Source of the DNA: Clostridia bacterium
GTDB lineage: Bacteria > Bacillota > Clostridia > Oscillospirales > Acutalibacteraceae
Assembly: GCA_017473435.1 (NCBI GenBank)
Contig: JAFULG010000002.1
Span: 106,664-170,663 of the forward strand
Direction: 5' to 3'
Length of the DNA stretch: 64,000 nucleotides
Numbering within the stretch: the first letter of the stretch is position 1; each line of letters begins with the position of its first letter. Positions 1 to 64,000 of the stretch are shown here, piece after piece. The position numbers and the translations under genes are program-made. Under the pieces are notes generated by a model that was not told where the DNA came from, searched no databases, and worked only from the letters and a program-made list of their open reading frames with translations.

Positions 1-3000
1 ATCAACGGTCTTCTTCCCACTCTTGAAATCACGGATGAAAACAATAATGTAATCAGCGTAATCAACGCTCTTCCCAAGACATTCTTCCTTGATCTTGCAA
101 AGGCATCCGTAAGAGTGGTTAAGCCCACAGGTGAACTTACAGCACAGGATAAGAATGTTAACGGTACAGATGTAACTGAGTGGAAGACAGACAATGGCGG
201 CGCTATCATGTATGTTCTTTCAACCGTACTCACAGTTGACTTCCTGACTATCCTCTGCGATATGCTCAAGATTGAACCGACTACTAAGAAAGATGACGGT
301 ACCGAAAGCGCTAATATGGTTTACACGATTCTCATGTCACTTGCTGACGGTGCAGATACAGTGGTTAACCTTCTTCTCATGCTTCTCAACAGATATCTTG
401 TAGAGTACGAATCATACTCACAGGTAGCTCTTGATAAGATTTCCACAGACTACGAGTCAGAAGCAGCTCACAGACAGTTCAATCAGGTTATCTCAAACCT
501 TGACGGTCTCCTTCCCGTAGTATTCGATCTTCTTATCAAGCCAGACGAAAACGGCAACAAGCCCACAAATCTTGGCGATCTTGTTTACCCGCTCTTCGTC
601 AAGGATGATATTGCAAACCTTCTTGTAAGTGCTATTGCTAAGCTCCTTGCAGGACTTCCCGATAATACAATCGGCACAGTTGAAGATCTTGTAAGCGACC
701 TTTCAAGCCTCAGCAACAGTGCAGACGGCAAGTCATTCAGCATTGCTCCCGCTACATTTACAAACGGCAAGTTCGGTTCTAAGCTTGCAGAATACATCAA
801 TGTTGTTCCCAAGAGAACAGAAGAGCTTAAGGACGAAAACGGCACAGTAACCGGTACACAGACACTTGAGCTTACCTGGAACGACGTATGGATGTACCAC
901 AGTGAAGATAAGGTAAATGAAGAAACAGGTAAAACAGAAAGAGTTGCAAAGGCTTACAACTGGGGCATTGCAAGTACAACTGACCTCATCAACCTTGTTT
1001 CTGACTTCCTGATGCCTCTTGACTGCGTACTCGGTCTCCTTCTCCAGGGCGGTATGCTCAGAGCCGACTTCAATCCTGATGATCCGAACAATACATTCAA
1101 GGGCAAGACCCTTGCAGTATTCGAAGACATCGCAATCAGCGGTGGTAGCGGTTACAACTATGCAATCGTTCCTCTCCTTGAGCTCCTTGGTATCAAGCCG
1201 CTCACTCAGGCTCAGTACGATGCATACGTAGCCGGTCATAACGGTAGTACGCTCCACTACGTACTTACTGCAATCTTCGACAGAGTTGACGAAATTCTCA
1301 AGGCTCCCATCGGTAATGTTCTCGAGATGCTTGCAAATCTCTGCTATGTACTTGGCACAGGCGGTGTTGCAACGATCGTAGAAAACCTTATCGCTCCCAT
1401 CAACCATGTAGTTAAGGTTGTTGACGAGATTTTCCCGATTGCTATCCCCATCGATGTTGGTGCACTCATCAACGGCGGCGAGCTTAAGGTATATCTTGGT
1501 GAAGAACATCCCAATATTGAAGCCGGTATCACCTTCAAGCTCAACGGTGACGATATTGCAAAGCTTCTTGAAGATATTCTTGAAGGTATCGAAATCAACG
1601 GCAAGGCTCTCAATCTTAAGGTTGATCTTAACTGGCGCCAGCTTGCAGCTAAGGCCGGTGCAGACTCAAACGGTGACGGTAAAGTTGACTTCAACAACTC
1701 CGTAATGGAAACCACTTGGGATATCTACAACGGTGCAGGTTATATGAATCTTAAGGGTGATCCCGCAGATACATTTGTAACCCTCGTTAAGACAGCTCTT
1801 ACAGAAGAAAACTGGAACAACCTCAAGAACGCTCTCGGCATTAACCTCGGCGACTTCAACGATATCGTTAACGGTATCATTGAGAAGCCTGAATCACTCA
1901 TAGGTCTTATTGCACAGCTTCTTAAGGGTGGCTCCGCAAGCTATATCCCCGTACAGAACAGAAAGGTAGAAAACCTCAACGTTAACTACAACACCTATCT
2001 GTACATGACAGAGCAGAACGCTGACATCATTGCAGCTAATATTGATAAGCTCATCAATGACATTCTCGGCATGACAGAGTTCGGCTCACTCAAGAACCTT
2101 GTAGGCGGTCTTCTTACCAATAAACTCGCATCCAACCTTGTAGGTATGATTACAGGTCTCCTTGGTGGTGACAGCGTTGGCGGTATCCTCGATACCATCT
2201 CCGGCCTCACTAAGGGCGACGAAGCAATCCTCATCGTATACGATGCAGCAGGTAATGCTAAGCCTCTCAACCTTGACCTTTCACTTGAAGGTTATGCAGC
2301 AGAGTACGCTAAGTACAGCAATGCAAATCCCGCATTTACCGCAGAACTCAACAGAGTTGTTAAGGAAGGCGGCACATGGGCTGATGTTAAGGTTGAAAAC
2401 ATCAACTGGAACATCAACGGCACAGTAACAAGCTTTGCGTCTGCACTTGCATCTATCCTCAACCCGCTCAACTGTGTACTTGAACTTCTCCTTCTCGGCG
2501 AAGGTAAGACTCTCGGCGTACTTCCGGGCAGAACAGATGACGGCAAGGATTATGTAAGAGATGAAAACGGCATGCCCGTATGCGCACTCAACATCAAAGG
2601 CGGCAATGGTTACGATTACGCAATCATTCCTCTCCTTGAAGCATTCGGTCTCAAGGCTGCACAGGTTTACAATGTAACCGATTACAGAAATGCTTACCTC
2701 AAGAACAGATCACAGCTTATGGGCTACATCCTTGAGAGAATCGGCTTCTTCGCTGATAACCTTCTCAACAAGCCCGTTGATGGACTTCTTACAATCCTTC
2801 CCAACGTTGCATACTTCATTGCAAACGAAGGCATAGGACTTATCGTGAGAAACCTTATAGCTCCTGTTTACTCCATCCTTGGCGTACTCGGACTTGACCT
2901 TATGGAAATGCTCAACCTGAACAATCTCCTTGGCAGTATCGAGATACCCATCAATCTCCTTGGTGAGAAGCTTGGTCTACACCTTCCCGATATTGATTGG

Positions 3001-3684
3001 ATGAAGCTTGCACAGCAGGGCGCAGCAGACATCGTTGAAATTTCAACTTCACGTTCACAGGCTGCTAACTCCTTTGTAAATGCACAGCGCATTAAGGATC
3101 AGGCTGACCTTGATAAGTACATCAAGACATATCCTGAGTCACCTTATAACAACAGAGCTAATAAGACATCTCAGACCTTCATCGTAGCTGATAAGGGCGA
3201 CACAATTACACTTGTATTCACATGGCTCTTCGAGCTCTTCGAGGATCCTGACAACCAGAAGGCACTCGTAGATTGGATTGCAAGAACCTTCAATCTCCAG
3301 TCAGGTGCAAGACAGGCTGTTGAATACGGCATCAACAGACTCTTCCTTACAGCTCAGATCTACGGTGCTCCCGACATTATCGTTAGCGGTCTCTTCTCCG
3401 CACTCGGTCTTGCAATCGTTATTGATGCATCACTTATGGGCGGCGTAGCAGAAGTACAGCAGATCTTCAAGGATCTCTTCGGTCAGATCGGTAGCGGTAC
3501 ATGCTCATATGCAAGCATTGCTAAGATCATGCAGGATCTTACAGGCGTATGGAATGATACAGTCGGTCCGGAAGAAGACTTCGATAATGCAGTTGAAGAA
3601 GGCGAACAGTCACTCAACTGGTTCCAGAGACTTATCCAGAAGATTAAAGACTTCTTCAATAAGATTTTCAGTATCTTCAAATAA
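1..3684 (+). CDS. Very large repeat-containing protein, 3' part only
   Basis: The frame is open from base 1, so the true start lies upstream; the GTG at 115 is only an internal codon. About 1,227 residues are visible. The protein is built from diverged repeats of about 460-515 residues: the segments starting FLDLAKASV (near base 85), WRQLAAKAGAD (near 1630) and WMKLAQQGAAD (near 3000) correspond, as do GYNYAIVPLLELLGIK (near 1153) and GYDYAIIPLLEAFGLK (near 2608). The repeats are rich in Leu, Ile, Asn and Gly, alternating amphipathic helices with Asn/Asp-rich turns. The C-terminus is a 20-residue amphipathic cationic/aromatic helix (NWFQRLIQKIKDFFNKIF). I see no LPXTG motif or dockerin. It is probably exported and attached to the cell surface, but the signal peptide would lie outside the window and I do not recognise the family. 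A terminator follows 36 bases downstream. Confidence 0.8.
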   Translation: MNGLLPTLEITDENNNVISVINALPKTFFLDLAKASVRVVKPTGELTAQDKNVNGTDVTEWKTDNGGAIMYVLSTVLTVDFLTILCDMLKIEPTTKKDDGTESANMVYTILMSLADGADTVVNLLLMLLNRYLVEYESYSQVALDKISTDYESEAAHRQFNQVISNLDGLLPVVFDLLIKPDENGNKPTNLGDLVYPLFVKDDIANLLVSAIAKLLAGLPDNTIGTVEDLVSDLSSLSNSADGKSFSIAPATFTNGKFGSKLAEYINVVPKRTEELKDENGTVTGTQTLELTWNDVWMYHSEDKVNEETGKTERVAKAYNWGIASTTDLINLVSDFLMPLDCVLGLLLQGGMLRADFNPDDPNNTFKGKTLAVFEDIAISGGSGYNYAIVPLLELLGIKPLTQAQYDAYVAGHNGSTLHYVLTAIFDRVDEILKAPIGNVLEMLANLCYVLGTGGVATIVENLIAPINHVVKVVDEIFPIAIPIDVGALINGGELKVYLGEEHPNIEAGITFKLNGDDIAKLLEDILEGIEINGKALNLKVDLNWRQLAAKAGADSNGDGKVDFNNSVMETTWDIYNGAGYMNLKGDPADTFVTLVKTALTEENWNNLKNALGINLGDFNDIVNGIIEKPESLIGLIAQLLKGGSASYIPVQNRKVENLNVNYNTYLYMTEQNADIIAANIDKLINDILGMTEFGSLKNLVGGLLTNKLASNLVGMITGLLGGDSVGGILDTISGLTKGDEAILIVYDAAGNAKPLNLDLSLEGYAAEYAKYSNANPAFTAELNRVVKEGGTWADVKVENINWNINGTVTSFASALASILNPLNCVLELLLLGEGKTLGVLPGRTDDGKDYVRDENGMPVCALNIKGGNGYDYAIIPLLEAFGLKAAQVYNVTDYRNAYLKNRSQLMGYILERIGFFADNLLNKPVDGLLTILPNVAYFIANEGIGLIVRNLIAPVYSILGVLGLDLMEMLNLNNLLGSIEIPINLLGEKLGLHLPDIDWMKLAQQGAADIVEISTSRSQAANSFVNAQRIKDQADLDKYIKTYPESPYNNRANKTSQTFIVADKGDTITLVFTWLFELFEDPDNQKALVDWIARTFNLQSGARQAVEYGINRLFLTAQIYGAPDIIVSGLFSALGLAIVIDASLMGGVAEVQQIFKDLFGQIGSGTCSYASIAKIMQDLTGVWNDTVGPEEDFDNAVEEGEQSLNWFQRLIQKIKDFFNKIFSIFK

Positions 3685-3719
3685 GTTTCACGGTAAGTAA
3701 TAACCGGTAAACAAAATTA

Positions 3720-3750
3720 CTCCCCACTTCGAAAGAGGTGGGGAGTTTTT
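3720..3750 (+). terminator. Terminator of the repeat-protein gene
   Basis: CTCCCCAC and GTGGGGAG form an 8-bp GC-rich stem around a 10-base loop, followed by TTTTT. It lies just after the stop codon at 3684. Confidence 0.85.
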
Positions 3751-3846
3751 GTATATAAAAAATTAAATATCACGGTATTCAGGAGGCATAGCATCTTAAT
3801 GAAAAGTGAATGTTAAGTTTGCTGTAATAACGTGAAACAAATATAG

Positions 3847-3881
3847 AAAAAAACACACGACAGAAAAATTCTGCCGTGTGT
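3847..3881 (-). terminator. Terminator of the GH3 gene
   Basis: On the minus strand ACACACGGCAGA and TCTGTCGTGTGT form a long stem followed by a run of T residues (A-run at 3847-3853 on the plus strand). It follows the GH3 stop codon at 3913. Confidence 0.8.
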
Positions 3882-3912
3882 TAATGTTATATTGTTCAAC
3901 GCCGTTTCTTGA

Positions 3913-6351
3913 TTATATAGCCTTTAATAAGTCGGGTATTTTTTTTATGGTTCCGACGAGTCCTGCTAAAATTTTACCTAAACCATAAGCTGCCTTTTCG
4001 CCGTTGAGAATCATAAGTAATCCCTTAGACATCTCTTCATTGAACACTCCTGAACTCATTGAGACGAAGTTTTTTATGGGAACATCAAGAATCATTACTT
4101 CAAGCATTTTCATTGATTCATCGTCAGAGGTGTTATAGAAGGCTTTTGAAATAAAGTTGTTGATAAATTTACCCCATTTTGTATCATAAGCATCTCCGAG
4201 AGTGTTGAGAAGTGTAAGCGGAGCGCTTTTGTCACGGGTTGAAGAGGGAAGCTTTCTGCCGAGAACAGCTTCAAATTCTTCAGCAGTAGCTTCGTTTGCT
4301 CTGCCATCATAATAACAGGATGAAGTTTCACGGTAATCAGGAATAACAGCTTCTACTGTGCTTTCTACCTTAAGTTTAGCGTTCAGTCTGATATCACGTG
4401 AGGATGCACCTACGAGAATTTCAAAGTCGCCGCTTTCAACATGCCAATCGCTGATATTTACGTTGTAATAAGCGAAAGCTCTTTTGGAAAGCTTGATTTC
4501 TACGGTCTTTTCTTCACCGGGCTCAAGATAAACCTTTTTAAATCCGCGGAGCTCTTTTTCCGGACGGAATATAGTTGATTCGCAGTCCTTTACATAAAGC
4601 TGTGCAATTTCAGAGCCTGCGAGTTTTCCGGTGTTTTTGATTTTAAAGCTTGCAACAAGCTCTTCGGTGTCCTTGATTTTTTTCTTGGAAAGCTTAAGTC
4701 CGCTGTATTTGAATTCTGTATAAGAAAGTCCGTAGCCAAAGGGGAAAAGAACATCCTTGTTTGCGCTGTCATAATACCTGTAGCCTATAAAGATGCTTTC
4801 TCGGTGCTCTGCCGTTGTTCCTGTCGCAGGGTAAAGCTTGTAACAGGGTGTGTCCTCAAGGGAAAGGGGATAGGTTTCTGCAAGCTTACCGCAAGGATTA
4901 AAGTCACCGCTTAAAATTTTAGCTACAGCGCTTCCTCCTGCCTGACCGCCAAGATAACCGTTGACAAGGGCCTTGATTTTATCAAGGTAAGGAATAACGA
5001 CGGGTGAGCCGCCGTAAAGGACAACTGTCACGTTTTCGTTAACCTTAAGAATTTCTTCAAGAAGTTTCACGTGAGAAACAGGCAGCTTCATATTGCTTCT
5101 GTCATAACCTTCTGATTCATATTCTTCGGTAAGGCCAATAAACAGAAGCACGTTGTCTGCTCGTTCAGCGACGATACACGCATCCTTAAGCATAATTTCG
5201 TTTATCTCATCCTTCTTTTTGTTGTAACCGGGAGCGAAATTAAGCTTGTAGCCCTTGCTGAGAAGAGCATCAAATGCATCGTCTAACTGTGTAGGATTGA
5301 TTTTTGAGCTTCCTGAGCCCTGATAACGGGGGCAACGTGCCATTTCTCCGATTACAGCAACGGTTTTATCCTTTTTTAGAGGAAGGGTGTTATCTTCGTT
5401 TTTTAGCAGAACAAGGCTCTGCTTACAGATATCAGCGGCGATTGCATGATGGGCTTTTTTGTCGTAGGATTTTACGGTAAAAGCATTCTTTGATTTGAGA
5501 ATAAGATCGAGCATTCTGTCAGCACAGATATCAACACTTTCTTCCTTCATTCTGCCTTCACGTACTGCTTTGCAGACCTTTGCGTCATTGTAACCTCCGG
5601 AGGTAGGCATTTCGAGGTCGTTTCCGTTTATCATACCCGTTACTCTGTCGTTAACTGCACCCCAGTCGGATACAACAACGCCTTCAAAGCCCCATTCGTC
5701 ACGGAGAATCTTGTTCTGGAGATATCCGTTGTCAGAGGCGTAAGTGCCGTTTATTTTATTATAGGAATTCATAACTGTCCAGGGCTGAGCTTCTTTAACG
5801 GCAATTTCAAAGGCTGTGAGATATGTTTCACGTAAAGCTCTTTCGTCAACAACGCTGTCAATGGTCATACGTTTTTTCTCCTGGCTGTTGACGGCGAAAT
5901 GCTTAAGAGAGGCGCCCACGTTTTTTGATTGAATGCCTTTTATAAGTGCGGCTGCCATTTTACCTGCGAGAAGAGGATCTTCGGAAAAATATTCGAAATT
6001 TCTGCCGCAAAGGGGAGAACGCTTGATGTTGACTCCGGGGCCGAGGATTACGCTTACCCTTTCACAAAGGCATTCCTCACCCATAGCTTCACCCATTTTA
6101 TAAAGGAGGTCCTCATCCCATGAACAAGCTGTAGTTACCGCTGTAGGAAAACAGGTTGCGGGCACGGAATCCGAAAGGCTCGATTTATTGCTGTCCGGGT
6201 TCTTTTTTCTTAAGCCGTGAGGACCGTCGGTAAGAGTAATTTCGGGTATACCGAGACGTTCAACGCCCTTAAGCGTCCAGAAGTCCTTGCCGGAGCAAAG
6301 TCCGACCTTCTCTTCGAGAGTCATTTTTTTCAAAAGCTCCTGATGTTTCAT
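3913..6351 (-). CDS. Glycoside hydrolase family 3 beta-glucosidase
   Basis: 812 residues without signal peptide, so a cytoplasmic exo-acting beta-glycosidase hydrolysing imported beta-linked oligosaccharides or glucosides. The N-terminal GH3 barrel carries the LTDGPHGLR, KHFAVN (about 150-155) and VVVSDWGAV motifs; Asp229 of SDW is the expected nucleophile. The second GH3 domain (about 300-520) and a fibronectin-III-like domain (about 560-660, PFGYGLSYTEF and GSEIAQLYV) follow. Beyond the usual GH3 end there is an extra C-terminal helical stretch of about 100 residues (from about 710) that resembles the tail of the GH2 enzyme at 9778. It is monocistronic, with a consensus promoter directly upstream (6383-6411) and AGGAGG before the ATG. 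The exact substrate (glucoside, xyloside or other) cannot be read from sequence. Confidence 0.93.
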   Translation of the reverse strand: MKHQELLKKMTLEEKVGLCSGKDFWTLKGVERLGIPEITLTDGPHGLRKKNPDSNKSSLSDSVPATCFPTAVTTACSWDEDLLYKMGEAMGEECLCERVSVILGPGVNIKRSPLCGRNFEYFSEDPLLAGKMAAALIKGIQSKNVGASLKHFAVNSQEKKRMTIDSVVDERALRETYLTAFEIAVKEAQPWTVMNSYNKINGTYASDNGYLQNKILRDEWGFEGVVVSDWGAVNDRVTGMINGNDLEMPTSGGYNDAKVCKAVREGRMKEESVDICADRMLDLILKSKNAFTVKSYDKKAHHAIAADICKQSLVLLKNEDNTLPLKKDKTVAVIGEMARCPRYQGSGSSKINPTQLDDAFDALLSKGYKLNFAPGYNKKKDEINEIMLKDACIVAERADNVLLFIGLTEEYESEGYDRSNMKLPVSHVKLLEEILKVNENVTVVLYGGSPVVIPYLDKIKALVNGYLGGQAGGSAVAKILSGDFNPCGKLAETYPLSLEDTPCYKLYPATGTTAEHRESIFIGYRYYDSANKDVLFPFGYGLSYTEFKYSGLKLSKKKIKDTEELVASFKIKNTGKLAGSEIAQLYVKDCESTIFRPEKELRGFKKVYLEPGEEKTVEIKLSKRAFAYYNVNISDWHVESGDFEILVGASSRDIRLNAKLKVESTVEAVIPDYRETSSCYYDGRANEATAEEFEAVLGRKLPSSTRDKSAPLTLLNTLGDAYDTKWGKFINNFISKAFYNTSDDESMKMLEVMILDVPIKNFVSMSSGVFNEEMSKGLLMILNGEKAAYGLGKILAGLVGTIKKIPDLLKAI

Positions 6352-6382
6352 ATTTTACCTCCTGTGAGTTTTCTTCCCTCTT

Positions 6383-6411
6383 ATTATAGCTTTAATGTAT
6401 TAACGGGTCAA
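6383..6411 (-). promoter_or_regulatory. Promoter of the GH3 gene
   Basis: Minus strand: -35 TTGACC (6406-6411), 17-base spacer, -10 TATAAT (6383-6388), about 30 bases ahead of the GH3 start. No obvious catabolite-repression or repressor palindrome overlaps it. Confidence 0.75.
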
Positions 6412-6422
6412 GTATAAATGTG

Positions 6423-6722
6423 TCACTTGAAAAGCATATCAAAAAAATTTCGTTTGCGATTATTGTTACAACAGCATGAAAAAGCTTCATCGCAGCAGAC
6501 AAGAATAGTGTCATCTCCGATTACTTCGATATCTTTCCAGCAGATTTTTATATCGTCATCACGCGGCATAAGACCGAAGCATTTACCTTTGCCCCAGATT
6601 ATTATTGAAACAATACAGCCTGAGCAGGTATCGATTTCAACATCACTCACGCAACCGAGTCTGCAACCGGTTTTTGCATTTATAACTTCTTTATTACGCA
6701 GTTCAGTAATCGAACAATTCAT
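6423..6722 (-). CDS. YlmC/YmxH family PRC-barrel protein
   Basis: 99 residues matching the small YlmC/YmxH family, single PRC-barrel domain proteins widespread in endospore-forming Firmicutes. Seen here: the opening MNCSITELRNKEVIN, the CSGCIVSIIIWG strand and the closing WKDIEVIGDDTILV. After the barrel there is a short, unusually Cys-rich tail (CCDEAFSCCC) that may bind a metal. The function is not firmly known; family members are often linked to sporulation genes. It stands alone, between the GH3 promoter and the terminator of the 6837 gene, and a GGTGAT-type RBS lies just before the ATG. Confidence 0.85.
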   Translation of the reverse strand: MNCSITELRNKEVINAKTGCRLGCVSDVEIDTCSGCIVSIIIWGKGKCFGLMPRDDDIKICWKDIEVIGDDTILVCCDEAFSCCCNNNRKRNFFDMLFK

Positions 6723-6783
6723 AAAATCACCCCATTTATTTTATGAAGAGGGGAGATGATAAATGAATAAGGGTTTCACGTGA

Positions 6784-6820
6784 CAAAAAAAATCTGCCTT
6801 CGGTTGAATACAAAGGCAGA
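6784..6820 (-). terminator. Terminator of the 6837 membrane-protein gene
   Basis: On the minus strand TCTGCCTT and AAGGCAGA (6793-6820) form a stem followed by eight T residues. It lies immediately after the stop at 6837. Confidence 0.85.
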
Positions 6821-6836
6821 ATAAAAATATTTGATT

Positions 6837-7499
6837 TTATACTTCGGGCTTATTTGCTTCGGGAGTCTGGTAAGACTGCTGATAGTAGGCCTGAATATTT
6901 TCAGGAGAATAAGCAGGCATCTGAGGAGCCTGAGGAGGAATGTTACCCTGAGCCGCATAAACGGGATAGGGGTAAGAATAGCTCTGTCCCTGTGCGGGAT
7001 ATGCCACATACATAGGAGCCTGAGCCGGCTGCTTTGCACTTGTCTTTTTTATCTGGGGCTTCTTCATTGCTGAGGGATCGGGTCTTTCAAGGGTTCTGCC
7101 GTCAATGAGCTGCTGAAGAAGTCTGATGGCTTCAGAGATACCTCTGAACAAAACAGCTACGATACATGCGATGATGACGGAAATAGTGAAGCTGATGATT
7201 GCAGAGCCTTCATTGAGATCACCTGCGATAACGCCGGCAACAACACCGAGAACAACAATAACAAGAGAAAGAACGTTAAGAAGATTAGCAACGGCATTTC
7301 TGCCTGCCTTACCTACACCGTTTGAAGCTTTTACAAGCTCCTCGTATTCTTCATCGGTAACGATGATAGGTGTAACCTTTTTACCGTCGACCTTTGTTGT
7401 AAGACCCCAGGCCTTAAGATCCTCGTCCTTTTTCTTATAATATTCTTCTGCGCGGAGCTTTTTTAATTCCTGAATTTTAAGTTCAACCTGTTCAAGCAT
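6837..7499 (-). CDS. Hypothetical two-TM protein with Pro/Gln/Tyr-rich tail
   Basis: 220 residues. An N-terminal charged helical segment (about 1-65, probably coiled coil, MLEQVELKIQELKKLRAEEY) is followed by two membrane segments (about 70-92 and 98-120) and then a hydrophilic low-complexity tail of about 95 residues dominated by Pro, Gln, Ala and Tyr (repeated YP, YPVYAAQG, AYYQQSY). With both termini on the same side, head and tail should be cytoplasmic. The tail composition is like the long cytoplasmic region of the class B sortase at 21857. No known domain was recognised. A plausible promoter (TTGAAT, 17, TAATCT) lies about 50 bases upstream; AAAGGATG is the RBS. Confidence 0.75.
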   Translation of the reverse strand: MLEQVELKIQELKKLRAEEYYKKKDEDLKAWGLTTKVDGKKVTPIIVTDEEYEELVKASNGVGKAGRNAVANLLNVLSLVIVVLGVVAGVIAGDLNEGSAIISFTISVIIACIVAVLFRGISEAIRLLQQLIDGRTLERPDPSAMKKPQIKKTSAKQPAQAPMYVAYPAQGQSYSYPYPVYAAQGNIPPQAPQMPAYSPENIQAYYQQSYQTPEANKPEV

Positions 7500-7654
7500 A
7501 TCAGTTCATCCTTTCGGTGAAAATTCATAAAAATATGTTCCTTTATAGATTACCACATTTTTTCTAAATATTCAAGTGTTATGAAAAAAAAGAGGACAAT
7601 GTTGACAATTTGTTATTACATTATTTACCTTAACAAAACAGAGGTATTACATGG

Positions 7655-7660
7655 TATAAT
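7655..7660 (+). promoter_or_regulatory. Extended -10 promoter element for the C39-like protein gene
   Basis: TGGTATAAT, an extended -10 hexamer, 38 bases before the ATG at 7698. No good -35 box sits at the standard distance. Confidence 0.55.
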
Positions 7661-7697
7661 TCACAGGATACCGAAGGTATCAGACAGGAGGTAAAAA

Positions 7698-8654
7698 ATG
7701 AAAAGACTGATTAATTTTATGTTGCTGATGACAGCTATAATGCTGTTTATGACGTTTTCTGTATCAGCGGCTGATACAGCAGGTCAGGTAGCAACTGAGG
7801 GCGGACGCCTTAATCTCAGAAGCGGACCATCGGTTTCTGCTTCTGTTGTGGGCAGTATACCTGATAAAAGCTGGTTTACCGTTAAGGAAAAAAATGGCGA
7901 TTGGTTCCGCGCTGAATATGCTCAAGGTAAAGAAGCGTATGTGAATGCAGGATATGTTACCCACTACACAGCAAGTGAGGAGGCTTACGTTAAGCTTTCT
8001 TCGGGTACACTCAATGTGCGCGTGGGTGCAGGAAAGAATTACGCTGTCAGAGACCGTCTTGTGAACGGCGAAAAGGTAATTGCAGTAAAGCTTAAAGGTG
8101 AATGGTGCGGAATAGTTTATCGCGGTAATAAAACCGGTTATGTTGCAAAGGAGTATCTGCGAAAAGAGTACAGTTCGGGGTACAAGGCAATAGCTCTTGA
8201 TGTTCCATCCTTCAAGCAGACTGATTCAAGATGGAAAAATTATCCTATAGGTACAACAGGAGGCACAATAGGTACTATAGGGTGCACTACAACAGCATTG
8301 GCGATGACAGAATCCTATCACAAGGGCTACACCGTAACACCGCCGCAAATGGCAAAAACTCTTTCATACTCGACGTCAGGCTCACTTTATTGGCCGTCAA
8401 CTTATAGTGTGAGTGTTGTCGGTAACGGATATCTTGGTGAAATTTACAACATTCTTTCAAAAGGGAAACCCGTAGTTTTCGGAATGAAGACCTCCGGAGG
8501 AAATCAGCACTGGGTTACAGTTTACGGCTTTAGTGGAGGCTCTCTTTCTGCTTCATCCTTTCTTGTGCACGATCCGGGCTCAACATCAAGAAATACCCTT
8601 GCTCAGGTGATGAGCAACTATCCCGACCCTTATAAGCTTGTATACAGAAAGTGA
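7698..8654 (+). CDS. Secreted protein with two SH3b domains and a C39-like peptidase domain
   Basis: 318 residues with a signal peptide cut near residue 24 (SVSAADT). Two bacterial SH3 domains follow (about 28-88 with GGRLNLRSGPS; about 94-154 with SGTLNVRVGAG); such domains bind peptidoglycan. The C-terminal half is a papain-fold C39-like domain: oxyanion Gln in DVPSFKQTDSRW, catalytic Cys in GTIGCTTTALAM, His in NQHWVTVYGF and Asp in VHDPGS, all present. It is therefore probably an active cell-wall-associated cysteine peptidase or amidase. It is monocistronic, with a strong RBS (CAGGAGGT). The target, a wall peptide or a protein, is not known. Confidence 0.88.
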   Translation: MKRLINFMLLMTAIMLFMTFSVSAADTAGQVATEGGRLNLRSGPSVSASVVGSIPDKSWFTVKEKNGDWFRAEYAQGKEAYVNAGYVTHYTASEEAYVKLSSGTLNVRVGAGKNYAVRDRLVNGEKVIAVKLKGEWCGIVYRGNKTGYVAKEYLRKEYSSGYKAIALDVPSFKQTDSRWKNYPIGTTGGTIGTIGCTTTALAMTESYHKGYTVTPPQMAKTLSYSTSGSLYWPSTYSVSVVGNGYLGEIYNILSKGKPVVFGMKTSGGNQHWVTVYGFSGGSLSASSFLVHDPGSTSRNTLAQVMSNYPDPYKLVYRK

Positions 8655-8680
8655 CGTAATTATTTTCGCTTCACCTTTAT

Positions 8681-8709
8681 TTGACTATGTTTAAAATATG
8701 ATGTATAAT
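8681..8709 (+). promoter_or_regulatory. Promoter of the GDPD gene
   Basis: -35 TTGACT (8681-8686), 17-base spacer, -10 TATAAT (8704-8709); the start codon is at 8750. Confidence 0.8.
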
Positions 8710-8749
8710 TATAAAAAGCTTAGTTCAAGCCGATAAGGAGAAGAGAAAA

Positions 8750-9607
8750 ATGAAAAAGAAAGCAAAAAAAGTATTGCTCATTGTTTTTATTACGGTTTTG
8801 TGTATGGCTCTCGGGGTAGCAGCAATTATGGTGCCACATATGTATATTCCTGAGATAAGCGATTCGCTTTCAATTTCAAGCCATACGTCACATCAGCCCC
8901 TTATGGTTGCGCACAGAGGCCTTTCGGGCATTGCTCCGCAGAATTCAATTCCTGCTGTTGAAAAGGCTATAGAGTATGGTTATGACGGATGTGAGTTTGA
9001 TATTCACACGACAAAAGACGGTAAGTGGGTAGTTATTCACAACGATACTGTTGATGATATGACTGACGGCGAGGGTAATGTGGAGGATTTCACCCTCGAG
9101 GAAATCCGTGAGCTCAGGCTTGATAACGGAAACGGAATTGAAAAGTATGAAAATCTTCAGGTGCCGACCTTGGATGAGGTGCTTGAAATCATAGCCGGAA
9201 GCGAGATTATACCTGTTATTGAAATAAAAAAGTGTGACGTTAAATATCTTCCTGACCTTAAGGCATTGCTTGAAAAGCACAGTCTTAGTGAAAGGGCTGA
9301 GATTATTTCCTTTACAAGGGAATACCTTGAAGCCTACAAAGAGCTTGACGCTCAGGCGGAAATGATGCTTCTTACAGGAGTTATTACCGAAGATGACGTT
9401 AACTGGTGCGTTGAAAACGGCGTTGACACTATTAATTTTTATTATTTCGGTTTTATAAAGGGTATAAAAGGATACAGTCTCGCAAAGGAGAAGGGCTTGC
9501 GTCTTGCGGCGTGGACTGTTGACAATACGGTTTATAAGGATGTAATGGTGCTTTTAGGCGCTGAGGCAATTACGACAAACAAGCTGATGGTAAGCAAGAA
9601 CAGGTAA
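8750..9607 (+). CDS. Glycerophosphodiester phosphodiesterase, membrane-anchored
   Basis: 285 residues. One N-terminal membrane segment (about 7-27) would place the enzyme domain outside the cell. The TIM-barrel domain has the family signatures: HRG of VAHRGLSG (about 49), the metal ligands in GCEFDIHTTKDG and the catalytic His in VVIHNDTVDD. It hydrolyses glycerophosphodiesters, possibly from phospholipid or teichoic-acid turnover, to glycerol-3-phosphate and an alcohol. It is a single gene with its own promoter, GGAGAAG as RBS, and a dispersed two-hairpin repeat plus a terminator downstream. Confidence 0.9.
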   Translation: MKKKAKKVLLIVFITVLCMALGVAAIMVPHMYIPEISDSLSISSHTSHQPLMVAHRGLSGIAPQNSIPAVEKAIEYGYDGCEFDIHTTKDGKWVVIHNDTVDDMTDGEGNVEDFTLEEIRELRLDNGNGIEKYENLQVPTLDEVLEIIAGSEIIPVIEIKKCDVKYLPDLKALLEKHSLSERAEIISFTREYLEAYKELDAQAEMMLLTGVITEDDVNWCVENGVDTINFYYFGFIKGIKGYSLAKEKGLRLAAWTVDNTVYKDVMVLLGAEAITTNKLMVSKNR

Positions 9608-9608
9608 G

Positions 9609-9663
9609 TTCTTAGGGTTACCTTTCTTTCAAGAAAGGTAACGCCCGACCGGCGAGGTCATAA
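9609..9663 (+). repeat. Dispersed two-hairpin repeat, copy A
   Basis: Copy after the GDPD gene. Hairpin 1 is TTACCTTTCTT / AAGAAAGGTAA; hairpin 2 is GACC-GGCGA-GGTC. Same family as the copies at 9731, 17315, 18518, 37033, 44173, 47945, 49909 and 63775. Confidence 0.85.
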
Positions 9664-9682
9664 AACAAATTCATATATTATT

Positions 9683-9707
9683 AAAGGTCACGATTTTCGT
9701 GACCTTT
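9683..9707. terminator. Bidirectional terminator between GDPD and GH2 genes
   Basis: AAAGGTCACG and CGTGACCTTT form a perfect 10-bp stem with a 5-base loop, and T-rich sequence follows. It serves the converging genes. Confidence 0.75.
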
Positions 9708-9730
9708 GTTTTATGGGCTCAATTATTCAA

Positions 9731-9778
9731 GCGCTCACTTCGAGCCAATCTTTCTTGTAAGAAAGAATCAAATAATTT
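9731..9778 (-). repeat. Dispersed two-hairpin repeat, copy B (diverged)
   Basis: Minus orientation, just after the GH2 stop. Hairpin 1 ATTCTTTCTT / AAGAAAGAT is kept; hairpin 2 is replaced by GCTC-gaagt-GAGC, a different sequence with the same fold. Confidence 0.65.
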
Positions 9779-12021
9779 TACTTGTTTTCCACTTCGTTAA
9801 GGTTTTCGTTTAACTTTAAAAGCTGATTTTTATCAAGCTCAATACCCAGCATACCGCCTGCGAGATTAAGCATTCTCAAAAGACTGAAAGAACCCAGCAT
9901 CTGTGACATACTCTCACTTTTGAGTGCCGCGGCTGTAACAGAGGAGTTTTCCTTGCTTGCGGCAAGAGAAGCTCTCATAATGTCGTTGAAAATTTCGTTG
10001 CCTCGTTCTGTTGCTATAATATCACTGATCTTTGAGTTAAGGGAAAGTCTGCCCTCAGGCTCGGTTACGTCAAACCAGTTGAGGATTGCTCCTTTTTCCT
10101 TTAAGCGGTATTTTTCATTGAAGGTGTCCGCTTTACGGATAACACATTCGTCCATATAGCTTCCTGAAATTGCTGTAAGATGTGATGTTCCCTTGTTGGG
10201 TATTTCAAAACGGAAAAAGTGATCATCTGATTTTTTCTTTTCAAAGCTTACCTTATTTACAAAAAGCTCAATCTCGGGCAAGTTAGAGTAGACGGTAACT
10301 ACGGTTGTATCTGTTTCTCTTTCGTCATATCTCTTGCCGCAAATGTGAACAAATGGGTCGTCGGAAAGCCAGGCCTTGTAAGCATAAAAGGCATCCTTTT
10401 TGTATTTGCGGTCGAAGGTTACAAGTCCCTTGTGATTCTGTCCGTTTTCTCCGCCTTCGTTTCTGGCATCTGCTCCGAAGTCAAACATATTCCACACATA
10501 GGTAGCCCAGAGATATTTGCGTGAGAAAAGCTGCTTTATAAGCTCCTCATGGTAATATGCCTGATATTCCTCTGTATAGTCGCCTTGTTGCGGACTTGAG
10601 GTGTGCCAGTCAAGACCCTCGCAGCCGTATTCACTGCAGCCGATGGGTATATCAGGGTGTTCTCGGTGAAAATTGTCAAACCACGGTCCGTTCATCGATG
10701 TGTCACCACCGTACCAACCGAAGTAATGGTTATAGGCTATGGTGTCAGGGATTTTTATATAAGGTGAATCTATGGGACATGGAGATACCGCCGCAACGGT
10801 GGTGGGTCTTGTTTTGTCCATTACGTGACAAAGATTATTCAGAAGTCTGTGGTTTTCAATAAGATCGGGATCTTTATCGTCTTTCATTGTAATTTCATTT
10901 GAAAGCCCCCACACAAAAATTGAAGGGTGGTTGTAATTCTGTGCAATAAGCTCCTTCATCTGATTTACTGTGTTTTCCTTTGCAGTAGGCATATGCTGTG
11001 AAATATAAGGAATTTCTGCCCAGACAAGCAAGCCTTTTTCGTCACACAGATCATAAAAATACTGATCGTGCTGATAATGTGCAAGACGTACCGTTGTTGC
11101 ACCGAGCTCCAGGATAAGCTCCATATCCTCGCGGTGATGCTCGGGTAAAAGAGCATTTCCTGTTCCAAGTCTGTCCTGGTGACGTGAAACACCTCTCAAG
11201 GGGTATTCTTCTCCGTTTAAAATAAAGCCATTGTCGGCAGTAATCTCAAAAAATCTGCAACCGAAACGGGTGCTTACCTCGTCAATGGCTGTATCGTTTT
11301 TTATAAGCTCTGCTTTTACAGAGTAAAGATAGGGGTCTTTTTTTCCGTGCCAGAGGTGAGGGTTGTCTATGGCGATGAGTGCAGAGCCGTCATTGTCAGC
11401 CATTGTTCGGATAATTTCTTGTCCGTCCTTATCAGAAACGGTAAAGATAATTTTCAGTCCGTCGGCATTTTTAATATGAGAAACAAGCTTTATCTCCGCT
11501 TTTTCTTTTGTTACTTCGGGTGTAACCTCAATTCCCGGAGCACCGTAATAGTCAAGATCAAAGTGACTTCCGGGCACACATATTATATTAACATCACGGT
11601 AAATGCCTCCGTAAAAGGTAAAGTCTGCCACTTGCGGATATACCCGGTCATTTCCGCTGTTGTCTGTTATAACGGAAATCAAAAAACGGTCGCGGATTCT
11701 GTCGGTGATATCAACACGGAAGGTGCTGTATCCGCCGTCATGTCGGTAGATGCTTACTCCGTTTATAAATATTTCTGCTGAGGAGTTTGCGCCTTTGAAT
11801 TCAAGATAATATTTTTCGCTTTCAGGCAGGTCTGATTTTAAAAGCTCCTTCTGATAACAGGCGTATCCGCGGTAATAATCGTTTCCTCCGTCCTGGCCGT
11901 CAATGGCATTATAGGTGTGAGGCAGATTAACAAAACACCATTCCTTGTCAATTTTTTCAGGAGGCTCCGTAATGCCTTTACGAAAGCTCCATTTGCTGTT
12001 GATGCTGATAACTTGACGCAT
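9778..12021 (-). CDS. Glycoside hydrolase family 2 beta-galactosidase
   Basis: 747 residues, no signal peptide, so cytoplasmic. Domain order is the standard sugar-binding jelly roll (about 40-170), Ig-like domain (about 175-265) and TIM barrel (about 268-560). The acid/base Glu is in WGLSNEITM and the nucleophile Glu in IGCSEYGCEG. The GENGQNHKGLVTFDRKYKKDAF segment region is typical of beta-galactosidase-like members rather than glucuronidases, although the exact sugar is an inference. From about residue 660 there is a helical C-terminal extension similar to that of the GH3 enzyme at 3913. The gene lies 12 bases after the GPH symporter gene, so uptake and cleavage of a beta-galactoside-type sugar are probably co-transcribed. 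A GGAGAT RBS precedes the ATG. Confidence 0.93.
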   Translation of the reverse strand: MRQVISINSKWSFRKGITEPPEKIDKEWCFVNLPHTYNAIDGQDGGNDYYRGYACYQKELLKSDLPESEKYYLEFKGANSSAEIFINGVSIYRHDGGYSTFRVDITDRIRDRFLISVITDNSGNDRVYPQVADFTFYGGIYRDVNIICVPGSHFDLDYYGAPGIEVTPEVTKEKAEIKLVSHIKNADGLKIIFTVSDKDGQEIIRTMADNDGSALIAIDNPHLWHGKKDPYLYSVKAELIKNDTAIDEVSTRFGCRFFEITADNGFILNGEEYPLRGVSRHQDRLGTGNALLPEHHREDMELILELGATTVRLAHYQHDQYFYDLCDEKGLLVWAEIPYISQHMPTAKENTVNQMKELIAQNYNHPSIFVWGLSNEITMKDDKDPDLIENHRLLNNLCHVMDKTRPTTVAAVSPCPIDSPYIKIPDTIAYNHYFGWYGGDTSMNGPWFDNFHREHPDIPIGCSEYGCEGLDWHTSSPQQGDYTEEYQAYYHEELIKQLFSRKYLWATYVWNMFDFGADARNEGGENGQNHKGLVTFDRKYKKDAFYAYKAWLSDDPFVHICGKRYDERETDTTVVTVYSNLPEIELFVNKVSFEKKKSDDHFFRFEIPNKGTSHLTAISGSYMDECVIRKADTFNEKYRLKEKGAILNWFDVTEPEGRLSLNSKISDIIATERGNEIFNDIMRASLAASKENSSVTAAALKSESMSQMLGSFSLLRMLNLAGGMLGIELDKNQLLKLNENLNEVENK

Positions 12022-12033
12022 AGTAAATCTCCT

Positions 12034-13428
12034 TTATTGGTTGTTTTGATGCTTATCCTTTAAAATTCGTACGTTTTCGTCAACCTGTTTTTTATGAAGA
12101 GGATACCAGAACCATAAAATGGCTGCAAGCAGAATAAGTCCTATTGCAGGAACAAGAGTGGCAATATCAAAAATACCGTCCTTAATCTTGGCGGTAATGT
12201 TTTCGGCATCGTAGCCTATAAAAGATAAAAGTGCGCCCGAAACACCGGAGGATGCAGCCTGACCGAGCTTTCTTGCGAAAGAATAGAGGGCGTAAACAGA
12301 ACCGTCCTCACGTATACCGTTTCTGATTTCACTGTAGTCGATTACATCGGTGATAAGAGCCCAGCTCACCATAGCAAAAACGCCGAGACCTATCCATGAA
12401 ACACCTTGAAAGGCAATAAACACATAAACATTTTCAGGTCTGACAAAATACAGTAGGAGAGTTACAACTCCGGCAAAAAGATTTGAAATTACGCTCACCT
12501 CGGCTTTGCCGAAGCGGTGGGCGAGAGGCTTGGCAACAATTGCGGCAATAGCCATACCGCCTGTCATAAGCACTGTGGAAAGGCTTATCATTTTTGCGTT
12601 GCTGTAGGTTACGGGATAAACGTAGTTTGCCATCTGTTGCATTGTAAGCTGAGCGAGCAGCATAACAACTGAAGCGGCAATGATTGAAATAAGTGCCCGG
12701 TTTTTCAGTGCGTTTTTAAGCATCACAAAGACATTGTTGTCAGCTGAGGCTTCTGCTGTAGGGGTTGAGTGCACTCGCTCTGTTGTAAGGCTGAAGCAGA
12801 GAAGATAGCAGATTACGGCAAGCAGAGAAAAAACTGCCGCGGCAATAGTAAAACGGGTGCTGTCTATAACATCAATGCCCAGAGCAGTGTCTTTTTTGAA
12901 GGCGATGAGAGGAACACCTGCTGTGACGATTGCACCGGCGAGCATACCGCCGAGGGTTCGAAAGGTAGAAAGTGATTGTCTGTCACCGGGCTCGGGTGAG
13001 ATTGAAGAAGCCATTGAGCCGTAGGGAATATTGATTGACGTATAAAAAACAGAACCCCAAAGAATATATGTTACAAACAGATAAACAACCTTAAAATAAT
13101 AGGGCATATCTGATAAAGAGCCTTGATACATAAGAAAAGAGGCAATGGCGACAGGGCCGCTCATTCTTCTTATCCATGGGCGGAATTTGCCGTTTGAGGT
13201 TGTTTTGCTTTTATCGCATATTCTGCCCATTGCAACGTCGGTAAAGGCATCAACAATACGTGCAACCATCATAACGATACCGACAACGCCTGCGCTTACG
13301 CCCATAATGTCGGTGTAGAATTTCATAAGAAAGCTTGAAGAAAAAAGAAAGGTAAAGTCGTTGCCAAGGTCGCCGAAAAGGTAGCCTAGTTTATCTTTAA
13401 TGCCAAAGATTCGTTCTTTATCGTTCAT
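12034..13428 (-). CDS. GPH-family glycoside/sugar cation symporter
   Basis: 464 residues and about 12 membrane segments, of the glycoside-pentoside-hexuronide (MelB/XynP-like) branch of the major facilitator superfamily. The N-terminal KLGYLFGDLGNDFTF motif and the DVAMGRICDKSKT loop are typical. It should import a mono- or disaccharide with Na+ or H+. I chose the ATG at 13428 because AAAGGA lies 11 bases upstream; the frame stays open to a TTG at 13446, but that TTG overlaps the RBS. The gene is followed by the GH2 enzyme, its likely partner. No regulator gene is adjacent. Confidence 0.92.
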   Translation of the reverse strand: MNDKERIFGIKDKLGYLFGDLGNDFTFLFSSSFLMKFYTDIMGVSAGVVGIVMMVARIVDAFTDVAMGRICDKSKTTSNGKFRPWIRRMSGPVAIASFLMYQGSLSDMPYYFKVVYLFVTYILWGSVFYTSINIPYGSMASSISPEPGDRQSLSTFRTLGGMLAGAIVTAGVPLIAFKKDTALGIDVIDSTRFTIAAAVFSLLAVICYLLCFSLTTERVHSTPTAEASADNNVFVMLKNALKNRALISIIAASVVMLLAQLTMQQMANYVYPVTYSNAKMISLSTVLMTGGMAIAAIVAKPLAHRFGKAEVSVISNLFAGVVTLLLYFVRPENVYVFIAFQGVSWIGLGVFAMVSWALITDVIDYSEIRNGIREDGSVYALYSFARKLGQAASSGVSGALLSFIGYDAENITAKIKDGIFDIATLVPAIGLILLAAILWFWYPLHKKQVDENVRILKDKHQNNQ

Positions 13429-13520
13429 TCGGAAAGATCCTTTCAAAACACATTACTGTAATTATTTTGGGAAGATTTTTTGAAAGAATACATAAAACTC
13501 AGGATAAAAATAAAAAACAG

Positions 13521-13549
13521 TTGAGCTTGATAAAAAACTGTGATATAAT
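13521..13549 (+). promoter_or_regulatory. Promoter of the DUF554 gene
   Basis: -35 TTGAGC (13521-13526), 17-base spacer, -10 TATAAT (13544-13549), 34 bases before the ATG. Confidence 0.75.
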
Positions 13550-13582
13550 ACGTTTTAATTTAAAAAATAAGGAAGTTGTAAT

Positions 13583-14299
13583 ATGGTTGGTGTTGTTGTT
13601 AACGTTTCAACGGTGCTTCTTGGCAGTTTTATCGGACTTGTTTTTAAAAAGGGCATTTCAAAAAAATACAGCGATGCAGTTATGACCGGTATCGGTCTTT
13701 GCACGGTACTCATCGGCGTTCAGGGAATGCTGAAAGGTGAAAATGTTCTTGTTGCAATTATCTCTATGGTGCTCGGCGCTATTGCGGGAACTGCTTTGGA
13801 TATTGACGGCAAGCTTAACGGGGCAGGTGATTTCCTTTCAAGGAAGCTAAAAAAAGGAAACGGCGACAAGGTCAGCCTTTCTGAGGGCTTCGTTACGGCA
13901 AGCCTGTTATTCTGTGTGGGTGCTATGACAATTGTCGGCTCCCTTAACTCCGGACTGAAGGGCGACCACAGCATGATATTTACAAAAAGCGTTCTCGACT
14001 TTTTCTCCTCGATGATGCTTTCTGCTTCGCTCGGTATCGGAGTTCCCTTTGCGGCACTTTTTGTGTTGGTTTTTCAGGGAGGAATCGTTCTTCTTGCAGG
14101 CGTGCTTGAGCCGATTTTGAGTGCAGCTGCTGTCGCGGAAACCACTTGTGTAGGCTCACTGATGATTCTCTCTCTCGGACTTAATCTTACGGGTATCGGT
14201 AAATTCAAGGTTGCAAATTATCTGCCTGCTTTGTTGTTTGTACCGTTTGTATGTTATTTGTTCGAATTTTTAGGCAGATACATTCCTGCTTTATCATAA
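13583..14299 (+). CDS. DUF554 (YdfK-like) membrane protein
   Basis: 238 residues with about six or seven hydrophobic segments and the DUF554 hallmarks: a Gly-rich start VVVNVSTVLLGSFIGL, the loop KGISKKYSDAVMTGIGLCT and the later CVGAMTIVGSLNSGL. The family is an integral inner-membrane protein of unknown transport function. Its stop is 23 bases before the start of the EamA transporter gene, so the two are likely co-transcribed. RBS AAGGAAG precedes the ATG. Confidence 0.9.
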   Translation: MVGVVVNVSTVLLGSFIGLVFKKGISKKYSDAVMTGIGLCTVLIGVQGMLKGENVLVAIISMVLGAIAGTALDIDGKLNGAGDFLSRKLKKGNGDKVSLSEGFVTASLLFCVGAMTIVGSLNSGLKGDHSMIFTKSVLDFFSSMMLSASLGIGVPFAALFVLVFQGGIVLLAGVLEPILSAAAVAETTCVGSLMILSLGLNLTGIGKFKVANYLPALLFVPFVCYLFEFLGRYIPALS

Positions 14300-14322
14300 T
14301 TTCAAAGGACGGAAAAAATCAC

Positions 14323-15237
14323 GTGAAACAGAACAGTAAAAATCAGCTTATCGGCTCTGCCTTGCTTTTGATCTGCGCTTTTATATGGGGTAGTGCGTTT
14401 GTTGCACAAACTACGGGTGCAGAGTATGTTGGACCCTTTACTTTTATATATCTTCGCAGCTTTCTCGGAGGAGCGGTGCTGCTTCCTGTAATATTTGTTA
14501 TGGGAAAATTCAGAAATACAGAAGAAAAAAATTCAAATGGAAAAAACAGCAGGAAAACTCTTTTTATAGGTGGTCTCTGCTGCGGTGCGGCGCTTTGCTT
14601 TGCCTCTGTTTTTCAGCAGGCAGGTATTGACAAGGGTACAGATCCCGGTAAAGCAGGATTTATTACTGCGCTCTATATTCTGCTTGTTCCTCTTTCGTCT
14701 CTTTTTATGAAAAAACGTGTCAGACCGATTATCTGGCCTTGTATAGCTGCATCTGTTGTTGCGCTTTATTTGCTTTGTGTTACAGATAGCAACTCTATAG
14801 AGCTTTCTGATTTGCTTGTGCTTATCTGTGCTGTCCTTTATACAGTTCATATTCTTGTTATTGATAAGGTTTCGCCGCATGTTGACGGTGTAAAGCTTTC
14901 CTGTATACAGTTTTTTGTTGCGGGTGTTATAAGTCTTGTTCCTGCGATTATTTATGAGGGCGTTGATTTTGAGGCAATCAGGGCTGCAATGCCGTCGGTA
15001 GCCTATGCAGGCATAATGTCAAGCGGTGTGGCTTATACTTTGCAGATTTTAGGTCAGCAGAAAACAGAGCCTACCCTTGCTTCGATGATAATGAGCCTTG
15101 AAAGCGTTTTTGCCGTGCTTACGTCAATGGCGGTGCTTCATCTTGCACCGACACCGAGAGAGGCAATAGGATGCGTTATAATGTTTGCCGCAATTATTGT
15201 TGCGCAGCTTCCTGAAAGAAAAAAGAAAATTCAATAA
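14323..15237 (+). CDS. EamA/DMT-family transporter
   Basis: 304 residues with ten predicted membrane helices in two five-helix EamA repeats (drug/metabolite transporter superfamily). Motifs seen: LICAFIWGSAFVAQ in helix 1, GPFTFIYLRSFLGG, and in the second repeat ASMIMSLESVFAVLTSM. It probably exports a small metabolite; the substrate is unknown. The start is GTG at 14323, with AAAGGACGG about 11 bases upstream; the reading frame is open further upstream but would overlap the DUF554 gene without an RBS. Confidence 0.88.
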   Translation: MKQNSKNQLIGSALLLICAFIWGSAFVAQTTGAEYVGPFTFIYLRSFLGGAVLLPVIFVMGKFRNTEEKNSNGKNSRKTLFIGGLCCGAALCFASVFQQAGIDKGTDPGKAGFITALYILLVPLSSLFMKKRVRPIIWPCIAASVVALYLLCVTDSNSIELSDLLVLICAVLYTVHILVIDKVSPHVDGVKLSCIQFFVAGVISLVPAIIYEGVDFEAIRAAMPSVAYAGIMSSGVAYTLQILGQQKTEPTLASMIMSLESVFAVLTSMAVLHLAPTPREAIGCVIMFAAIIVAQLPERKKKIQ

Positions 15238-15251
15238 AAAATATTTTTTAA

Positions 15252-15280
15252 TTTACAAACTTAAAATTTTATGTTAAAAT
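15252..15280 (+). promoter_or_regulatory. Promoter of the galactose mutarotase gene
   Basis: -35 TTTACA (15252-15257), 17-base spacer, -10 TAAAAT (15275-15280). An inverted repeat begins inside the -10 box (15278-15308). Confidence 0.65.
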
Positions 15281-15313
15281 TAACCGATAGGAAATCTATT
15301 GGTTAATTTTTTT
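15278..15313. promoter_or_regulatory. Inverted repeat over the galM transcription start: operator or terminator
   Basis: AATTAACC (15278-15285) and GGTTAATT (15301-15308) are inverted repeats with a partly paired interior, followed by a T run. It could end EamA transcripts, or be a repressor operator because it overlaps the -10 box and expected start site. Confidence 0.55.
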
Positions 15314-15327
15314 ACAGGAGAAAAATT

Positions 15328-16368
15328 ATGAGCGTAATAAAAACACTTTTTGACACAATGCCCGACGGTACAGCTGTTCACCTTTTCACTATTGAAAACA
15401 ACAACGGCGTTTCCGCAGGTATTATTACACGCGGTGCAACTCTTCAGAGCTTCTGCTGTCCCGATAAAGAGGGCAAGACGGGCGATATTATTATGGGCTT
15501 TGATACCGTAGCCGGCCATATGGCTTCAGGCACATATACCGGTAACATCATCGGTCAGTATGCCAACAGACTCTGCGAGGGTAAGTTCAAAGTAAACGGT
15601 GAAGAGTATCAGGTAACACAGAATGAAAAAGGCAAGACCTGTCTTCACGGTGGCGGAGAGTTCAACAGCGCAATCTGGAATGCAATCATCATTGATGACG
15701 ATGCCGTTGAATTCACCTACAAGAGCCCCGACGGCAAGGAGGGCTTCCCCGGTAACCTTGACGTAACCGTTACCTATGTTCTTACAGACAGAAATGAGCT
15801 TGAAATTCACTACAAGGCTGTTACTGATAAGGACACTATCATCAATATGACAAACCACGCTTACTTTAATCTCGGTGGTACAGAAAACGGTAATGTGCTT
15901 GACACAGAGCTTATGCTCAACTGTGACTACTATACTCCCACTGACGCTAACAGTATCCCTACGGGCGAATTAAGAAGCGTTAAGGGTACAGCCTTTGACT
16001 TTACCGAGGGCAAGAAAATCGGCAAGGATATCGGTGCAGATGACGAACAGCTTATTATGTGTCGTGGCTATGACCACAATTTCTGTGTAAACGGTGAGGC
16101 CGGTAAGCTTCGTCTTGTTGCAAAGGCAAAGGACGAAAAGAGTGGAAGAAAGCTCGAGGTTATGAGTGACCTTCCCGGAGTTCAGCTTTACACGGGTAAC
16201 TTCCTTGACGGTAGCGAAACCGGCAAGGGCGGTTTTAAGCTTGAAAAGCATTACGGCTTCTGCCTTGAAACACAGTATTATCCCGATACACCTAACCACG
16301 CAGATTTCCCCCAGTGCACATTCAAAAAAGGAGAAAAATTTGAAAGTCTCACGATTTTCAAGGTTTAA
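15328..16368 (+). CDS. galM: Aldose 1-epimerase (galactose mutarotase)
   Basis: 346 residues, the normal length, cytoplasmic. It interconverts the alpha and beta anomers of galactose or glucose, the first step after beta-galactoside cleavage. Family signatures: GNIIGQYANRL near the N-terminus, the catalytic His in MTNHAYFNLGG (about 175), and the catalytic Glu in CLETQYYPDTPNH (about 312). RBS AGGAG lies 7 bases before the ATG. The gene is followed at 27 bases by the phosphoesterase gene, so the two may share a transcript. It plausibly serves the GH2/GPH genes nearby. Confidence 0.95.
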   Translation: MSVIKTLFDTMPDGTAVHLFTIENNNGVSAGIITRGATLQSFCCPDKEGKTGDIIMGFDTVAGHMASGTYTGNIIGQYANRLCEGKFKVNGEEYQVTQNEKGKTCLHGGGEFNSAIWNAIIIDDDAVEFTYKSPDGKEGFPGNLDVTVTYVLTDRNELEIHYKAVTDKDTIINMTNHAYFNLGGTENGNVLDTELMLNCDYYTPTDANSIPTGELRSVKGTAFDFTEGKKIGKDIGADDEQLIMCRGYDHNFCVNGEAGKLRLVAKAKDEKSGRKLEVMSDLPGVQLYTGNFLDGSETGKGGFKLEKHYGFCLETQYYPDTPNHADFPQCTFKKGEKFESLTIFKV

Positions 16369-16395
16369 TAAATTAAAAGAAAGAAGGCATTTAAA

Positions 16396-17301
16396 GTGGA
16401 TGTTTCAACAGTATTAACTTATGCAAAGGACCTTATTGCAACAATGATGACTTTGCTTATGATGCTCTCACCGGCTTTTGGCAGTACCGGTGCAGCATAT
16501 ACAGCAGAAAACCCCGAGGAGCTTGTAGCAAGCCTTGCGGTCGTCTCAGACATTCATGTTGAAACAAACAACCCCACAAGCTTTACCAATTTCAAAAATA
16601 TTCTTGAAGGCATCAAGGGCGGTGAAAACATTGATGCAGCTGTTTACACAGGTGACAATGTTATGAACGGTCAGCTTCTTGAAAACCTTTTCTTCTACCT
16701 CGGTGTAAGAGGCGTGATGCCTGCCGAGAAGAACTACGTTGTTATGGGTAACCACGATATTGGCAATGGCACGGGCGATTTTACCGAGCATAAGAACAAC
16801 TTTATTACAAACAACAGACTTTACCTCGGCAACAACGTTGGCGACGGTTATTACTACAGAGTAGAAAACGGCTGTTATATGATTTTCCTCGGTCTAGAGG
16901 ATCTTACCGTCAATACAAGCGTAATGACTCAGAAGCAGCTTGATTGGTTTGCAGGTGTACTTGACGAGGCGAAGGCAAAGAACGCTCCCGTTATAGTATT
17001 CAATCATCATCCTATCGATTACCTTGAGGGCGTACCTTCAGACAGTCTTGTTAAACTTTGCAAGGATTACAGCAAGCTTATTTATGTACACGGTCACATT
17101 CACGATCACCTCGGCTCAGACAACTTCTACAATGTTGAAGGAATTGACTGTATCAATCTTCCGCGTTGCACAGAAACCGTAGACTATGAGGCTGGCGACG
17201 GTATTGTTGTTGAGCTTTATGATGATATGTTTGTTGTAAGAGGCAGAGATTTCATCAAGGGTGAATGGATTGACGGCTTGAGATACGAATACAAGTTTTA
17301 A
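16396..17301 (+). CDS. Metallophosphoesterase with N-terminal membrane segment
   Basis: 301 residues with a GTG start (AGAAGG about 9 bases upstream). A hydrophobic N-terminal segment (about 11-33, MMTLLMMLSPAFG) may be a signal peptide or anchor. The calcineurin-like metal-site motifs occur in order: SDIHVE (about 51), YTGDNVMNG (about 81), MGNHDIGNG (about 117), FNHHPID (about 204) and HGHIHDH (about 231). All dinuclear-metal ligands are present, so it is probably an active phosphatase or phosphodiesterase outside the cytoplasm. The substrate is unknown. Confidence 0.88.
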   Translation: MDVSTVLTYAKDLIATMMTLLMMLSPAFGSTGAAYTAENPEELVASLAVVSDIHVETNNPTSFTNFKNILEGIKGGENIDAAVYTGDNVMNGQLLENLFFYLGVRGVMPAEKNYVVMGNHDIGNGTGDFTEHKNNFITNNRLYLGNNVGDGYYYRVENGCYMIFLGLEDLTVNTSVMTQKQLDWFAGVLDEAKAKNAPVIVFNHHPIDYLEGVPSDSLVKLCKDYSKLIYVHGHIHDHLGSDNFYNVEGIDCINLPRCTETVDYEAGDGIVVELYDDMFVVRGRDFIKGEWIDGLRYEYKF

Positions 17302-17314
17302 GTAAAAACACGAA

Positions 17315-17481
17315 AAGTTCTTTTGGTTACTTTTCTTTCAAAAAAAGCCCTCTTGCGGTTCCCAAAATTTCCTTGTGCCTTGGAGCGGCACGGAAATTTT
17401 GACCGCTACGCCATCCTCGCCTCGTTTCATCCGCCACAGGCGGCACTTCGGCGACGATGCCCGACCGGCGAGGTCATAAAA
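17315..17481 (+). repeat. Dispersed two-hairpin repeat, copy C, with an internal insertion
   Basis: Starts AAAGTTCTTTTGGTTACTTTTC like other copies and ends with GCCCGACCGGCGAGGTC, but about 115 bases are inserted between the arms of hairpin 1. The insert itself folds: CAAAATTTCC pairs with GGAAATTTTG. Confidence 0.75.
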
Positions 17482-17494
17482 CAAAATAACATTA

Positions 17495-17524
17495 AAGGTC
17501 ACGTCAGTAAAAAGACGTGACCTT
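17495..17524. terminator. Bidirectional terminator
   Basis: AAGGTCACGTC and GACGTGACCTT form a perfect 11-bp stem between the converging genes ending at 17301 and 17543. Confidence 0.75.
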
Positions 17525-17542
17525 GTTGTTTCGTATGTGGTT

Positions 17543-18364
17543 TTATTTTTCAAAAAGCTCGTAGATTATCGCAAGCTCATCATCACTTAAATCATGCCTG
17601 TCTATAAATTCAGCAAGATAAGAATCATCGATTGTTTTAGGCTTGCCTGCAAGCAAGGCTTCAAGCTCTTTTAATGCGTGAGCATCACGGGCAAAATAGT
17701 AGTTGGTAGTGAAGCTTTTCTTGTTTTTAAGATGTATAGTAAAGTAAATTTCATAAGATATGCTACGTCCGTATTTACTAGTGCTTGTTTGTTTCGATGC
17801 GCTTATTTCATAGCTTTCAGCCTCGTCATAGCTATACTCGGCAATGGGATTGTTGAAAATGCTGTAGGTTGTAATACCGTTGCGGTCAAACTCATGATGT
17901 CCTGTATAGCCGAGCAAACCTATGCAAAAGAGAACAGCAAGCACAACAGACCATACAGATGCTTTTTTGAAAACAGACCTTCTTTGTTTTTGATAGTTGC
18001 TGATGTTTTCATACCGTTTGTCAAACAGGGGAAGGATAAAACGGTGTTTGCTTGTGTTGTAATAATCAATCTTTTTATTGCCGAGAATCGGCAGTTTCTT
18101 TCTTTCAGCGTCAAATACCAATATTCCGCAAATAATAACAAAAGGTAACATAAGCAGAATGGTCCATCTTTCTGCGTAGGCAAGCACATCGGGATTTTTA
18201 AAAATAAAATCATCGGCAAAAAATATGTAGCCTGCAACAGAGCCTAAAAGAATAATCAAAGCGAAAATTTCTGAAATAATGTAAATAGCTCTGTCTGCCT
18301 TTGATAGCGGCGGATAAGGCTTGTTCCGTTTCTTCGGCTTTTTTCTCTTTTTGTTTTCTGCCAT
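17543..18364 (-). CDS. Hypothetical membrane protein
   Basis: 273 residues. A strongly basic N-terminus (KKRKKPKKRNKPYPP) precedes two membrane helices (about 27-49 and 66-86), a cytoplasmic loop of about 50 residues, and a third hydrophobic helix (about 135-153). The remaining 120 residues form a soluble domain with alternating strands (GRSISYEIYFTIHLKNKKSF) and a Glu/Asp-rich end. I recognise no conserved domain; the arrangement resembles PH-like or DUF-type membrane proteins. It is monocistronic, with a promoter (TTGCAT, 17, TATGAT at 18391-18419) and an RBS GGAGGG. Confidence 0.75.
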   Translation of the reverse strand: MAENKKRKKPKKRNKPYPPLSKADRAIYIISEIFALIILLGSVAGYIFFADDFIFKNPDVLAYAERWTILLMLPFVIICGILVFDAERKKLPILGNKKIDYYNTSKHRFILPLFDKRYENISNYQKQRRSVFKKASVWSVVLAVLFCIGLLGYTGHHEFDRNGITTYSIFNNPIAEYSYDEAESYEISASKQTSTSKYGRSISYEIYFTIHLKNKKSFTTNYYFARDAHALKELEALLAGKPKTIDDSYLAEFIDRHDLSDDELAIIYELFEK

Positions 18365-18390
18365 TTTTCTCCCTCCTTTGCTTTGATATA

Positions 18391-18419
18391 ATCATATTAT
18401 ATTAAAGCTGAAAATGCAA
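18391..18419 (-). promoter_or_regulatory. Promoter of the 17543 membrane-protein gene
   Basis: Minus strand -35 TTGCAT (18414-18419), 17-base spacer, -10 TATGAT (18391-18396). A second inverted repeat, AAAGTAT / ATACTTT, lies upstream near 18446-18472. Confidence 0.6.
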
Positions 18420-18481
18420 TATAAAAAAGCATACTTTTAGGGGTGGAAAAGTATACAAACCGATACTTTTTCATAAAAAAT

Positions 18482-18518
18482 CACCGTCTGAATTTTTCAG
18501 ACGGTGTAATTTTTTTTG
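18482..18518. terminator. Terminator hairpin beyond fba
   Basis: CACCGTCTGAA and TTCAGACGGTG form a perfect 11-bp stem with a 3-base loop; T-runs flank both sides. Confidence 0.8.
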
Positions 18519-18570
18519 TCGCTCGCCGCGTGGCATTACTTTCTTGAAAGAAAGTAATCAAAGAACTTTA
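18518..18570 (-). repeat. Dispersed two-hairpin repeat, copy D
   Basis: Minus orientation after the fba stop. Hairpin 1 ATTACTTTCTT / AAGAAAGTAAT; hairpin 2 belongs to the CTCG/CGAG subfamily (GCTCGCCGCG). Confidence 0.8.
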
Positions 18571-18590
18571 CTTGTTTTTTTGTTCTTTAA

Positions 18591-19526
18591 TTATGCCTTA
18601 TCTGCACAGCCGAGAACTGTCTCAATCTTATGTGAAACAACGCCTTCAATAGCATCTCTTGCAGGTGTGAGATACTGTCTGGGGTCGAAGTGCTTGGGGT
18701 TCTGTGAGAAGTGCTTACGAACTGCTGCTGTCATTGCAATACGGATATCGGAGTCAACGTTGATCTTGCAAACTGCCATTGATGCAGCCTCGCGGAGCAT
18801 TTCTTCGGGGATACCGATAGCATCGGGCATTTCGCCGCCGAATTCATTGATTGTCTTAACATCCTCCTGGTTAACTGATGAAGCACCGTGAAGAACGATG
18901 GGGAAGCCGGGGAGCTTTTCTTCAACTTCCTTAAGGATGTCGAAACGAAGCTGGGGCTTCTGACCGGGCTTGAACTTGTAAGCACCGTGGCTTGTACCGA
19001 TAGCGATAGCAAGTGAGTCAACGCCTGTTCTTGTAACGAAATCGTAAACCTGTGCGGGATCTGTGAAGTTAGCATCCTCTTCGCTTACGTTAACGTCGTC
19101 TTCGATACCTGCAAGCTGACCGAGCTCGCCTTCAACAACAACGCCGTGTGCGTGTGCATATTCAACAACCTTCTTTGTAAGAGCAACGTTCTCTTCATAG
19201 TCAAGGTGTGAGCCGTCAATCATAACAGATGTGAAGCCGCCGTCGATGCAGGACTTACATGTTTCAAAGTCGGGGCCGTGGTCAAGGTGAAGAGCGATGG
19301 GGAGACCTGTCTCTTCAGCTGCAGCCTTTACCATTGCAACAAGGTAGTCGTGAGAAGCGTACTTTCTTGCACCTGCGGAAACCTGAAGGATAACGGGTGA
19401 GTTGTGCTTCTTTGCAGCTCTTGTGATACCCTGGATGATTTCCATGTTGTTTACGTTGAAGGCACCGATAGCGTAGCCGCCCTTATAAGCATCTTCAAAC
19501 ATCTTTTTTGTTGTAACTAATGCCAT
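18591..19526 (-). CDS. fba: Class II fructose-bisphosphate aldolase
   Basis: 311 residues, the usual length. Zinc-dependent cleavage of fructose-1,6-bisphosphate to DHAP and glyceraldehyde-3-phosphate in glycolysis, in the cytoplasm. Class II signatures: the zinc His and catalytic Asp in LHLDHGPDFE (about 81-90), the ELGQLAGIEDDV segment, AIGTSHGAYK (about 176) and VLHGASSVNQ (about 207). The internal ATG start follows AGGAGTAAT. It has its own strong promoter (19580-19609) placed between the upstream SpoIID-type gene and its start, so it is a separate transcription unit. Confidence 0.96.
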   Translation of the reverse strand: MALVTTKKMFEDAYKGGYAIGAFNVNNMEIIQGITRAAKKHNSPVILQVSAGARKYASHDYLVAMVKAAAEETGLPIALHLDHGPDFETCKSCIDGGFTSVMIDGSHLDYEENVALTKKVVEYAHAHGVVVEGELGQLAGIEDDVNVSEEDANFTDPAQVYDFVTRTGVDSLAIAIGTSHGAYKFKPGQKPQLRFDILKEVEEKLPGFPIVLHGASSVNQEDVKTINEFGGEMPDAIGIPEEMLREAASMAVCKINVDSDIRIAMTAAVRKHFSQNPKHFDPRQYLTPARDAIEGVVSHKIETVLGCADKA

Positions 19527-19579
19527 GATTATTACTCCTTTATATTATATTGATATTAAATAAATTACCTATCTTAAAA

Positions 19580-19609
19580 AGTATACAATAAATATATATC
19601 CTTTGTCAA
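19580..19609 (-). promoter_or_regulatory. Promoter of fba
   Basis: Minus strand -35 TTGACA (19604-19609), 18-base spacer, -10 TATACT (19580-19585). It occupies the gap after the SpoIID-type gene. Confidence 0.8.
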
Positions 19610-19613
19610 GGTG

Positions 19614-21824
19614 TTAAACCGAAGGTGTGTATGTCATTGCAAAGCAATGTGAGCGTATTTTACCGCCAAGAAGCTTGATTCTGAAATCGTTACCCGTCAT
19701 AACCTGTCCGCCTACCTTGATTGAGGAAACATAACCGATATCCTCTCTTACAGCGGCGTCGTGAGAAATAATGTTAATCCAGGATGCAGGATCGCCTGAA
19801 AGGGTAATGCCCTGGGCTGCTGCAAGTGACTGAAGCTCTGCGCTGCTGATTGTTACTGTTGACTTGAAGTCCTCGTCGTAGTAGTCGCCGATAGAGCTTC
19901 TTGCACCGCTTAAGTAGGGAACACTTGTGCCGCTGTCCTTACCCCAACAGTTGTAGTATGAGGTAGTAACACCTGCACTCATTGCGTGGAAGGGTGTGAG
20001 AGCTGTAGCGCCGTTATTGGAGATATAGGCACCAATTTGGATTATCTCGTCAACTGCGGCATAAATTGAGCTTGCGGGAGTTTTACTTGCCTCAAGGAAA
20101 GCGTGGGAGCTTTTTGTGAGGTTTTCTGTAAAGATGGGATTTGCCGTGGCGATTGAATTGGGGTTATAGTATCTTGCAAAGGTATAGATTGCTACAACCT
20201 GTGCTTTAAGAGCCTCGTGGTTTGATGAAGCGGGCATTTCTGCTTCAAGTGCACGTGCGAGATACTCTCTTGTATCGTACTGCGTACCTTCGTAGGTTAT
20301 CTTCTGGGGATAGGTTTCGCCGGTAACAATATAAGTGTTGGGGTCATAGTAGTAGTGAGCGAGAATGTCTGCCCAGCTCCAACCAAGACCTGCAAGATAG
20401 TTTGCACCTACCTGGCTCATACCAACACCGTGACCGTAACCGAACACATAGAAGGTAAATGTACCGCTTGTTGAAGCTACGGGAGCTGCGGTGGGTGTAG
20501 CTGAAACATCGGGAGAGGAAGGCTCGGTAACACCGGCGTTTACTATTCCCTGTAATGTAGTCTGCTGTGAATTACCGCCGAAGGGATTACTTGTAGGCTG
20601 TGTAGGATTGTTTGCCGTGGTGCTGATTGAAGGATTCACTACCGGCTGAACGGTGGTAGGTGTTTTATCCTTAGTCATACCCATTACAAGCAAAATTGGA
20701 AGAATGATAGCAACAGCAAGAGCGCAAGCGGCGAAAATAATCATATTTTTAGAAAGCTTCTTTTCCTCAACGGGATCGGAAGCTGCGGCTGCTGCCTCTT
20801 CTGCTTCCTGTTTTTTCTGAGCCGCTTCAAGAGTCTTTATGATTTTGTCGGTTTTAGCCTCCACAAGACCTGAAAGCACAGCAAGAGCGTGAGGAAGAAT
20901 AGCTGCAAGATCCTCGGGGTTGGAGGTGTTGATTTTTTTCGCTTTTGCTGTTCCTTTGTCAACAACAGCGGCATAAGCAAAGTAAACTGTTTTGCCCTCT
21001 TCGTTTTCTGTTGAATAAACCTCGGATATTGCACCGCCCATTGTTGATTCCGAATTAAGCATAGCCTCACGAGCATGACGGATTATTTTTACCGATTCTG
21101 TTTCTGCTGTGGTTTCAGCTCCTGCTGCTTCGTCGTCAACAACCTCAACAAAGCTTACTCTTTCTGTGAGCTCGGGCACCTGATCGTAGAGGTTGTAAAC
21201 CCACATTGTTGCCTCGCTTGTTGCAAGGGCGAGCTTCTGGTCGGTTGTGGAAAGACAGGATACTATTTTTTCCACGTGGGGAAGAATATCTGTCTGAGGC
21301 ATTCTGATAGGAGGCCTTTCGCCCTTAGCGATAGCATCCATAGGCTCCAGAACATCTTCAACAAGAGATACAAGAACAGCGTCAATTCTTAAAAAGTCAA
21401 GAGGAAGATAGGTGAGCTTTCCGTGAAGCACATCAGTAGTGAAGCCGCAGAAAAGTCCGTCGGTTGTGAAGTGATAAATACTTCCTCTTGCTACAAGGCT
21501 GTGACCCATAAGGTCTATTTCGGAAATGTCATCTCCTGCATTTATAGTAATGAGGTCCTTGATTTCATCGCTTTCGTATTCTTCAAGCAGAAGCTTTGCC
21601 ATAAGCTCTCTTTTGCAATGGTTATAATCCACGCACTCGCAGCCTACGATAACATAGTCTCCCTTCTCTGTGGCGAGCAGAGCCTCGTCGTAAAGTGAAT
21701 CGCGAGTGGGGAAAATCTGGATTGTGTCATCAGAAAGGCCGAATTCTTCGGCGGCAAGGCCGATTTTGTATACGGCATCTGAGGCGGACGGTGAAATGTC
21801 GTCCAAAATAAATAATCTTATCAT
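19614..21824 (-). CDS. Membrane protein: degenerate CinA-like region, TM, circularly permuted SpoIID domain
   Basis: 736 residues from the ATG at 21824, chosen because GGGAGG lies 6 bases upstream. Residues 1 to about 330 are predicted cytoplasmic and by eye follow the order of CinA but without its catalytic motifs. An Ala/Glu/Lys coiled-coil stretch (about 325-358), one TM helix (360-382) and a Thr/Pro/Ser linker (385-452) follow. Outside the membrane is a SpoIID/LytB domain, but GHGVGMSQVGA (464-474), normally C-terminal, comes before AEMPASSNHEALKAQ (528-542), normally N-terminal; the chain ends with the VGGQVMTGNDFRIKL strand that usually leads into GHGVGMSQ. The Glu of EMP (529), the lytic transglycosylase residue, is kept. 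It probably cleaves peptidoglycan glycan strands. Last gene of the cinA-sortase operon, 32 bases after the sortase. Confidence 0.85.
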   Translation of the reverse strand: MIRLFILDDISPSASDAVYKIGLAAEEFGLSDDTIQIFPTRDSLYDEALLATEKGDYVIVGCECVDYNHCKRELMAKLLLEEYESDEIKDLITINAGDDISEIDLMGHSLVARGSIYHFTTDGLFCGFTTDVLHGKLTYLPLDFLRIDAVLVSLVEDVLEPMDAIAKGERPPIRMPQTDILPHVEKIVSCLSTTDQKLALATSEATMWVYNLYDQVPELTERVSFVEVVDDEAAGAETTAETESVKIIRHAREAMLNSESTMGGAISEVYSTENEEGKTVYFAYAAVVDKGTAKAKKINTSNPEDLAAILPHALAVLSGLVEAKTDKIIKTLEAAQKKQEAEEAAAAASDPVEEKKLSKNMIIFAACALAVAIILPILLVMGMTKDKTPTTVQPVVNPSISTTANNPTQPTSNPFGGNSQQTTLQGIVNAGVTEPSSPDVSATPTAAPVASTSGTFTFYVFGYGHGVGMSQVGANYLAGLGWSWADILAHYYYDPNTYIVTGETYPQKITYEGTQYDTREYLARALEAEMPASSNHEALKAQVVAIYTFARYYNPNSIATANPIFTENLTKSSHAFLEASKTPASSIYAAVDEIIQIGAYISNNGATALTPFHAMSAGVTTSYYNCWGKDSGTSVPYLSGARSSIGDYYDEDFKSTVTISSAELQSLAAAQGITLSGDPASWINIISHDAAVREDIGYVSSIKVGGQVMTGNDFRIKLLGGKIRSHCFAMTYTPSV

Positions 21825-21856
21825 TTTAACCTCCCGGTTTGAAACAAAATTTTGAT

Positions 21857-23827
21857 TTAGGAAATCTGCCATTTGTATGCGGTGGCGAAGGGATTTTTTG
21901 TTCCTTCTTCGTCATAATAAGCCTGGGGGAATCTGGGGTTTTCGTTTTCAACCGCACGGCTTGTATCAACCTCAAGGCTTTCGCCGGGTCTTACAAGTCT
22001 GGCAACAACAACGAGTCTTGCGTCGTCAAAGTCGTTACAGCAGGTTGAAAGGGTGAGTAGCTTATCTGAGGGCGTTACGTCAACACCGGTGTCATAGAGT
22101 GAACGCTGACTTAATTGGTTGAGGTAAGCTGAATAGTTAAGGCTGGTATTAAGGTTCGTCCAGAAATAATTGAATACATAGTTATTATCGTCTTCAGGAT
22201 TTATATTAGTTATCATAGTTGCGATTACCTTGAAGTTATAATCCTGGTAGATCGTGTTAAAGGATATTACGGGCGCTTCCTTGTAGCCTTCGAGAGTTCT
22301 GTACTGATCAAGGCAGGCGAATATTGAACCGTCTCTCATATGATGACCGAAAATAACGGTGTTTGTATCAAGTGTCTGAATCTCATTTCTGGCGGTGACG
22401 AAGGGACAGGCGTATTTTGTATCTTCACCGTAAAAGTTCTTTTCAACATATTCCTCGTCGTCTTCGCCCTGAACTATGGGGCTGTCAAGCTCTGAGCCTT
22501 CTGCGTAAAGATAGCCGACAAAGTCAGGGTTCTGTGCGTAGAGCTTTGCGTATTTAAGCTGCATATTTTCAGGGAAAATGAGGTCGGGATTTTCTTTTTT
22601 GAGAAGCTCCCACTGCTCTGCCGGGGTGAGAGGTCTTGTAGTGGTGGGCTTCGTTGTTGTTTTGTTAGGCTTTTTGGTGGTTGCAAGACTGTCCTGCGGA
22701 TTTGTTGTAGGTGTCGGAACAGTTGCTTCTGTAATAATTAGGTCGGAAATATTGCTCATAACCTGCTGATTCTGCTTGTGAAGTCTGTATTCATTGTAGA
22801 GACTGTAGCATGCAAATATAATTGCCACGACAGAAACAGTGAGAATAGCACGGCGTATTAATTCGGAAGAAGAAAGATTTTTGCTCTTTTTTGAGGAAGC
22901 TTCGATTTTTTCGGCAATTTCCTTTGCTTCATCTTCAGAAATCACCTTTTCAGGCTCTTCCTCATAATCTTCTTCATAAAGAGTAAGGTCAAAAGCTTCA
23001 TTTTCGTCAACATTTGCAGGCATATCTAAAAAGCTTGTCTTTGATGTCTGACCGGCTGTCATCACGCCGAATTCATAGGTGCCGATTTCCATTTCATCTA
23101 TTTTGAAATCTGCAGGCATCTCAACTCTCTTAGGCGGTGTACCGGCACGCTTTGTAGAGGGAAGCTCCACCTCGGAAACGTCAAAATCGTGGTTGTAGGG
23201 ATTATAGTTGTGCGGAAGAGTCTCGTGAAGTTCAAGGTCTTCCTCTTTTCTGTCAAAATCATCACTCTGAAAGAGGACTCTTGTGCCGGCGTCGTTTTCG
23301 GCAGGTTCTTCCTGAACAACCACAGCAGGCTGAGGTGCCTGATAGGGAGGCTGCTGATAGGGCACCTGATAAGGCGTCGGCATTACAGGGGGATATCCCT
23401 GATAATCAGCAGGCGGCTGACCGTATACCGGAACCTGTGCATAAGGCGGATAAGGCTGACCTGCAGGAGGATAGTAACCGATATAAGGCTGAGTCGGGTC
23501 AGGCTGGTAGAATGCGCCCTGAGGATAAACGGGTTGCTGACCGTAAACAGGCATCTGACCGTAGAGGGAGGGCTGCGGTTGGGCCTGATAGGGCTGAGGA
23601 GGTACTGTGGGAGCAGGTGCTGTGGGCCTCTTTATAGGAGGCGGAGCCTGACGGGCTGACCTGACGGTTTTCTCCTCTTTCTTTTCAAAGCCGAAGGCAA
23701 GGTCAAGGTCTGCCTGAGGCTTTTCGGGGTTTTCCTTAACGGAGTTCTGCATATATTCGTAACCTGAACGGTTAAAAATATCCTGTGACTCTTTATCTGA
23801 AAATTCGTCCTCAAAAATGTTTTTCAT
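21857..23827 (-). CDS. Class B sortase with very long Pro/Gln/Tyr-rich cytoplasmic region
   Basis: 656 residues, about 2.5 times a normal sortase. Residues 1-320 are predicted cytoplasmic; 65-170 are low-complexity repeats such as QMPVYGQQPVYPQG, 180-310 are acidic. A TM helix (about 325-345) and a Thr/Pro linker (365-400) precede the class B transpeptidase domain (about 420-615): His in FGHHMRDG (495-496), Cys596 in TLSTCCNDF and Arg604 in DDARLVVVARL, so the catalytic triad is complete. Sortases join surface proteins to peptidoglycan or to pilins; no substrate with a sorting signal is visible here. The ATG overlaps the cinA stop (ATGA), which indicates translational coupling, and the SpoIID-type protein follows. 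Confidence 0.9.
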   Translation of the reverse strand: MKNIFEDEFSDKESQDIFNRSGYEYMQNSVKENPEKPQADLDLAFGFEKKEEKTVRSARQAPPPIKRPTAPAPTVPPQPYQAQPQPSLYGQMPVYGQQPVYPQGAFYQPDPTQPYIGYYPPAGQPYPPYAQVPVYGQPPADYQGYPPVMPTPYQVPYQQPPYQAPQPAVVVQEEPAENDAGTRVLFQSDDFDRKEEDLELHETLPHNYNPYNHDFDVSEVELPSTKRAGTPPKRVEMPADFKIDEMEIGTYEFGVMTAGQTSKTSFLDMPANVDENEAFDLTLYEEDYEEEPEKVISEDEAKEIAEKIEASSKKSKNLSSSELIRRAILTVSVVAIIFACYSLYNEYRLHKQNQQVMSNISDLIITEATVPTPTTNPQDSLATTKKPNKTTTKPTTTRPLTPAEQWELLKKENPDLIFPENMQLKYAKLYAQNPDFVGYLYAEGSELDSPIVQGEDDEEYVEKNFYGEDTKYACPFVTARNEIQTLDTNTVIFGHHMRDGSIFACLDQYRTLEGYKEAPVISFNTIYQDYNFKVIATMITNINPEDDNNYVFNYFWTNLNTSLNYSAYLNQLSQRSLYDTGVDVTPSDKLLTLSTCCNDFDDARLVVVARLVRPGESLEVDTSRAVENENPRFPQAYYDEEGTKNPFATAYKWQIS

Positions 23828-25134
23828 CGGAAATCTCCTTGATATTTTTTTATAAATTCGTTGATATCTGTACCCTCTGACCTTTTTTCAGGGTAGCTTA
23901 AAGCACAAAGCCGAAGCTCGTTAAGAGCGTTCGATGCGCTGACTATTCTGTTGTAATCACGGCAGGTTTTGCTGTTGTGTCCCGTCTGAAGCTTTTTCAG
24001 ATATAAGATTTCACCGTCGGTTACAGCAATGTATATTGTTCCGACGGGAATTTCGGGATCATCGCTTGTAGGACCTGCCATTCCGGTTATCGCAACTCCG
24101 AAGGTGGCTTCGGAGAGTTTTTTTACACCGAGTGCCATTTCGGCAGCGACAATATCGCTGACTGCGCCGTAGCGGTCGAGATTTAATTTACTTACTCCAA
24201 GCACACTGTTTTTAATTTCGTTTGAGTAAGAAACCACACCGCAGTGGAAAACCGAGGAGGCTCCGGGAACATCTGTAACCCTTTTTGCGCAAAGACCACC
24301 GGTGCAGGATTCGGCAAAAGCCACGGTGAGATTTTTATCTTTAAGAAGCTTTACTGTGGCTTCCTCTACGCTTGCAACGTCAATTCCGTAAATATATGAG
24401 CCAAGGCGTTTTTCAATCTCTTTGACAACAGGTGTGAGAAGTGCTTCTGCAGCCTGCTCATTTTCTGATTTTGCAGTTATTCTTAAAAGAGCCTCACCGT
24501 TTTTGGCGTAGGGTGCAACGGTTGGATTGCTGCTTTCAAGCAGATCGGAGGCAAGCTCGGTCATAGCGCTTTCTCCGATACCGAAGGTGCGTATATTGTG
24601 AGAAACTATAGTTTCATATGAAAGCTTTTTCAGATAAGGCTTAACTGCGTCGAGAAACATCGGAACCATTTCCTTAGGCGGGCCCGGCAGAATAATGATC
24701 GCCTTGCCGTCTTTTTCCATAATGCAGCCGGGAGCAGTACCATTTTTGTTTTCGAGGATAATGGCATCCTCGGGAATGAGAGCCTGCTTTTTGTTGCTTT
24801 CAGGCATAGTGATATTTTTCACGGCGAAGAAGTCTTCAATCTTTTTAAGTGATGGCTCGTGAAGGATAAGCTCTTTTCCGAAAAATTCCGCACAGACCTC
24901 TTTTGTCATATCGTCGGGCGTAGGGCCGAGACCTCCGGTCAGAAGAAGAATATCGTTTCTTTCTAAGGCTTCTTTCAAAACAGAAAGGAGTCTCTCTCTG
25001 TTATCTCCTACGGTGCATTGGAAAAGCACATTGATTCCGAGTTGTGCCAATTCCCGGGAAAGAAACTGTGCGTTAGTGTTTACAATGTCGCCGAGGAGAA
25101 TTTCCGTACCGACGCTTATAAGCTCACAGTTCAT
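23824..25134 (-). CDS. cinA: CinA family protein (competence/damage-inducible, nicotinamide-nucleotide amidase)
   Basis: 436 residues, full-length two-domain CinA. The N-terminal MoCF-like domain (about 1-170) has VGTEILLGDIVNTN, LTGGLGPTPDDMTKE and the LPGPPKEM motif. The C-terminal amidase domain (about 255-410) has FAESCTGGL and GVAITGMAGPTSDD. Known family activities are ADP-ribose pyrophosphatase (N-terminal) and NMN deamidase (C-terminal) in NAD salvage. A tail of about 25 residues (YPEKRSEGTDINEF) extends beyond the usual end. A TATAAT -10 box and an AAAGGAGTG RBS lie upstream, and it is the first gene of the cinA / sortase / SpoIID operon. Confidence 0.95.
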   Translation of the reverse strand: MNCELISVGTEILLGDIVNTNAQFLSRELAQLGINVLFQCTVGDNRERLLSVLKEALERNDILLLTGGLGPTPDDMTKEVCAEFFGKELILHEPSLKKIEDFFAVKNITMPESNKKQALIPEDAIILENKNGTAPGCIMEKDGKAIIILPGPPKEMVPMFLDAVKPYLKKLSYETIVSHNIRTFGIGESAMTELASDLLESSNPTVAPYAKNGEALLRITAKSENEQAAEALLTPVVKEIEKRLGSYIYGIDVASVEEATVKLLKDKNLTVAFAESCTGGLCAKRVTDVPGASSVFHCGVVSYSNEIKNSVLGVSKLNLDRYGAVSDIVAAEMALGVKKLSEATFGVAITGMAGPTSDDPEIPVGTIYIAVTDGEILYLKKLQTGHNSKTCRDYNRIVSASNALNELRLCALSYPEKRSEGTDINEFIKKYQGDFR

Positions 25135-25227
25135 AGGAGCACTCCTTTCCTGATTTCTGAAAACAGAATATTATATCATCCTGAGAGTAAAAGGATAAAA
25201 CATTATAAATAAGCGGATATAATTCGT

Positions 25228-26400
25228 TTAATCAACGAATTCATATTTTACGTTTTCGATTGCTCTGTCTATCATTTCGGAGAAATCAAAAGCTGATTCA
25301 GCTTCTTCAATAAGCTTGAGAGTAGGTCTTGTTCTCGGATGCTTCGGTGTGAAAACCGTACAGCAATCCTCGTAGGGGAGGATTGAGGTTTCGAAAGCAC
25401 CGATAGCGCGAGAAATGGTGATGATCTCGTCCTTGTCCATACCGATGCAGGGACGGAAGACGGGCATATTTACTGCCGCGTCGGTACAAGCGAGAGCTCC
25501 GAGCGTCTGGGATGCAACCTGACCGAGGCTTTCGCCTGTTACAAGTGCACCGCAGTTATCTCTTTCTGCAAGACGGACTGAAATTTTCATCATAAGTCTG
25601 CGCATAATTATTGTGAAAAGCTCCTCGGGGCAATGCTCCTTGATAGCTTCCTGAATTTCGGTGAAATTAACAACGGCAAAATTGATTCTTCCGGAATATT
25701 TTGCAACGATTGAAACAAGGTCACGTACCTTCATCTCAGCGCGCTTGCTCGTATAAGGTGGTGCGGCAAAGTGGATAGCGTTGAGCTGTAAGCCTCTTTT
25801 TGACATCATCCAGCCTGCAACGGGGGAGTCAATGCCTCCTGAAACAAGAAGAGCAACTCTGCCGGCAGAGCCGACGGGCATACCGCCTGCGCCCTTTATC
25901 TGATTGCCGTGAATGAAAACATTCTTGTCTCTGACCTCAACGGTGACTATAATGTCGGGGTTGTGAACGTCTACCTTGAGAGAGGGGATGGAACGGAGAA
26001 GATGAGCGCCAACCTCACGGCAGATTTCAGGTGAGGTCATAGGGAATTTCTTATCGCTTCTTTTGGCGTTGACCTTGAAGGTTCTGATGCTTCTTAAATC
26101 GTCGCCGAGATATTCGAGGGCAACACGCTTGATTTCGTCAATGTCCTTATCGCAGACAACAGCTCTTGAAAAGGCGGCAATACCGAAAACCTTTTTAAGG
26201 GTTTCTACAGCTGCTTCAAAATCAATATCTTCTTCATTTGCCTCTGCAATTATTGTTGACTGTGACTTTGTAAAAGTAAATTTTCCTACAGAATCCAGCA
26301 GTCTGCGCTTGATGTTTTTAACGAGTATATCTTCAAATGTAGAACGGTTCAGACCCTTGAGGGCAATTTCACCGTTTTTGATAAGTAAAACTTCTTTCAT
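25228..26400 (-). CDS. thiI: tRNA 4-thiouridine synthase ThiI, short form
   Basis: 390 residues: N-terminal ferredoxin-like and THUMP RNA-binding region (about 1-165), then a PP-loop adenylating domain with VSGGIDSPVAGW (about 185-196). It activates uridine-8 of tRNA for sulfur transfer. The chain stops after the PP-loop domain, as in most Gram-positive versions, so the rhodanese domain of the E. coli protein is missing and sulfur must come from a partner persulfide. The cysteine desulfurase gene ends 11 bases upstream of its start, which is consistent with that role. RBS GAGGTTA. Confidence 0.95.
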   Translation of the reverse strand: MKEVLLIKNGEIALKGLNRSTFEDILVKNIKRRLLDSVGKFTFTKSQSTIIAEANEEDIDFEAAVETLKKVFGIAAFSRAVVCDKDIDEIKRVALEYLGDDLRSIRTFKVNAKRSDKKFPMTSPEICREVGAHLLRSIPSLKVDVHNPDIIVTVEVRDKNVFIHGNQIKGAGGMPVGSAGRVALLVSGGIDSPVAGWMMSKRGLQLNAIHFAAPPYTSKRAEMKVRDLVSIVAKYSGRINFAVVNFTEIQEAIKEHCPEELFTIIMRRLMMKISVRLAERDNCGALVTGESLGQVASQTLGALACTDAAVNMPVFRPCIGMDKDEIITISRAIGAFETSILPYEDCCTVFTPKHPRTRPTLKLIEEAESAFDFSEMIDRAIENVKYEFVD

Positions 26401-26411
26401 AATTAACCTCT

Positions 26412-27539
26412 TTATTTCTTTCTTATCACCTTGACTGCCGTATCAATGCCTTTAAGGAAATAATCAAGCTGTTCTTTGTTAGTGAAACGTGACAAGCTTA
26501 CACGCAAGGATGAATCTATGAGGGCGTCCTCGAGTCCCATTGCGGTAAGAACCGGACTTTTGTGACCCTTTGAGCACGCTGAGCCTGATGAAACGTAGAT
26601 TTCCATATCGGAAAGGAGATTGAGCACCGTTTCGCTCCGTAAGCCATTGAGTGAAAGGTTTACGATGTAGGGCAGGGCATTTTCGGGAGAGTTGATTGTG
26701 ACAAAATCTCTTTTATTGAGCTCTCCGACAAGATAATCGCGAAGCTCTGTTACTTTGGTCAGGCTCTCTTTTATCCTGAGCTCCTGCATAGCTCCGTAAA
26801 ATCCGGCGATTGCAGGCATAGGCTCTGTGCCGGGTCTGATATCTTTTTCCTGTCCGCCGCCTGCGGCAACGGGAGAGAGTTTTGTTCCTTCTTTTACAAA
26901 AAGAGCTCCTGTTCCTTTCGGGCCGTGGATTTTATGGGAGCTTACCGTCATAAGATCAATACCCCATTTTTTTGGAGTAAGAGGAATTTTGCCGAAGGCC
27001 TGTACTGCATCGACATGAATGAGAGCAGGCGAGCTTTTACGCTTTACAATTTTAGAAAGCTCCTCTATGGGCTGAATTGTACCGACCTCGTTGTTGACCG
27101 CCATAATGCTTATAAGGATTGTTTTATCGTTAACGGCGCTTTCAAGCTCAGATAAGTCAATGAAGCCTTTTTTATCTGTAGGAATTCTGATAACCTCAAA
27201 GCCTTCTGCTTCAAGGCGGTCAAAGGCTTTTTGCACACTGGGATGCTCGACGGCAGAGGTGATTACACGGCTGCCCTTTCTTTTGTGGGCGTGAGCCGCA
27301 CCGAAAACGGCAAGGTTGTTGCCCTCTGTGCCACCGCTTGTGAAAAACACTTCTTTTTCCGTGCAGGAAAGATTTTGCGCAAGGCACATTCTCGCCTGCT
27401 TTAAAAGAAGGTCTGCTTCAATTCCTTTTTCGTGAAGTGAGGACGGATTGCCCCATATGTTTTCTATTGAATCAACCATCTTTTCCTTTGCTGTTTTGCA
27501 AAGCGGAGTAGTGGCGCTGTTATCAAGATAAGCTTCCAT
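26412..27539 (-). CDS. NifS/IscS-type cysteine desulfurase
   Basis: 375 residues, PLP-dependent. It releases sulfur from cysteine as an enzyme persulfide. Motifs: YLDNSATTPL at the start, the PLP lysine in SSHKIHGPKGTGALF (about 203) and the active-site Cys in SSGSACSKGHKSP (about 324). I prefer the ATG at 27539 because GGAGG is 7 bases upstream; the ATG at 27545 directly abuts the RBS. It is transcribed with thiI and is probably the sulfur donor for tRNA 4-thiouridine rather than the general Fe-S machinery, as no iscU-like gene is near. Confidence 0.94.
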   Translation of the reverse strand: MEAYLDNSATTPLCKTAKEKMVDSIENIWGNPSSLHEKGIEADLLLKQARMCLAQNLSCTEKEVFFTSGGTEGNNLAVFGAAHAHKRKGSRVITSAVEHPSVQKAFDRLEAEGFEVIRIPTDKKGFIDLSELESAVNDKTILISIMAVNNEVGTIQPIEELSKIVKRKSSPALIHVDAVQAFGKIPLTPKKWGIDLMTVSSHKIHGPKGTGALFVKEGTKLSPVAAGGGQEKDIRPGTEPMPAIAGFYGAMQELRIKESLTKVTELRDYLVGELNKRDFVTINSPENALPYIVNLSLNGLRSETVLNLLSDMEIYVSSGSACSKGHKSPVLTAMGLEDALIDSSLRVSLSRFTNKEQLDYFLKGIDTAVKVIRKK

Positions 27540-27569
27540 GGGCATACCTCCTCATTATAATTACAGTAC

Positions 27570-27598
27570 ATTATACTATATTATAAGAAAATGTGCAA
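27570..27598 (-). promoter_or_regulatory. Promoter of the cysteine desulfurase-thiI operon
   Basis: Minus strand -35 TTGCAC (27593-27598), 17-base spacer, -10 TATAAT (27570-27575). Confidence 0.75.
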
Positions 27599-27735
27599 TG
27601 TTTGTTTGAAAAAAACAAGGATATTTTTATACTTATTTGACACAATAATTTTAGTGAATATTACTTAAAATTACTTAATATCAATTTCCCGGGGGTCAAA
27701 ATGGCTTTTCGGGCGAAAAAACGGGAGGCATTGTT

Positions 27736-29070
27736 ATGGAAAATCTGAAAGACAGAACACAAGGAAAAATTATAGGATTTTTATGTATTGTGTGTCTCGT
27801 GCTGGCGGCATCGAGCGCGTATTTTGCTTTCACGGCAAGTCGATACAAGGTGCAGGAAAAGCTTGTTAACGAGAAGGCTGTCAGCACTCTTTGCGAAAGT
27901 CTTGACGCAATAAGCGTGAATCTGAAAAAAGGGTCTTACAGCGGTGACGGTAAGGCGCTTTCAAAAATCGGCAATGAGCTTTGCCGTCAGGCTGCAACAG
28001 CAAAAGAAAACCTTAATCTGCTTGCGCCTGAAAATGAGCTTGCCGATGAGGTGTACAAATTTCTTTCTCAGGTAGGCAATTATACCCTTGCCGTTGCTTC
28101 GGGAAAGGAGAGTATAAGCAAGCAGGAGGCAGAAAAGCTGAAGGAGCTTTATGCTTATGCACAGGCACTTTCAGACGGTATGAATGAAATATGCTTCGAT
28201 TATTATAACGGGGATGTAACCTTTGATGAGGCTATGGGGGACCTAGATGTCAGATCATCCGATGATGTCAGCGGCTTTTATATGAGGGTTTCCGATACTG
28301 CACAGGCTCTCGGCGATTATCCTACCCTAACTTACGACGGACCTTTTGCTGATAATATCCAGGTGACGAAATCGGTTTTTCTTGAAGGCGAGGGAGAAAT
28401 AACTGATGAAGAGGCGGCTGAAAAAGCGGCGGAAATTCTTGGCGTTCAGACGTCAGTTTTAAAGCGTGAGGAAAATGTCAATTCGCAGATAGAGCTTTAC
28501 TGCTTTTCAAAGGGCAAAACTGATATAACTATAACCAAAAGAGGCGGCTATCTCTGCTCTCTTATAAGTGACAGCTATGCTTATGAGGAAACCATAAGCG
28601 CAAAGGAAGCGGTCAAACGGGGAGAAGAATACCTTCAGAAGCTTGGCTTTAGCGGAATGGAGAGCAGCTATTACAGCGTATATGACGGTATATGCACGGT
28701 GAACTACGCGTGGAAAAATGATGATGTTATTTATTATTCCGATCTTGTGAAGGTGAGCATCAGTCTTGATTCGGGAGCGCTTGTAGGCTTTGATGCCAAG
28801 CCGTACCTTCTTCATCACCGCACGAGAAGCTTTGAAAATCCGACAGTTACCGAGAACGAGGCGGCAAAAAAGCTTTCGCCGGTTCTTGCGATAACAGAGC
28901 ACGAAATGGCGGCCATTCCTCTTGATACGGGGAAGGAGGCGCTTTGTCACGAGTTTCACTGTAAGGATGCTGAGGGTCAGGAGGTGCTTGTATATATAGA
29001 TGCGCTGACGGGCGAACAGAGAGATTTGTTGATTCTGCTTTATTCTGATGGCGGCGTTTTAACAAAATGA
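27736..29070 (+). CDS. ypeB: Germination protein YpeB
   Basis: 444 residues. An N-terminal membrane segment (about 12-33) is followed by a helical region and two PepSY-like modules (about 200-290 and 290-440), the layout of YpeB, which holds the cortex-lytic enzyme SleB in the spore in Bacillus. Seen: NLKDRTQGK before the TM segment, the LDVRSSDDVSGFYMRV region and VYIDALTGEQRDLLILL at the end. No sleB lies next to it, unlike in Bacillus, so its partner must be elsewhere. GGGAGG is the RBS. Upstream, TTGACA at about 27650 and a GAATA/TTAATAT pair near 27656-27682 could be a vegetative or a forespore (SigG-like) promoter; I cannot decide. Confidence 0.88.
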   Translation: MENLKDRTQGKIIGFLCIVCLVLAASSAYFAFTASRYKVQEKLVNEKAVSTLCESLDAISVNLKKGSYSGDGKALSKIGNELCRQAATAKENLNLLAPENELADEVYKFLSQVGNYTLAVASGKESISKQEAEKLKELYAYAQALSDGMNEICFDYYNGDVTFDEAMGDLDVRSSDDVSGFYMRVSDTAQALGDYPTLTYDGPFADNIQVTKSVFLEGEGEITDEEAAEKAAEILGVQTSVLKREENVNSQIELYCFSKGKTDITITKRGGYLCSLISDSYAYEETISAKEAVKRGEEYLQKLGFSGMESSYYSVYDGICTVNYAWKNDDVIYYSDLVKVSISLDSGALVGFDAKPYLLHHRTRSFENPTVTENEAAKKLSPVLAITEHEMAAIPLDTGKEALCHEFHCKDAEGQEVLVYIDALTGEQRDLLILLYSDGGVLTK

Positions 29071-29186
29071 CGGAAAAAGAGAAGAAATTCAAAAAAATCA
29101 CAAGTGAGCAAATCATATAAAAATTAAAGAAAAAACGAAAAAATCAAAGAAAACAATTTGTCATATAAAAAAATCAAAAAAAGGTG

Positions 29187-29215
29187 TTGACAAGGCGTTA
29201 CCTTTGTGGTAAACT
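29187..29215 (+). promoter_or_regulatory. Promoter of rplM-rpsI
   Basis: -35 TTGACA (29187-29192), 17-base spacer, -10 TAAACT (29210-29215). The leader is short (about 40 bases) and I see no autoregulatory structure. Confidence 0.85.
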
Positions 29216-29260
29216 ATCCGAGCAAATCAAGAAAAGAAATATTTTTGGAGGTAAATGCAT

Positions 29261-29689
29261 ATGTCAACTTATATGCCCAAAGCTGGCGACATCACACGTA
29301 AGTGGTATGTTATTGACGCTGAAGGTAAGACCCTCGGCGCAGTTGCTGCAAAGGCCGCTGTTCTTCTTCGCGGTAAGCACAAGGCAACATTCGCACCCCA
29401 CGCTGACTGCGGTGACCACGTTATCATCATCAACGCTGATAAGGTTGTTCTCACCGGTAAGAAGCTCGATCAGAAAATGTACTATCATCACACAGGCTAC
29501 ATCGGTAACATGAAGAAGGTTAAGTATTCAACCCTCATGAAGGAGAAGCCTGAATTCGCAATGACCAAGGCTGTTAAGGGTATGATCCCCGACACAGTAA
29601 TCGGCAGAAACGCACTTACAAGACTTCGCGTATATGCAGGTGCAGAGCATGCACACGCAGCACAGAAGCCCGAAGTTGTTGAACTTTAA
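29261..29689 (+). CDS. rplM: 50S ribosomal protein L13
   Basis: 142 residues. Large-subunit ribosomal protein that binds 23S rRNA. Signatures: [31 protein letters not shown] and [19 protein letters not shown]. Two in-frame ATGs exist (29255 and 29261); the second is better spaced from GGAGGT (9 bases) and matches the usual N-terminus. It is followed 20 bases later by rpsI, the standard pair. Confidence 0.97.
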
Positions 29690-29709
29690 TAGAAAGGGAG
29701 GAAAAGTAA

Positions 29710-30108
29710 ATGTACGAAACAACACCGTTCTTCTACGGCACAGGCCGCAGAAAGAAGTCAATCGCAAGAGTACGTGTATATGCAGGTACCGGTAAAATCA
29801 TCATCAACGACAGAGAAATCGACGATTATTTCGGTCTTGAAACACTTAAGCTTATCGTTCGTCAGCCTCTCAATCTTACAGGTACAACTGAGAAGTTTGA
29901 CATCGTTTGCCGCGTAACAGGCGGTGGCGTAACAGGCCAGGCCGGTGCTATCCGTCACGGTCTTTCAAGAGCTCTTCTTCAGTACGATGAGGAACTTCGT
30001 CCCCTTCTCAAGAAGGCTGGCTTCCTTACTCGTGACCCCAGAATGAAGGAAAGAAAGAAGTACGGTCTCAAGGGCGCACGTCGTGCACCTCAGTTCTCAA
30101 AGAGATAA
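29710..30108 (+). CDS. rpsI: 30S ribosomal protein S9
   Basis: 132 residues. Small-subunit protein whose C-terminal basic tail reaches the P-site tRNA. Seen: [15 protein letters not shown] at the start and the ending [17 protein letters not shown], complete despite the element. Its last 13 coding bases plus one form the attachment-site core of the integrative element, so integration keeps the reading frame and stop codon (30106-30108) intact. The native terminator is probably the hairpin now found beyond the element. Confidence 0.97.
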
Positions 30109-30109
30109 T
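30096..30109 (+). other. attL core
   Basis: CTCAAAGAGATAAT, overlapping the last codons and stop of rpsI. Identical to the copies at 36206 and 36365. Confidence 0.88.
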
Positions 30110-30125
30110 TATTTTATCAAGAAAA

Positions 30126-30167
30126 TGGCTTGTTTACAGGGTTTACGCCTTGTTGCAAGCCTTTTTT
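30126..30167 (+). terminator. Possible terminator after rpsI inside the element
   Basis: GGCTTG and CAAGCC pair across a large loop of about 23 bases and are followed by TTTTTT. It would replace the displaced rpsI terminator. Confidence 0.5.
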
Positions 30168-30186
30168 GATGTCCGTTTGATGTCCG
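30167..30186. repeat. Left arm-type repeats of the element
   Basis: TGATGTCCG at 30167 and again at 30178, spaced 11 bases. Same words as at 36059-36088. Confidence 0.75.
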
Positions 30187-30317
30187 AGCGATAGAAAAAT
30201 AGCAAAAAAGCGGTTGATTTTACGGTCAGCCGCCTTTTTATTTGTAGCAGAAAACCGCCCGACAATATGCCGAACGGTTCTCTTTTAGAAAGGAAACTCT
30301 ATAAAGGAATAATCAAT

Positions 30318-30605
30318 TTAATTAAAAACCTCTTGTTCAACCTCTGCAATTATTTCTTGCAGTTCTTTATCTGTAGGCGGTTCGATTTTCCGCAAGATGA
30401 TATGTAAATCACCTAAAACCATTTCCGATACTTTTTCAAAGGTTTTTCGGTCTATGCCGATATACTCACAATAAAGAGTTTTATATTCGTCTTTGGGTAG
30501 TTCGTCATAGTGAATATGCTTTTCAATAGCCACAATAATTGGGGCATACTTTGTCAGCATTTCAATATGTGCCTCAATGTTTTCAAGACGTTTTGCTACT
30601 TTCAT
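30318..30605 (-). CDS. Element protein of unknown function (95 aa)
   Basis: Short acidic, helical protein with a hydrophobic patch TKYAPIIVAIEKHIHY near residues 19-34 and a Glu-rich C-terminus. No family recognised. It is the last gene of the element's minus-strand operon and directly abuts the 30606 gene without a gap. Confidence 0.65.
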   Translation of the reverse strand: MKVAKRLENIEAHIEMLTKYAPIIVAIEKHIHYDELPKDEYKTLYCEYIGIDRKTFEKVSEMVLGDLHIILRKIEPPTDKELQEIIAEVEQEVFN

Positions 30606-30833
30606 TTATGATTTGCCCCCTCTGTGTTTGTTTATAGATGTTATTCTTGCTTTCCTTTTGGCTTTTGAGTATTCCACATTGCAAATATAATTCAATGCTC
30701 TTTCACCTTTTCGGCGTTCTTCGTTATATTTCTTTAGATACTCTTTCTGCCTTTTGGCAAAGCACTTTGCCTCGCCTGTACATTCAGGTTTATCACACAT
30801 CAAACAAATAGCGGCTTTTTCCTTTTCCGTCAA
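30606..30833 (-). CDS. Small Cys-rich, basic element protein (75 aa)
   Basis: An N-terminal Cys cluster, CLMCDKPECTGEAKC (residues 10-24), could bind zinc, and the rest is very basic (RRKGERALN, KAKRKARITS). It is probably a small nucleic-acid-binding protein, but no family is recognised. The start overlaps the stop of the 30830 gene (ATGA), showing translational coupling. Confidence 0.68.
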   Translation of the reverse strand: MTEKEKAAICLMCDKPECTGEAKCFAKRQKEYLKKYNEERRKGERALNYICNVEYSKAKRKARITSINKHRGGKS

Positions 30834-31117
30834 TCGAACATCACCTCTTTTGCAATCTCTCTGTAGCTTTTGGTATGTTCATCAATAACGCCCATTTTGA
30901 GCAAATAAGAGCGAACAGCGGTCATATATTTACGCCAATTGTGGTCGAAAGTGTCAAAGTCGCCGCTTTCAGCCTCACTTGCGAACACAGAACGGGAAAG
31001 AGAGTCCATTTTTTCCCAATTACTTTTGAATTCTTCAAAACTTGGTACAGGCTCTATTTTTAATTTCCTTTCAATCTCTTGCAAACGGCGTTGTGTGGTT
31101 TTAATGTTATTATTCAT
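30830..31117 (-). CDS. Element protein of unknown function (about 95 aa)
   Basis: I take the ATG at 31117, which overlaps the end of the 31110 gene, rather than the longer open frame from 31171 with no RBS. A basic N-terminus (KTTQRRLQEIERKLK) and helical body (RKYMTAVRSYLLKMGV) are visible. No recognised domain. Confidence 0.62.
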   Translation of the reverse strand: MNNNIKTTQRRLQEIERKLKIEPVPSFEEFKSNWEKMDSLSRSVFASEAESGDFDTFDHNWRKYMTAVRSYLLKMGVIDEHTKSYREIAKEVMFD

Positions 31118-31688
31118 TGCAAAAATATTGGTCGAACTGTGACCCCTCACCAATAAGTTTTTCGTAAACACTCGGCTTATTGTACCAATTCAAAACAGTT
31201 TGCATTGCTTCAGGGACTGTATTAACACTTATAATCAAATCGGCGTGAGTCGGTCTGTAATAACGCTGAATATCCCTGTCGTGCTGTTTTGCAAAATCAG
31301 CAATCAACTTTTGCATTGTGCTATTGCCTGCATTACGGTCAAAAAGGGTTGTTAAATCATCAGCAGAGAGGGCAACACCCGATTGTAACAGTTTAATATC
31401 ATCAGTTAAATTATCAGGGTTGAGTTCGTCAGCCTTTCTTAATTCAGCAATATATTCATCAGAACGAGTACGTATTGCTTTACAGCCTTCTTCTTTACGC
31501 TTGTTAATCTCACGCTTAATACTTTGAAGTTCAGGCATAAGTTCTTTTGAAATTATATCAGGGGTATATCTTTTGCTTTTAATCTTCTCTTCAAGGGATT
31601 TTGCCTGCTTATCTAATTCGTTCATTTCCTCAATGGTCGAATTTGCAATGCTTCTAATATCCCAATAAAAATTTCTTTTTGTAGTCAT
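31110..31688 (-). CDS. Helical element protein of unknown function (192 aa)
   Basis: Start at the ATG 31688, with AAAGGA about 12 bases upstream. A long predicted coiled coil runs through about residues 15-80 (ELDKQAKSLEEKIKSK, LQSIKREINKRKEE). The rest is mixed helix, with KQHDRDIQRYYRPTHADL near 140. Coiled-coil proteins after a small HTH gene occur in phage packaging modules, but I see nothing specific enough to name it. Confidence 0.65.
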   Translation of the reverse strand: MTTKRNFYWDIRSIANSTIEEMNELDKQAKSLEEKIKSKRYTPDIISKELMPELQSIKREINKRKEEGCKAIRTRSDEYIAELRKADELNPDNLTDDIKLLQSGVALSADDLTTLFDRNAGNSTMQKLIADFAKQHDRDIQRYYRPTHADLIISVNTVPEAMQTVLNWYNKPSVYEKLIGEGSQFDQYFCNE

Positions 31689-31710
31689 AATATAATCAAT
31701 TCCTTTCAAC

Positions 31711-32106
31711 TTAATAATTGTTATCGTTTTGTGCCTTTTCTATGGCATCTAATCTTGCAAGAATGTTTGCTACTTCAACATAGCGTAACCCGTGACGGAG
31801 CAAACTGTCAGCCGCCGAAACTCGTACTGTTGCAGCGTTTTCGGTATCTTCCAATACTTCACAAAGGGTATCAATTGCACGGGTCAGACGTGCCGAAATG
31901 GCATCACACGCCTCTGTCAAAATTGCTCCTTTTGCTTGTTCATAACGGTCACGGAATACATCATCATTCAACCTTGTTCTGATTGTTGTTTCTGAACACC
32001 CTGCAATTTTGGCAGCAGCTCGAACACTTCCGCACGCAATCAGGGCAGAAAGTAAAACCTCGTCGTTCTTCCTTTTCAGAGCTTTCACCCCCCTTCTTTG
32101 TGGCAA
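31711..32106 (-). CDS. HTH protein, possibly terminase-small-subunit-like (131 aa)
   Basis: The N-terminal third holds a helix-turn-helix: ALIACGSVRAAAKIAGCSETTIRTRL (split here as ALIACGSVRAAAKIAG then CSETTIRTRL), followed by helical sequence (RLTRAIDTLCEVLED). This layout resembles phage small-terminase-type DNA-binding proteins, though general DNA-binding proteins look similar. Start is uncertain: the frame opens with TTG at 32106 (GAGGA 3-4 bases upstream); a GTG lies 18 bases in. Confidence 0.65.
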   Translation of the reverse strand: MPQRRGVKALKRKNDEVLLSALIACGSVRAAAKIAGCSETTIRTRLNDDVFRDRYEQAKGAILTEACDAISARLTRAIDTLCEVLEDTENAATVRVSAADSLLRHGLRYVEVANILARLDAIEKAQNDNNY

Positions 32107-32135
32107 ATTTCCTCAAAAATCGTTGAATGTGGTTT

Positions 32136-32282
32136 TTAAGACTTATTTTCATTTAACTTTTCTAACTCCCTTATTTGCTTTTTAAGTCGGTTGATTTCTT
32201 TTCTTTTAGAGTCATTTTCATTGCTTAACCTCAAAACTTTTTCGTTGAGTAAGTCAATAAGCATTTTGTTATAGTCAGCCAT
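32136..32282 (-). CDS. Small coiled-coil protein (48 aa)
   Basis: ATG at 32282, preceded by GCAGGTGATA. Sequence is a nearly continuous heptad helix: MLIDLLNEKVLRLSNEND then KRKEINRLKKQIRELEKL, with Leu/Ile at a and d positions and many charges. It ends just before the 31711 gene and sits after the ATPase gene in the same operon. It may dimerise; the role is unknown. Confidence 0.6.
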   Translation of the reverse strand: MADYNKMLIDLLNEKVLRLSNENDSKRKEINRLKKQIRELEKLNENKS

Positions 32283-32409
32283 ATTATCACCTGCCTTTGT
32301 CTATGAAAATCAATGTTTTTTGTTGAGCGTACATTGTATTGATTTTACAGATTATCAATAAAATCAATATCACTATACCCTAACAGCCAATATAGATTTT
32401 TATTGATTG

Positions 32410-33627
32410 TCAAGGTAAATCTGCCTCAAGCTCTTCAATGCTTTCATTTTTATAAATACTGAAACCGTTATGTGTTCTCTCTTTATATCTGACTGTTTTT
32501 CCTGTCTGAATAAAGATGTCATAATTCTTCAATGAAGCTGCAACACTCTCTAAAGCTCTTTTAGGTTGGGTATTTCCGAAAATATCTGCACCGTTTAATG
32601 ATTTCATTTCTTCATAACTGATATTTACAGTTTTCCCTGCAACAGCCTTTTCCCTGATTGCTTCTATCAATGCATAGTTTGTTGTGTCTTGGGTGTTTTC
32701 ACGGTTGAGCATTTCTGTTGGGGTTTTGCGAAACCTTGCAGCATCTTCAAGTGTTTTTCTTGTTATGTCGCTGAACCCTGCCCATTGACAGCCGCCGTCT
32801 TTTGTAATTCTGAATTTGATTGATTTACCTGCTTCGGCATAGTTCGATTTTGTATGTACAATTATTCGAGTGTCTTTTTCGGCAGGGTCATCATTAAAAA
32901 TAACACGCATAGCAGAACGGGCAGCATTTATAAAGTCGGTTGAACCTGTTGCAGCATTGTTTGCGTTTTCGCTCTGTGACCTTTTATTGACGTGAGAAAC
33001 GAGTATCATTCCGCACTCGCAGCTTTTAGCCATATTTGCAAGCCGTTGAAATACAGGGCGTACTGCGTTCACTCGGTTAATATCAACATTTGCACCTAAA
33101 AAGGCGTGCCACGGGTCAATTATTACGAGTTTCGGACTATACCTTTTGATAGTATCCATAAAATCGTCATAATTGCTTGTAAAATCCATTCCCTCGGAGT
33201 CCATACAATCCAATATATAAACTCTGTTCAGGTCTGCACCTGACGAAATAAGCCTCTTTTTAAGCAGTTCGCCTCTATCTTCTGCGGATATAATGAGGGC
33301 ATTTGCAGGTGTTGTTTGTTCTGTTGCCGATATGCTCGGCAAACTTTCGCCACGACTTATTGAAGCGGCAATACCACAACAAAAAATAGTTTTTCCTGTT
33401 CCGCCGTCAGCCATAAGAACTGTATAATCACCGATAGGAATATATGGAGTCCATACAAAAGAAGTATTATCTTCGCCAAATTCTGCAGCAGTTTTCGCTA
33501 TGCGTTTGACGTTCAAAAAACTTTCGTATATTTCTTTCAGCGTGAAACCGTTTCCCTGATAGCTTGATATTTCTTCAATATCCATTCCGTGGTTAAGTAA
33601 AAGGTTTGTATACTCTGCATCACTCAA
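32410..33627 (-). CDS. RepA-like AAA ATPase (AAA_25 / hexameric helicase type)
   Basis: 405 residues. RecA-fold ATPase: Walker A LMADGGTGKTIF (about 72-83), Walker B LVIIDPWHAF (about 155), and ILVSHVNKRS (about 200) as the conserved Gln/His motif, the pattern of plasmid RepA-type helicases. A winged-helix-like C-terminus (NTQPKRALESVAASLKNY) follows. It probably loads on or unwinds element DNA, suggesting the element replicates after excision, but no primase or origin-binding protein is evident. The start abuts the excisionase-like gene, 0 bases apart. Confidence 0.85.
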   Translation of the reverse strand: MSDAEYTNLLLNHGMDIEEISSYQGNGFTLKEIYESFLNVKRIAKTAAEFGEDNTSFVWTPYIPIGDYTVLMADGGTGKTIFCCGIAASISRGESLPSISATEQTTPANALIISAEDRGELLKKRLISSGADLNRVYILDCMDSEGMDFTSNYDDFMDTIKRYSPKLVIIDPWHAFLGANVDINRVNAVRPVFQRLANMAKSCECGMILVSHVNKRSQSENANNAATGSTDFINAARSAMRVIFNDDPAEKDTRIIVHTKSNYAEAGKSIKFRITKDGGCQWAGFSDITRKTLEDAARFRKTPTEMLNRENTQDTTNYALIEAIREKAVAGKTVNISYEEMKSLNGADIFGNTQPKRALESVAASLKNYDIFIQTGKTVRYKERTHNGFSIYKNESIEELEADLP

Positions 33628-33813
33628 TCAGCACACCGCCTTTTTGCTTTCATTGTCGAGCCATTCAATGAAAAGGGGATAGTTTATCATTACCTTTTTA
33701 TTGATTGTAATGTGTGGCGGTGGGTTGTCCGATTTTAGCATCAGCCGTAAAGCGTATTCGCTTAATATTCCTGTGTGTGCAACCTCTCGCACGGTATAAA
33801 ATGTTTTCATCAT
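33628..33813 (-). CDS. Excisionase-like small HTH protein (61 aa)
   Basis: A MerR/excisionase-type helix-turn-helix (FYTVREVAHTGILSEYALR) with a wing (PPPHITINKKVMINYPLFIEWL), the pattern of helix-turn-helix_17 excisionases that control directionality of integrases. Its ATG overlaps the stop of the upstream Cro-like gene (ATGA), so the two are coupled. Confidence 0.75.
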   Translation of the reverse strand: MMKTFYTVREVAHTGILSEYALRLMLKSDNPPPHITINKKVMINYPLFIEWLDNESKKAVC

Positions 33814-33989
33814 TTACCACCGCCTATAATATCGGAAATTGCCTTTAGAATGATGTCTCTTTTGTCCTCTGATAGTTCTGCTCTTAACCAACGGCAAAGG
33901 GTATATTCAGAAACGCCGATTTTTGCAGCAACCTCATAATGACAGAGTCTATTTTCTTTGATTTTGATACGAATATCTAAATTATTCAT
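33810..33989 (-). CDS. Cro/C1-type DNA-binding protein (59 aa)
   Basis: Short gene with ATG at 33989. The protein is one HTH domain: IRIKIKENRLCHYEVAAKIG followed by VSEYTLCRWLRAEL. It is the first gene of the minus-strand operon, next to the divergent promoter region 34000-34100, so it is probably the element's switch or self-repressor. AAAGGAA is the RBS. Confidence 0.8.
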   Translation of the reverse strand: MNNLDIRIKIKENRLCHYEVAAKIGVSEYTLCRWLRAELSEDKRDIILKAISDIIGGGK

Positions 33990-34060
33990 AGATAATTCCT
34001 TTCATAAGTATTTAGGTTGTCGACTTCCTATATCAGCATTTTACATTAAAACAACAACTA

Positions 34061-34089
34061 TTGACATTGTAAAAATGTTGTGTTATAAT
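34061..34089 (+). promoter_or_regulatory. Consensus promoter for the integrase operon
   Basis: -35 TTGACA (34061-34066), 17-base spacer, -10 TATAAT (34084-34089): a perfect match. ACAACA and TGTTGT flank it as an inverted repeat (about 34051 and 34076), a candidate operator for the divergent Cro-like protein. Confidence 0.8.
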
Positions 34090-34123
34090 ATGAATGAAAG
34101 GAAACATTTTTTTGAGGTGAAAT

Positions 34124-34936
34124 ATGAGTAAATTTGTAATTGATAAAAAGAAAAACAGGGTATATATTCCCATAGCATTTGAGGGGGTATATGATTTTGG
34201 TAGTATTGAATGTTCAATAGGAAATATAATTGAAGTACTTGAAAAGGAATTCCCTGCAACAAGTTATGTGGAAACAGGTTATACAACTAAACGAATTCGT
34301 GATAAATTAGCAGGGAAAAATATAACAAAAACGCTGTGGGGGTTTAAGGAAAACGGCTTCACAATTCAAGCGATACATATATTTTTATCAGGTAGAGATA
34401 AAATAGAGTTGACTATGCAAGAAATTGAAGATTTTAGAATTTTGTACGATTTAGGTATAAAACACACCCCTCTTAATATTTGTGATGTCAATGAGGGACT
34501 ACAAATTAAAAATGCAACATCTATTTTAGATATGGTTTTTCATTTGCTTTATTATTACACTTTGAACAATTTGAAATTAGTAAAGTGTGAACACTGCGGC
34601 AGGTGGTTTGTTACATCAAGTTTAAAAAATAAATACTGCACTCGCAATTCAACGGTAGCAGGATACACGCATTTGAACTGTGAGCAGGCGGTACGCAACA
34701 TTAAGCAACAATGTGGTAGGAAGAAAAACCGAATAGAAACAAAATCAAACAATGCGATAAACCTAAAAAAATATTCTGTTGCATCTTCTTTTGTTGATGA
34801 TTTTGTAAACGAGTGTTATGTTTATTTAGATGAAATATCAAAAAAGAATTCTGCTGAAAATTTATCAAATTATTTATTGTTTTTAGATAGAGTTGAGAAA
34901 GGGAAGGAGTGGCTGAATTATGGCAACAGTAAATAA
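34124..34936 (+). CDS. Zinc-ribbon-like protein of unknown function, coupled to the integrase (270 aa)
   Basis: A body of about 150 residues without clear family marks is followed by a Cys/His cluster, VKCEHCGRWFVTSSLKNKYC (about 161-180), then CEQAVRNIKQQCG: a zinc-binding motif like those of CGNR or DUF6076 proteins, which often occur beside integrases of Firmicutes elements (weak recall, not tested). A basic and helical end (KKNRIETKSNNAINLKKY) follows. It overlaps the integrase gene by 17 bases, so the pair is co-translated. RBS GAGGTG. Confidence 0.68.
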   Translation: MSKFVIDKKKNRVYIPIAFEGVYDFGSIECSIGNIIEVLEKEFPATSYVETGYTTKRIRDKLAGKNITKTLWGFKENGFTIQAIHIFLSGRDKIELTMQEIEDFRILYDLGIKHTPLNICDVNEGLQIKNATSILDMVFHLLYYYTLNNLKLVKCEHCGRWFVTSSLKNKYCTRNSTVAGYTHLNCEQAVRNIKQQCGRKKNRIETKSNNAINLKKYSVASSFVDDFVNECYVYLDEISKKNSAENLSNYLLFLDRVEKGKEWLNYGNSK

Positions 34937-36053
34937 GCGTGGAAACACTTTTCAGATTGTCGTTTCTCTCGGTCTTGATGTGAACGGTAAAAAGATACGA
35001 AAAACAACAACATATAAACCGCCTGAAAATACCACACCGAAAAAGGCTGAAAAACTTGCTCACGAATTCGCTATTGAGTTTGAAAGAAAATGCAAGGGTA
35101 TGACTTCATTAAATGAAAATATGCGTTTCTGTGATATGGCTGAATGGTTTATTGATAACTATGCAAAGAATGAACTAAAAGAGATTACAGCATATAACTA
35201 TGAAAGTCAGATAAAAAATCATTTATTGCCTGAACTCGGAAACATCAAACTTAAAGACTTTACCCCTGCAAAGATAACCGCCTTTTTTAAGACTCGCACA
35301 TACGCCCCTGCGACTTGCAGAAAAGTTTATGTTATACTTCAAAGCATTTTCGCTCGTGCCGTTGAACAGGGTTTTATAAAAGAAACACCCTGCACAAAAG
35401 CGGTTATATTACCAAAGGCAAAGCAACCAAAAGAAAAAAAGCCTTTCCTTAATGAACATCAAGCGAAAGACTTATTGAAAATGGTTGAAGATAGTACACA
35501 GTTCAACCGTATTATTAAAGTTTTGTTATATACAGGTATGCGTTCGGGTGAATGTTTGGCTCTGCGTTGGCAAGATATAGACTTTGAAAATAAAACTATT
35601 CACATTGAAAACACACTAACAGATGTAGGCGGTAAGCATTGGTTGCAACCGCCGAAAACTAAAACAAGTAATAGATATATTGCATTATCGGATATATTGG
35701 CAAAAATCTTTTTAGAGCAGAAACAATACAATGATGAAAAGATAGCAAAACTCGGAAAAGATTATAAATATCCTGAAATGGTATTTACAACCGATAGCGG
35801 CAATTATGTTGATAGGTCAGGACTCAACACACAATTCAGGCGTTTTGTCAAAGGTACAGACTTTGACTTCATTACATTGCATAGTTTAAGGCACTGCAAC
35901 GCCACACTTTTAATAAATAGCGGTATTGATTTGAAAATAGTTTCTGAATTGCTCGGTCATTCTGATGTATCAACAACTGCGAATGTGTATGCTGATGTTC
36001 TTGACAGTGCAAAGGCAAAAGTTGCAGACTTGATTTCCTTAAAATTGCAATAG
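34920..36053 (+). CDS. int: Tyrosine recombinase / integrase
   Basis: 377 residues. Arm-binding N-terminal domain (about 1-60), SAM-like core-binding domain (about 65-160, FCDMAEWFIDNYAKNEL) and catalytic domain (about 175-370). The catalytic residues are present: Arg in TGMRSGECLAL (about 205), HSLRH (about 320), His of LLGHSDVSTT (about 345) and the nucleophile Tyr in TANVYADVLD (about 354). It integrates and, with an excisionase, excises the element at the rpsI 3' end. It lies at the right end, about 150 bases from attR, as is usual. Same strand as rpsI. Confidence 0.95.
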   Translation: MATVNKRGNTFQIVVSLGLDVNGKKIRKTTTYKPPENTTPKKAEKLAHEFAIEFERKCKGMTSLNENMRFCDMAEWFIDNYAKNELKEITAYNYESQIKNHLLPELGNIKLKDFTPAKITAFFKTRTYAPATCRKVYVILQSIFARAVEQGFIKETPCTKAVILPKAKQPKEKKPFLNEHQAKDLLKMVEDSTQFNRIIKVLLYTGMRSGECLALRWQDIDFENKTIHIENTLTDVGGKHWLQPPKTKTSNRYIALSDILAKIFLEQKQYNDEKIAKLGKDYKYPEMVFTTDSGNYVDRSGLNTQFRRFVKGTDFDFITLHSLRHCNATLLINSGIDLKIVSELLGHSDVSTTANVYADVLDSAKAKVADLISLKLQ

Positions 36054-36058
36054 TGTTT

Positions 36059-36088
36059 TGATGTCCGCTGATGTCTGTTTGATGTCCC
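36059..36088. repeat. Right arm-type repeats of the element
   Basis: TGATGTCCG (36059), TGATGTCTG (36069) and TGATGTCCC (36080), spaced 10 and 11 bases, one helical turn each. Same words as at 30167 and 30178. Confidence 0.75.
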
Positions 36089-36165
36089 AAAATATAAAAC
36101 GGTCTTGAAATTTACAAAACGATATGATACAATAAAGCAAGTAAACCGCTATAATAAAGGACTTT

Positions 36166-36192
36166 TCAAAACAGTTCAAAACGGTACAAAAC
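36166..36192 (+). repeat. Three CAAAAC repeats phased at 10 bp before attR
   Basis: TCAAAAC at 36166, TCAAAAC at 36176, ACAAAAC at 36186, each exactly 10 bases apart and ending 14 bases before the attR core. Possibly accessory binding sites for integrase or excisionase. Confidence 0.6.
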
Positions 36193-36205
36193 ACCGTTCT
36201 TATAA

Positions 36206-36219
36206 CTCAAAGAGATAAT
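36206..36219 (+). other. attR core
   Basis: CTCAAAGAGATAAT, identical to attL (30096-30109). Confidence 0.88.
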
Positions 36220-36238
36220 CAGATTTTGCTTATCTTAC

Positions 36239-36270
36239 ACTCCTCTGCAGACAACTGCGGAGGAGTTTTT
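36239..36270 (+). terminator. Displaced rpsI-type terminator, copy 1
   Basis: ACTCCTC...GAGGAGT stem followed by TTTTTT, directly after attR. Confidence 0.75.
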
Positions 36271-36364
36271 TCTTGGGCGAGAACTTCGGGTCCTCGTCGC
36301 GTGGCTCCTGCGGTCACAGCTGAAAATGCTCCACCGGAGCATTTTCTTAACGCTGCGACAGATT

Positions 36365-36378
36365 CTCAAAGAGATAAT
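36365..36378 (+). other. Third att-like copy outside the element
   Basis: CTCAAAGAGATAAT with the flanks TT before and T after matching attL over 17 bases (TTCTCAAAGAGATAATT). Confidence 0.8.
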
Positions 36379-36402
36379 TTATCCCGAATGGGATTTTATC
36401 AG

Positions 36403-36430
36403 ACTCCTCTGCTTATGCAGAGGAGTTTTT
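36403..36430 (+). terminator. Displaced rpsI-type terminator, copy 2
   Basis: ACTCCTCTGC / GCAGAGGAGT, perfect 10-bp stem with TTAT loop, then TTTTT. Confidence 0.8.
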
Positions 36431-36489
36431 CTTGTCTGTTTGCAAAAATTATGCTATAATCCCCACATAAATTTTCCCGAGGTGATTTT

Positions 36490-36987
36490 ATGCTCACAAT
36501 CCGCTTTGCAGATAAAAACGATGTTCCGCACATTGCAGAAACCTATGTTTACAATCACAGAACAACCTACAAAAACCTTCTTCCGCCCGAATATTTTGAA
36601 GGACTGACAAAAGAGTACGCCGAAAAGAAGTGGGCTGATTATATTGCCGGCAAAAACAACCGCATGTGGGTCGCTGAGGATGAAAGGGGATTTCTAGGCT
36701 TTGCTGCTTCAATGTCCGATGAAGAGCTTTACAATGTGTGGTATCTTGATTCGCTTCATGTATGCGAAAAAGCAAGGGGTAAGGGCGTTGGAACAGCGCT
36801 TATAAAAACTGTCGGAAAGTACGCTCTTGATAACGGTTATGAAAAAATGAGCATCTGTATTGTCAAAGGCAATGATAACGCAGGAGACCTTTACCGAAAG
36901 CTCGGTGCAAGGCATTACAAGGATTTTACGGGTAAAATGTCACACTCCGAAAAGCTTTTGTGGGATGATCTGAGCATTTACGAATAA
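36490..36987 (+). CDS. GNAT-family N-acetyltransferase
   Basis: 165 residues. Motif A for acetyl-CoA binding is clear: EKARGKGVGTALI (about 97-109); the beta4 strand LYNVWYLDSLHV and the motif-B region GNDNAGDLYRKLGARHY are also seen. It acetylates an unknown amine, from a small molecule or a protein. RBS GAGGTG lies before the ATG. It is monocistronic and ends in a strong terminator. Confidence 0.9.
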   Translation: MLTIRFADKNDVPHIAETYVYNHRTTYKNLLPPEYFEGLTKEYAEKKWADYIAGKNNRMWVAEDERGFLGFAASMSDEELYNVWYLDSLHVCEKARGKGVGTALIKTVGKYALDNGYEKMSICIVKGNDNAGDLYRKLGARHYKDFTGKMSHSEKLLWDDLSIYE

Positions 36988-36991
36988 AAAA

Positions 36992-37024
36992 AGGAGCTGT
37001 AAACCTTTTTCGTTTACAGCTCCT
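36992..37024. terminator. Bidirectional terminator between GNAT and ackA
   Basis: AGGAGCTGTAAAC and GTTTACAGCTCCT, perfect 13-bp stem, serving the two converging genes. Confidence 0.85.
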
Positions 37025-37032
37025 GATTTTAT

Positions 37033-37086
37033 TATGACCTCGCCGGTCGGGCGTTCTTTCTTGTAAGAAAGAACCAAAGAACTTTA
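37033..37086 (-). repeat. Dispersed two-hairpin repeat, copy E
   Basis: Minus orientation, directly after ackA. GTTCTTTCTT / AAGAAAGAAC hairpin then GACC-GGCGA-GGTC type sequence. Confidence 0.85.
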
Positions 37087-37093
37087 TATTTTT

Positions 37094-38359
37094 TTATCTT
37101 GTAAGCTCGTAAGTGTCCTGTGCAATGAGAAGCTCTTCATCTGTGGGGATAACAAGAAGCTTAAGTGCACTGTCCTCGGTGGAAATTTCAATTTCCTGAC
37201 CTCTTACGCTGTTGGGAGTTTCGTCAATTGCTGTGCCGAGGAAGCCGAGCTTTTCAGCAACCCATGTTCTGTAATGGGGGTTGTTTTCGCCGATACCGCC
37301 GGTGAATACAACAGCATCAACACCGCCCATTGCAGCAGCAAAACCGCCGATGTACTTTACAAGCTGGTGGCAGAGCATCTTTTCAACAAGCTGAGCTCTT
37401 TCGTCACCGTTCTTTGAACGACCTTCGATTGTTCTGTTGTCGCTTGTTGCTGTGCCGGGGATTTCGTTGAAGTCCTCGTCATACTGTGCGGTAAGACCGA
37501 GCATACCTGACTTTTTGTTAAGGATTGTATCAACCTCTTTTGCTGTGAGACCTTCCTTTTCGCAAAGCACGGGAATGATTGCAGGGTCGATAGAGCCTGA
37601 ACGTGTACCCATCATAATACCTTCAAGGGGAGTGAGACCCATTGTTGTGTCAAAGCACTTGCCGCCCTTAACTGCAGAGATTGATGAGCCGTTGCCGAGG
37701 TGACAGGTAACAATCTTAAGCTCGTCGGGGTTGTACTTTCCGGGATACTTCTTCATAAGGAAGTCTGCTGTTCTGCCGCTTACATAGCGGTGGCTTGTGC
37801 CGTGGAAGCCGTAACGGCGGATGCCGTGCTTAACGTAATATTTATAGGGAAGTGCATACATATATGCAAAGTCGGGGATGGTTGCGTGGAAGGCGGTATC
37901 AAAAACAGCTACCTGGGGAATACCCTTCATAATTTCCTCGCAAACTTCAATACCCATAAGGTTTGCAGGGTTGTGAAGAGGGCCGAGAGGGATACACTTT
38001 CTGATAGCTGCCTTAACGTCTTCTGTAACAACTACGGAGCCGCTGAACTCCTCACCGCCGTGAAGAACTCTGTGACCTACTGCGGAAATATCAGCCATTG
38101 ATTCGAGGACGCCTGTTTCCTTATCGGTAAGAGTCTCAAGGAGAATGGTGATAGCGTCGTGATGGTCCTTAGCTGCGACTGACTTCTTGTCAAGAAGCTT
38201 AACCTCTTCGCCGTCCTTGTCAACCTTGTGAGTGAAGGTACAGTCTGTACCGATCTGCTCAAAGATACCCTTTGCGAGAACCTTTGCTACAGGCATTTCG
38301 AAAACCTGATACTTAAGTGATGAGCTGCCTGCGTTAATAATCAATTCTTTAAAACTCAT
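37094..38359 (-). CDS. ackA: Acetate kinase
   Basis: 421 residues, slightly longer than the usual 400. ATP + acetate to acetyl phosphate + ADP, normally run toward ATP in fermentation. Family patterns: ELIINAGSSSLKYQ at the start (phosphate-binding 1), GHRVLHGGEEF (about 90), FDTAFHATIPDFAY, CHLGNGSSISAVKGG (phosphate-binding 2, about 225) and VFTGGIGENNPHYR (about 355). It is not next to pta, which must be elsewhere. Confidence 0.97.
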   Translation of the reverse strand: MSFKELIINAGSSSLKYQVFEMPVAKVLAKGIFEQIGTDCTFTHKVDKDGEEVKLLDKKSVAAKDHHDAITILLETLTDKETGVLESMADISAVGHRVLHGGEEFSGSVVVTEDVKAAIRKCIPLGPLHNPANLMGIEVCEEIMKGIPQVAVFDTAFHATIPDFAYMYALPYKYYVKHGIRRYGFHGTSHRYVSGRTADFLMKKYPGKYNPDELKIVTCHLGNGSSISAVKGGKCFDTTMGLTPLEGIMMGTRSGSIDPAIIPVLCEKEGLTAKEVDTILNKKSGMLGLTAQYDEDFNEIPGTATSDNRTIEGRSKNGDERAQLVEKMLCHQLVKYIGGFAAAMGGVDAVVFTGGIGENNPHYRTWVAEKLGFLGTAIDETPNSVRGQEIEISTEDSALKLLVIPTDEELLIAQDTYELTR

Positions 38360-38487
38360 TTTAATGCACCTCTGAATTAAAATTTATCCGTAATCCTATA
38401 CGGGAAATATCATAACTTTAATATTATAGCACAATGTTTCACGTTTTTCTACCCGTTACAGAAAAATTATTTGCTGTTTTCGAGGCC

Positions 38488-38516
38488 TTGACAACAAGGA
38501 TGCATTGTTTTAAAAT
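38488..38516 (+). promoter_or_regulatory. Promoter of the 38541 gene pair
   Basis: -35 TTGACA (38488-38493), 17-base spacer, -10 TAAAAT (38511-38516). Confidence 0.78.
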
Positions 38517-38540
38517 GAAATAAAAAGGAGAGTGAGAAAA

Positions 38541-38915
38541 GTGGAAGTTTACGAAATTCTTTTATATGCAATGCCGGCGGTGATTGTTATCGGATTGGTA
38601 ATCCGTTACGGACGAAAAATTCTTCGCTGGACGGATAACAACCACAGCGAGGTTATAAAATATGAGCTTAAAATCACCGAAAAAAAGGAAGAATACAAGG
38701 TTATGGGTGCATCCTCGGCAAAGGGGACGAGTATAGAAAATTCACCGAGAAGGTATTATTTTACAGGTGAAACAAAGGACGGTCAGGTTATCAAAGGTCA
38801 GGTGCCCTTTGATGTGTATGACAGACTCCGCGAGGGCCGCAGGGCCTTTATAACAATGCAGGGAACCAGATTTATAGCATTTGAAAGAATTGATGAGGAT
38901 GAAGCAAATGGATGA
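38541..38915 (+). CDS. Small membrane protein, paralogue 1
   Basis: About 124 residues. One N-terminal TM helix (about 6-24), then a strand-rich domain ending GTRFIAFERIDE. The second GTG (38541) is better spaced from AAAGGAGAG than the GTG at 38532. It resembles the next gene in size, topology and closing motif, so the two are tandem paralogues. I recognise no family. Confidence 0.68.
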   Translation: MEVYEILLYAMPAVIVIGLVIRYGRKILRWTDNNHSEVIKYELKITEKKEEYKVMGASSAKGTSIENSPRRYYFTGETKDGQVIKGQVPFDVYDRLREGRRAFITMQGTRFIAFERIDEDEANG

Positions 38916-39294
38916 TAATTTCGGGTTTGAAATTTTTGTGCTTATTATAACGGCAATACCTGCTACGATTTTTTTGATTGCAGTTTTTGTTAAGCTTTTC
39001 AGGCTTTTCAGGAATATTTTTTCCGACAAGGCGGAGTATGAGGCAACCGTTCTTAAAAAGGAGCATAAAACAGAATACAGAAATAATCGCACCGCAAGCG
39101 GATATAACTTCCCTTACAAATTAGATATTTATTTTATAACCTTCAGAACACCGAAGCATAAAAAGCTTAAGGTTAAGGTGGATAACAAGGATTTTTATGC
39201 TGCCGAGGAGAGGGACACAGGAATACTTACTCTCCGTGGCAGAAGATTCATATCTTTTGAGAGAAAGTGCACAATATCGTCAGATTGTGATTGA
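38908..39294 (+). CDS. Small membrane protein, paralogue 2
   Basis: 128 residues. TM helix (about 5-27), basic stretch, then strands KLDIYFITFRTPKHKKLKVKV with the ending GRRFISFERKC, matching the previous protein. The ATG at 38908 has GAGG 9 bases upstream; it overlaps the previous gene by 8 bases, which suggests translational coupling. Confidence 0.65.
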   Translation: MDDNFGFEIFVLIITAIPATIFLIAVFVKLFRLFRNIFSDKAEYEATVLKKEHKTEYRNNRTASGYNFPYKLDIYFITFRTPKHKKLKVKVDNKDFYAAEERDTGILTLRGRRFISFERKCTISSDCD

Positions 39295-39546
39295 GGGGTA
39301 TTCAACTGATTTTGTATAACCTTCACAATAAAAAACAGCTTTATTGTACAAAGTCACCCTTTACTTGAAAATACTACCAATTTTTCTTAATTTACTTTGG
39401 TGAAATTACATATTGAACTTAACGCATTAAAGTGGTAGAATAACACTCGTTGATTAAGAGAACTTACGGCAAATTCGATTTGCTTTTAAAACGAGAAAAT
39501 ATATGAGTAAAAAAGGACGCCACGGGCGTCCTTTTTTATTTCTTTT

Positions 39547-39630
39547 CGTAGGGAGCGACGCCCTCGTCGCTTCGCTGTTTTATCGTGCCATCCTGAGCCG
39601 ACAGGGCGACCACATGGGGGCACCCCTACG
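39547..39630. repeat. Possible 84-bp MITE-like unit
   Basis: Starts CGTAGGGAGCGACGCCC and ends GGGGGCACCCCTACG; the ends are inverted (CGTAGGG / CCCTACG) and internal words GACGCCC / GGGCGAC are also inverted. No matching copy occurs in this window. Confidence 0.45.
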
Positions 39631-39651
39631 CAGTTTGGCGTGCCGCAAAAA

Positions 39652-39675
39652 AACGCACCGATTTTTCGGTGCGTT
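39652..39675 (-). terminator. Terminator of the aldo/keto reductase-GNAT operon
   Basis: ACGCACCGA / TCGGTGCGT stem; on the minus strand it is followed by seven T residues. Confidence 0.8.
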
Positions 39676-39720
39676 CCTGACTACTGGCTACTGACTACTC
39701 GGCCACTCGGCCCTTGGCCC

Positions 39721-40167
39721 TTATTCCTTATCCTTCACCATCTGCAGATAAGGCAAAAAACTGTAGCCGTTTTTCTTATAAAGGGAAATAGCTTTTTCAT
39801 TGTCCTCCTCAACCTCAAGTCGGATTCGGTCGGGGCCGAACTCCTTTTCAATAAAGCTGAGGAATTCACCTGCAACACCTTTGCCGCGGTGAGCTTCGTT
39901 TATATAAAGCTGTTCAATCCAGATTATACTTCCGCCTACCTCGGGACAAAAGCATTTGCTCAAAAGTGCATAACCCACAGCTTCACCCTCAAGCTCAAAA
40001 ATGTAGCATAAAAGGTAAATGTCGCTGCGTATTATTTCATTGAAGATGTTAAGGTGAAGTTCGCTGTCTGTCGGATGCAGAACCGCCTCGGAGTGATAAA
40101 AGCTGTTAAGAAAGGAGAGGAAAAGCTCCTTGTCGTTTTCTTGTAGTTTTCTTATATTAAGCGGCAT
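39721..40167 (-). CDS. GNAT-family N-acetyltransferase
   Basis: 148 residues, single GNAT domain. Acetyl-CoA-binding motif EAHRGKGVAGEFLSFIEKEF (about 93-112) and the ALLSKCFCPEVGG loop are seen. Substrate unknown. Its ATG overlaps the stop of the reductase gene by one base (TGATG), so the two are co-translated. Confidence 0.88.
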   Translation of the reverse strand: MPLNIRKLQENDKELFLSFLNSFYHSEAVLHPTDSELHLNIFNEIIRSDIYLLCYIFELEGEAVGYALLSKCFCPEVGGSIIWIEQLYINEAHRGKGVAGEFLSFIEKEFGPDRIRLEVEEDNEKAISLYKKNGYSFLPYLQMVKDKE

Positions 40168-41270
40168 CAGTCAAATCTGTCCTTTACTGTTTTAAGCTTT
40201 TTGATAATTTCAATTTTTTGGGGACATGCCTTTTCACACTTTCCGCAGGCGAGACATTCAGAAAGCCTTGAGCTTTCTTCAAGTGCGAGGTATTCCTTTT
40301 TTGTTTTTCTGTCGCCCTTGATGTTTCTGTTATAAATGGCAAAGGCCTCGGCAATGGGTAGCTTCTTCGGGCATGCCTCGGTGCAGTAGTTGCAGGCGGT
40401 GCAGGGGATGAGCCTTGCATCGTTCATGCTTTCGGCAATGGAGAAGAGCACTTCCTTTTCCTTTTCGCTTATCGGAACAAAATTGTCGCCCATAAAACTC
40501 ATATTGTCTTCAAGCTGAGCCATATCGCTCATACCGCTTAATACAAGGAAAACGCCCTCGAGCGATGCTGCAAACCTGATTGCGAATGAAGCAGGTGTTG
40601 CCTTCGGGTCAAGCTCGCGGAGCTTTGCTTCGGCTTCCTCGGGGAGCTTTGCAAGCTGACCGCCCTTTACGGGCTCCATTACAATTATATTCTTGCCGTG
40701 CTTTCTTGCAACCTCGTAGCAGAGCTTTGACTGTACCTTTGCATCAAGCCAGTCAAGGTAGTTTATCTGAAGCTGAACAAACTCCATTTCGGGGTGGGCG
40801 GTGAGGATTTCATCAAGAGCCTCTGCCGTGTCGTGGAAGGAGAAGCCGAGCACCTTGATTTTGCCCTCTGCCTTTTTCTTCTGCAAATAGTCAAAAACGC
40901 CGAGCTTTTCAGCCTTCTTGTAGTTTTTGCCCGTAAGGCAATGTAGAAGATAATAGTCAAAATACTCCGTCTGACAGCGCTTAAGCTGATAGCGGAAGAT
41001 TCTGCCGATATCAGCCTTTGTAACAAGCATACCAACGGGCATTTTGCTTGCGAGGTAAAAGCTTCTTCTGTCGTATTTTGAGCAGATAAGCTCGCCTGCG
41101 GCGGCCTCGCTTTTTCCGCCGTGGTACATATATGCGGTGTCGAAATAGTTATAGCCTGCTTTGAGGTAGGCTTGAATCATTTCGGCTGATTTTTCCTTGT
41201 CGATTTTTTCGTTTCTGACCGTCTTTTTCGTTATGGGCAGACGCATAAGGCCGAAGCCGAGATTTTTCAT
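40167..41270 (-). CDS. Aldo/keto reductase with two C-terminal 4Fe-4S motifs
   Basis: 367 residues from the ATG at 41270 (AAGGAG 9 bases upstream). Residues about 1-285 are the AKR barrel: NYFDTAYMY (catalytic Asp/Tyr), YLASKMP (Lys) and YLLHCL (His). A ferredoxin-like tail with CTACNYCTEACP and CLACGKCEKACP follows, giving eight Cys for two [4Fe-4S] clusters, common in anaerobes. It probably takes electrons from ferredoxin or reduces a carbonyl; the substrate is unknown. Confidence 0.93.
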   Translation of the reverse strand: MKNLGFGLMRLPITKKTVRNEKIDKEKSAEMIQAYLKAGYNYFDTAYMYHGGKSEAAAGELICSKYDRRSFYLASKMPVGMLVTKADIGRIFRYQLKRCQTEYFDYYLLHCLTGKNYKKAEKLGVFDYLQKKKAEGKIKVLGFSFHDTAEALDEILTAHPEMEFVQLQINYLDWLDAKVQSKLCYEVARKHGKNIIVMEPVKGGQLAKLPEEAEAKLRELDPKATPASFAIRFAASLEGVFLVLSGMSDMAQLEDNMSFMGDNFVPISEKEKEVLFSIAESMNDARLIPCTACNYCTEACPKKLPIAEAFAIYNRNIKGDRKTKKEYLALEESSRLSECLACGKCEKACPQKIEIIKKLKTVKDRFD

Positions 41271-41301
41271 GGCAATAACTCCTTGATTCTCATTTGTGAT
41301 T

Positions 41302-41330
41302 ATTATATTGATTAGCAGGGGAGAAGTCAA
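41302..41330 (-). promoter_or_regulatory. Promoter of the aldo/keto reductase operon
   Basis: Minus strand -35 TTGACT (41325-41330), 17-base spacer, -10 TATAAT (41302-41307). Confidence 0.8.
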
Positions 41331-41420
41331 GGGGGAGGGCCGAGCGGAAGGAAAGCGTACAAAAAAATGAACGGACGGAAATTTGCCGTCCGTATCACAG
41401 ATATAAGCTTTGTTGTCGGA

Positions 41421-41750
41421 TTATTTTTTATAAAAATAGAACGGGTAGGTGAAGTCGCTCGCACTTCCTGATTTTGATGATATGCAGTTCCAGGAATCTA
41501 ATACCCAAGTATCGTTTTCCTTTATGAAACAGCATTTTGATATGTCATTATTAGTTATGTAAAGAACTTCTGCCGTGTCATCAGTGTACTTAAGCACCTT
41601 TTGATAGTTGTCTGACGATATTATGCCTGTTTGTTCGTAGAGAGTCTTTGTTTTGTCGCCGTGCAAAATTGTCAGAGCTTCTGCATTTACATATGGGATA
41701 GCTAACAGAATAAATAAAATGAGTGAAATTATAATAATTTTCTTTTTCAT
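41421..41750 (-). CDS. Small secreted protein of unknown function (109 aa)
   Basis: Start at the ATG 41750, which gives a clean signal peptide (MKKKIIIISLILFILLAIP, cleavage near NAEA). The mature part of about 85 residues has TAEVLYITNNDISKCCFIKE and ends FTYPFYFYKK. It has three Cys. No family recognised. It is monocistronic with a consensus promoter (41795-41823). Confidence 0.7.
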   Translation of the reverse strand: MKKKIIIISLILFILLAIPYVNAEALTILHGDKTKTLYEQTGIISSDNYQKVLKYTDDTAEVLYITNNDISKCCFIKENDTWVLDSWNCISSKSGSASDFTYPFYFYKK

Positions 41751-41794
41751 TAAGCGGCACATCCTTCCGTTAAAGAAGATCATATTTCGATTTT

Positions 41795-41823
41795 ATTATA
41801 ACATTTGTGTGGTGTGTTGTCAA
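41795..41823 (-). promoter_or_regulatory. Promoter of the small secreted protein gene
   Basis: Minus strand -35 TTGACA (41818-41823), 17-base spacer, -10 TATAAT (41795-41800): a consensus match. Confidence 0.82.
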
Positions 41824-42085
41824 GATCAAAGCGGGGGGAGGAATAGCAAACCGTTGTAACGTTTATCATGTATTTTCCCGAAACTCGGCCCTCGGACCTT
41901 TGGCCCTTAGCCCTCACTTTTATACACATTGAATAAAAATAGTTGCACAAAATTAGTTAATAATCTGTTGTTTTTTTGGTGAAATTATGATAATATATAA
42001 ACTGTTAACTTCAAATGAGAATAATTTATTTGAATTGGCAAATTTCCGGTCTTGTAATAATGAGGCCAAATTGGAGGTAATTTAA
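41824..42085. other. Non-coding upstream region of the EF-G-like gene
   Basis: A repetitive stretch CTCGGCCCTCGGACC then TTTGGCCCTTAGCCC (41883-41916) matches words near 39697-39720. The rest is A/T-rich up to the RBS GGAGGT (42072-42077); I see no riboswitch. Confidence 0.5.
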
Positions 42086-44155
42086 TTGAAAGCTTACACA
42101 GTAAACAACATCAGAAATATCGCTATTGCAGGTCATACAGGTAAGGGTAAGACCGCTCTTTCAGAAGCAATGCTTTATGTTGCAGGTGTAACAGACAGAC
42201 TCGGCAAGGTTGCAGACGGCAACACAATTATGGACTATGACGCTGAAGAAAAGAAGCGTAAGTGCTCAATTTCCGCAGCTTGTGCTTCACTTGAGTGGAG
42301 AGATACAAAAATCAATATCCTTGACGCTCCCGGTAAGTTTGACTTTGCCGGCGGTATGGCTGAAGCAATGAGAGCCGCTGACTGCGCAGTTATCGTTACA
42401 TCCGCAGGTTCAGGCATTGACGTAGGTCTTGAAAAGGCTATCAAGGCAGCAGATGCAAGAGGTATTGCAAAATTCTTTGCTATTACAAAGGTTGACTCAG
42501 ACAACCGTGATTTTTATAAAACATTCGAAGCTCTCAAGGCTGAGCTGGGCAACAAGCTTTGCCCCGTTGTTGTTCCCTATATGAACGGCCCCGTTTGCGA
42601 AGCATTCGTAAACCTCTGCTCAAACAGAGCCTTCAAATATCCCAACGGCAGACCCAAGGAAATTGACCTTGTTTCCGATGCTAATATCGAAGCAATGAGA
42701 GCTGCTCTTGAAGAAGCAGTTGCTACTGTTGATGAAGAGCTTATGGAAAAGTTCTTCGAGGGCGAGCCCCTTACAGACGAGGAAATCATCCACGGTCTTA
42801 CAAAGGGCGTTGAAACAGGTGAAATCTGGCCTGTATATGCTTGCTCCGCAACAAAGGTTGACGGCTGTGATATGCTTCTTGACGCTATCGTTTACTCAGC
42901 TCCCTCTCCTGATAAGGCAGATCCCGAAATCGCAACAACAGAAGACGGCGACGAAATCGAAATCGAATGCAAGGCTGATGCTCCTCTTTCAGCAATCTGC
43001 TTCAAGACTATCGCTGACCCGTTTGTTGGTAAGATGTCATTTGTTAAGGTGCTTGCAGGTAAAATCACTCCTGATACACCTGCCTTCAATTCAAGAACAG
43101 GTGAAACCCAGAGAATGGGTAAGCTTGTAGCTGTTAACGGTATCAAGCAGGAAGATGTAAAGGAAATTGCAACCGGTGATATCGGAGTTATCACAAAGCT
43201 TTCAGGTCTTGCAACAGGTGATACTCTTTGCACAGCAAAGAAGCCTATCACCCTTGCAGGTATTGACTTCCCCTCACCGTCACTTTCAATGGCAGTTGTT
43301 GTTAAGAAGAAGGGTGAAGAAGATAAGGTTGCTTCAGGTCTTCGTAAGATTATGGCTGAAGATCCCACAATTTCATTTGTATCAAATGATGAGACAAAGG
43401 AAATGGTGCTTTCGGGTCTCGGTGAACAGCACCTTGAGGTTGTTGTTTCAAAGCTTAAGGCTAAGTACGGCGTTGAAATCGACCTTAAGATTCCCAAGGT
43501 TGCTTACAGAGAAACAATCCGCAAGTCCTGTCAGGTTCAGGGACGTCACAAGAAGCAGTCCGGCGGTTCAGGTCAGTTCGGTGATGTATTCATCCGCTTT
43601 GAGCCCCACACAGGCGACGAGCTCATTTTCGAAACAGAGGTTGTCGGCGGCTCAGTTCCCAAGAACTTCTTCCCCGCAGTTGAAAAGGGTCTCCAGGAAG
43701 CTATCCTCAAGGGCCCCCTTGCAGGCTATCCCATGGTAGGTCTTAAGGCTGTGCTTTATGACGGCTCATACCATCCCGTTGACTCAAACGAAATGGCATT
43801 CAAGACCGCCGCAAAGATTGCTTATAAGAACGGTATGGCACAGGCCAACCCCGTAATTCTCGAGCCCATCGGTGAGCTTAAGGTTTATATGCCCGATGCT
43901 AACCTCGGTGATATCATGGGTGACATCACAAAGCGCCGTGGCCGTGTGCTCGGTATGGGTGCTGCTGATGAGCCCAAGATGCAGGAGCTTGTAGCTGAGG
44001 TTCCCATGGCTGAAATGGGCGATTTCTCCACAACTCTCCGCTCCGTAACAGCAGGCAGAGGCTACTTCTCACTTGAGTTTGCACGCTATGAGGATGCTCC
44101 CTCAATGGTTGCACAGAAGGTTATTGAAGAAGCAAAGAAGGATATGGAAGACTGA
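42086..44155 (+). CDS. EF-G-like translational GTPase (paralogue of FusA)
   Basis: 689 residues with TTG start (GGAGGT upstream). The GTPase domain is variant: G1 AGHTGKGKT (15-23), G3 DAPG (80-83) where FusA has DTPG, and G4 TKVD (134-137) where FusA has NKxD. EF-G domains II-V follow (KMSFVKVLAGKITPD; VVVKKKGEEDKVASGL; GGSGQFGDVFIRFEPH; ARYEDAP at the end). This is the 'EF-G-like' branch that sits apart from the canonical factor; its exact ribosome role is not established. It is not next to rpsL/rpsG or tuf, which also argues against being the main EF-G. Confidence 0.9.
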   Translation: MKAYTVNNIRNIAIAGHTGKGKTALSEAMLYVAGVTDRLGKVADGNTIMDYDAEEKKRKCSISAACASLEWRDTKINILDAPGKFDFAGGMAEAMRAADCAVIVTSAGSGIDVGLEKAIKAADARGIAKFFAITKVDSDNRDFYKTFEALKAELGNKLCPVVVPYMNGPVCEAFVNLCSNRAFKYPNGRPKEIDLVSDANIEAMRAALEEAVATVDEELMEKFFEGEPLTDEEIIHGLTKGVETGEIWPVYACSATKVDGCDMLLDAIVYSAPSPDKADPEIATTEDGDEIEIECKADAPLSAICFKTIADPFVGKMSFVKVLAGKITPDTPAFNSRTGETQRMGKLVAVNGIKQEDVKEIATGDIGVITKLSGLATGDTLCTAKKPITLAGIDFPSPSLSMAVVVKKKGEEDKVASGLRKIMAEDPTISFVSNDETKEMVLSGLGEQHLEVVVSKLKAKYGVEIDLKIPKVAYRETIRKSCQVQGRHKKQSGGSGQFGDVFIRFEPHTGDELIFETEVVGGSVPKNFFPAVEKGLQEAILKGPLAGYPMVGLKAVLYDGSYHPVDSNEMAFKTAAKIAYKNGMAQANPVILEPIGELKVYMPDANLGDIMGDITKRRGRVLGMGAADEPKMQELVAEVPMAEMGDFSTTLRSVTAGRGYFSLEFARYEDAPSMVAQKVIEEAKKDMED

Positions 44156-44172
44156 TAATTCCGATAACAAGC

Positions 44173-44222
44173 AAAGTTCTTTGGTTCTTTCTTACAAGAA
44201 AGAACGCCTGACCGGCGAGGTT
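44173..44222 (+). repeat. Dispersed two-hairpin repeat, copy F
   Basis: AAAGTTCTTTGGTTCTTTCTT, mirror AAGAAAGAAC, then GACC-GGCGA-GGTT; after the EF-G-like gene. Confidence 0.85.
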
Positions 44223-44239
44223 ACAATATAACAGTATTA

Positions 44240-44270
44240 CACCGCCTCGGCTATCCGAAGCGGTGTTTTT
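44240..44270 (+). terminator. Terminator after the EF-G-like gene
   Basis: CACCGC-CTCGG-ctat-CCGAA-GCGGTG stem followed by TTTTT. Confidence 0.82.
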
Positions 44271-44347
44271 GCGCTCAGACATATATTTTCTTATATCCAA
44301 CTTTCATAAAATCTTCTAACAATTTATACAAAATCTACGCTTGTTCA

Positions 44348-44376
44348 TTGACAATTTTGTTATAAAAGTATATTAT
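44348..44376 (+). promoter_or_regulatory. Promoter of hppA
   Basis: -35 TTGACA (44348-44353), 17-base spacer, -10 TATTAT (44371-44376). The 5' leader starts with a perfect hairpin CACGGTG / CACCGTG (44390-44411). Confidence 0.82.
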
Positions 44377-44434
44377 TGTAAATTATAACACGGTGGATAA
44401 AAGCACCGTGAATCCGTGAAAAGGAGTAAAAATT

Positions 44435-46465
44435 ATGGACAAGTTGATTTATGCCATCCCCTTTGTGGGTGTAATCGGTCTTATCTATGCGATTTTTCTT
44501 GCGTTCAGAATCGGCAGATATGACAAGGGCAACGAAAGAATGAGAGAGATTTCCGCCGCAATTCACGACGGCGCAAAGGCATTTCTTTTTGCCGAATATA
44601 AAATTCTGATTTACTTCATCATTGTGCTGTTTGTTGCAATTGGCTTTGCTTTGAGCTGGATAACGGCGGCAAGCTTTGTACTCGGTGCGCTGTTCTCAAT
44701 CATTGCGGGCTATTTCGGAATGAGCGTTGCAACAAAAACTAATGTAAGAACAACCGCCGCTGCTATGAATAAGGGTATTCAGGGAGCGCTTCGCATTTCC
44801 TTCTCGGGCGGCTCGGTTATGGGTATGAGCGTTGTAGGTCTCGGACTTTTAGGTATAGCCGCAATATATGCTCTTACAAAAAATACGGATGCACTCTTCG
44901 GCTTCAGCCTAGGTGCCTCCTCAATTGCACTTTTTGCCCGTGTAGGCGGCGGTATTTATACAAAGGCCGCTGACGTAGGTGCTGACCTTGTGGGTAAGGT
45001 TGAAGCCGGCATACCCGAGGATGACCCCCGTAACCCTGCAGTTATCGCTGACAACGTTGGTGACAATGTAGGTGACGTTGCAGGTATGGGCGCAGACCTT
45101 TTTGAAAGCTATGCAGGTGCGATTATTTCTGCAATCACTCTTGGTGTTGCCAGCTTCAAGGATAGCGCAACACCTCTTTACGGCGCACTTTATCCGCTTC
45201 TTATTGCAGCGGTCGGTGTTTTTGCTTCTATGGCAGGTACACTCTTTGTGCGTACCTTTAAGTCAGACCCTCACAAGTCCCTTAAAACCGCAACCTATGT
45301 TGCATCCGTTGTTGTGCTTTTGGCGTCAATTCTTTTAAGCTATATTCTTTTCAACTCCTTCGGCTTTGCCCTTGCGGTTATTTCGGGTGTTATAGTAGGT
45401 ACGGCAATCGGTATGCTTACCGAGGTCTACACATCGGATCAGTACAAGGCTGTTAAAAAGATTGCAGAGCAGAGTGAAACCGGCTCAGCTACAAACATTA
45501 TTTCAGGTATGGCTGTAGGTCTTAAGTCAACAGCCTTCCCCATCATTCTAATCTGTATCGGTATTTTCGTTTCTTACGTCTGTTGTAAATCCGGCGGTGA
45601 CGGAATGGGTATCTACGGCGTGGCTCTTGCTGCGGTTGGTATGCTCTCTACAACAGGTATCACCGTTGCAGTTGATGCCTACGGCCCTATCGCTGACAAC
45701 GCAGGCGGTATTGCAGAAATGAGCGGACTTGACAAGTCAGTCAGAGAAATCACCGACAAGCTTGACTCTGTAGGTAACACAACTGCCGCTATGGGTAAGG
45801 GCTTTGCGATAGGCTCAGCTGCCCTTACGGCACTTGCACTTTTCTTCTCTTACGCCGAATCCGTTAATCTTAAGGAAACAGGCATTGATCTTCTTAACTA
45901 TCAGGTAGTTATCGGTCTTCTTATCGGCGGTGTGCTTCCCTTTGTATTCTCCGCCTTTACGATGGAATCAGTCAGCAAGGCTGCTTATGAAATGATTGAA
46001 GAGGTTCGCCGTCAGTTCAAGGAGATTCCCGGCATACTTGAAGGTACGGCTAAGCCTGACTATAAGTCCTGTGTTGCAATATCCACAAAGGCGGCACTTA
46101 AGGAAATGATCATTCCCGGCTTTCTTGCAGTTCTCTCACCTGTCCTTGTAGGCGTATTCCTTGGTGTAGCGGCTCTCGGCGGTCTGCTTGCAGGCTCGCT
46201 TATCACGGGCGTCCTTCTTGCGATCTTTATGTCAAACTCGGGCGGTGCCTGGGATAACGCAAAGAAGTTCATTGAAACGGGCACACACGGCGGTAAGGGC
46301 TCAACCTCACACAAGGCGGCTGTTGTCGGTGACACAGTAGGTGACCCCTTCAAGGATACATCGGGTCCGTCAATCAACATTCTTGTTAAGCTTATGAGTG
46401 TTGTTTCACTTGTTTTTGCACCGTTATTTATGATGATAAATGCAGGTCAGGGAATATTTATGTAA
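44435..46465 (+). CDS. hppA: Membrane pyrophosphatase, K+-dependent type
   Basis: 676 residues with about 16 membrane helices. It hydrolyses PPi and pumps H+ and/or Na+. The active-site sequence [22 protein letters not shown] is present (shown split: [20 protein letters not shown]), as are [14 protein letters not shown] and, near the C-terminus, [20 protein letters not shown] (about residue 440) has Ala where K+-independent enzymes have Lys, so it should be K+-dependent; H+ versus Na+ is not decided here. A soluble pyrophosphatase also exists at 56360. Confidence 0.95.
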
Positions 46466-46479
46466 AAAGCAAAACAAGA

Positions 46480-46542
46480 AAAGTTTTGGACAAGCTTTTA
46501 AAAAAGCTTGTCAGGGATTGTAAGGGGTGAAACTCCTTACGC
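46480..46542 (+). repeat. Two-hairpin intergenic unit of a second sequence family
   Basis: AAAGTTTTGGACAAGCTTTT, perfect hairpin GACAAGCTTTT / AAAAGCTTGTC (46489-46512), then GTAAGG ... CCTTAC (46520-46540). The same layout as the main repeat family, with different sequence. Confidence 0.65.
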
Positions 46543-46557
46543 ATAAAAACATTCAGT

Positions 46558-46592
46558 AACAAGCACGGATTTACTCTGTGCTTGTTTTTTTA
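46558..46592 (+). terminator. Terminator 1 flanking the MerR gene
   Basis: ACAAGCAC / GTGCTTGT with loop GGATTTACTCT, then T-run. The sequence recurs almost unchanged at 47899-47932. Confidence 0.85.
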
Positions 46593-46623
46593 AAAAATTA
46601 TTCTGAATTTTTCCGAAAAACTG

Positions 46624-46654
46624 TTGACACTTACCTTGGGTAATAATATATGAT
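46624..46654 (+). promoter_or_regulatory. MerR-type promoter with 19-base spacer
   Basis: -35 TTGACA (46624-46629), 19-base spacer, -10 TATGAT (46649-46654). The dyad TTACC-TTG-GGTAA (46631-46643) lies inside the spacer, the classic layout for a MerR-family activator that untwists DNA. Confidence 0.85.
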
Positions 46655-46697
46655 ATAGTCAGAGAACAGAAAAACAAGGCAAAAAGGAGGCAGTTTT

Positions 46698-47882
46698 ATG
46701 AAGATTAAAGAGGTATCTGAAAAAACGGAGCTCACGGAAAGAGCAATAAGATTATACATTGAAAACGGTCTTGTTGCACCCAATGTAAACGAATCCTATT
46801 CGGGCAGACGCAACATAGAGTTTTCCGAAGAGGATGTTGGAAGGCTAAAAAGCATTTCCGTTTTAAGGAAAGCCGGATTTTCAATTGCACAGATTAAGCT
46901 GATGCAGCAGGAGCCTGAAAAAAGCAAGGAGGTTTTAAGGGAGTTTCTCGATAAAACCACCGGTGAAATTAAAGCCTATAGCGAAATTGTCGCCTGTCTT
47001 ACACCTTTGCTTTCCTGTGAGGAATTAAGTGCCGATAAGATAAGTCAGAGTCTTGAAAAGCCCGTAGTTGAAGAAAAGGCGCTTCCCCCCGAGGACAGCG
47101 AGCCTTCCGACGTGCAGAAGCTTATCCGCAAGCTGTTTTTCGGTGTAGGCGTTGTGGGGATGATATTTGCTGTTTTGCTTGCCATTCCTATTGTTCGGGT
47201 GGAGGTTCAGTATATAAAAGCTTATCTTTATCCGCACTATTCTGCGGATAGTGCGTTGGCACTTCTTTGGTTTTTCGGCGCTGTTCTGTTTCCGATTCCG
47301 CTTATTATTCATAACAGAAAAAAAGCTCTCGGAACAAGGAAAAAGGAGAAAATCAAAACAGTTATTTCTGCTTTACTCGTTGCACTTTGTGCCTGCTGTA
47401 CTTATTTTACTTTTGCAATGTCATTTCTTGCAGGGATAGCCAACCCTGAAGCTTATGTTGTCTCGCACACAACCGATACAAAAAATTATATGGTTATTGA
47501 TGCCGCTGAAGCAAAGGATGTTCTTTTGGAATTTTTGCCCGAGGAACTGCCCGATGTTGAGGGAATAAAATACGATTATTTTTACAAGGAATACGGTGTA
47601 TGGCACGAGCCGCCATTTACAAGCATTTATATCGAAATTCCCTTGGATGAAGAAAGCTTCCGTGAAACCGTGGAGCATTATAAGTCTTTCCGTCCCTCAG
47701 ACAGCGTTTGCGAGCCTTATGAGCATGAGGACGGAGAATGGAGATATGTTTACTACCGTAAGAATTATGAAAAAGCACCAACGAACTATGACCCCGTATT
47801 TGGTTACAATGAAAAGGAACACAAGGTAAAGCTCATTTGTAAATACGGTCGGATTGCACAAAAGGGTACGAGAAAGTGGTAG
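46698..47882 (+). CDS. Membrane-bound MerR-family transcription regulator
   Basis: 394 residues. N-terminal MerR domain (about 1-75): MKIKEVSEKTELTERAIRLY, then RRNIEFSEEDVGRLKSISVL and RKAGFSIAQIKLMQQ. A helical linker (to about 140) leads to three or four TM helices (about 150-250). The rest (about 250-394) is a soluble domain, probably outside, with Tyr/Glu-rich sequence and no recognised fold. It would be a one-component regulator that senses something at the membrane. Its own promoter has a MerR-type 19-base spacer, so autoregulation is likely. It is flanked by two copies of one terminator. Confidence 0.85.
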   Translation: MKIKEVSEKTELTERAIRLYIENGLVAPNVNESYSGRRNIEFSEEDVGRLKSISVLRKAGFSIAQIKLMQQEPEKSKEVLREFLDKTTGEIKAYSEIVACLTPLLSCEELSADKISQSLEKPVVEEKALPPEDSEPSDVQKLIRKLFFGVGVVGMIFAVLLAIPIVRVEVQYIKAYLYPHYSADSALALLWFFGAVLFPIPLIIHNRKKALGTRKKEKIKTVISALLVALCACCTYFTFAMSFLAGIANPEAYVVSHTTDTKNYMVIDAAEAKDVLLEFLPEELPDVEGIKYDYFYKEYGVWHEPPFTSIYIEIPLDEESFRETVEHYKSFRPSDSVCEPYEHEDGEWRYVYYRKNYEKAPTNYDPVFGYNEKEHKVKLICKYGRIAQKGTRKW

Positions 47883-47898
47883 TGGCTTTGAACGGCAG

Positions 47899-47932
47899 AA
47901 CAAGCATGGATTTACTCTGTGCTTGTTTTTTA
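47899..47932 (+). terminator. Terminator 2 flanking the MerR gene
   Basis: ACAAGCAT / GTGCTTGT, same loop GGATTTACTCT as at 46558, then TTTTTT. Confidence 0.85.
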
Positions 47933-47944
47933 TGCGTTGTCTTT

Positions 47945-47999
47945 TCGCTAGCCGCGGGGCGTTACCTTTCTTGTAAGAAAGGTAACCAAAAGAACTTTA
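47945..47999 (-). repeat. Dispersed two-hairpin repeat, copy H
   Basis: Reads in the minus orientation although both neighbouring genes are on plus. Hairpin 1 GGTTACCTTTCTT / AAGAAAGGTAAC; hairpin 2 region is CTAGCCGCGG, a CTCG/CGAG-type variant. Confidence 0.8.
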
Positions 48000-48039
48000 A
48001 TTTTTCTCCCGGTTCTCTACAGTAAATTTATTCCTACCG

Positions 48040-48069
48040 TTGACATAAAAGGCAAAATTATGCTATATT
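48040..48069 (+). promoter_or_regulatory. Promoter of the flavodiiron gene
   Basis: -35 TTGACA (48040-48045), 18-base spacer, -10 TATATT (48064-48069). Confidence 0.78.
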
Positions 48070-48110
48070 TAACGGGTAAACTATTATAGAGAAAGGACGG
48101 AAAATGCCTT

Positions 48111-49898
48111 ATGAAAATAAGTAATGACATTATATATATCGGTGTCAACGACACAAAAATTGACCTTTTTGAGGGACAGTACAGCGTGCCGCAGGGTATG
48201 AGCTACAACTCCTATGTTATCCTTGATGAAAAGGTTGCCGTAATGGATACCGTAGATGCCGCTTTTACTCACGAATGGCTTGATAATCTTGAAAATGCTC
48301 TGGGTTCACGTAAACCTGACTATCTCGTTGTTCAGCATATGGAGCCTGACCATAGTGCAAATATTGCAAACTTCCTTAAAATGTACCCCGAGTCAAAGGT
48401 AGTATGTAACGCAAAAACAATAAAAATGATTGAGCAATTTTTCGGTGATGCCTACGAGGAAAGACAGGTGATAGTTAAGGATGGCGAAAGTCTTTCACTC
48501 GGAAGCCACAGTCTTACCTTTGTTTATGCTCCTATGGTGCATTGGCCTGAGGTTATGATGACCTATGACAGCAAGGATAAGGTGCTTTTTTCCGCTGACG
48601 GCTTCGGACGCTTCGGAACTCCCGATGCCGATATTCCCTGGGAGGATGAGGCAAGACGTTATTATATAGGCATTGTTGGAAAATACGGTGTGCAAGTGCA
48701 GAATGTGCTGAAAAAGGCACAGAGCCTTGAAATTGATATAATAGCACCTCTTCACGGTCCGGTTATCAAGGAAAACCTTGAACATTATATAAAGCTCTAC
48801 GATACCTGGTCATCCTATGCTGTTGAGGAGGAAGGTGTTGTAATTGCTTATACTTCTGTTTACGGTAACACAAAAAAGGCGGCAGAGATTTTGTCGGATA
48901 AACTCCTTTCTCAGGGTGCACCAAAGGTTGTTATGTATGACCTTGCACGCTGTGATATGTCACTTGCCGTTTCCGATGCTTTCAGATACAGCAAGCTTGT
49001 TCTTGCAACAACAACCTATAATGCGGGAATTTTCCCTTTTATGAATGAGTTTATCCACGGACTTGTCGAAAGGGGATTTAAGAACAGAACCGTTGCATTT
49101 GTGGAAAACGGAACATGGGCTCCCCTTGCAGCAAAGATTATGAAGCAAATGCTTGAGGGCTGCAAGAATCTTTCTTTTTGTGAAAATGTTGTAAGCATAA
49201 AATCAACCCTTGACGGCACATCAAAAAAACAGCTTGACGAGCTTTGTAAGGAACTTTGCAGTGATTATGTTGCACGCTCGGACAATGCGGATAAAAACAA
49301 TCTTTCCGCTCTTTTTAATATAGGCTATGGACTTTATGTTGTAACATGTAATGACGGAAAGAAGGATAACGGTCTGATTGTAAATGCTGTTACACAGCTT
49401 ACAAACAGCCCTAACAGAATTGCGGTTACCATAAATAAAACCAACTATTCGCATCATATTATTTCACAGACAAAGAAGATGAATGTCAACTGTCTTAGTG
49501 TTGAAGCTCCCTTCAAGGTGTTTGAACAGTTTGGTTTTGTAAGCGGAAGAAATATAAATAAGTTCAAGGGCTCTGATGTCAGCCGTAGTGATAACGGACT
49601 TGTTTTCCTTGACAGCTATATTAACTCCTTTTTGTCCCTTGAGGTTGAAAGTTATGTTGATCTTGATACCCACGGTATGTTTATTTGTCATATTACTGAG
49701 GCCAGAGTGATTAATGATAAGGAAACGATGACATACACATACTATCAGAACAATGTAAAGCCAAAGCCTCAGACTGAGGATAAAAAGGGATTTGTGTGTA
49801 AAATTTGCGGTTATGTTTATGAGGGCGAAACGCTGCCTGAGGATTTTGTTTGCCCGCTTTGCAAACATCCGGCGAGCGATTTTGAACCTATAAAATAA
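48111..49898 (+). CDS. Four-domain flavodiiron protein (MBL, flavodoxin, flavin reductase, rubredoxin)
   Basis: 595 residues. Metallo-beta-lactamase diiron domain (about 1-245): ligand motifs QHMEPDHS (about 77-84), VHWPEVMM, FSADGFG and PLHGPVIKEN. Flavodoxin domain (about 250-390): AYTSVYGNTKKAAE for FMN. Then a flavin-reductase-like domain (about 405-540: GLIVNAVTQLTNSPNRIAVT) and a C-terminal rubredoxin (CKICGYVYEG, about 555-, and CPLCKHP). It reduces O2 to water or NO to N2O without an external rubredoxin and protects the anaerobe. RBS AAAGGACGG. Confidence 0.95.
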   Translation: MKISNDIIYIGVNDTKIDLFEGQYSVPQGMSYNSYVILDEKVAVMDTVDAAFTHEWLDNLENALGSRKPDYLVVQHMEPDHSANIANFLKMYPESKVVCNAKTIKMIEQFFGDAYEERQVIVKDGESLSLGSHSLTFVYAPMVHWPEVMMTYDSKDKVLFSADGFGRFGTPDADIPWEDEARRYYIGIVGKYGVQVQNVLKKAQSLEIDIIAPLHGPVIKENLEHYIKLYDTWSSYAVEEEGVVIAYTSVYGNTKKAAEILSDKLLSQGAPKVVMYDLARCDMSLAVSDAFRYSKLVLATTTYNAGIFPFMNEFIHGLVERGFKNRTVAFVENGTWAPLAAKIMKQMLEGCKNLSFCENVVSIKSTLDGTSKKQLDELCKELCSDYVARSDNADKNNLSALFNIGYGLYVVTCNDGKKDNGLIVNAVTQLTNSPNRIAVTINKTNYSHHIISQTKKMNVNCLSVEAPFKVFEQFGFVSGRNINKFKGSDVSRSDNGLVFLDSYINSFLSLEVESYVDLDTHGMFICHITEARVINDKETMTYTYYQNNVKPKPQTEDKKGFVCKICGYVYEGETLPEDFVCPLCKHPASDFEPIK

Positions 49899-49908
49899 AA
49901 AAGAAAGT

Positions 49909-49959
49909 AAAGTTCTTTGGTTTTTTCTTACAAGAAAGAACGCTCGACCGGCGAGGTCA
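49909..49959 (+). repeat. Dispersed two-hairpin repeat, copy I
   Basis: After the flavodiiron gene: AAAGTTCTTTGG, hairpin 1 TTCTTACAAGAA, then GACC-GGCGA-GGTC. Confidence 0.85.
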
Positions 49960-49973
49960 TTGTAAAACAATAA

Positions 49974-50012
49974 GCACCACCTTGGTATTAATGAACCTTG
50001 GTGGTGCATTTT
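49974..50012 (+). terminator. Terminator after the flavodiiron gene
   Basis: GCACCACC / GGTGGTGC stem, then ATTTTATTT. Confidence 0.75.
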
Positions 50013-50075
50013 ATTTATTATTCGTCGCAAGGGATTACTTTTTTGCAAAATCAACCTTGAATACTTTTTTCTCGA

Positions 50076-50795
50076 TTAAAAATTGCTTTCATCTGCAAGT
50101 ATTCTCTTAAAAATGCTCACGAGTAACTCCGTCAGACAGCTTTCCTTTCTGTCGTTCATCTCGCGGTAATCCTCTACGGAAGTATTATCCGCGCCATCGC
50201 TTATCTTTCTTAAGGAGAGCATAGGAATACCTGCCTTATCGCATACGCTCGCGATGGCACCGGTTTCCATATCGAAGGACTGAATAGAAAAGGTTTTCTT
50301 GAAGTATTCTTTTTTATCCTTGTCGGAAAGGAAAATGTCGCCCGTGCCGCAGGGAGCCTTGGTAATGCCCTGACTTTCAAGAGCGTAACTGAGGAGCTTT
50401 TCGTCAGCCTTTAAAAGTGATTTCTGTCCGTCGCATTTTTCACCGGGAGCATAGCCGATGGCTGTAAGGTCAAAATCACATTCAATGTAGCTTTCGCCTG
50501 CAATCATATCTTCTCTTTTAAGCCCTGAAATGGCTCCGGAAAGACCTGCGTTAAGTATCATATCAGCTTTTTCGCTTGCGATGAGATATGCTGTTGCGGC
50601 GGCGGCATTAACTTTGCCTATTCCACATTTTATACCGATAATTTTTATACTTCTTTCACATTCGGAAAGAACAACCTCTACACATTCATTTCCGAAAAGT
50701 ATTTTTTCCTTTGTGTTTTTCTGTGTTTTTGCCCAGTCAAGAAAAGGAGTATACTCCATAGAATCGGCAAAAATTACGCCAACAGTAAGACTCAT
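50076..50795 (-). CDS. MTA/SAH nucleosidase-like enzyme
   Basis: 239 residues, nucleoside phosphorylase superfamily. It shows GIGKVNAAAATAYLI (about 57-71), FDMETGAIASVC (about 176) and the catalytic Asp in ISDGADNTS (about 198). It most likely cleaves 5'-methylthioadenosine and/or S-adenosylhomocysteine to adenine and a thioribose; another purine nucleoside remains possible. It has a promoter of its own (50832-50861). Confidence 0.85.
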   Translation of the reverse strand: MSLTVGVIFADSMEYTPFLDWAKTQKNTKEKILFGNECVEVVLSECERSIKIIGIKCGIGKVNAAAATAYLIASEKADMILNAGLSGAISGLKREDMIAGESYIECDFDLTAIGYAPGEKCDGQKSLLKADEKLLSYALESQGITKAPCGTGDIFLSDKDKKEYFKKTFSIQSFDMETGAIASVCDKAGIPMLSLRKISDGADNTSVEDYREMNDRKESCLTELLVSIFKRILADESNF

Positions 50796-50831
50796 ATTGA
50801 AACATCCTTTCAGTTTTCGTTTGTGCTGTTT

Positions 50832-50861
50832 ATTATAACTTAAAATAATCTATTGTGTCAA
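50832..50861 (-). promoter_or_regulatory. Promoter of the MTA/SAH nucleosidase-like gene
   Basis: Minus strand -35 TTGACA (50856-50861), 18-base spacer, -10 TATAAT (50832-50837). Confidence 0.8.
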
Positions 50862-50883
50862 CAAAAATTCTTTCCTTCAGGTG

Positions 50884-50912
50884 TTGCATAATCATTTTGC
50901 TTTTGGTATAAT
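50884..50912 (+). promoter_or_regulatory. Promoter of the 50962 gene
   Basis: -35 TTGCAT (50884-50889), 17-base spacer, -10 TATAAT with TGG in front (50907-50912). Confidence 0.8.
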
Positions 50913-50961
50913 AAGATTAACAGTATTATAAGGTAACAGATTTAAGGAGATGACTTGAAAA

Positions 50962-51351
50962 ATGAAAATTAAAGGCAAACTTATTATACCTCTTGTTGCA
51001 ATAATGATTGCGATGTTCACTTTAGGTGCTACACCCGGATTTGCAGGTAATACAGAGGCTCCTGAAATTTCAGAAAGCGAAACAACTACTGTTTACGATG
51101 AGCTTACATACAGACCTGCAACTTTACCTACAGAGCCTCCTATGGATGAACAGATCGGCGACTTTATTTCAGGTGCTTTCGGTGATGAGCTTAAGGATGC
51201 AGGCGATTCAATGATGGAGGAAGGCAGTATAATGAACGCTTTTCTCAAAAGTCTTAGAAAGGTTCTCAACTCTTTCGTTAAAATTTTAGAGAGAGTCGGA
51301 CTTATGCTCGGTAACAGCAATATTAATCTCGGTGGCGGATTACTTGGTTAA
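50962..51351 (+). CDS. Small secreted protein of unknown function (129 aa)
   Basis: Signal peptide of about 28 residues (LIIPLVAIMIAMFTLGATPG), then an acidic/Thr/Pro-rich stretch (PEISESETTTVYDELTY, TLPTEPPMDEQ), and an amphipathic, basic helical C-terminus (NAFLKSLRKVLNSFVKILER) with a Gly/Asn end. The helix recalls the end of the large repeat protein at 1-3684. No family recognised. A strong RBS (AAGGAG) and terminator bracket it. Confidence 0.7.
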   Translation: MKIKGKLIIPLVAIMIAMFTLGATPGFAGNTEAPEISESETTTVYDELTYRPATLPTEPPMDEQIGDFISGAFGDELKDAGDSMMEEGSIMNAFLKSLRKVLNSFVKILERVGLMLGNSNINLGGGLLG

Positions 51352-51360
51352 TCAGATAAA

Positions 51361-51388
51361 AACCTCTTAAGCGTTTACTTAAGAGGTT
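51361..51388. terminator. Bidirectional terminator
   Basis: AACCTCTTAAG / CTTAAGAGGTT perfect stem with 6-base loop and T-rich flank. Confidence 0.82.
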
Positions 51389-51428
51389 TCTTCTTTTTAT
51401 GGTTCGGCTAATACCCGACAACCTGTTG

Positions 51429-52172
51429 TTAACGGTAAATTGTAAGCCCGTTAAAATCATAACGGGTTACATTGAAAAGCTTTTCAATTATACCGCTTTT
51501 TACAATTTCTTCTGTTTTGCTGTGCGCAACAATTTTACCGTTATCCATAACGGCAATACTGTCGGCGATTTCTGCTGCTCTTGTAAGGTCGTGCATGACC
51601 ACAAGGGCGGTTTTTTTGTACTTTTTTACCGTGTCGGTAAGAAGACGGTAAAATTCTTTTTCGTGCATAATATCCATAAAAGATGTCGGTTCATCGAAGG
51701 CTATAAGCCGTGTGTCCTGAGCCAGAGTCATGGCAAGAAAAATTTTCTGCCTTTCACCGCCGGACATTTCGCTGATTTTTTTCAGGGACAGATCTTTTGC
51801 ATCAGCGGCTTCAAGCGCTTTTTGCACTTGAAGCTCGTCCTCCTTTGTAAAGCGTCTGCCGATATCAAGGTAGGGTGTTCTGCCCATTTTAACAAGGTCA
51901 GTTCCTGTTATATCAGGGACAGGCAGATGCTGAGGTAAGAGGGATATAAGCCGGGCTCTTTCTTTCTGGGACATAAGAGCGAGATCTTTATCGCAGAAGG
52001 TGATTTTGCCCGTATATTTGCGCTCTCCCGTAAGACATGAAAGCAGAGTAGATTTGCCGGAAGCATTTTTGCCGATCAGGGCGGTTATTGTATGCGGTCT
52101 GACGGAAAGGCTTATACCGTCAAGAATAGTAGAATTTTTTATTTCTACTTTCAGATTTTCAATTTTAAGCAT
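51429..52172 (-). CDS. ABC transporter ATP-binding protein, iron/siderophore/cobalamin type
   Basis: 247 residues. Walker A IGKNASGKST (about 33), signature MSGGERQKIF (about 135), Walker B RLIAFDEPTS (about 157) and switch His MHDLTRAAE. FecE/BtuD-like. It powers uptake of ferric chelates, haem or cobalamin. It overlaps the permease gene by 8 bases at the start. Confidence 0.93.
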   Translation of the reverse strand: MLKIENLKVEIKNSTILDGISLSVRPHTITALIGKNASGKSTLLSCLTGERKYTGKITFCDKDLALMSQKERARLISLLPQHLPVPDITGTDLVKMGRTPYLDIGRRFTKEDELQVQKALEAADAKDLSLKKISEMSGGERQKIFLAMTLAQDTRLIAFDEPTSFMDIMHEKEFYRLLTDTVKKYKKTALVVMHDLTRAAEIADSIAVMDNGKIVAHSKTEEIVKSGIIEKLFNVTRYDFNGLTIYR

Positions 52173-53156
52173 GGTTTTTCCTCCTTGCTAAAAGATAAAA
52201 GAGGAAGGGAGCTCCGATAAAGGACATAATGATTCCCACGGGAATTTCTGTTGGTGACAGAAGAGTTCTTCCGAAAAGATCGGAAAGAACAACAAGAGAA
52301 GAACCTATAAGGCAAGAATTAACCGTTAGAAAAAAGGTGTTTCCTCCCGAAAGCTTTCTGGCAATGTGCGGCACAACAAGGCCGACAAAGCCTAAAAGGC
52401 CGGCAAAGGAAACGACGCTGCCTGCAGCGGCAGATGCTGTGATAAGGCAGATGAGTCTCAATCCTTTCACATTAACTCCGAGGGAAAGAGCGAGAGAATC
52501 GCCAAGGCACAGAGTATCTACTTTTGAAGATAAAATAAGCATAATTGCTACAGAAGTAAAAATGATAAGCGCAGGTGTTTTGAGCTGTTCCGGGGTAATG
52601 CCGGAAAGACCGCCAACGGAAAAATATCGGTAAACAGACAGTACATCGCTGTCAAAATAGGATACAAAGGAAATAGCGGCATTCAGAAGCGCTGTAACAG
52701 CAACGCCGGCGAGAATGACCGTGCTTTTTGAAAAGTTGATTTTTGAACAGATATACAAAATAAAAAGAGTAGTTATAAATGCTCCCGAAAAAGCTCCTAA
52801 GGGCAGAAGAGATATTGCTGACGGAAAAAAGGCGAGCATAACAACAACAATAAAGCCCGCGCCGGCGTTTACGCCGATGATGTTGGGCGAAGCAAGGGAG
52901 TTTCCGGTAACCGCCTGTAAAAGAACTCCCGAGCAGGAAAGGCCTATGCCGGCAAGTGCTCCTGCAAGGATTCGCGGAAGGGCAATGAATAAAGGATGGT
53001 GCTTTCTGTAGCAAAGCCATCCTTTTTTAATATGCCGCCTAAAAGGCTTTGTAAATTCATTTCTGCTGAACCGAGGGTGAGCGCTGCTATGCAGATGAAT
53101 ATAAGAATTACTACAAGCATTAAGGCTACTCTGTTGTCAGTTTTTTTGTTTTTCAA
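52165..53156 (-). pseudogene. FecCD-type permease broken by a frameshift
   Basis: The N-terminus is read in one frame from a TTG at 53156 (AAGGAG 12 bases upstream): TM helix VALMLVVILIFICIAALTLG and the ESTILYSL region. Near 52979-52985 the frame shifts: after ATILYSLPFRE-like sequence the expected family motif RILAGALAGIGLSCSG is in the next frame, which then runs open to the stop at 52165 with a normal C-terminus (GLLGFVGLVVPHIARKL). One missing base within a CCC run would explain it. Either a real inactivated gene or a sequencing/assembly error; everything else of the gene is intact. Confidence 0.85.
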
Positions 53157-53174
53157 TGTTAAAATTTGCTCCTT

Positions 53175-54131
53175 TTATGCTGCAAATAATACCGGATAGA
53201 TGATTTCAGCCAGATAGTCGTAAGCAAGGTTCCATTTTTCGCAGGGCTTGTACTGGAACAGGTCCTTGGGGAGATAGATTACAAAGCAGTCAAGGCTCCT
53301 CCACGCGTCGGAGGAAAGCACACTTTCCATATAGGCTTTTCCTGCTTCCTCATCGCCCATAAGCGAAACGAAAATAAAGTCAGGTTTATTTATAAGCACC
53401 TCTTCAACACTTAGTCCGTCGAGAAGCACGGGAGCGCTGTCGGCAATGTTCACACAGCCGAGATCCTCGAGCATTTTTGCGGCAAAATGGTCGTCTGCTT
53501 TTTTTGCTTTGCAGCTTGACTTGTTGCTTCCTGAGCGTATAAAAAGAATTTTAGGCTCTTCCTTTAATCTTTTGGCTGTTTTTAAGCGATAATCAATATC
53601 CTTTTTTATGCCTTCACCGTAAAGGCGGTAGTTTTCGTCCTTTTCTGTTATATCACAGAAAATCCGAAGAGCAGAGAGGTAATCCTCAAAGCTGTCGAGC
53701 CTTATTGCGGCTGAGGGAATACCTGCTTTTTCAAGAAGCCTTCCGCACTCTGTCTGGGCAGGAACATCGCTTGAATAAATGACAAAATCTGGCTCATAGG
53801 ATATAAGAAGCTCTGTGTTGATGCTCTTGCCTGCACCTGAATCAACAAGCGGGGTTTCCTCGTCGCAAAAGCCTCTGTCGATGCTTTCTCCTACGGTTAT
53901 AAAGCTTTCACCGCCTGCGTTTTTCCAAACATTACACAGGGATGAAAAAAGCACGGCTACTCTTTCGGGCTTTTTTGTAAGTGTAACCTCATTGCCGAGG
54001 CTGTCGGTAAAAGAGTAAAAGGAATCCGTGTCGGTATCGGATTTTTTCCTGTTATCTGTGTTGCCTGTAACATAAAAGAATAAGAGCAGGCAGAGCAGGA
54101 TCAGGATAACTGAAACTGTTTTTTTATTCAT
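53175..54131 (-). CDS. ABC transporter substrate-binding protein, iron/siderophore/cobalamin type
   Basis: 318 residues. Uncleaved N-terminal anchor (about 5-22); no lipobox Cys at the right place. The mature part is a FecB/BtuF-like fold: SFTDSLGNEVTLTKKPERVAVL, ISYEPDFVIYSS, DSFEDYLSALRI and KMLEDLGCVNIADS. A Cys/Lys stretch SSCKAKKADDH replaces the usual loop near the ligand site. Ligand unknown. Start overlaps the end of the reductase gene by 8 bases. Confidence 0.87.
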   Translation of the reverse strand: MNKKTVSVILILLCLLLFFYVTGNTDNRKKSDTDTDSFYSFTDSLGNEVTLTKKPERVAVLFSSLCNVWKNAGGESFITVGESIDRGFCDEETPLVDSGAGKSINTELLISYEPDFVIYSSDVPAQTECGRLLEKAGIPSAAIRLDSFEDYLSALRIFCDITEKDENYRLYGEGIKKDIDYRLKTAKRLKEEPKILFIRSGSNKSSCKAKKADDHFAAKMLEDLGCVNIADSAPVLLDGLSVEEVLINKPDFIFVSLMGDEEAGKAYMESVLSSDAWRSLDCFVIYLPKDLFQYKPCEKWNLAYDYLAEIIYPVLFAA

Positions 54132-55062
54132 CCTTCAGTATATCCTCTTTTCTTTTTAAGATATCCTCGCCGAGAATTTCTTTTTCCACGTTTTCAAATC
54201 CGATGCGGGTGATTGTATCTGCAAAGCGTTCTCCGGGAATGCCGTTTTCTTTATAGAAAAGTATAACCTTTTCTACGGTAGAGAGAGCTTCTGTCTCACT
54301 TTCGAAGATTTTATCAAAGGCAGTTCCGCGGGCAACCTTCTTACCCCAACGTCCGCCGATATAAATTTTACAGCCGTTCTTTTCCGCTGTGATTGCACCG
54401 AGCTTACAGGTGGGAATACATCTTCCGCAGTTGTTGCAGATTTCTCTGTTGCGGACAGCCTTTTTGTCCTTGATTTCAATTGCACCCATAGGGCAGAGCT
54501 TCGCGCAAAGTCCGCAGCCCACGCATACGGCATCGTTGAATGCAGGAACACGCTGGCCGATGATACCCAGGTCGTTTATATCGGGCTTTACGCAGTTGTT
54601 GGGACATCCGCCTACAGCAATTTTAAATTTGTGGGGAAGCTTCACCTGACGGTAACCCTTGTAAAAATCCTTATGAATCTGCTCAGAGAGGGCAAAGGTA
54701 TCTATCAGTCCGTACTGGCAGGTTGTACCTTTGCAAGAAACAACAGGGCGCACCTTAGGACCGGTTCCTCCGGTTTCAAGCCCTTTTTCGGCGAGAAACT
54801 CAATAAATGCATTTACGTTTTCGTAGGGAATGCCCTGAACCTCAACGGTCATACGTGAGGTCATAGCTATTTGGCCGTTACCGTATTTTTCAGCCGCATC
54901 AGCAATGGCGCGGCTTTCGTCAACTGTGATTTTACCGTTTCTTGTAATAACACGGCAGTTGAATCTATCTTCGGTTGTCTTGTCTCTTAAAAAGCCGAGT
55001 CCCTTTATTCTTACAACCTCTTTCGGATCAACGGTGCAGGGGACATTGGTGATAATCTTCAT
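54124..55062 (-). CDS. Siroheme [4Fe-4S] sulfite/nitrite reductase-like protein
   Basis: 312 residues. Ferredoxin-like half-domain (about 10-80), a siroheme-[4Fe-4S] ligand set VSCKGTTCQYG and GGCPNNCVKPD (about 108-158: C-x5-C ... C-x3-C), then a two-cluster ferredoxin insert CVGCGLCAKLCP and CNNCGRCIPTC (about 180-225), and a C-terminal helical domain. This is the short one-subunit type related to anaerobic sulfite reductases (AsrC-like). It may reduce sulfite, nitrite or another oxyanion, or act only in electron transfer. First gene of the operon with the ABC transporter. Confidence 0.85.
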   Translation of the reverse strand: MKIITNVPCTVDPKEVVRIKGLGFLRDKTTEDRFNCRVITRNGKITVDESRAIADAAEKYGNGQIAMTSRMTVEVQGIPYENVNAFIEFLAEKGLETGGTGPKVRPVVSCKGTTCQYGLIDTFALSEQIHKDFYKGYRQVKLPHKFKIAVGGCPNNCVKPDINDLGIIGQRVPAFNDAVCVGCGLCAKLCPMGAIEIKDKKAVRNREICNNCGRCIPTCKLGAITAEKNGCKIYIGGRWGKKVARGTAFDKIFESETEALSTVEKVILFYKENGIPGERFADTITRIGFENVEKEILGEDILKRKEDILKDE

Positions 55063-55117
55063 AAGGAAGCCTCCTTGAATTGTTCTTCGTTAAGTATAAC
55101 AATAATTGATTTTAATT

Positions 55118-56083
55118 TCAATATAAAGAAAAGAAAATATCAAGATTTTCGCGGCTGTATTCCATTTGCTTTGAGTAAAGCACGGCAGATTTTAAAAGTG
55201 AAGCGAAGCATTTTTTCTCGTTGGAATTATAAAGAGCATAAATAACCGTAACGGAAAAAAGTGCTAATCTGATCTTTTCTGTTACACAGTAGTCAAAAAC
55301 TGCCGTAAGAAAATATCTCCAAACAAAGTAAGCAAAAATGCGTGTCAGATATTTTTCGTCATCTTTGTCAGGCTTAAGATCGGGATTTTTCGCTTGCAGC
55401 TTTTTGAATTTAGTTATCCATTTTTCGTCAATAGGCTCGGTCTGTGCGAGTACGGGCAGGGCTTTTTTAAGCTCAGCTTCAAAATTAAAGGTAAAAGGGG
55501 ATATCTCATTAACACCGTTGAGCTTTGCTTCAGCCTTTCTGCAAAGGTCAAGGATGCTGTTTGCCTTATCGGTAAAGACAAGCTTATCGTCGCAAAGAAT
55601 ATCAAAAATGCCCTCTCTTACATTTAAAAGGAAACGGTAGGCAGCCTCATCAAAATCCTCGTCAGGCTCTTCGTCAGCTTCACTTTCAAAGTAATCGGCA
55701 AAGCTCTCCTCGGTTAAAATGAGTCTTGCGCCCTCTTTGCAGGAAAGTCCGATTCCGCCCTCTTTTTCATTGCCGTACCATTCAAACCAACGGGGGTGGT
55801 CACGGCATATCTGACAAAGGGCATTTTCACCAAGGTTGATTATGATATCGCAAAGATTGTTATTGTTAAGAAAAGGGCAACGCTCATCTTTGAGAATAAA
55901 TGAGGGCTCATCGTCCGTGTTTATATTTTCCTTTAAACGCACGCCAAAATCACCGCTTACAGACTTGTAAAAAGCGGCGGTATTCTTATCTATACAGATT
56001 TCCCAGCCGATACAGCAGTTGTCGGTGCATTTGTCGGCTGTACAATTGAATTTGTCATAATAACAGGGTCTGCGAAAAATCAT
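55118..56083 (-). CDS. FliB-family (flagellin lysine-N-methylase-like) protein
   Basis: 321 residues with the Cys pattern of the FliB/YkgJ group: CYYDKFNCTADKCTDNCC (about 7-24), CPFLNNNNLCDI (about 69) and CQICRDHPRW (about 90). The N-terminal half probably binds an Fe-S cluster or zinc. FliB methylates flagellin lysines in Salmonella, but no flagellar genes occur here and many Firmicutes members have unknown substrates, so the enzymatic role is uncertain. It lies downstream of tRNA-Arg beyond its terminator. Confidence 0.82.
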   Translation of the reverse strand: MIFRRPCYYDKFNCTADKCTDNCCIGWEICIDKNTAAFYKSVSGDFGVRLKENINTDDEPSFILKDERCPFLNNNNLCDIIINLGENALCQICRDHPRWFEWYGNEKEGGIGLSCKEGARLILTEESFADYFESEADEEPDEDFDEAAYRFLLNVREGIFDILCDDKLVFTDKANSILDLCRKAEAKLNGVNEISPFTFNFEAELKKALPVLAQTEPIDEKWITKFKKLQAKNPDLKPDKDDEKYLTRIFAYFVWRYFLTAVFDYCVTEKIRLALFSVTVIYALYNSNEKKCFASLLKSAVLYSKQMEYSRENLDIFFSLY

Positions 56084-56102
56084 AGACTCACCTCGTTTTA
56101 AA

Positions 56103-56132
56103 ATAAAAAAGGGTCATGCTCTCACATGACCT
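56103..56132 (-). terminator. Terminator of tRNA-Arg
   Basis: On the minus strand GGTCATG / CATGACC stem followed by TTTTTT, directly after the tRNA 3' end. Confidence 0.8.
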
Positions 56133-56140
56133 CTTTTTTG

Positions 56141-56217
56141 TGGCGCGCTGTAAGGGATTCGAACCCCTGACCTTCTGGTCCGTAGCCAGACACTCTATCC
56201 AGCTGAGCTAACAGCGC
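56141..56217 (-). tRNA. tRNA-Arg (anticodon ACG)
   Basis: 77 bases on the minus strand. Acceptor GCGCTGT pairs with ACAGCGC; D-arm AGCTCAGCTGGATAGAGT; anticodon stem TCTGG / CCAGA with loop CTACGGA (anticodon ACG, read as ICG for CGN Arg codons); T-arm AGGGGTTCGAATCCCT; CCA is encoded. It has its own promoter upstream. Confidence 0.96.
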
Positions 56218-56238
56218 ATTGCTTTTTGTTGCCCAAGT

Positions 56239-56267
56239 ATATTATCATAACAAAAGGATAATGTCAA
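56239..56267 (-). promoter_or_regulatory. Promoter of tRNA-Arg
   Basis: Minus strand -35 TTGACA (56262-56267), 17-base spacer, -10 TAATAT (56239-56244). Confidence 0.85.
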
Positions 56268-56301
56268 CCCTTTTTCGAAAAAAAGATGAAATTTTTATTT
56301 C

Positions 56302-56330
56302 TTGCAAATTCAGTATTGTTGTGTTACTAT
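56302..56330 (+). promoter_or_regulatory. Promoter of ppa
   Basis: -35 TTGCAA (56302-56307), 17-base spacer, -10 TACTAT (56325-56330). Confidence 0.7.
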
Positions 56331-56359
56331 GTTTACAGATAAAAGGAAAGGATGATAGT

Positions 56360-56893
56360 ATGAATATCTGGCATGACATAAACCCTCAGAGAATCAATGA
56401 AAGCGTTTTCGACAGCGTTGTTGAAATCAGCAAGGGCAGCAAAATGAAATATGAGCTCGACAAGCAGACCGGTATGCTCCGCCTTGACCGTGTGCTCCAC
56501 ACCTCAACTCACTATCCTGCAAACTACGGCTTCATTCCCCGTACATATGCCCTCGACAATGACCCGTTGGATGTGCTTATTCTCTGCTCGGAAAAAATTG
56601 AGCCGATGAGTATTGTTGAATGTTACCCCATCGGTGTAATTTCAATGCTCGACAACGGTGACCCCGACGATAAAATTATTGCAATTCATACGGGTGATCC
56701 TAACTATAATTGCTATACGGACATTAATCAGCTCCCCAAGCATATATTTGAGGAGATGATCCACTTCTTTACCGTTTACAAAATGCTCGAAAATAAGGAA
56801 ACGGTTATCGATGAGGCAAAGGGTCCCGATGAGGCAAGACGAATTGTTCACGAGTCTATTGAAAGGTATAAGGAAATTTTCCAGAACAAATAA
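56360..56893 (+). CDS. ppa: Inorganic pyrophosphatase, family I
   Basis: 177 residues from the ATG at 56360 (GGAAAGGATG RBS); the open frame extends upstream but without an RBS. PPi + H2O to 2 Pi in the cytoplasm. Signatures: the Glu and Lys of VVEISKGSKMKYELDK, HYPANYGFIPRTY, NDPLDVLI (metal Asp) and DNGDPDDKIIA. Small soluble form, in parallel with the membrane pyrophosphatase at 44435. Confidence 0.95.
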   Translation: MNIWHDINPQRINESVFDSVVEISKGSKMKYELDKQTGMLRLDRVLHTSTHYPANYGFIPRTYALDNDPLDVLILCSEKIEPMSIVECYPIGVISMLDNGDPDDKIIAIHTGDPNYNCYTDINQLPKHIFEEMIHFFTVYKMLENKETVIDEAKGPDEARRIVHESIERYKEIFQNK

Positions 56894-56978
56894 TTCTATA
56901 TAGGATTTAAGCACCGCCATGAGTATTTGTGGCGGTGTATTTTTATCTGAAAAAATAAATTTTTTTGCTTTTAGCATC

Positions 56979-57007
56979 TTGAAAAAGCGTTTTCACAGGT
57001 GTATAAT
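56979..57007 (+). promoter_or_regulatory. Promoter of the PHP gene at 57108
   Basis: -35 TTGAAA (56979-56984), 17-base spacer, -10 TATAAT (57002-57007). Confidence 0.78.
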
Positions 57008-57107
57008 GGTACAGAATTGTAATATAGCACATCTGTACCCTTTTTGCCTTAATTTTTGGCAATATAATTCTCAAAGGGTAAAAAATCCAGGAAGCGGGGA
57101 GTTAATT

Positions 57108-57989
57108 TTGAAAGCGGATTTACATTGTCATACAAAACTTTCTGACGGTACAATGGGTATTGATGACCTTATTGTTCTTGCTAAAAACAGCGGTGTAACC
57201 ACAATTGCTGTTACCGATCATGACTGTCAGGCTGGTACCGTAAGAGCAGAAATTATCGGAAGACGTTACGGTATTACTGTTATTCCTGCAGTAGAGTTTT
57301 CCGCAACTGACACAAAAAGAGGCGCAAAGGCGCACATCCTCTGCTATCTTCCCGACAGACCGGAAAGACTTGAAGGTCTTTGTAAAAGTAATTCAATGCT
57401 CCGCAAAAGAGCAGGTCAGCTTATGGCGGCAAAGGTTGCAAGGAAATTCCCTGTAAGCACCGAGTTTATTTCGAAGTGCTGTCAGGGCTCAACCAACATC
57501 TTTAAGCAGCATATAATGCAGGCTCTTATGGAATGCGGTTATACAACAAGCATTTTCGGCGACCTTTATAAAATGCTTTTTACAAAAGAATCAAGAATGA
57601 ATGTGCTGATGGAGGTTACTTATCCTGATCCCCGAGAAATAATAGATGCAATACACGAGGCGGGCGGTATCGCCGTTCTTGCTCATCCCGGATTTTATGA
57701 CAACTTCGAGCTTCTTGATGAGCTTATAAAGGAAGAAAAGCTTGACGGTATAGAAGTATATCATCCTGAAAATACACCCGAACAGCAGGAAATGCTCCTG
57801 AAGCTTGCTAAGAAAAACGGCCTTGTTGTAACCGGAGGAAGTGATTTCCACGGTGCGTTCAACGCTTATCCCGTTAAGCTCGGAGAATACGGACCGAATG
57901 AAGATGAGGTTTCTGCCCTTCTTGCTTATAAGGCAAAGAAGCGCAGAAAGCAGAAAAAGCTGGAAGCAGCGGTTGCAGCAGCCGAGTAA
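57108..57989 (+). CDS. PHP-domain metal-dependent phosphoesterase
   Basis: 293 residues with TTG start (GGGGAG about 8 bases upstream). PHP motifs in order: DLHCHTKLSDG (about 4-14), VTDHDCQAG (about 35-43), VEFSA (about 65), LAHPGFYDN (about 195-203) and SDFHGAF (about 253-259), the usual trinuclear metal set. Similar proteins hydrolyse nucleotides or 3',5'-diphosphates (RNase AM/YciV type). A Lys/Ala-rich tail (KKRRKQKKLEAAVAAAE) ends it. Followed by the 58032 gene 42 bases on. Confidence 0.88.
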   Translation: MKADLHCHTKLSDGTMGIDDLIVLAKNSGVTTIAVTDHDCQAGTVRAEIIGRRYGITVIPAVEFSATDTKRGAKAHILCYLPDRPERLEGLCKSNSMLRKRAGQLMAAKVARKFPVSTEFISKCCQGSTNIFKQHIMQALMECGYTTSIFGDLYKMLFTKESRMNVLMEVTYPDPREIIDAIHEAGGIAVLAHPGFYDNFELLDELIKEEKLDGIEVYHPENTPEQQEMLLKLAKKNGLVVTGGSDFHGAFNAYPVKLGEYGPNEDEVSALLAYKAKKRRKQKKLEAAVAAAE

Positions 57990-58031
57990 AAGATAAACCC
58001 TGTAAAATTATTAGGGAAAGGAGAATTTATC

Positions 58032-58607
58032 ATGAGTGAAAATGATGTAAAAATTTATGTAAGCAAAAAGGAACTGAGTAAAAATTGCGAAATTGTTGCG
58101 GCGGTTAACGATGTAAGAATTCACCGCGCTAACGGCAATATTGAAAAGGCGAGAAGACTCGGAGAGGCGCTTGCAACAATCACTCCTACGGGAGAAGGTG
58201 ATATAAGCATAAATCTGCGTGATCATCTTGCACAGAGGTTTTTTGCTCCTGATATTCTCTATCAGATAAAGGTGTTGCTTGTTTTTGCAAGTGAGACTCT
58301 TATTCAGCTTGAAATTCCCGTGTCGATTCTTTCAACGGCGGCGGTTACAGCTATGTATGAAAAGCTTGAAAAGCAAAGCCCCGGTTTTTACAAAAACATT
58401 TCAAACGGTGCGGCGTTCACCTTCTACTATCTTGCTCTTCAGAAGGGTGGCGATCTTGCCGAAAATATGGGCGAAGCCTTTGCTATGCTTTGTGACGTGA
58501 AAAATAAGGAAAGCTTTGTCAATGCAGGTAAAACAGTCTGGAACATAGCCGTTGACCTTATCGAGAAGGAAATTGAAAAGGTTGAATTTGAAAAAGTAGA
58601 ATTTTAA
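58032..58607 (+). CDS. Hypothetical protein (191 aa)
   Basis: No recognised domain. Helix-rich with a hydrophobic central part (YQIKVLLVFASETLIQLEIP, TAAVTAMYEKLEKQ); a repeated ending VEKVEFEKVEF. AAAGGAG RBS 9 bases before the ATG. Likely co-transcribed with the PHP gene; a strong terminator follows. Confidence 0.72.
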   Translation: MSENDVKIYVSKKELSKNCEIVAAVNDVRIHRANGNIEKARRLGEALATITPTGEGDISINLRDHLAQRFFAPDILYQIKVLLVFASETLIQLEIPVSILSTAAVTAMYEKLEKQSPGFYKNISNGAAFTFYYLALQKGGDLAENMGEAFAMLCDVKNKESFVNAGKTVWNIAVDLIEKEIEKVEFEKVEF

Positions 58608-58618
58608 AATGATAAATC

Positions 58619-58648
58619 AAAGGCTGTTTCAACGAACAGCCTTTTTTT
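58619..58648 (+). terminator. Terminator after the 58032 gene
   Basis: AAAGGCTGTT / AACAGCCTTT stem with T-run. Confidence 0.85.
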
Positions 58649-58702
58649 GCAAAAAAATAAACGGATTAAGGGTGTAAAATCTCTTTAACGGAGGAGTAAG
58701 AT

Positions 58703-59053
58703 ATGAAAATCAAGGATATTGTTGAAATTCTCGGGGCAGAGGTGATCTGCTGTGAAGATCTTCTTGATACTGATGTTGAAAGAGCCTTCGGCAGCGATAT
58801 GATGAGTGAAGTGCTTGCATTTGTAAATGAACAGTCAGTGCTGCTGACGGGTCTTGTTAATCCTCAGGTAATCCGCACAGCGGAAATGATAGATATGCCT
58901 TGTATTATTTTTGTAAGAGGAAAAAGACCTGACCTTAAGATGATCGAAATGGCAGAGGACAGAGATATGGTTATTCTCTGCTCGGAGCTGAGCATGTTTA
59001 CCGCCTGCGGTAAGCTCTATGCTGAAGGATTGAGAGGAGGCATGAGTGAATGA
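58703..59053 (+). CDS. DRTGG-domain protein, first copy
   Basis: 116 residues, a single DRTGG-like domain: MKIKDIVEILGAEVICCEDL, TAEMIDMPCIIFVRGKRPD and ILCSELSMFTACGKLY. These domains sit beside CBS, HPr-kinase or hydrogenase genes and probably bind a ligand. It is the first gene of a tight five-gene cluster; its stop overlaps the next start (ATGA). Confidence 0.82.
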   Translation: MKIKDIVEILGAEVICCEDLLDTDVERAFGSDMMSEVLAFVNEQSVLLTGLVNPQVIRTAEMIDMPCIIFVRGKRPDLKMIEMAEDRDMVILCSELSMFTACGKLYAEGLRGGMSE

Positions 59054-59475
59054 TGGACAGTATCAAGCTTCATTATGACGTGCCCGGTGATGATTTTACA
59101 AGGGCAGGTGCCGCTTCGGGTGACGTTAAAAGAAATCTGAAAACCCTCGGTATTTCTCCCTCTGTTATCCGCAATGTTTCGATAGCTATGTATGAAGGAG
59201 AAATCAACATGGTTATTCATGCAGGCGGAGGAGTAATCGATGTGGAAATTACGGAAAATGAAATAATAATGACTCTTGCCGATAAAGGCCCGGGAATTGA
59301 AAATATTGAGCTTGCAATGCGAGAGGGCTACTCAACAGCTCCCGACAATATACGCTCTCTCGGCTTCGGTGCAGGTATGGGTCTGCCCAACATTAAAAAG
59401 TATACAGATGAATTCAGTATCGACACGAAGGTTGGGGAAGGTACAACGCTCAACCTTAAGGTCTACATTCAGTAA
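59050..59475 (+). CDS. Anti-sigma-factor-type ATPase (HATPase_c)
   Basis: 141 residues. GHKL ATPase fold: AMYEGEINMVIHAGG (N box), LADKGPGIENI (G1) and FGAGMGLPNIKKYTD (G2). It resembles RsbW/SpoIIAB kinases, but no sigma factor is near. Here it is part of the hydrogenase-like cluster, suggesting protein phosphorylation downstream of the redox sensor. It overlaps the DRTGG gene by 4 bases. Confidence 0.85.
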   Translation: MMDSIKLHYDVPGDDFTRAGAASGDVKRNLKTLGISPSVIRNVSIAMYEGEINMVIHAGGGVIDVEITENEIIMTLADKGPGIENIELAMREGYSTAPDNIRSLGFGAGMGLPNIKKYTDEFSIDTKVGEGTTLNLKVYIQ

Positions 59476-59524
59476 TTTTGTTGTGGAGAAATAAGAAGAG
59501 GTGTGATACCGGGAAGGAGCATTT

Positions 59525-60862
59525 ATGCCTACGGTTTTTCATTCAGTAAGACTTGATGCGGATAAGTGTCAGGGTTGTACAAATTGTATAAAGCGTTGTC
59601 CCACTCAGGCTATCCGAGTAAGAAATAAAAAAGCTTATATAATTTCTGACCGATGCATTGACTGCGGTGAATGTATCCGTGTCTGTCCCCATCATGCAAA
59701 AATAGCAGTTACGGAAAGCTTTAACGAGCTTATCAGATATAAATACAGAATAGCTTTGCCTGCTCCTGCGCTTTACGGTCAGTTCAATAATCTTGAAAAT
59801 GTTGATTATGTACTGACGGGACTTAAAAGAATGGGCTTTGACAGTATTGTTGAGGTCTCAAAGGCGGCAGAAATAGTCAGCAGTGCTACGAGAGTGATGA
59901 TTGAAAGCGGAGAGCTTAAAAAGCCAGTTATTTCCTCGGCTTGCCCTGCCGTGCTGAGACTTATAAGAACGAGATTTCCTAATCTTTTAGGTAATCTTCT
60001 GCCTCTTTATACGCCTGTTGATCTTGCAGCAAAATTGGCGAGGGAGGAAGCTAAAAAGGAAACAGGACTTTCCGATGAGGAAATAGGAGTATTTTTTATT
60101 TCACCTTGTCCTGCAAAGCGTACAGCTACAAGAACCCCTCTTTGCTATGAAAGCAGCGGTATAAACGGTGCTATCGCTATAAAGGATATCTACCCTGTTC
60201 TTGTTCAGACTATGGACAGACTGATGCCCCATGAGGTCGAAAGCATAAATGCCTCGGGCATTATCGGTGTAAGCTGGGCACAAAGCGGCGGAGAATCATC
60301 GGGTCTCTTAAAAGAAAGATATCTTGCCGCTGACGGCATTGAAAATGTTATAAATGTACTCGAGGAGCTTGAGGATGAAAAGCTCAACGATCTTGACTTT
60401 ATTGAGCTTAACTGCTGCACGGGAGGATGTGTGGGTGGTGTGTTAACCGTTGAAAATCCTTATGTTGCCAAAGCAAGAATTCAGCGACTCCGGAAGTTTA
60501 TGCCTGTTTCCTGCAATACAATCGATAATGAAACGGATATTGACAGCCTCGGCTGGACAAGAGAGCTTACTCCGTCTCCTGCAATGAAGCTTGCGGACAA
60601 TGTTGTAAAAGCAATGCGTATGATGACAAGGCTCAGGGAAATTGAGTGCACGCTTCCGGGCCTTGACTGCGGAATCTGCGGTGCGCCCTCTTGCCGTGCT
60701 CTTGCAGAGGATATTGTACGCGGTTACGCTGAGGAAACAGACTGTCTGTTGCGTAAATATCAGATTGAAGCTCCTGATAAGGGAGAGGATTGGCTGCCCC
60801 TTCCCTTCCGTATGAAGGTAATGGGTGAAGAACCGAGTGAGGTGAAAAAGGATGAAGGTTAA
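59525..60862 (+). CDS. Sensory-type [FeFe]-hydrogenase-like protein
   Basis: 445 residues. Two ferredoxin [4Fe-4S] motifs (CQGCTNCIKRC, 15-25; CIDCGECIRVC, 44-54), a hydrogenase large-subunit domain (about 75-345) and a C-terminal Fe-S domain, DCGICGAPSC (381-390) ... C407. All four H-cluster cysteine ligands are present: Cys140 (SSACP), Cys195 (SPCPAK), Cys298 and Cys302 (CCTGGC). The proton-transfer Cys before Cys140 is Ala and the Met of the third motif is Asn, so it is probably a sensor rather than a H2-producing enzyme. No maturation (hydE/F/G) genes are near. Confidence 0.86.
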   Translation: MPTVFHSVRLDADKCQGCTNCIKRCPTQAIRVRNKKAYIISDRCIDCGECIRVCPHHAKIAVTESFNELIRYKYRIALPAPALYGQFNNLENVDYVLTGLKRMGFDSIVEVSKAAEIVSSATRVMIESGELKKPVISSACPAVLRLIRTRFPNLLGNLLPLYTPVDLAAKLAREEAKKETGLSDEEIGVFFISPCPAKRTATRTPLCYESSGINGAIAIKDIYPVLVQTMDRLMPHEVESINASGIIGVSWAQSGGESSGLLKERYLAADGIENVINVLEELEDEKLNDLDFIELNCCTGGCVGGVLTVENPYVAKARIQRLRKFMPVSCNTIDNETDIDSLGWTRELTPSPAMKLADNVVKAMRMMTRLREIECTLPGLDCGICGAPSCRALAEDIVRGYAEETDCLLRKYQIEAPDKGEDWLPLPFRMKVMGEEPSEVKKDEG

Positions 60863-61178
60863 AGAATTAGCCGAAAAGCTTGGACTTACTGTGCTTACAG
60901 AGGGTGACCTTGAAAAAGAATGCACGGGTTGCTACAGCGGTGATCTGCTTTCCTGGGTAATGTCACGGGCTAAAGAGAATGATATATGGTTAACGGTTAT
61001 GGGTAATGTCAATGCTGTTGCGGTTGCAGTGCTTACAGATTGCGCTTGCATTATCCTAACGGAAAATTCTGTGCTTGATAAGGATGCGGCAATACGTGCT
61101 GTCAGGCAAGGAGTGACAATCCTGCAGAGTGAAAAAAATGCCTACGAGCTTTCTGTGCTCATTTCAGAATTGATATGA
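60852..61178 (+). CDS. DRTGG-domain protein, second copy
   Basis: 108 residues, like the 58703 protein: MKVKELAEKLGLTVLTEGDL, AVLTDCACIILTENS, VTILQSEKNAYELSVL. Starts 11 bases inside the hydrogenase-like gene and its stop overlaps the PHP start (ATGA). Confidence 0.8.
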   Translation: MKVKELAEKLGLTVLTEGDLEKECTGCYSGDLLSWVMSRAKENDIWLTVMGNVNAVAVAVLTDCACIILTENSVLDKDAAIRAVRQGVTILQSEKNAYELSVLISELI

Positions 61179-61897
61179 AGCTTTATTATGATTTACACAT
61201 TCATTCCTGTCTTTCGCCTTGCGCAGACGACGATATGACTCCGTGGAATCTTGTCAATATGGCAAAAATTCAGGGATTTGATATTATTGCTCTTACTGAT
61301 CATAACAGTACGGGTAATTGTCGTAGTGCTATGAAGGTGGGGGAGATTGCAGGGATAACCGTTGTGCCCGGAATGGAGCTTTGCACGTCGGAGGAAATAC
61401 ATTGTGTATGCCTTTTTGACGATATTGATAAGGCGGAGGCCTTCGGTGAATATGTCAGAAGTACAATGCTTCCGATAAAAAACCGAGAGGAGATATTCGG
61501 TCAACAGCTGTTTATGGACGAAGGCGACGGTGTTTCAGGAAAAGAGGAAATATTGCTGACGGTAGCTTCAGGTATAAGTATTGACGGTCTGCCTGATTTG
61601 GTAAACGGGTACGGCGGCGTTTGCTTCCCGGCACATATTGACAGGAATAGCTACAGTGTGCTTTCATCATTGGGTGATTTTCCGCCGGAGCTGAGATTGA
61701 ATGCCTTTGAACTGACGCCTGAGGCGGATGAAGGCTTTTATTTCGGAAAATATGAATATCTTCAGGGCAAAAAGCTTCTGAGAAGCTCTGATGCCCATTA
61801 TCTTGAAAATATAAGGGAAAGGGAGTTTTATCTTGACCTTGAGGAAAACAGCGCCCGAGCCCTTGTCGGTTATCTGAAAGGAAATATAAATGAATAG
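61175..61897 (+). CDS. PHP-domain phosphoesterase
   Basis: 240 residues. Motifs DLHIHSCLSPC (6-16), LTDHNSTG (about 40), VPGMELCTSEEIHC (about 60-75), FPAHIDRNSY (about 152) and RSSDAHYLEN (about 210). It probably hydrolyses a phospho-monoester, perhaps reversing the kinase in the same cluster. It overlaps the second DRTGG gene by 4 bases and the next gene by 8. Confidence 0.85.
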   Translation: MKLYYDLHIHSCLSPCADDDMTPWNLVNMAKIQGFDIIALTDHNSTGNCRSAMKVGEIAGITVVPGMELCTSEEIHCVCLFDDIDKAEAFGEYVRSTMLPIKNREEIFGQQLFMDEGDGVSGKEEILLTVASGISIDGLPDLVNGYGGVCFPAHIDRNSYSVLSSLGDFPPELRLNAFELTPEADEGFYFGKYEYLQGKKLLRSSDAHYLENIREREFYLDLEENSARALVGYLKGNINE

Positions 61898-62357
61898 AGT
61901 AGAAAAAGCTGCGGAGCTCTTCCTTGAAGGCTTCAACTGCTCACAGTCGGTTTTTACCGCATTTTGTGACCGCTTCGGAATGGATGAAGAAACGGCAAAA
62001 AAAGTTTCTGCCGGTCTTGGCGGCGGTGTCGGTAGAATGAGAGAGGTCTGTGGAGCGGTAAGCGGTGCGGCAATGGTAATAGGAAGCATTACCTGCGCTA
62101 CCGATGGAGACGACAAGCAGAGCAAGGCAAAAAACTATGAGCTTGTCCGTGAATTTGCGGAGCGATTCAAGCAACGGCACGGTGATACCGTAATCTGCCG
62201 GGAGATGCTTAAATTAAATATACCGATGGAAAATTCAGCTATGCCTGAAAATCGCACAGCTGAATATTATAAAAACCGTCCCTGTCTCAAGGCTGTTGAG
62301 GACGCGGCGGATATACTTTCACAAATAATTGAGGAATATGAAAAGGAGAGAATTTAA
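61890..62357 (+). CDS. C_GCAxxG_C_C family protein
   Basis: 155 residues. The family's spaced cysteines are seen: NCSQSVFTAFCDRFG, REVCGAVSGAAMVIG, GSITCATDGDD, VICREML and RPCLKAVEDA. These may bind a metal or Fe-S centre or act as a redox protein; the function is unproven. Overlaps the PHP gene, so probably still in the same transcript. Confidence 0.85.
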   Translation: MNRVEKAAELFLEGFNCSQSVFTAFCDRFGMDEETAKKVSAGLGGGVGRMREVCGAVSGAAMVIGSITCATDGDDKQSKAKNYELVREFAERFKQRHGDTVICREMLKLNIPMENSAMPENRTAEYYKNRPCLKAVEDAADILSQIIEEYEKERI

Positions 62358-62358
62358 A

Positions 62359-63771
62359 ATGAATATTCTTATCGTAAACGGAAGCCCCAAAGGCAAGTAC
62401 AGTATCACATTGCAGACAGGTAAATATCTTGAACTGCTTTATCCCGAGCATAAGTTTGAGGTTATTCACGCAGGTCAGATTATCAAAAAGCTTCAGCGTG
62501 ATTTCACTCCTGCAAGGGAAATGCTTGAAAATGCTGATCTTGTGATTTTCTCTTACCCCGTTTATACTTTTATTGCACCCTCGCAGCTTCATTATTTCAT
62601 TGACCTGATGAAGAAGAGCGGCATTGACTTTTCAGAGAAGTTTGCAACGCAGATTTCAACCTCAAAGCATTTCTATGACGTGACTGCTCATAAGTATATT
62701 GAAGATAATTGCCATGATATGGGCTTTAAGTATCTCAAGGGTCTTTCTGCCGATATGGATGATCTTTCAACAGAAAAAGGTCAGAAGGAAGCAGAGGAGT
62801 TTTTCAGCCTTGTGCTCTGGCAGATTGAGAATAATTTCTATGAGCTTCCTCAGAGAGAAAAGCGTAAGGTTAAGAAGCCCGTGAAGGCAACAGCAGACTG
62901 TGAGAACATTGCGAAAAGCGGCGGAACGGTTGCTATTGTTACCGATGCAACCCCCGATGACAAGAATCTTCTTACAATGATTGAACGCTTCAGAAAAAAG
63001 GTTTCACTCAATACAAAGGTTATAAACATCAGTGATTTCCCCATCAAGGGCGGATGTTTGGGTTGCTTCAAGTGTGCGGTATCAGGAGATTGCTTCTATA
63101 AAGACGGCTATCAGCAGCTTCTCCGTGATGAAATTCAGAGCTGTGATGCAACGGTTTACGCGTTTACAATCAAGGATCACTCAATGGGTCCCCGTTTCAA
63201 GATGTATGATGACAGACAGTTCTGTAACGGACACCGTACGGTTACAATGGGTGCCCCTGTCGGTTATCTTGTCAGCGGTGAATACAGCATTGAAAAGAAT
63301 CTTCAGACAATTCTCGAAGGTAGAGCAGGCGTTGGCGGCAATTATCTTTGCGGTGTTGCAACAGACGAATTTGAGCCTGACAGAGAGGTTGACCGTCTTG
63401 CCGGTACTCTTGCCTACGCTATTAAGAATAAGTACACTCAGCCTGCTGATTTCCTCGGCGTTGGCGGTATGAAGATTTTCCGTGACCTTATTTTCGTTAT
63501 GCAGGGTCTTATGAAGGCTGACCATAAGTTCTACAAGGCTCACGGTCAGTACGACTTCCCCCAGAAGCAGATGCCGAGAGTTATTGCAATGTATCTTGTA
63601 GGCGGACTTATGGCAATGCCTGTCAAGGGCGGCAAGGCTAAATCAAAGATGACGCAGATGATGAATGAGGGTATGATTATGCCTTATCAGAAGGCACTGA
63701 AAATTGCTGAAAAGCGTGGTGCGGAGAAGAAGGCCGCTGCGGAGGAGAAGGAGACTGTTGAAGCGAAGTAA
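62359..63771 (+). CDS. Double flavodoxin-fold NAD(P)H/FMN oxidoreductase
   Basis: 470 residues from the ATG at 62359 (AAGGAGAG upstream). Two flavodoxin-like halves: the first (about 1-170) with ILIVNGSPKGKYS; the second (about 190-400) with VAIVTDATPDDKN, the CLGCFKCAVSGDC Cys cluster and HSMGPRFKMYDDRQF. Only the second half has the cysteines. A Lys/Glu/Ala-rich tail ends it. Likely an NADPH-dependent FMN reductase or quinone/iron-sulfur reductase. A two-hairpin repeat follows. Confidence 0.85.
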   Translation: MNILIVNGSPKGKYSITLQTGKYLELLYPEHKFEVIHAGQIIKKLQRDFTPAREMLENADLVIFSYPVYTFIAPSQLHYFIDLMKKSGIDFSEKFATQISTSKHFYDVTAHKYIEDNCHDMGFKYLKGLSADMDDLSTEKGQKEAEEFFSLVLWQIENNFYELPQREKRKVKKPVKATADCENIAKSGGTVAIVTDATPDDKNLLTMIERFRKKVSLNTKVINISDFPIKGGCLGCFKCAVSGDCFYKDGYQQLLRDEIQSCDATVYAFTIKDHSMGPRFKMYDDRQFCNGHRTVTMGAPVGYLVSGEYSIEKNLQTILEGRAGVGGNYLCGVATDEFEPDREVDRLAGTLAYAIKNKYTQPADFLGVGGMKIFRDLIFVMQGLMKADHKFYKAHGQYDFPQKQMPRVIAMYLVGGLMAMPVKGGKAKSKMTQMMNEGMIMPYQKALKIAEKRGAEKKAAAEEKETVEAK

Positions 63772-63774
63772 ACA

Positions 63775-63830
63775 AAAAGTTTTTTTGGTTACTTTTTTTA
63801 CAAAAAAAAGTAATGCCTCGCGGCGAGCGA
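63775..63830 (+). repeat. Dispersed two-hairpin repeat, copy J
   Basis: AAAGTTTTTTTGGTTACTTTTTTT / AAAAAAAAGTAA hairpin, then CTCG-CGG-CGAG, the second subfamily. Confidence 0.8.
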
Positions 63831-63837
63831 TAAAAAT

Positions 63838-63887
63838 AATAGCAAAAACACCCTGACAGACAAAATTTGTCCGTCAGGGTGTTTTCA
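63838..63887. terminator. Terminator at the end of the redox-cluster region
   Basis: AACACCCTGACAGACA ... TGTCCGTCAGGGTGTT: long stem (about 63847-63884) followed by T-rich sequence. Confidence 0.75.
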
Positions 63888-63922
63888 CTGTATGGCAACA
63901 ATTGAGCTTTACATTTATTTTA

Positions 63923-63939
63923 TACTACTATTTGTAGGA
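63923..63939. promoter_or_regulatory. BlaI/MecI-like operator 1
   Basis: TACTAC-TATTT-GTAGGA, imperfect inverted repeat. Matches the TACTAC...GTAGTA pattern of BlaI-family repressors. Confidence 0.6.
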
Positions 63940-63952
63940 TTTCAATATGTTT

Positions 63953-63969
63953 TACTACTTTTTGTAGTA
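63953..63969. promoter_or_regulatory. BlaI/MecI-like operator 2
   Basis: TACTAC-TTTTT-GTAGTA, perfect inverted repeat, centred 30 bases from operator 1. Confidence 0.65.
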
Positions 63970-63995
63970 TTGTATGAAATGAGGTGAAAGCAATT

Positions 63996-64000
63996 ATGGA
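63996..64000 (+). CDS. Start of a gene cut by the window end
   Basis: ATGGA at 63996 with GAGGTG about 11 bases upstream. Only the first two residues are visible, so the product cannot be named; the two operators suggest it is a BlaI-type regulator or its target. Confidence 0.55.

Follow-up and report, generated by a model that had tools for sequence, protein, structure and literature searches.

The gene under study lies on the minus strand of the window, by which we mean the whole 64,000-nucleotide stretch of DNA that was analysed. The coding strand is the minus strand, running from 21824 down to 19614; the plus-strand reading of 19614..21824 contains stop codons. The coordinates and residue numbers of the initial annotation proved exact (motif positions 464-474, 528-542 and 704-718 were recomputed in the 736-residue protein). 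The start at 21824 is supported by a GGGAGG sequence just before the ATG, and the coding sequence is conserved in loci L004-L006. The protein is laid out as follows.

19614..21824, minus strand: coding sequence, 736 amino acids, with a CinA-like domain, a transmembrane helix, a linker and a permuted SpoIID domain
21830..21835, minus strand: ribosome-binding-like GGGAGG, 5 nt before the ATG (by eye)
20835..21824, minus strand: CinA-like domain, residues 1-330, presumably cytoplasmic (N-domain profile, hhalign, motif survey)
20676..20750, minus strand: likely transmembrane helix, residues 359-383, KNMIIFAACALAVAIILPILLVMGM (hydrophobic stretch, by eye)
20466..20675, minus strand: linker rich in Thr, Pro, Asn and Ser, residues 384-453 (sequence, by eye)
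20349..20465, minus strand: GHGVGMSQ segment, residues 454-492, C-terminal in ordinary SpoIID
20313..20348, minus strand: joint between the former C- and N-termini of the SpoIID domain, residues 493-504
19620..20312, minus strand: EMP/EALKAQ segment, residues 505-735, N-terminal in ordinary SpoIID (PF08486, alignment to 5i1t)
20238..20240, minus strand: codon of Glu529, counterpart of the EM-motif glutamate of SpoIID (alignment to 5i1t)

The neighbouring genes on the same strand are these.

21857..23827, minus strand: class B type sortase with TLSTC, syntenic partner
23824..25134, minus strand: cinA (MoCF-KH-PncC), syntenic partner
25228..26400, minus strand: thiI, conserved neighbour
26412..27545, minus strand: nifS-like cysteine desulfurase, conserved neighbour

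The sortase scored 37 bits with PF04203, above the cut-off, and 146.6 bits with TIGR03064, just below the cut-off of 153.75. A YpeB-like germination protein (27736-29070) is divergent from nifS and adjoins the locus in several other fetched genomes as well. Downstream, fba is also on the minus strand and may have its own promoter, judging by eye from a TTGACA and a TATACT separated by 18 nt at 19580-19609.

The initial annotation proposed that the two signature segments of a SpoIID domain have exchanged places in this protein, and this arrangement was confirmed. GHGVGMSQVGA (464-474) precedes AEMP...EALKAQ (528-542), and the protein ends in the strand that precedes GHG in Clostridioides difficile SpoIID. 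Exactly one GHG and one EMP string occur in the 736 residues, and when both pieces were masked a profile scan of the window protein listed no further EMP or GHG piece. PF08486 (SpoIID) matched residues 515-578 with 34 bits against a cut-off of 23, and TIGR02669 matched the whole protein with 88.2 bits against a cut-off of 83.3, split over two stretches. Membership of the SpoIID/LytB family is thus indicated by profile scores above the cut-offs and by the Glu and GHGxGMSQ, while the EMP-before-GHG order of that family is absent. The SpoIID proteins of C. difficile (5i1t) and B. subtilis share both segments, the EM-motif glutamate and GHGVGMSQxGA with the window protein, and differ from it in segment order and in the attached CinA-like domain. 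In phmmer comparisons with 5i1t, residues 509-716 aligned to chain positions 57-267 (i-Evalue 1.2e-5) and residues 453-495 to positions 282-324 (i-Evalue 3.9e-6); together the two stretches span the whole SpoIID domain of 5i1t (chain 57-324, except a short gap) in swapped order. With TIGR02870, the equivalog for stage II sporulation protein D, the window protein scored 87.5 bits, below the cut-off of 234.75, and it is therefore not the sporulation SpoIID; the genome seems to encode that protein separately (L001). A third SpoIID-type protein of the same genome (L003 364-1770) has a domain that is shortened and holds GLSQWG; the repeated segments after it resemble, by eye, peptidoglycan-binding repeats.

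A parent profile was built from 24 canonical SpoIIDs and used either singly or joined to itself. The window protein scored 113.6 bits with the single profile and 177.7 bits with the duplicated one, a gain of 64.1 bits, and the duplicated profile gave one alignment across the junction (model positions 231-508). Gains above 10 bits were found for 11 of 38 permuted rows and for none of 21 canonical rows, the largest gain among these controls being 7.8 bits. The 27 permuted rows that gained 10 bits or less include all three actinobacterial rows; their small gain is explained by local alignments that break inside or before the EMP segment and leave the junction unbridged. Judged by the complete coverage of the domain and by the alignment through the junction of the self-joined canonical profile, the swapped order is by sequence a circular permutation of the SpoIID domain, as first proposed, and the domain is a circularly permuted variant of the known SpoIID/LytB family. 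We infer that the SpoIID fold is kept, since about 12 residues would bridge the former termini and the new termini would fall in the loop that leads into the GHG strand. It is very improbable that the permutation is only apparent, with the GHG piece swapping into a neighbouring chain, or serving as a stray wall-binding motif beside an EMP piece that folds by itself. The 12-residue joint is short and taken by itself is compatible with such swapping, but the window protein has one copy of each piece, no ORF with two GHG pieces was found among 5581, the key residues of both pieces are kept together in 34 of 34 permuted rows, and there are proteins made of little beyond the permuted domain (L237, L241-L243, L246 and L251).

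A search for other proteins with the same order, which the initial annotation had suggested, found it in many genera of the family. In the window genus the permuted order is conserved in 32 of 34 genomes, counted as a single unbroken match that starts at residue 238 or earlier and ends at residue 734-735; of the exceptions, G207 had no match and G220 had a short ORF whose matches were all of the canonical kind. Three relatives, 52-70% identical over the best segment, come from Oscillospiraceae/Clostridia metagenome assemblies, one of them from goat cecum, and by eye nifS, thiI, cinA and sortase genes adjoin the gene in all three. CinA-type SpoIID proteins were sampled from 13 genera of the family: nine had the permuted order only (g1, g113, g119, g124, g125, g128, g155, g205 and g226), three the canonical order only and one both. 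Genus g191 has 10 of 11 genomes permuted, read from coordinates, and G480 alone canonical; among its fetched members, four of five are permuted and G480 is canonical. Canonical SpoIID was present in five of five fetched members of genus g202, and in genera g131 and g159 the real CinA is fused to canonical SpoIID. In three of the canonical-order orthologues of g202 (L168, L169 and L172) GHG is decaying to GSGSG, GVGYG and GSGLG, and L168 is without the catalytic glutamate as well.

Loci were taken from the matches listed, comprising all with an open frame of at least 650 amino acids and about 14 shorter ones, and the order by genus was read for the window and for loci from L167 on. In the loci available for this count, after de-duplication by the last 150 or 120 residues and with ORFs cut by contig ends included, permuted ORFs numbered 70 with a CinA-type part and 10 others, and canonical ORFs 8 with such a part and 43 others. 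In a sample of 197 genomes of the order, the window genome was, among the matches listed, the only one with a match over the full length of the permuted domain, and 35 of 35 pairs of nearby EMP and GHG pieces on one contig, paired by hand and again among the matches listed, were in normal order. Several proteins of 332-478 amino acids (L237, L241, L242, L243, L246, L251 and L225) carry the permuted domain without a CinA-like part, so that the permuted form is not confined to the CinA-like locus; by eye, several of them have a signal-like start.

The N-terminal half of the window protein (residues 1-330) matched no Pfam family above its cut-off. A profile of the N-domains of the family, built without CinA, found the CinA proteins of L004-L006 among 649 ORFs (E values of 4.5e-15, 8e-12 and 6.8e-10), and no other outsider appeared in that search up to an E value of 10. 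When 22 N-domains were compared with four CinA proteins by hhalign, the match had a probability of 98.2% (E 5e-14) over 262 columns; with a four-row N-domain alignment CinA received 0.6%, and searches of Pfam with four-row profiles gave nothing on CinA, so that the homology emerged only once the rows were more diverse. The Pfam CinA model matched one of the 22 N-domains, at an E value of 0.003. TGGxGP and AESCTGG, the CinA motifs as patterned on the window cinA, were absent from every ORF that matched the N-domain profile at E <1e-25. The available text of a study of the Thermus CinA deamidase describes the use of Lys-301 with Thr-340 (PMC4246079), and by eye the stretch expected to hold the CinA lysine is missing in the N-domains. 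Given the homology to CinA, the absent motifs and the missing lysine stretch, the N-terminal half is by profile comparison a degenerate CinA homologue. It is homologous to CinA (MoCF-KH-PncC) over the MoCF and PncC parts and its gene is near cinA, but it differs in lacking the motifs and in the likely transmembrane helix that follows the domain. The CinA-like domain is probably a sensor or scaffold.

Searches with four N-domains gave matches in 53 of 300 genomes and 24 of 135 genera of the window's own family, and searches with 22 N-domains in 223 of 398 genomes and 85 of 135 genera, with CinA itself among the proteins counted. Outside the family the 22 N-domains matched weakly (best E 9.5e-11), mostly to ORFs of 350-450 amino acids, which is the size of CinA.

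The gene order nifS-thiI-cinA-sortase-CinA-like protein was found in 48 of 61 loci (60 fetched plus the window), including all six canonical CinA-like loci. The sortase slot consists of one to three ORFs, and in some loci the cinA ORF is 157-208 amino acids long. The 13 exceptions are contig-end cuts, fusions (L204, L207-L211) and one paralogue elsewhere (L225). Depending on genus and locus, the last gene ends in permuted SpoIID, in canonical SpoIID or in no SpoIID (for example L193, L198, L200 and L212-L220). By their place and their N-domain, the canonical- and permuted-order versions are orthologous. In genus g128, ORFs of 229-265 amino acids near the locus (L186 925-1719, L189-L192) matched the N-domain weakly and may be unrelated.

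Fusions among all the loci collected, counted with the same de-duplication and likewise including ORFs cut by contig ends, comprise 15 of real CinA with a sortase domain, 7 of a sortase domain with SpoIID, and 7 proteins that hold real CinA, a sortase domain and canonical SpoIID in one chain. The window type, a CinA-like domain with permuted SpoIID, was counted 72 times, the CinA-like domain with canonical SpoIID 6 times and the CinA-like domain alone 35 times. Chains of CinA, a sortase without TLxTC and canonical SpoIID, 1151-1227 amino acids long, were seen in L207 (895-4347), L208 (5904-9584) and L258-L262; the sortase domain of L207 was matched by our own profile and not by the sortase model of Pfam. 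A crude pattern finds no TLxTC in 21 of the 29 fused sortase domains. The class B sortase, which adjoins the gene of the CinA-like protein in the loci with the full order, is a separate protein in the window and is fused to CinA or SpoIID in other genera. We argue from these fusions that CinA, sortase and SpoIID act together.

The permuted order also occurs in Actinomycetota. In plasmid records, all three SpoIID proteins fetched from this phylum (Rhodococcus, Nocardia and Tsukamurella) were GHG-first, and eight of eight fetched from other phyla or genera were canonical. Rhodococcus ruber WP_017681162, Tsukamurella tyrosinosolvens WP_068740546 and an unannotated locus of Nocardia farcinica resemble the window protein in placing GHG before EMP, but have 113-121 residues between the segments in place of the joint of 12. 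No CinA-like part was found in these SpoIID/LytB proteins, the Rhodococcus protein carries an LGFP repeat, and a search of phage records gave no match to that Rhodococcus protein.

A tree of the SpoIID domain was computed from 94 rows with the segments brought into a common order; left out were L003, most rows of the window genus, and short EMP pieces other than those from Actinomycetota and Thermus. AU tests were run on thinned sets of 75 rows, of 64 or 60 rows for the tests on g202, and of 26 rows for the tests on the N-domain. On the domain tree the actinobacterial permuted rows are separate from the permuted rows of the family. A common origin of the order in the Bacillota family and Actinomycetota, with all permuted rows forming one clade, was rejected (p 0.000194). 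The actinobacterial permutation is apparently of separate origin, as judged from three rows, one of which has under half of its columns filled. The fewest order changes on the domain tree number four, and its starred branches force at least three. A clade of the family-permuted rows without G480 was rejected (p 0.00175), also when genus g202 was left out (p 0.000138), and a single permutation in the family after g202 had split off is compatible with the data (p 0.31). The N-domain, which has no residues in common with the permuted part, also puts G480 among permuted rows on its tree (AU p 8.4e-6 on the N-domain alone), and the AU test for its exact place beside four g191 rows gave p 0.056. On this second tree L206 is labelled as having no SpoIID, which says nothing on a missing domain since the ORF is cut by a contig end.

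These placements show that G480 nests among permuted relatives. Its GHG segment has an insert, YG(N/D)S.G..NW, that among 13 rows is common only to L173, L174 and L175, and over 43 residues the piece is 72-74% identical to those of L173 and L174, which argues against recent copying from them; with the housekeeping SpoIID of the window genome the piece shares 49% identity. A search of 5581 ORFs, a set without 20 later loci, gave none with two GHG segments. In masked proteins, a search for remnants gave no GHG piece at E 0.01 or below (best E 4.5), and the best EMP candidate was a weak one at E 0.006 in masked L182.

The more economical reading is that the order in G480 flipped back to canonical, which draws on one genome and on parsimony; G480 would be explained equally well by an ancestor in which the GHG segment was present twice and from which one or the other copy was lost. 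We think it rather unlikely that G480 instead kept the ancestral canonical order while its relatives became permuted in parallel, or that it is an assembly artefact. G480 is a single genome in 80 contigs, the outgroup SpoIIDs are canonical, and the AU tests cannot tell parallel gains from a switch back, all of which would fit that alternative; against it, the open frame of G480 is intact, and on both trees G480 falls among permuted rows of g191, outside which come further permuted genera, so that a single switch back takes fewer changes than parallel gains. On the switch-back reading, the family would have undergone one permutation, probably when the domain was duplicated in tandem and its outer pieces were lost, and at least one switch back to canonical order in G480, with a second permutation and differential loss in the descendants of a GHG-EMP-GHG ancestor as the two possible routes. 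We are evenly divided on the broader proposal that the permutation is repeatable and reversible: that it arose separately in Actinomycetota and in a Bacillota family, that the GHG segment moved and moved back within one syntenic gene, and that a surface machine of CinA, sortase and SpoIID links the permuted form to a CinA-derived sensor.

The catalytic glutamate of EMP, which the initial annotation had reported as kept, is present as Glu529 in the window protein and in 34 of 34 permuted rows counted, in which the GHG histidine, the serine, the glutamine and the aspartate of SHD are invariant too. According to the available text of the respective studies, SpoIID of C. difficile requires Glu101 and works after SpoIIP has stripped the peptides (PMC6221140), and SpoIID of Waddlia, a non-spore-former, is a lytic transglycosylase with lowered activity when an aspartate is changed (PMC6635528). 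By eye, the zinc-binding Cys/His motif described for the C. difficile protein in the same available text (PMC6221140) has no evident counterpart in the window protein. With the catalytic glutamate kept, glycan cleavage by the permuted domain is plausible.

The main rival to glycan cleavage is that the domain serves solely as a catalytically dead, glycan-binding scaffold that positions the sortase or the membrane protein itself at the wall, which we regard as possible and less probable than cleavage. The degenerate N-domain and the fused sortases without TLxTC indicate that loss of catalysis is common in this module, and among canonical CinA-bearing rows five of eight (including L168, L169 and L172) have lost the GHG histidine and one the glutamate; the permuted rows, on the other hand, retain all five of the residues named above without exception. 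We consider it likely that the window protein is a membrane-anchored enzyme acting on peptidoglycan, with the permuted SpoIID outside the membrane and the degenerate CinA homologue inside. In such an enzyme the permuted domain would cleave glycan strands as SpoIID does, the CinA-like part would be a non-catalytic sensor or scaffold, perhaps for a pyridine nucleotide, and the protein would open or mark the wall at the sites to which surface proteins are attached by the neighbouring sortase.

Most known cases of natural circular permutation are between families that are only distantly related. In this case both orders are found in orthologous genes at one chromosomal place, and once within one genus; with both orders in close relatives, the path, direction and cost of a permutation are open to study. 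No published permuted SpoIID was found in a search of titles and the starts of abstracts, with most subscription journals lying outside its range, and no description of a CinA-sortase-SpoIID surface machine was found either. The available part of a review on SpoIID/LytB describes varied domain architectures and mentions no permutation (PMC6934232). Profile libraries built on the canonical order split permuted proteins into two matches, as TIGR02669 did here. If the proposal holds, the SpoIID fold would act as a module of two parts that may follow each other in either order with the active site kept. That CinA, sortase and SpoIID are linked both as neighbours and by fusion points to an unstudied surface system of Clostridia, in which a pyridine-nucleotide enzyme, or a degenerate copy of it, may be tied to remodelling of the wall.
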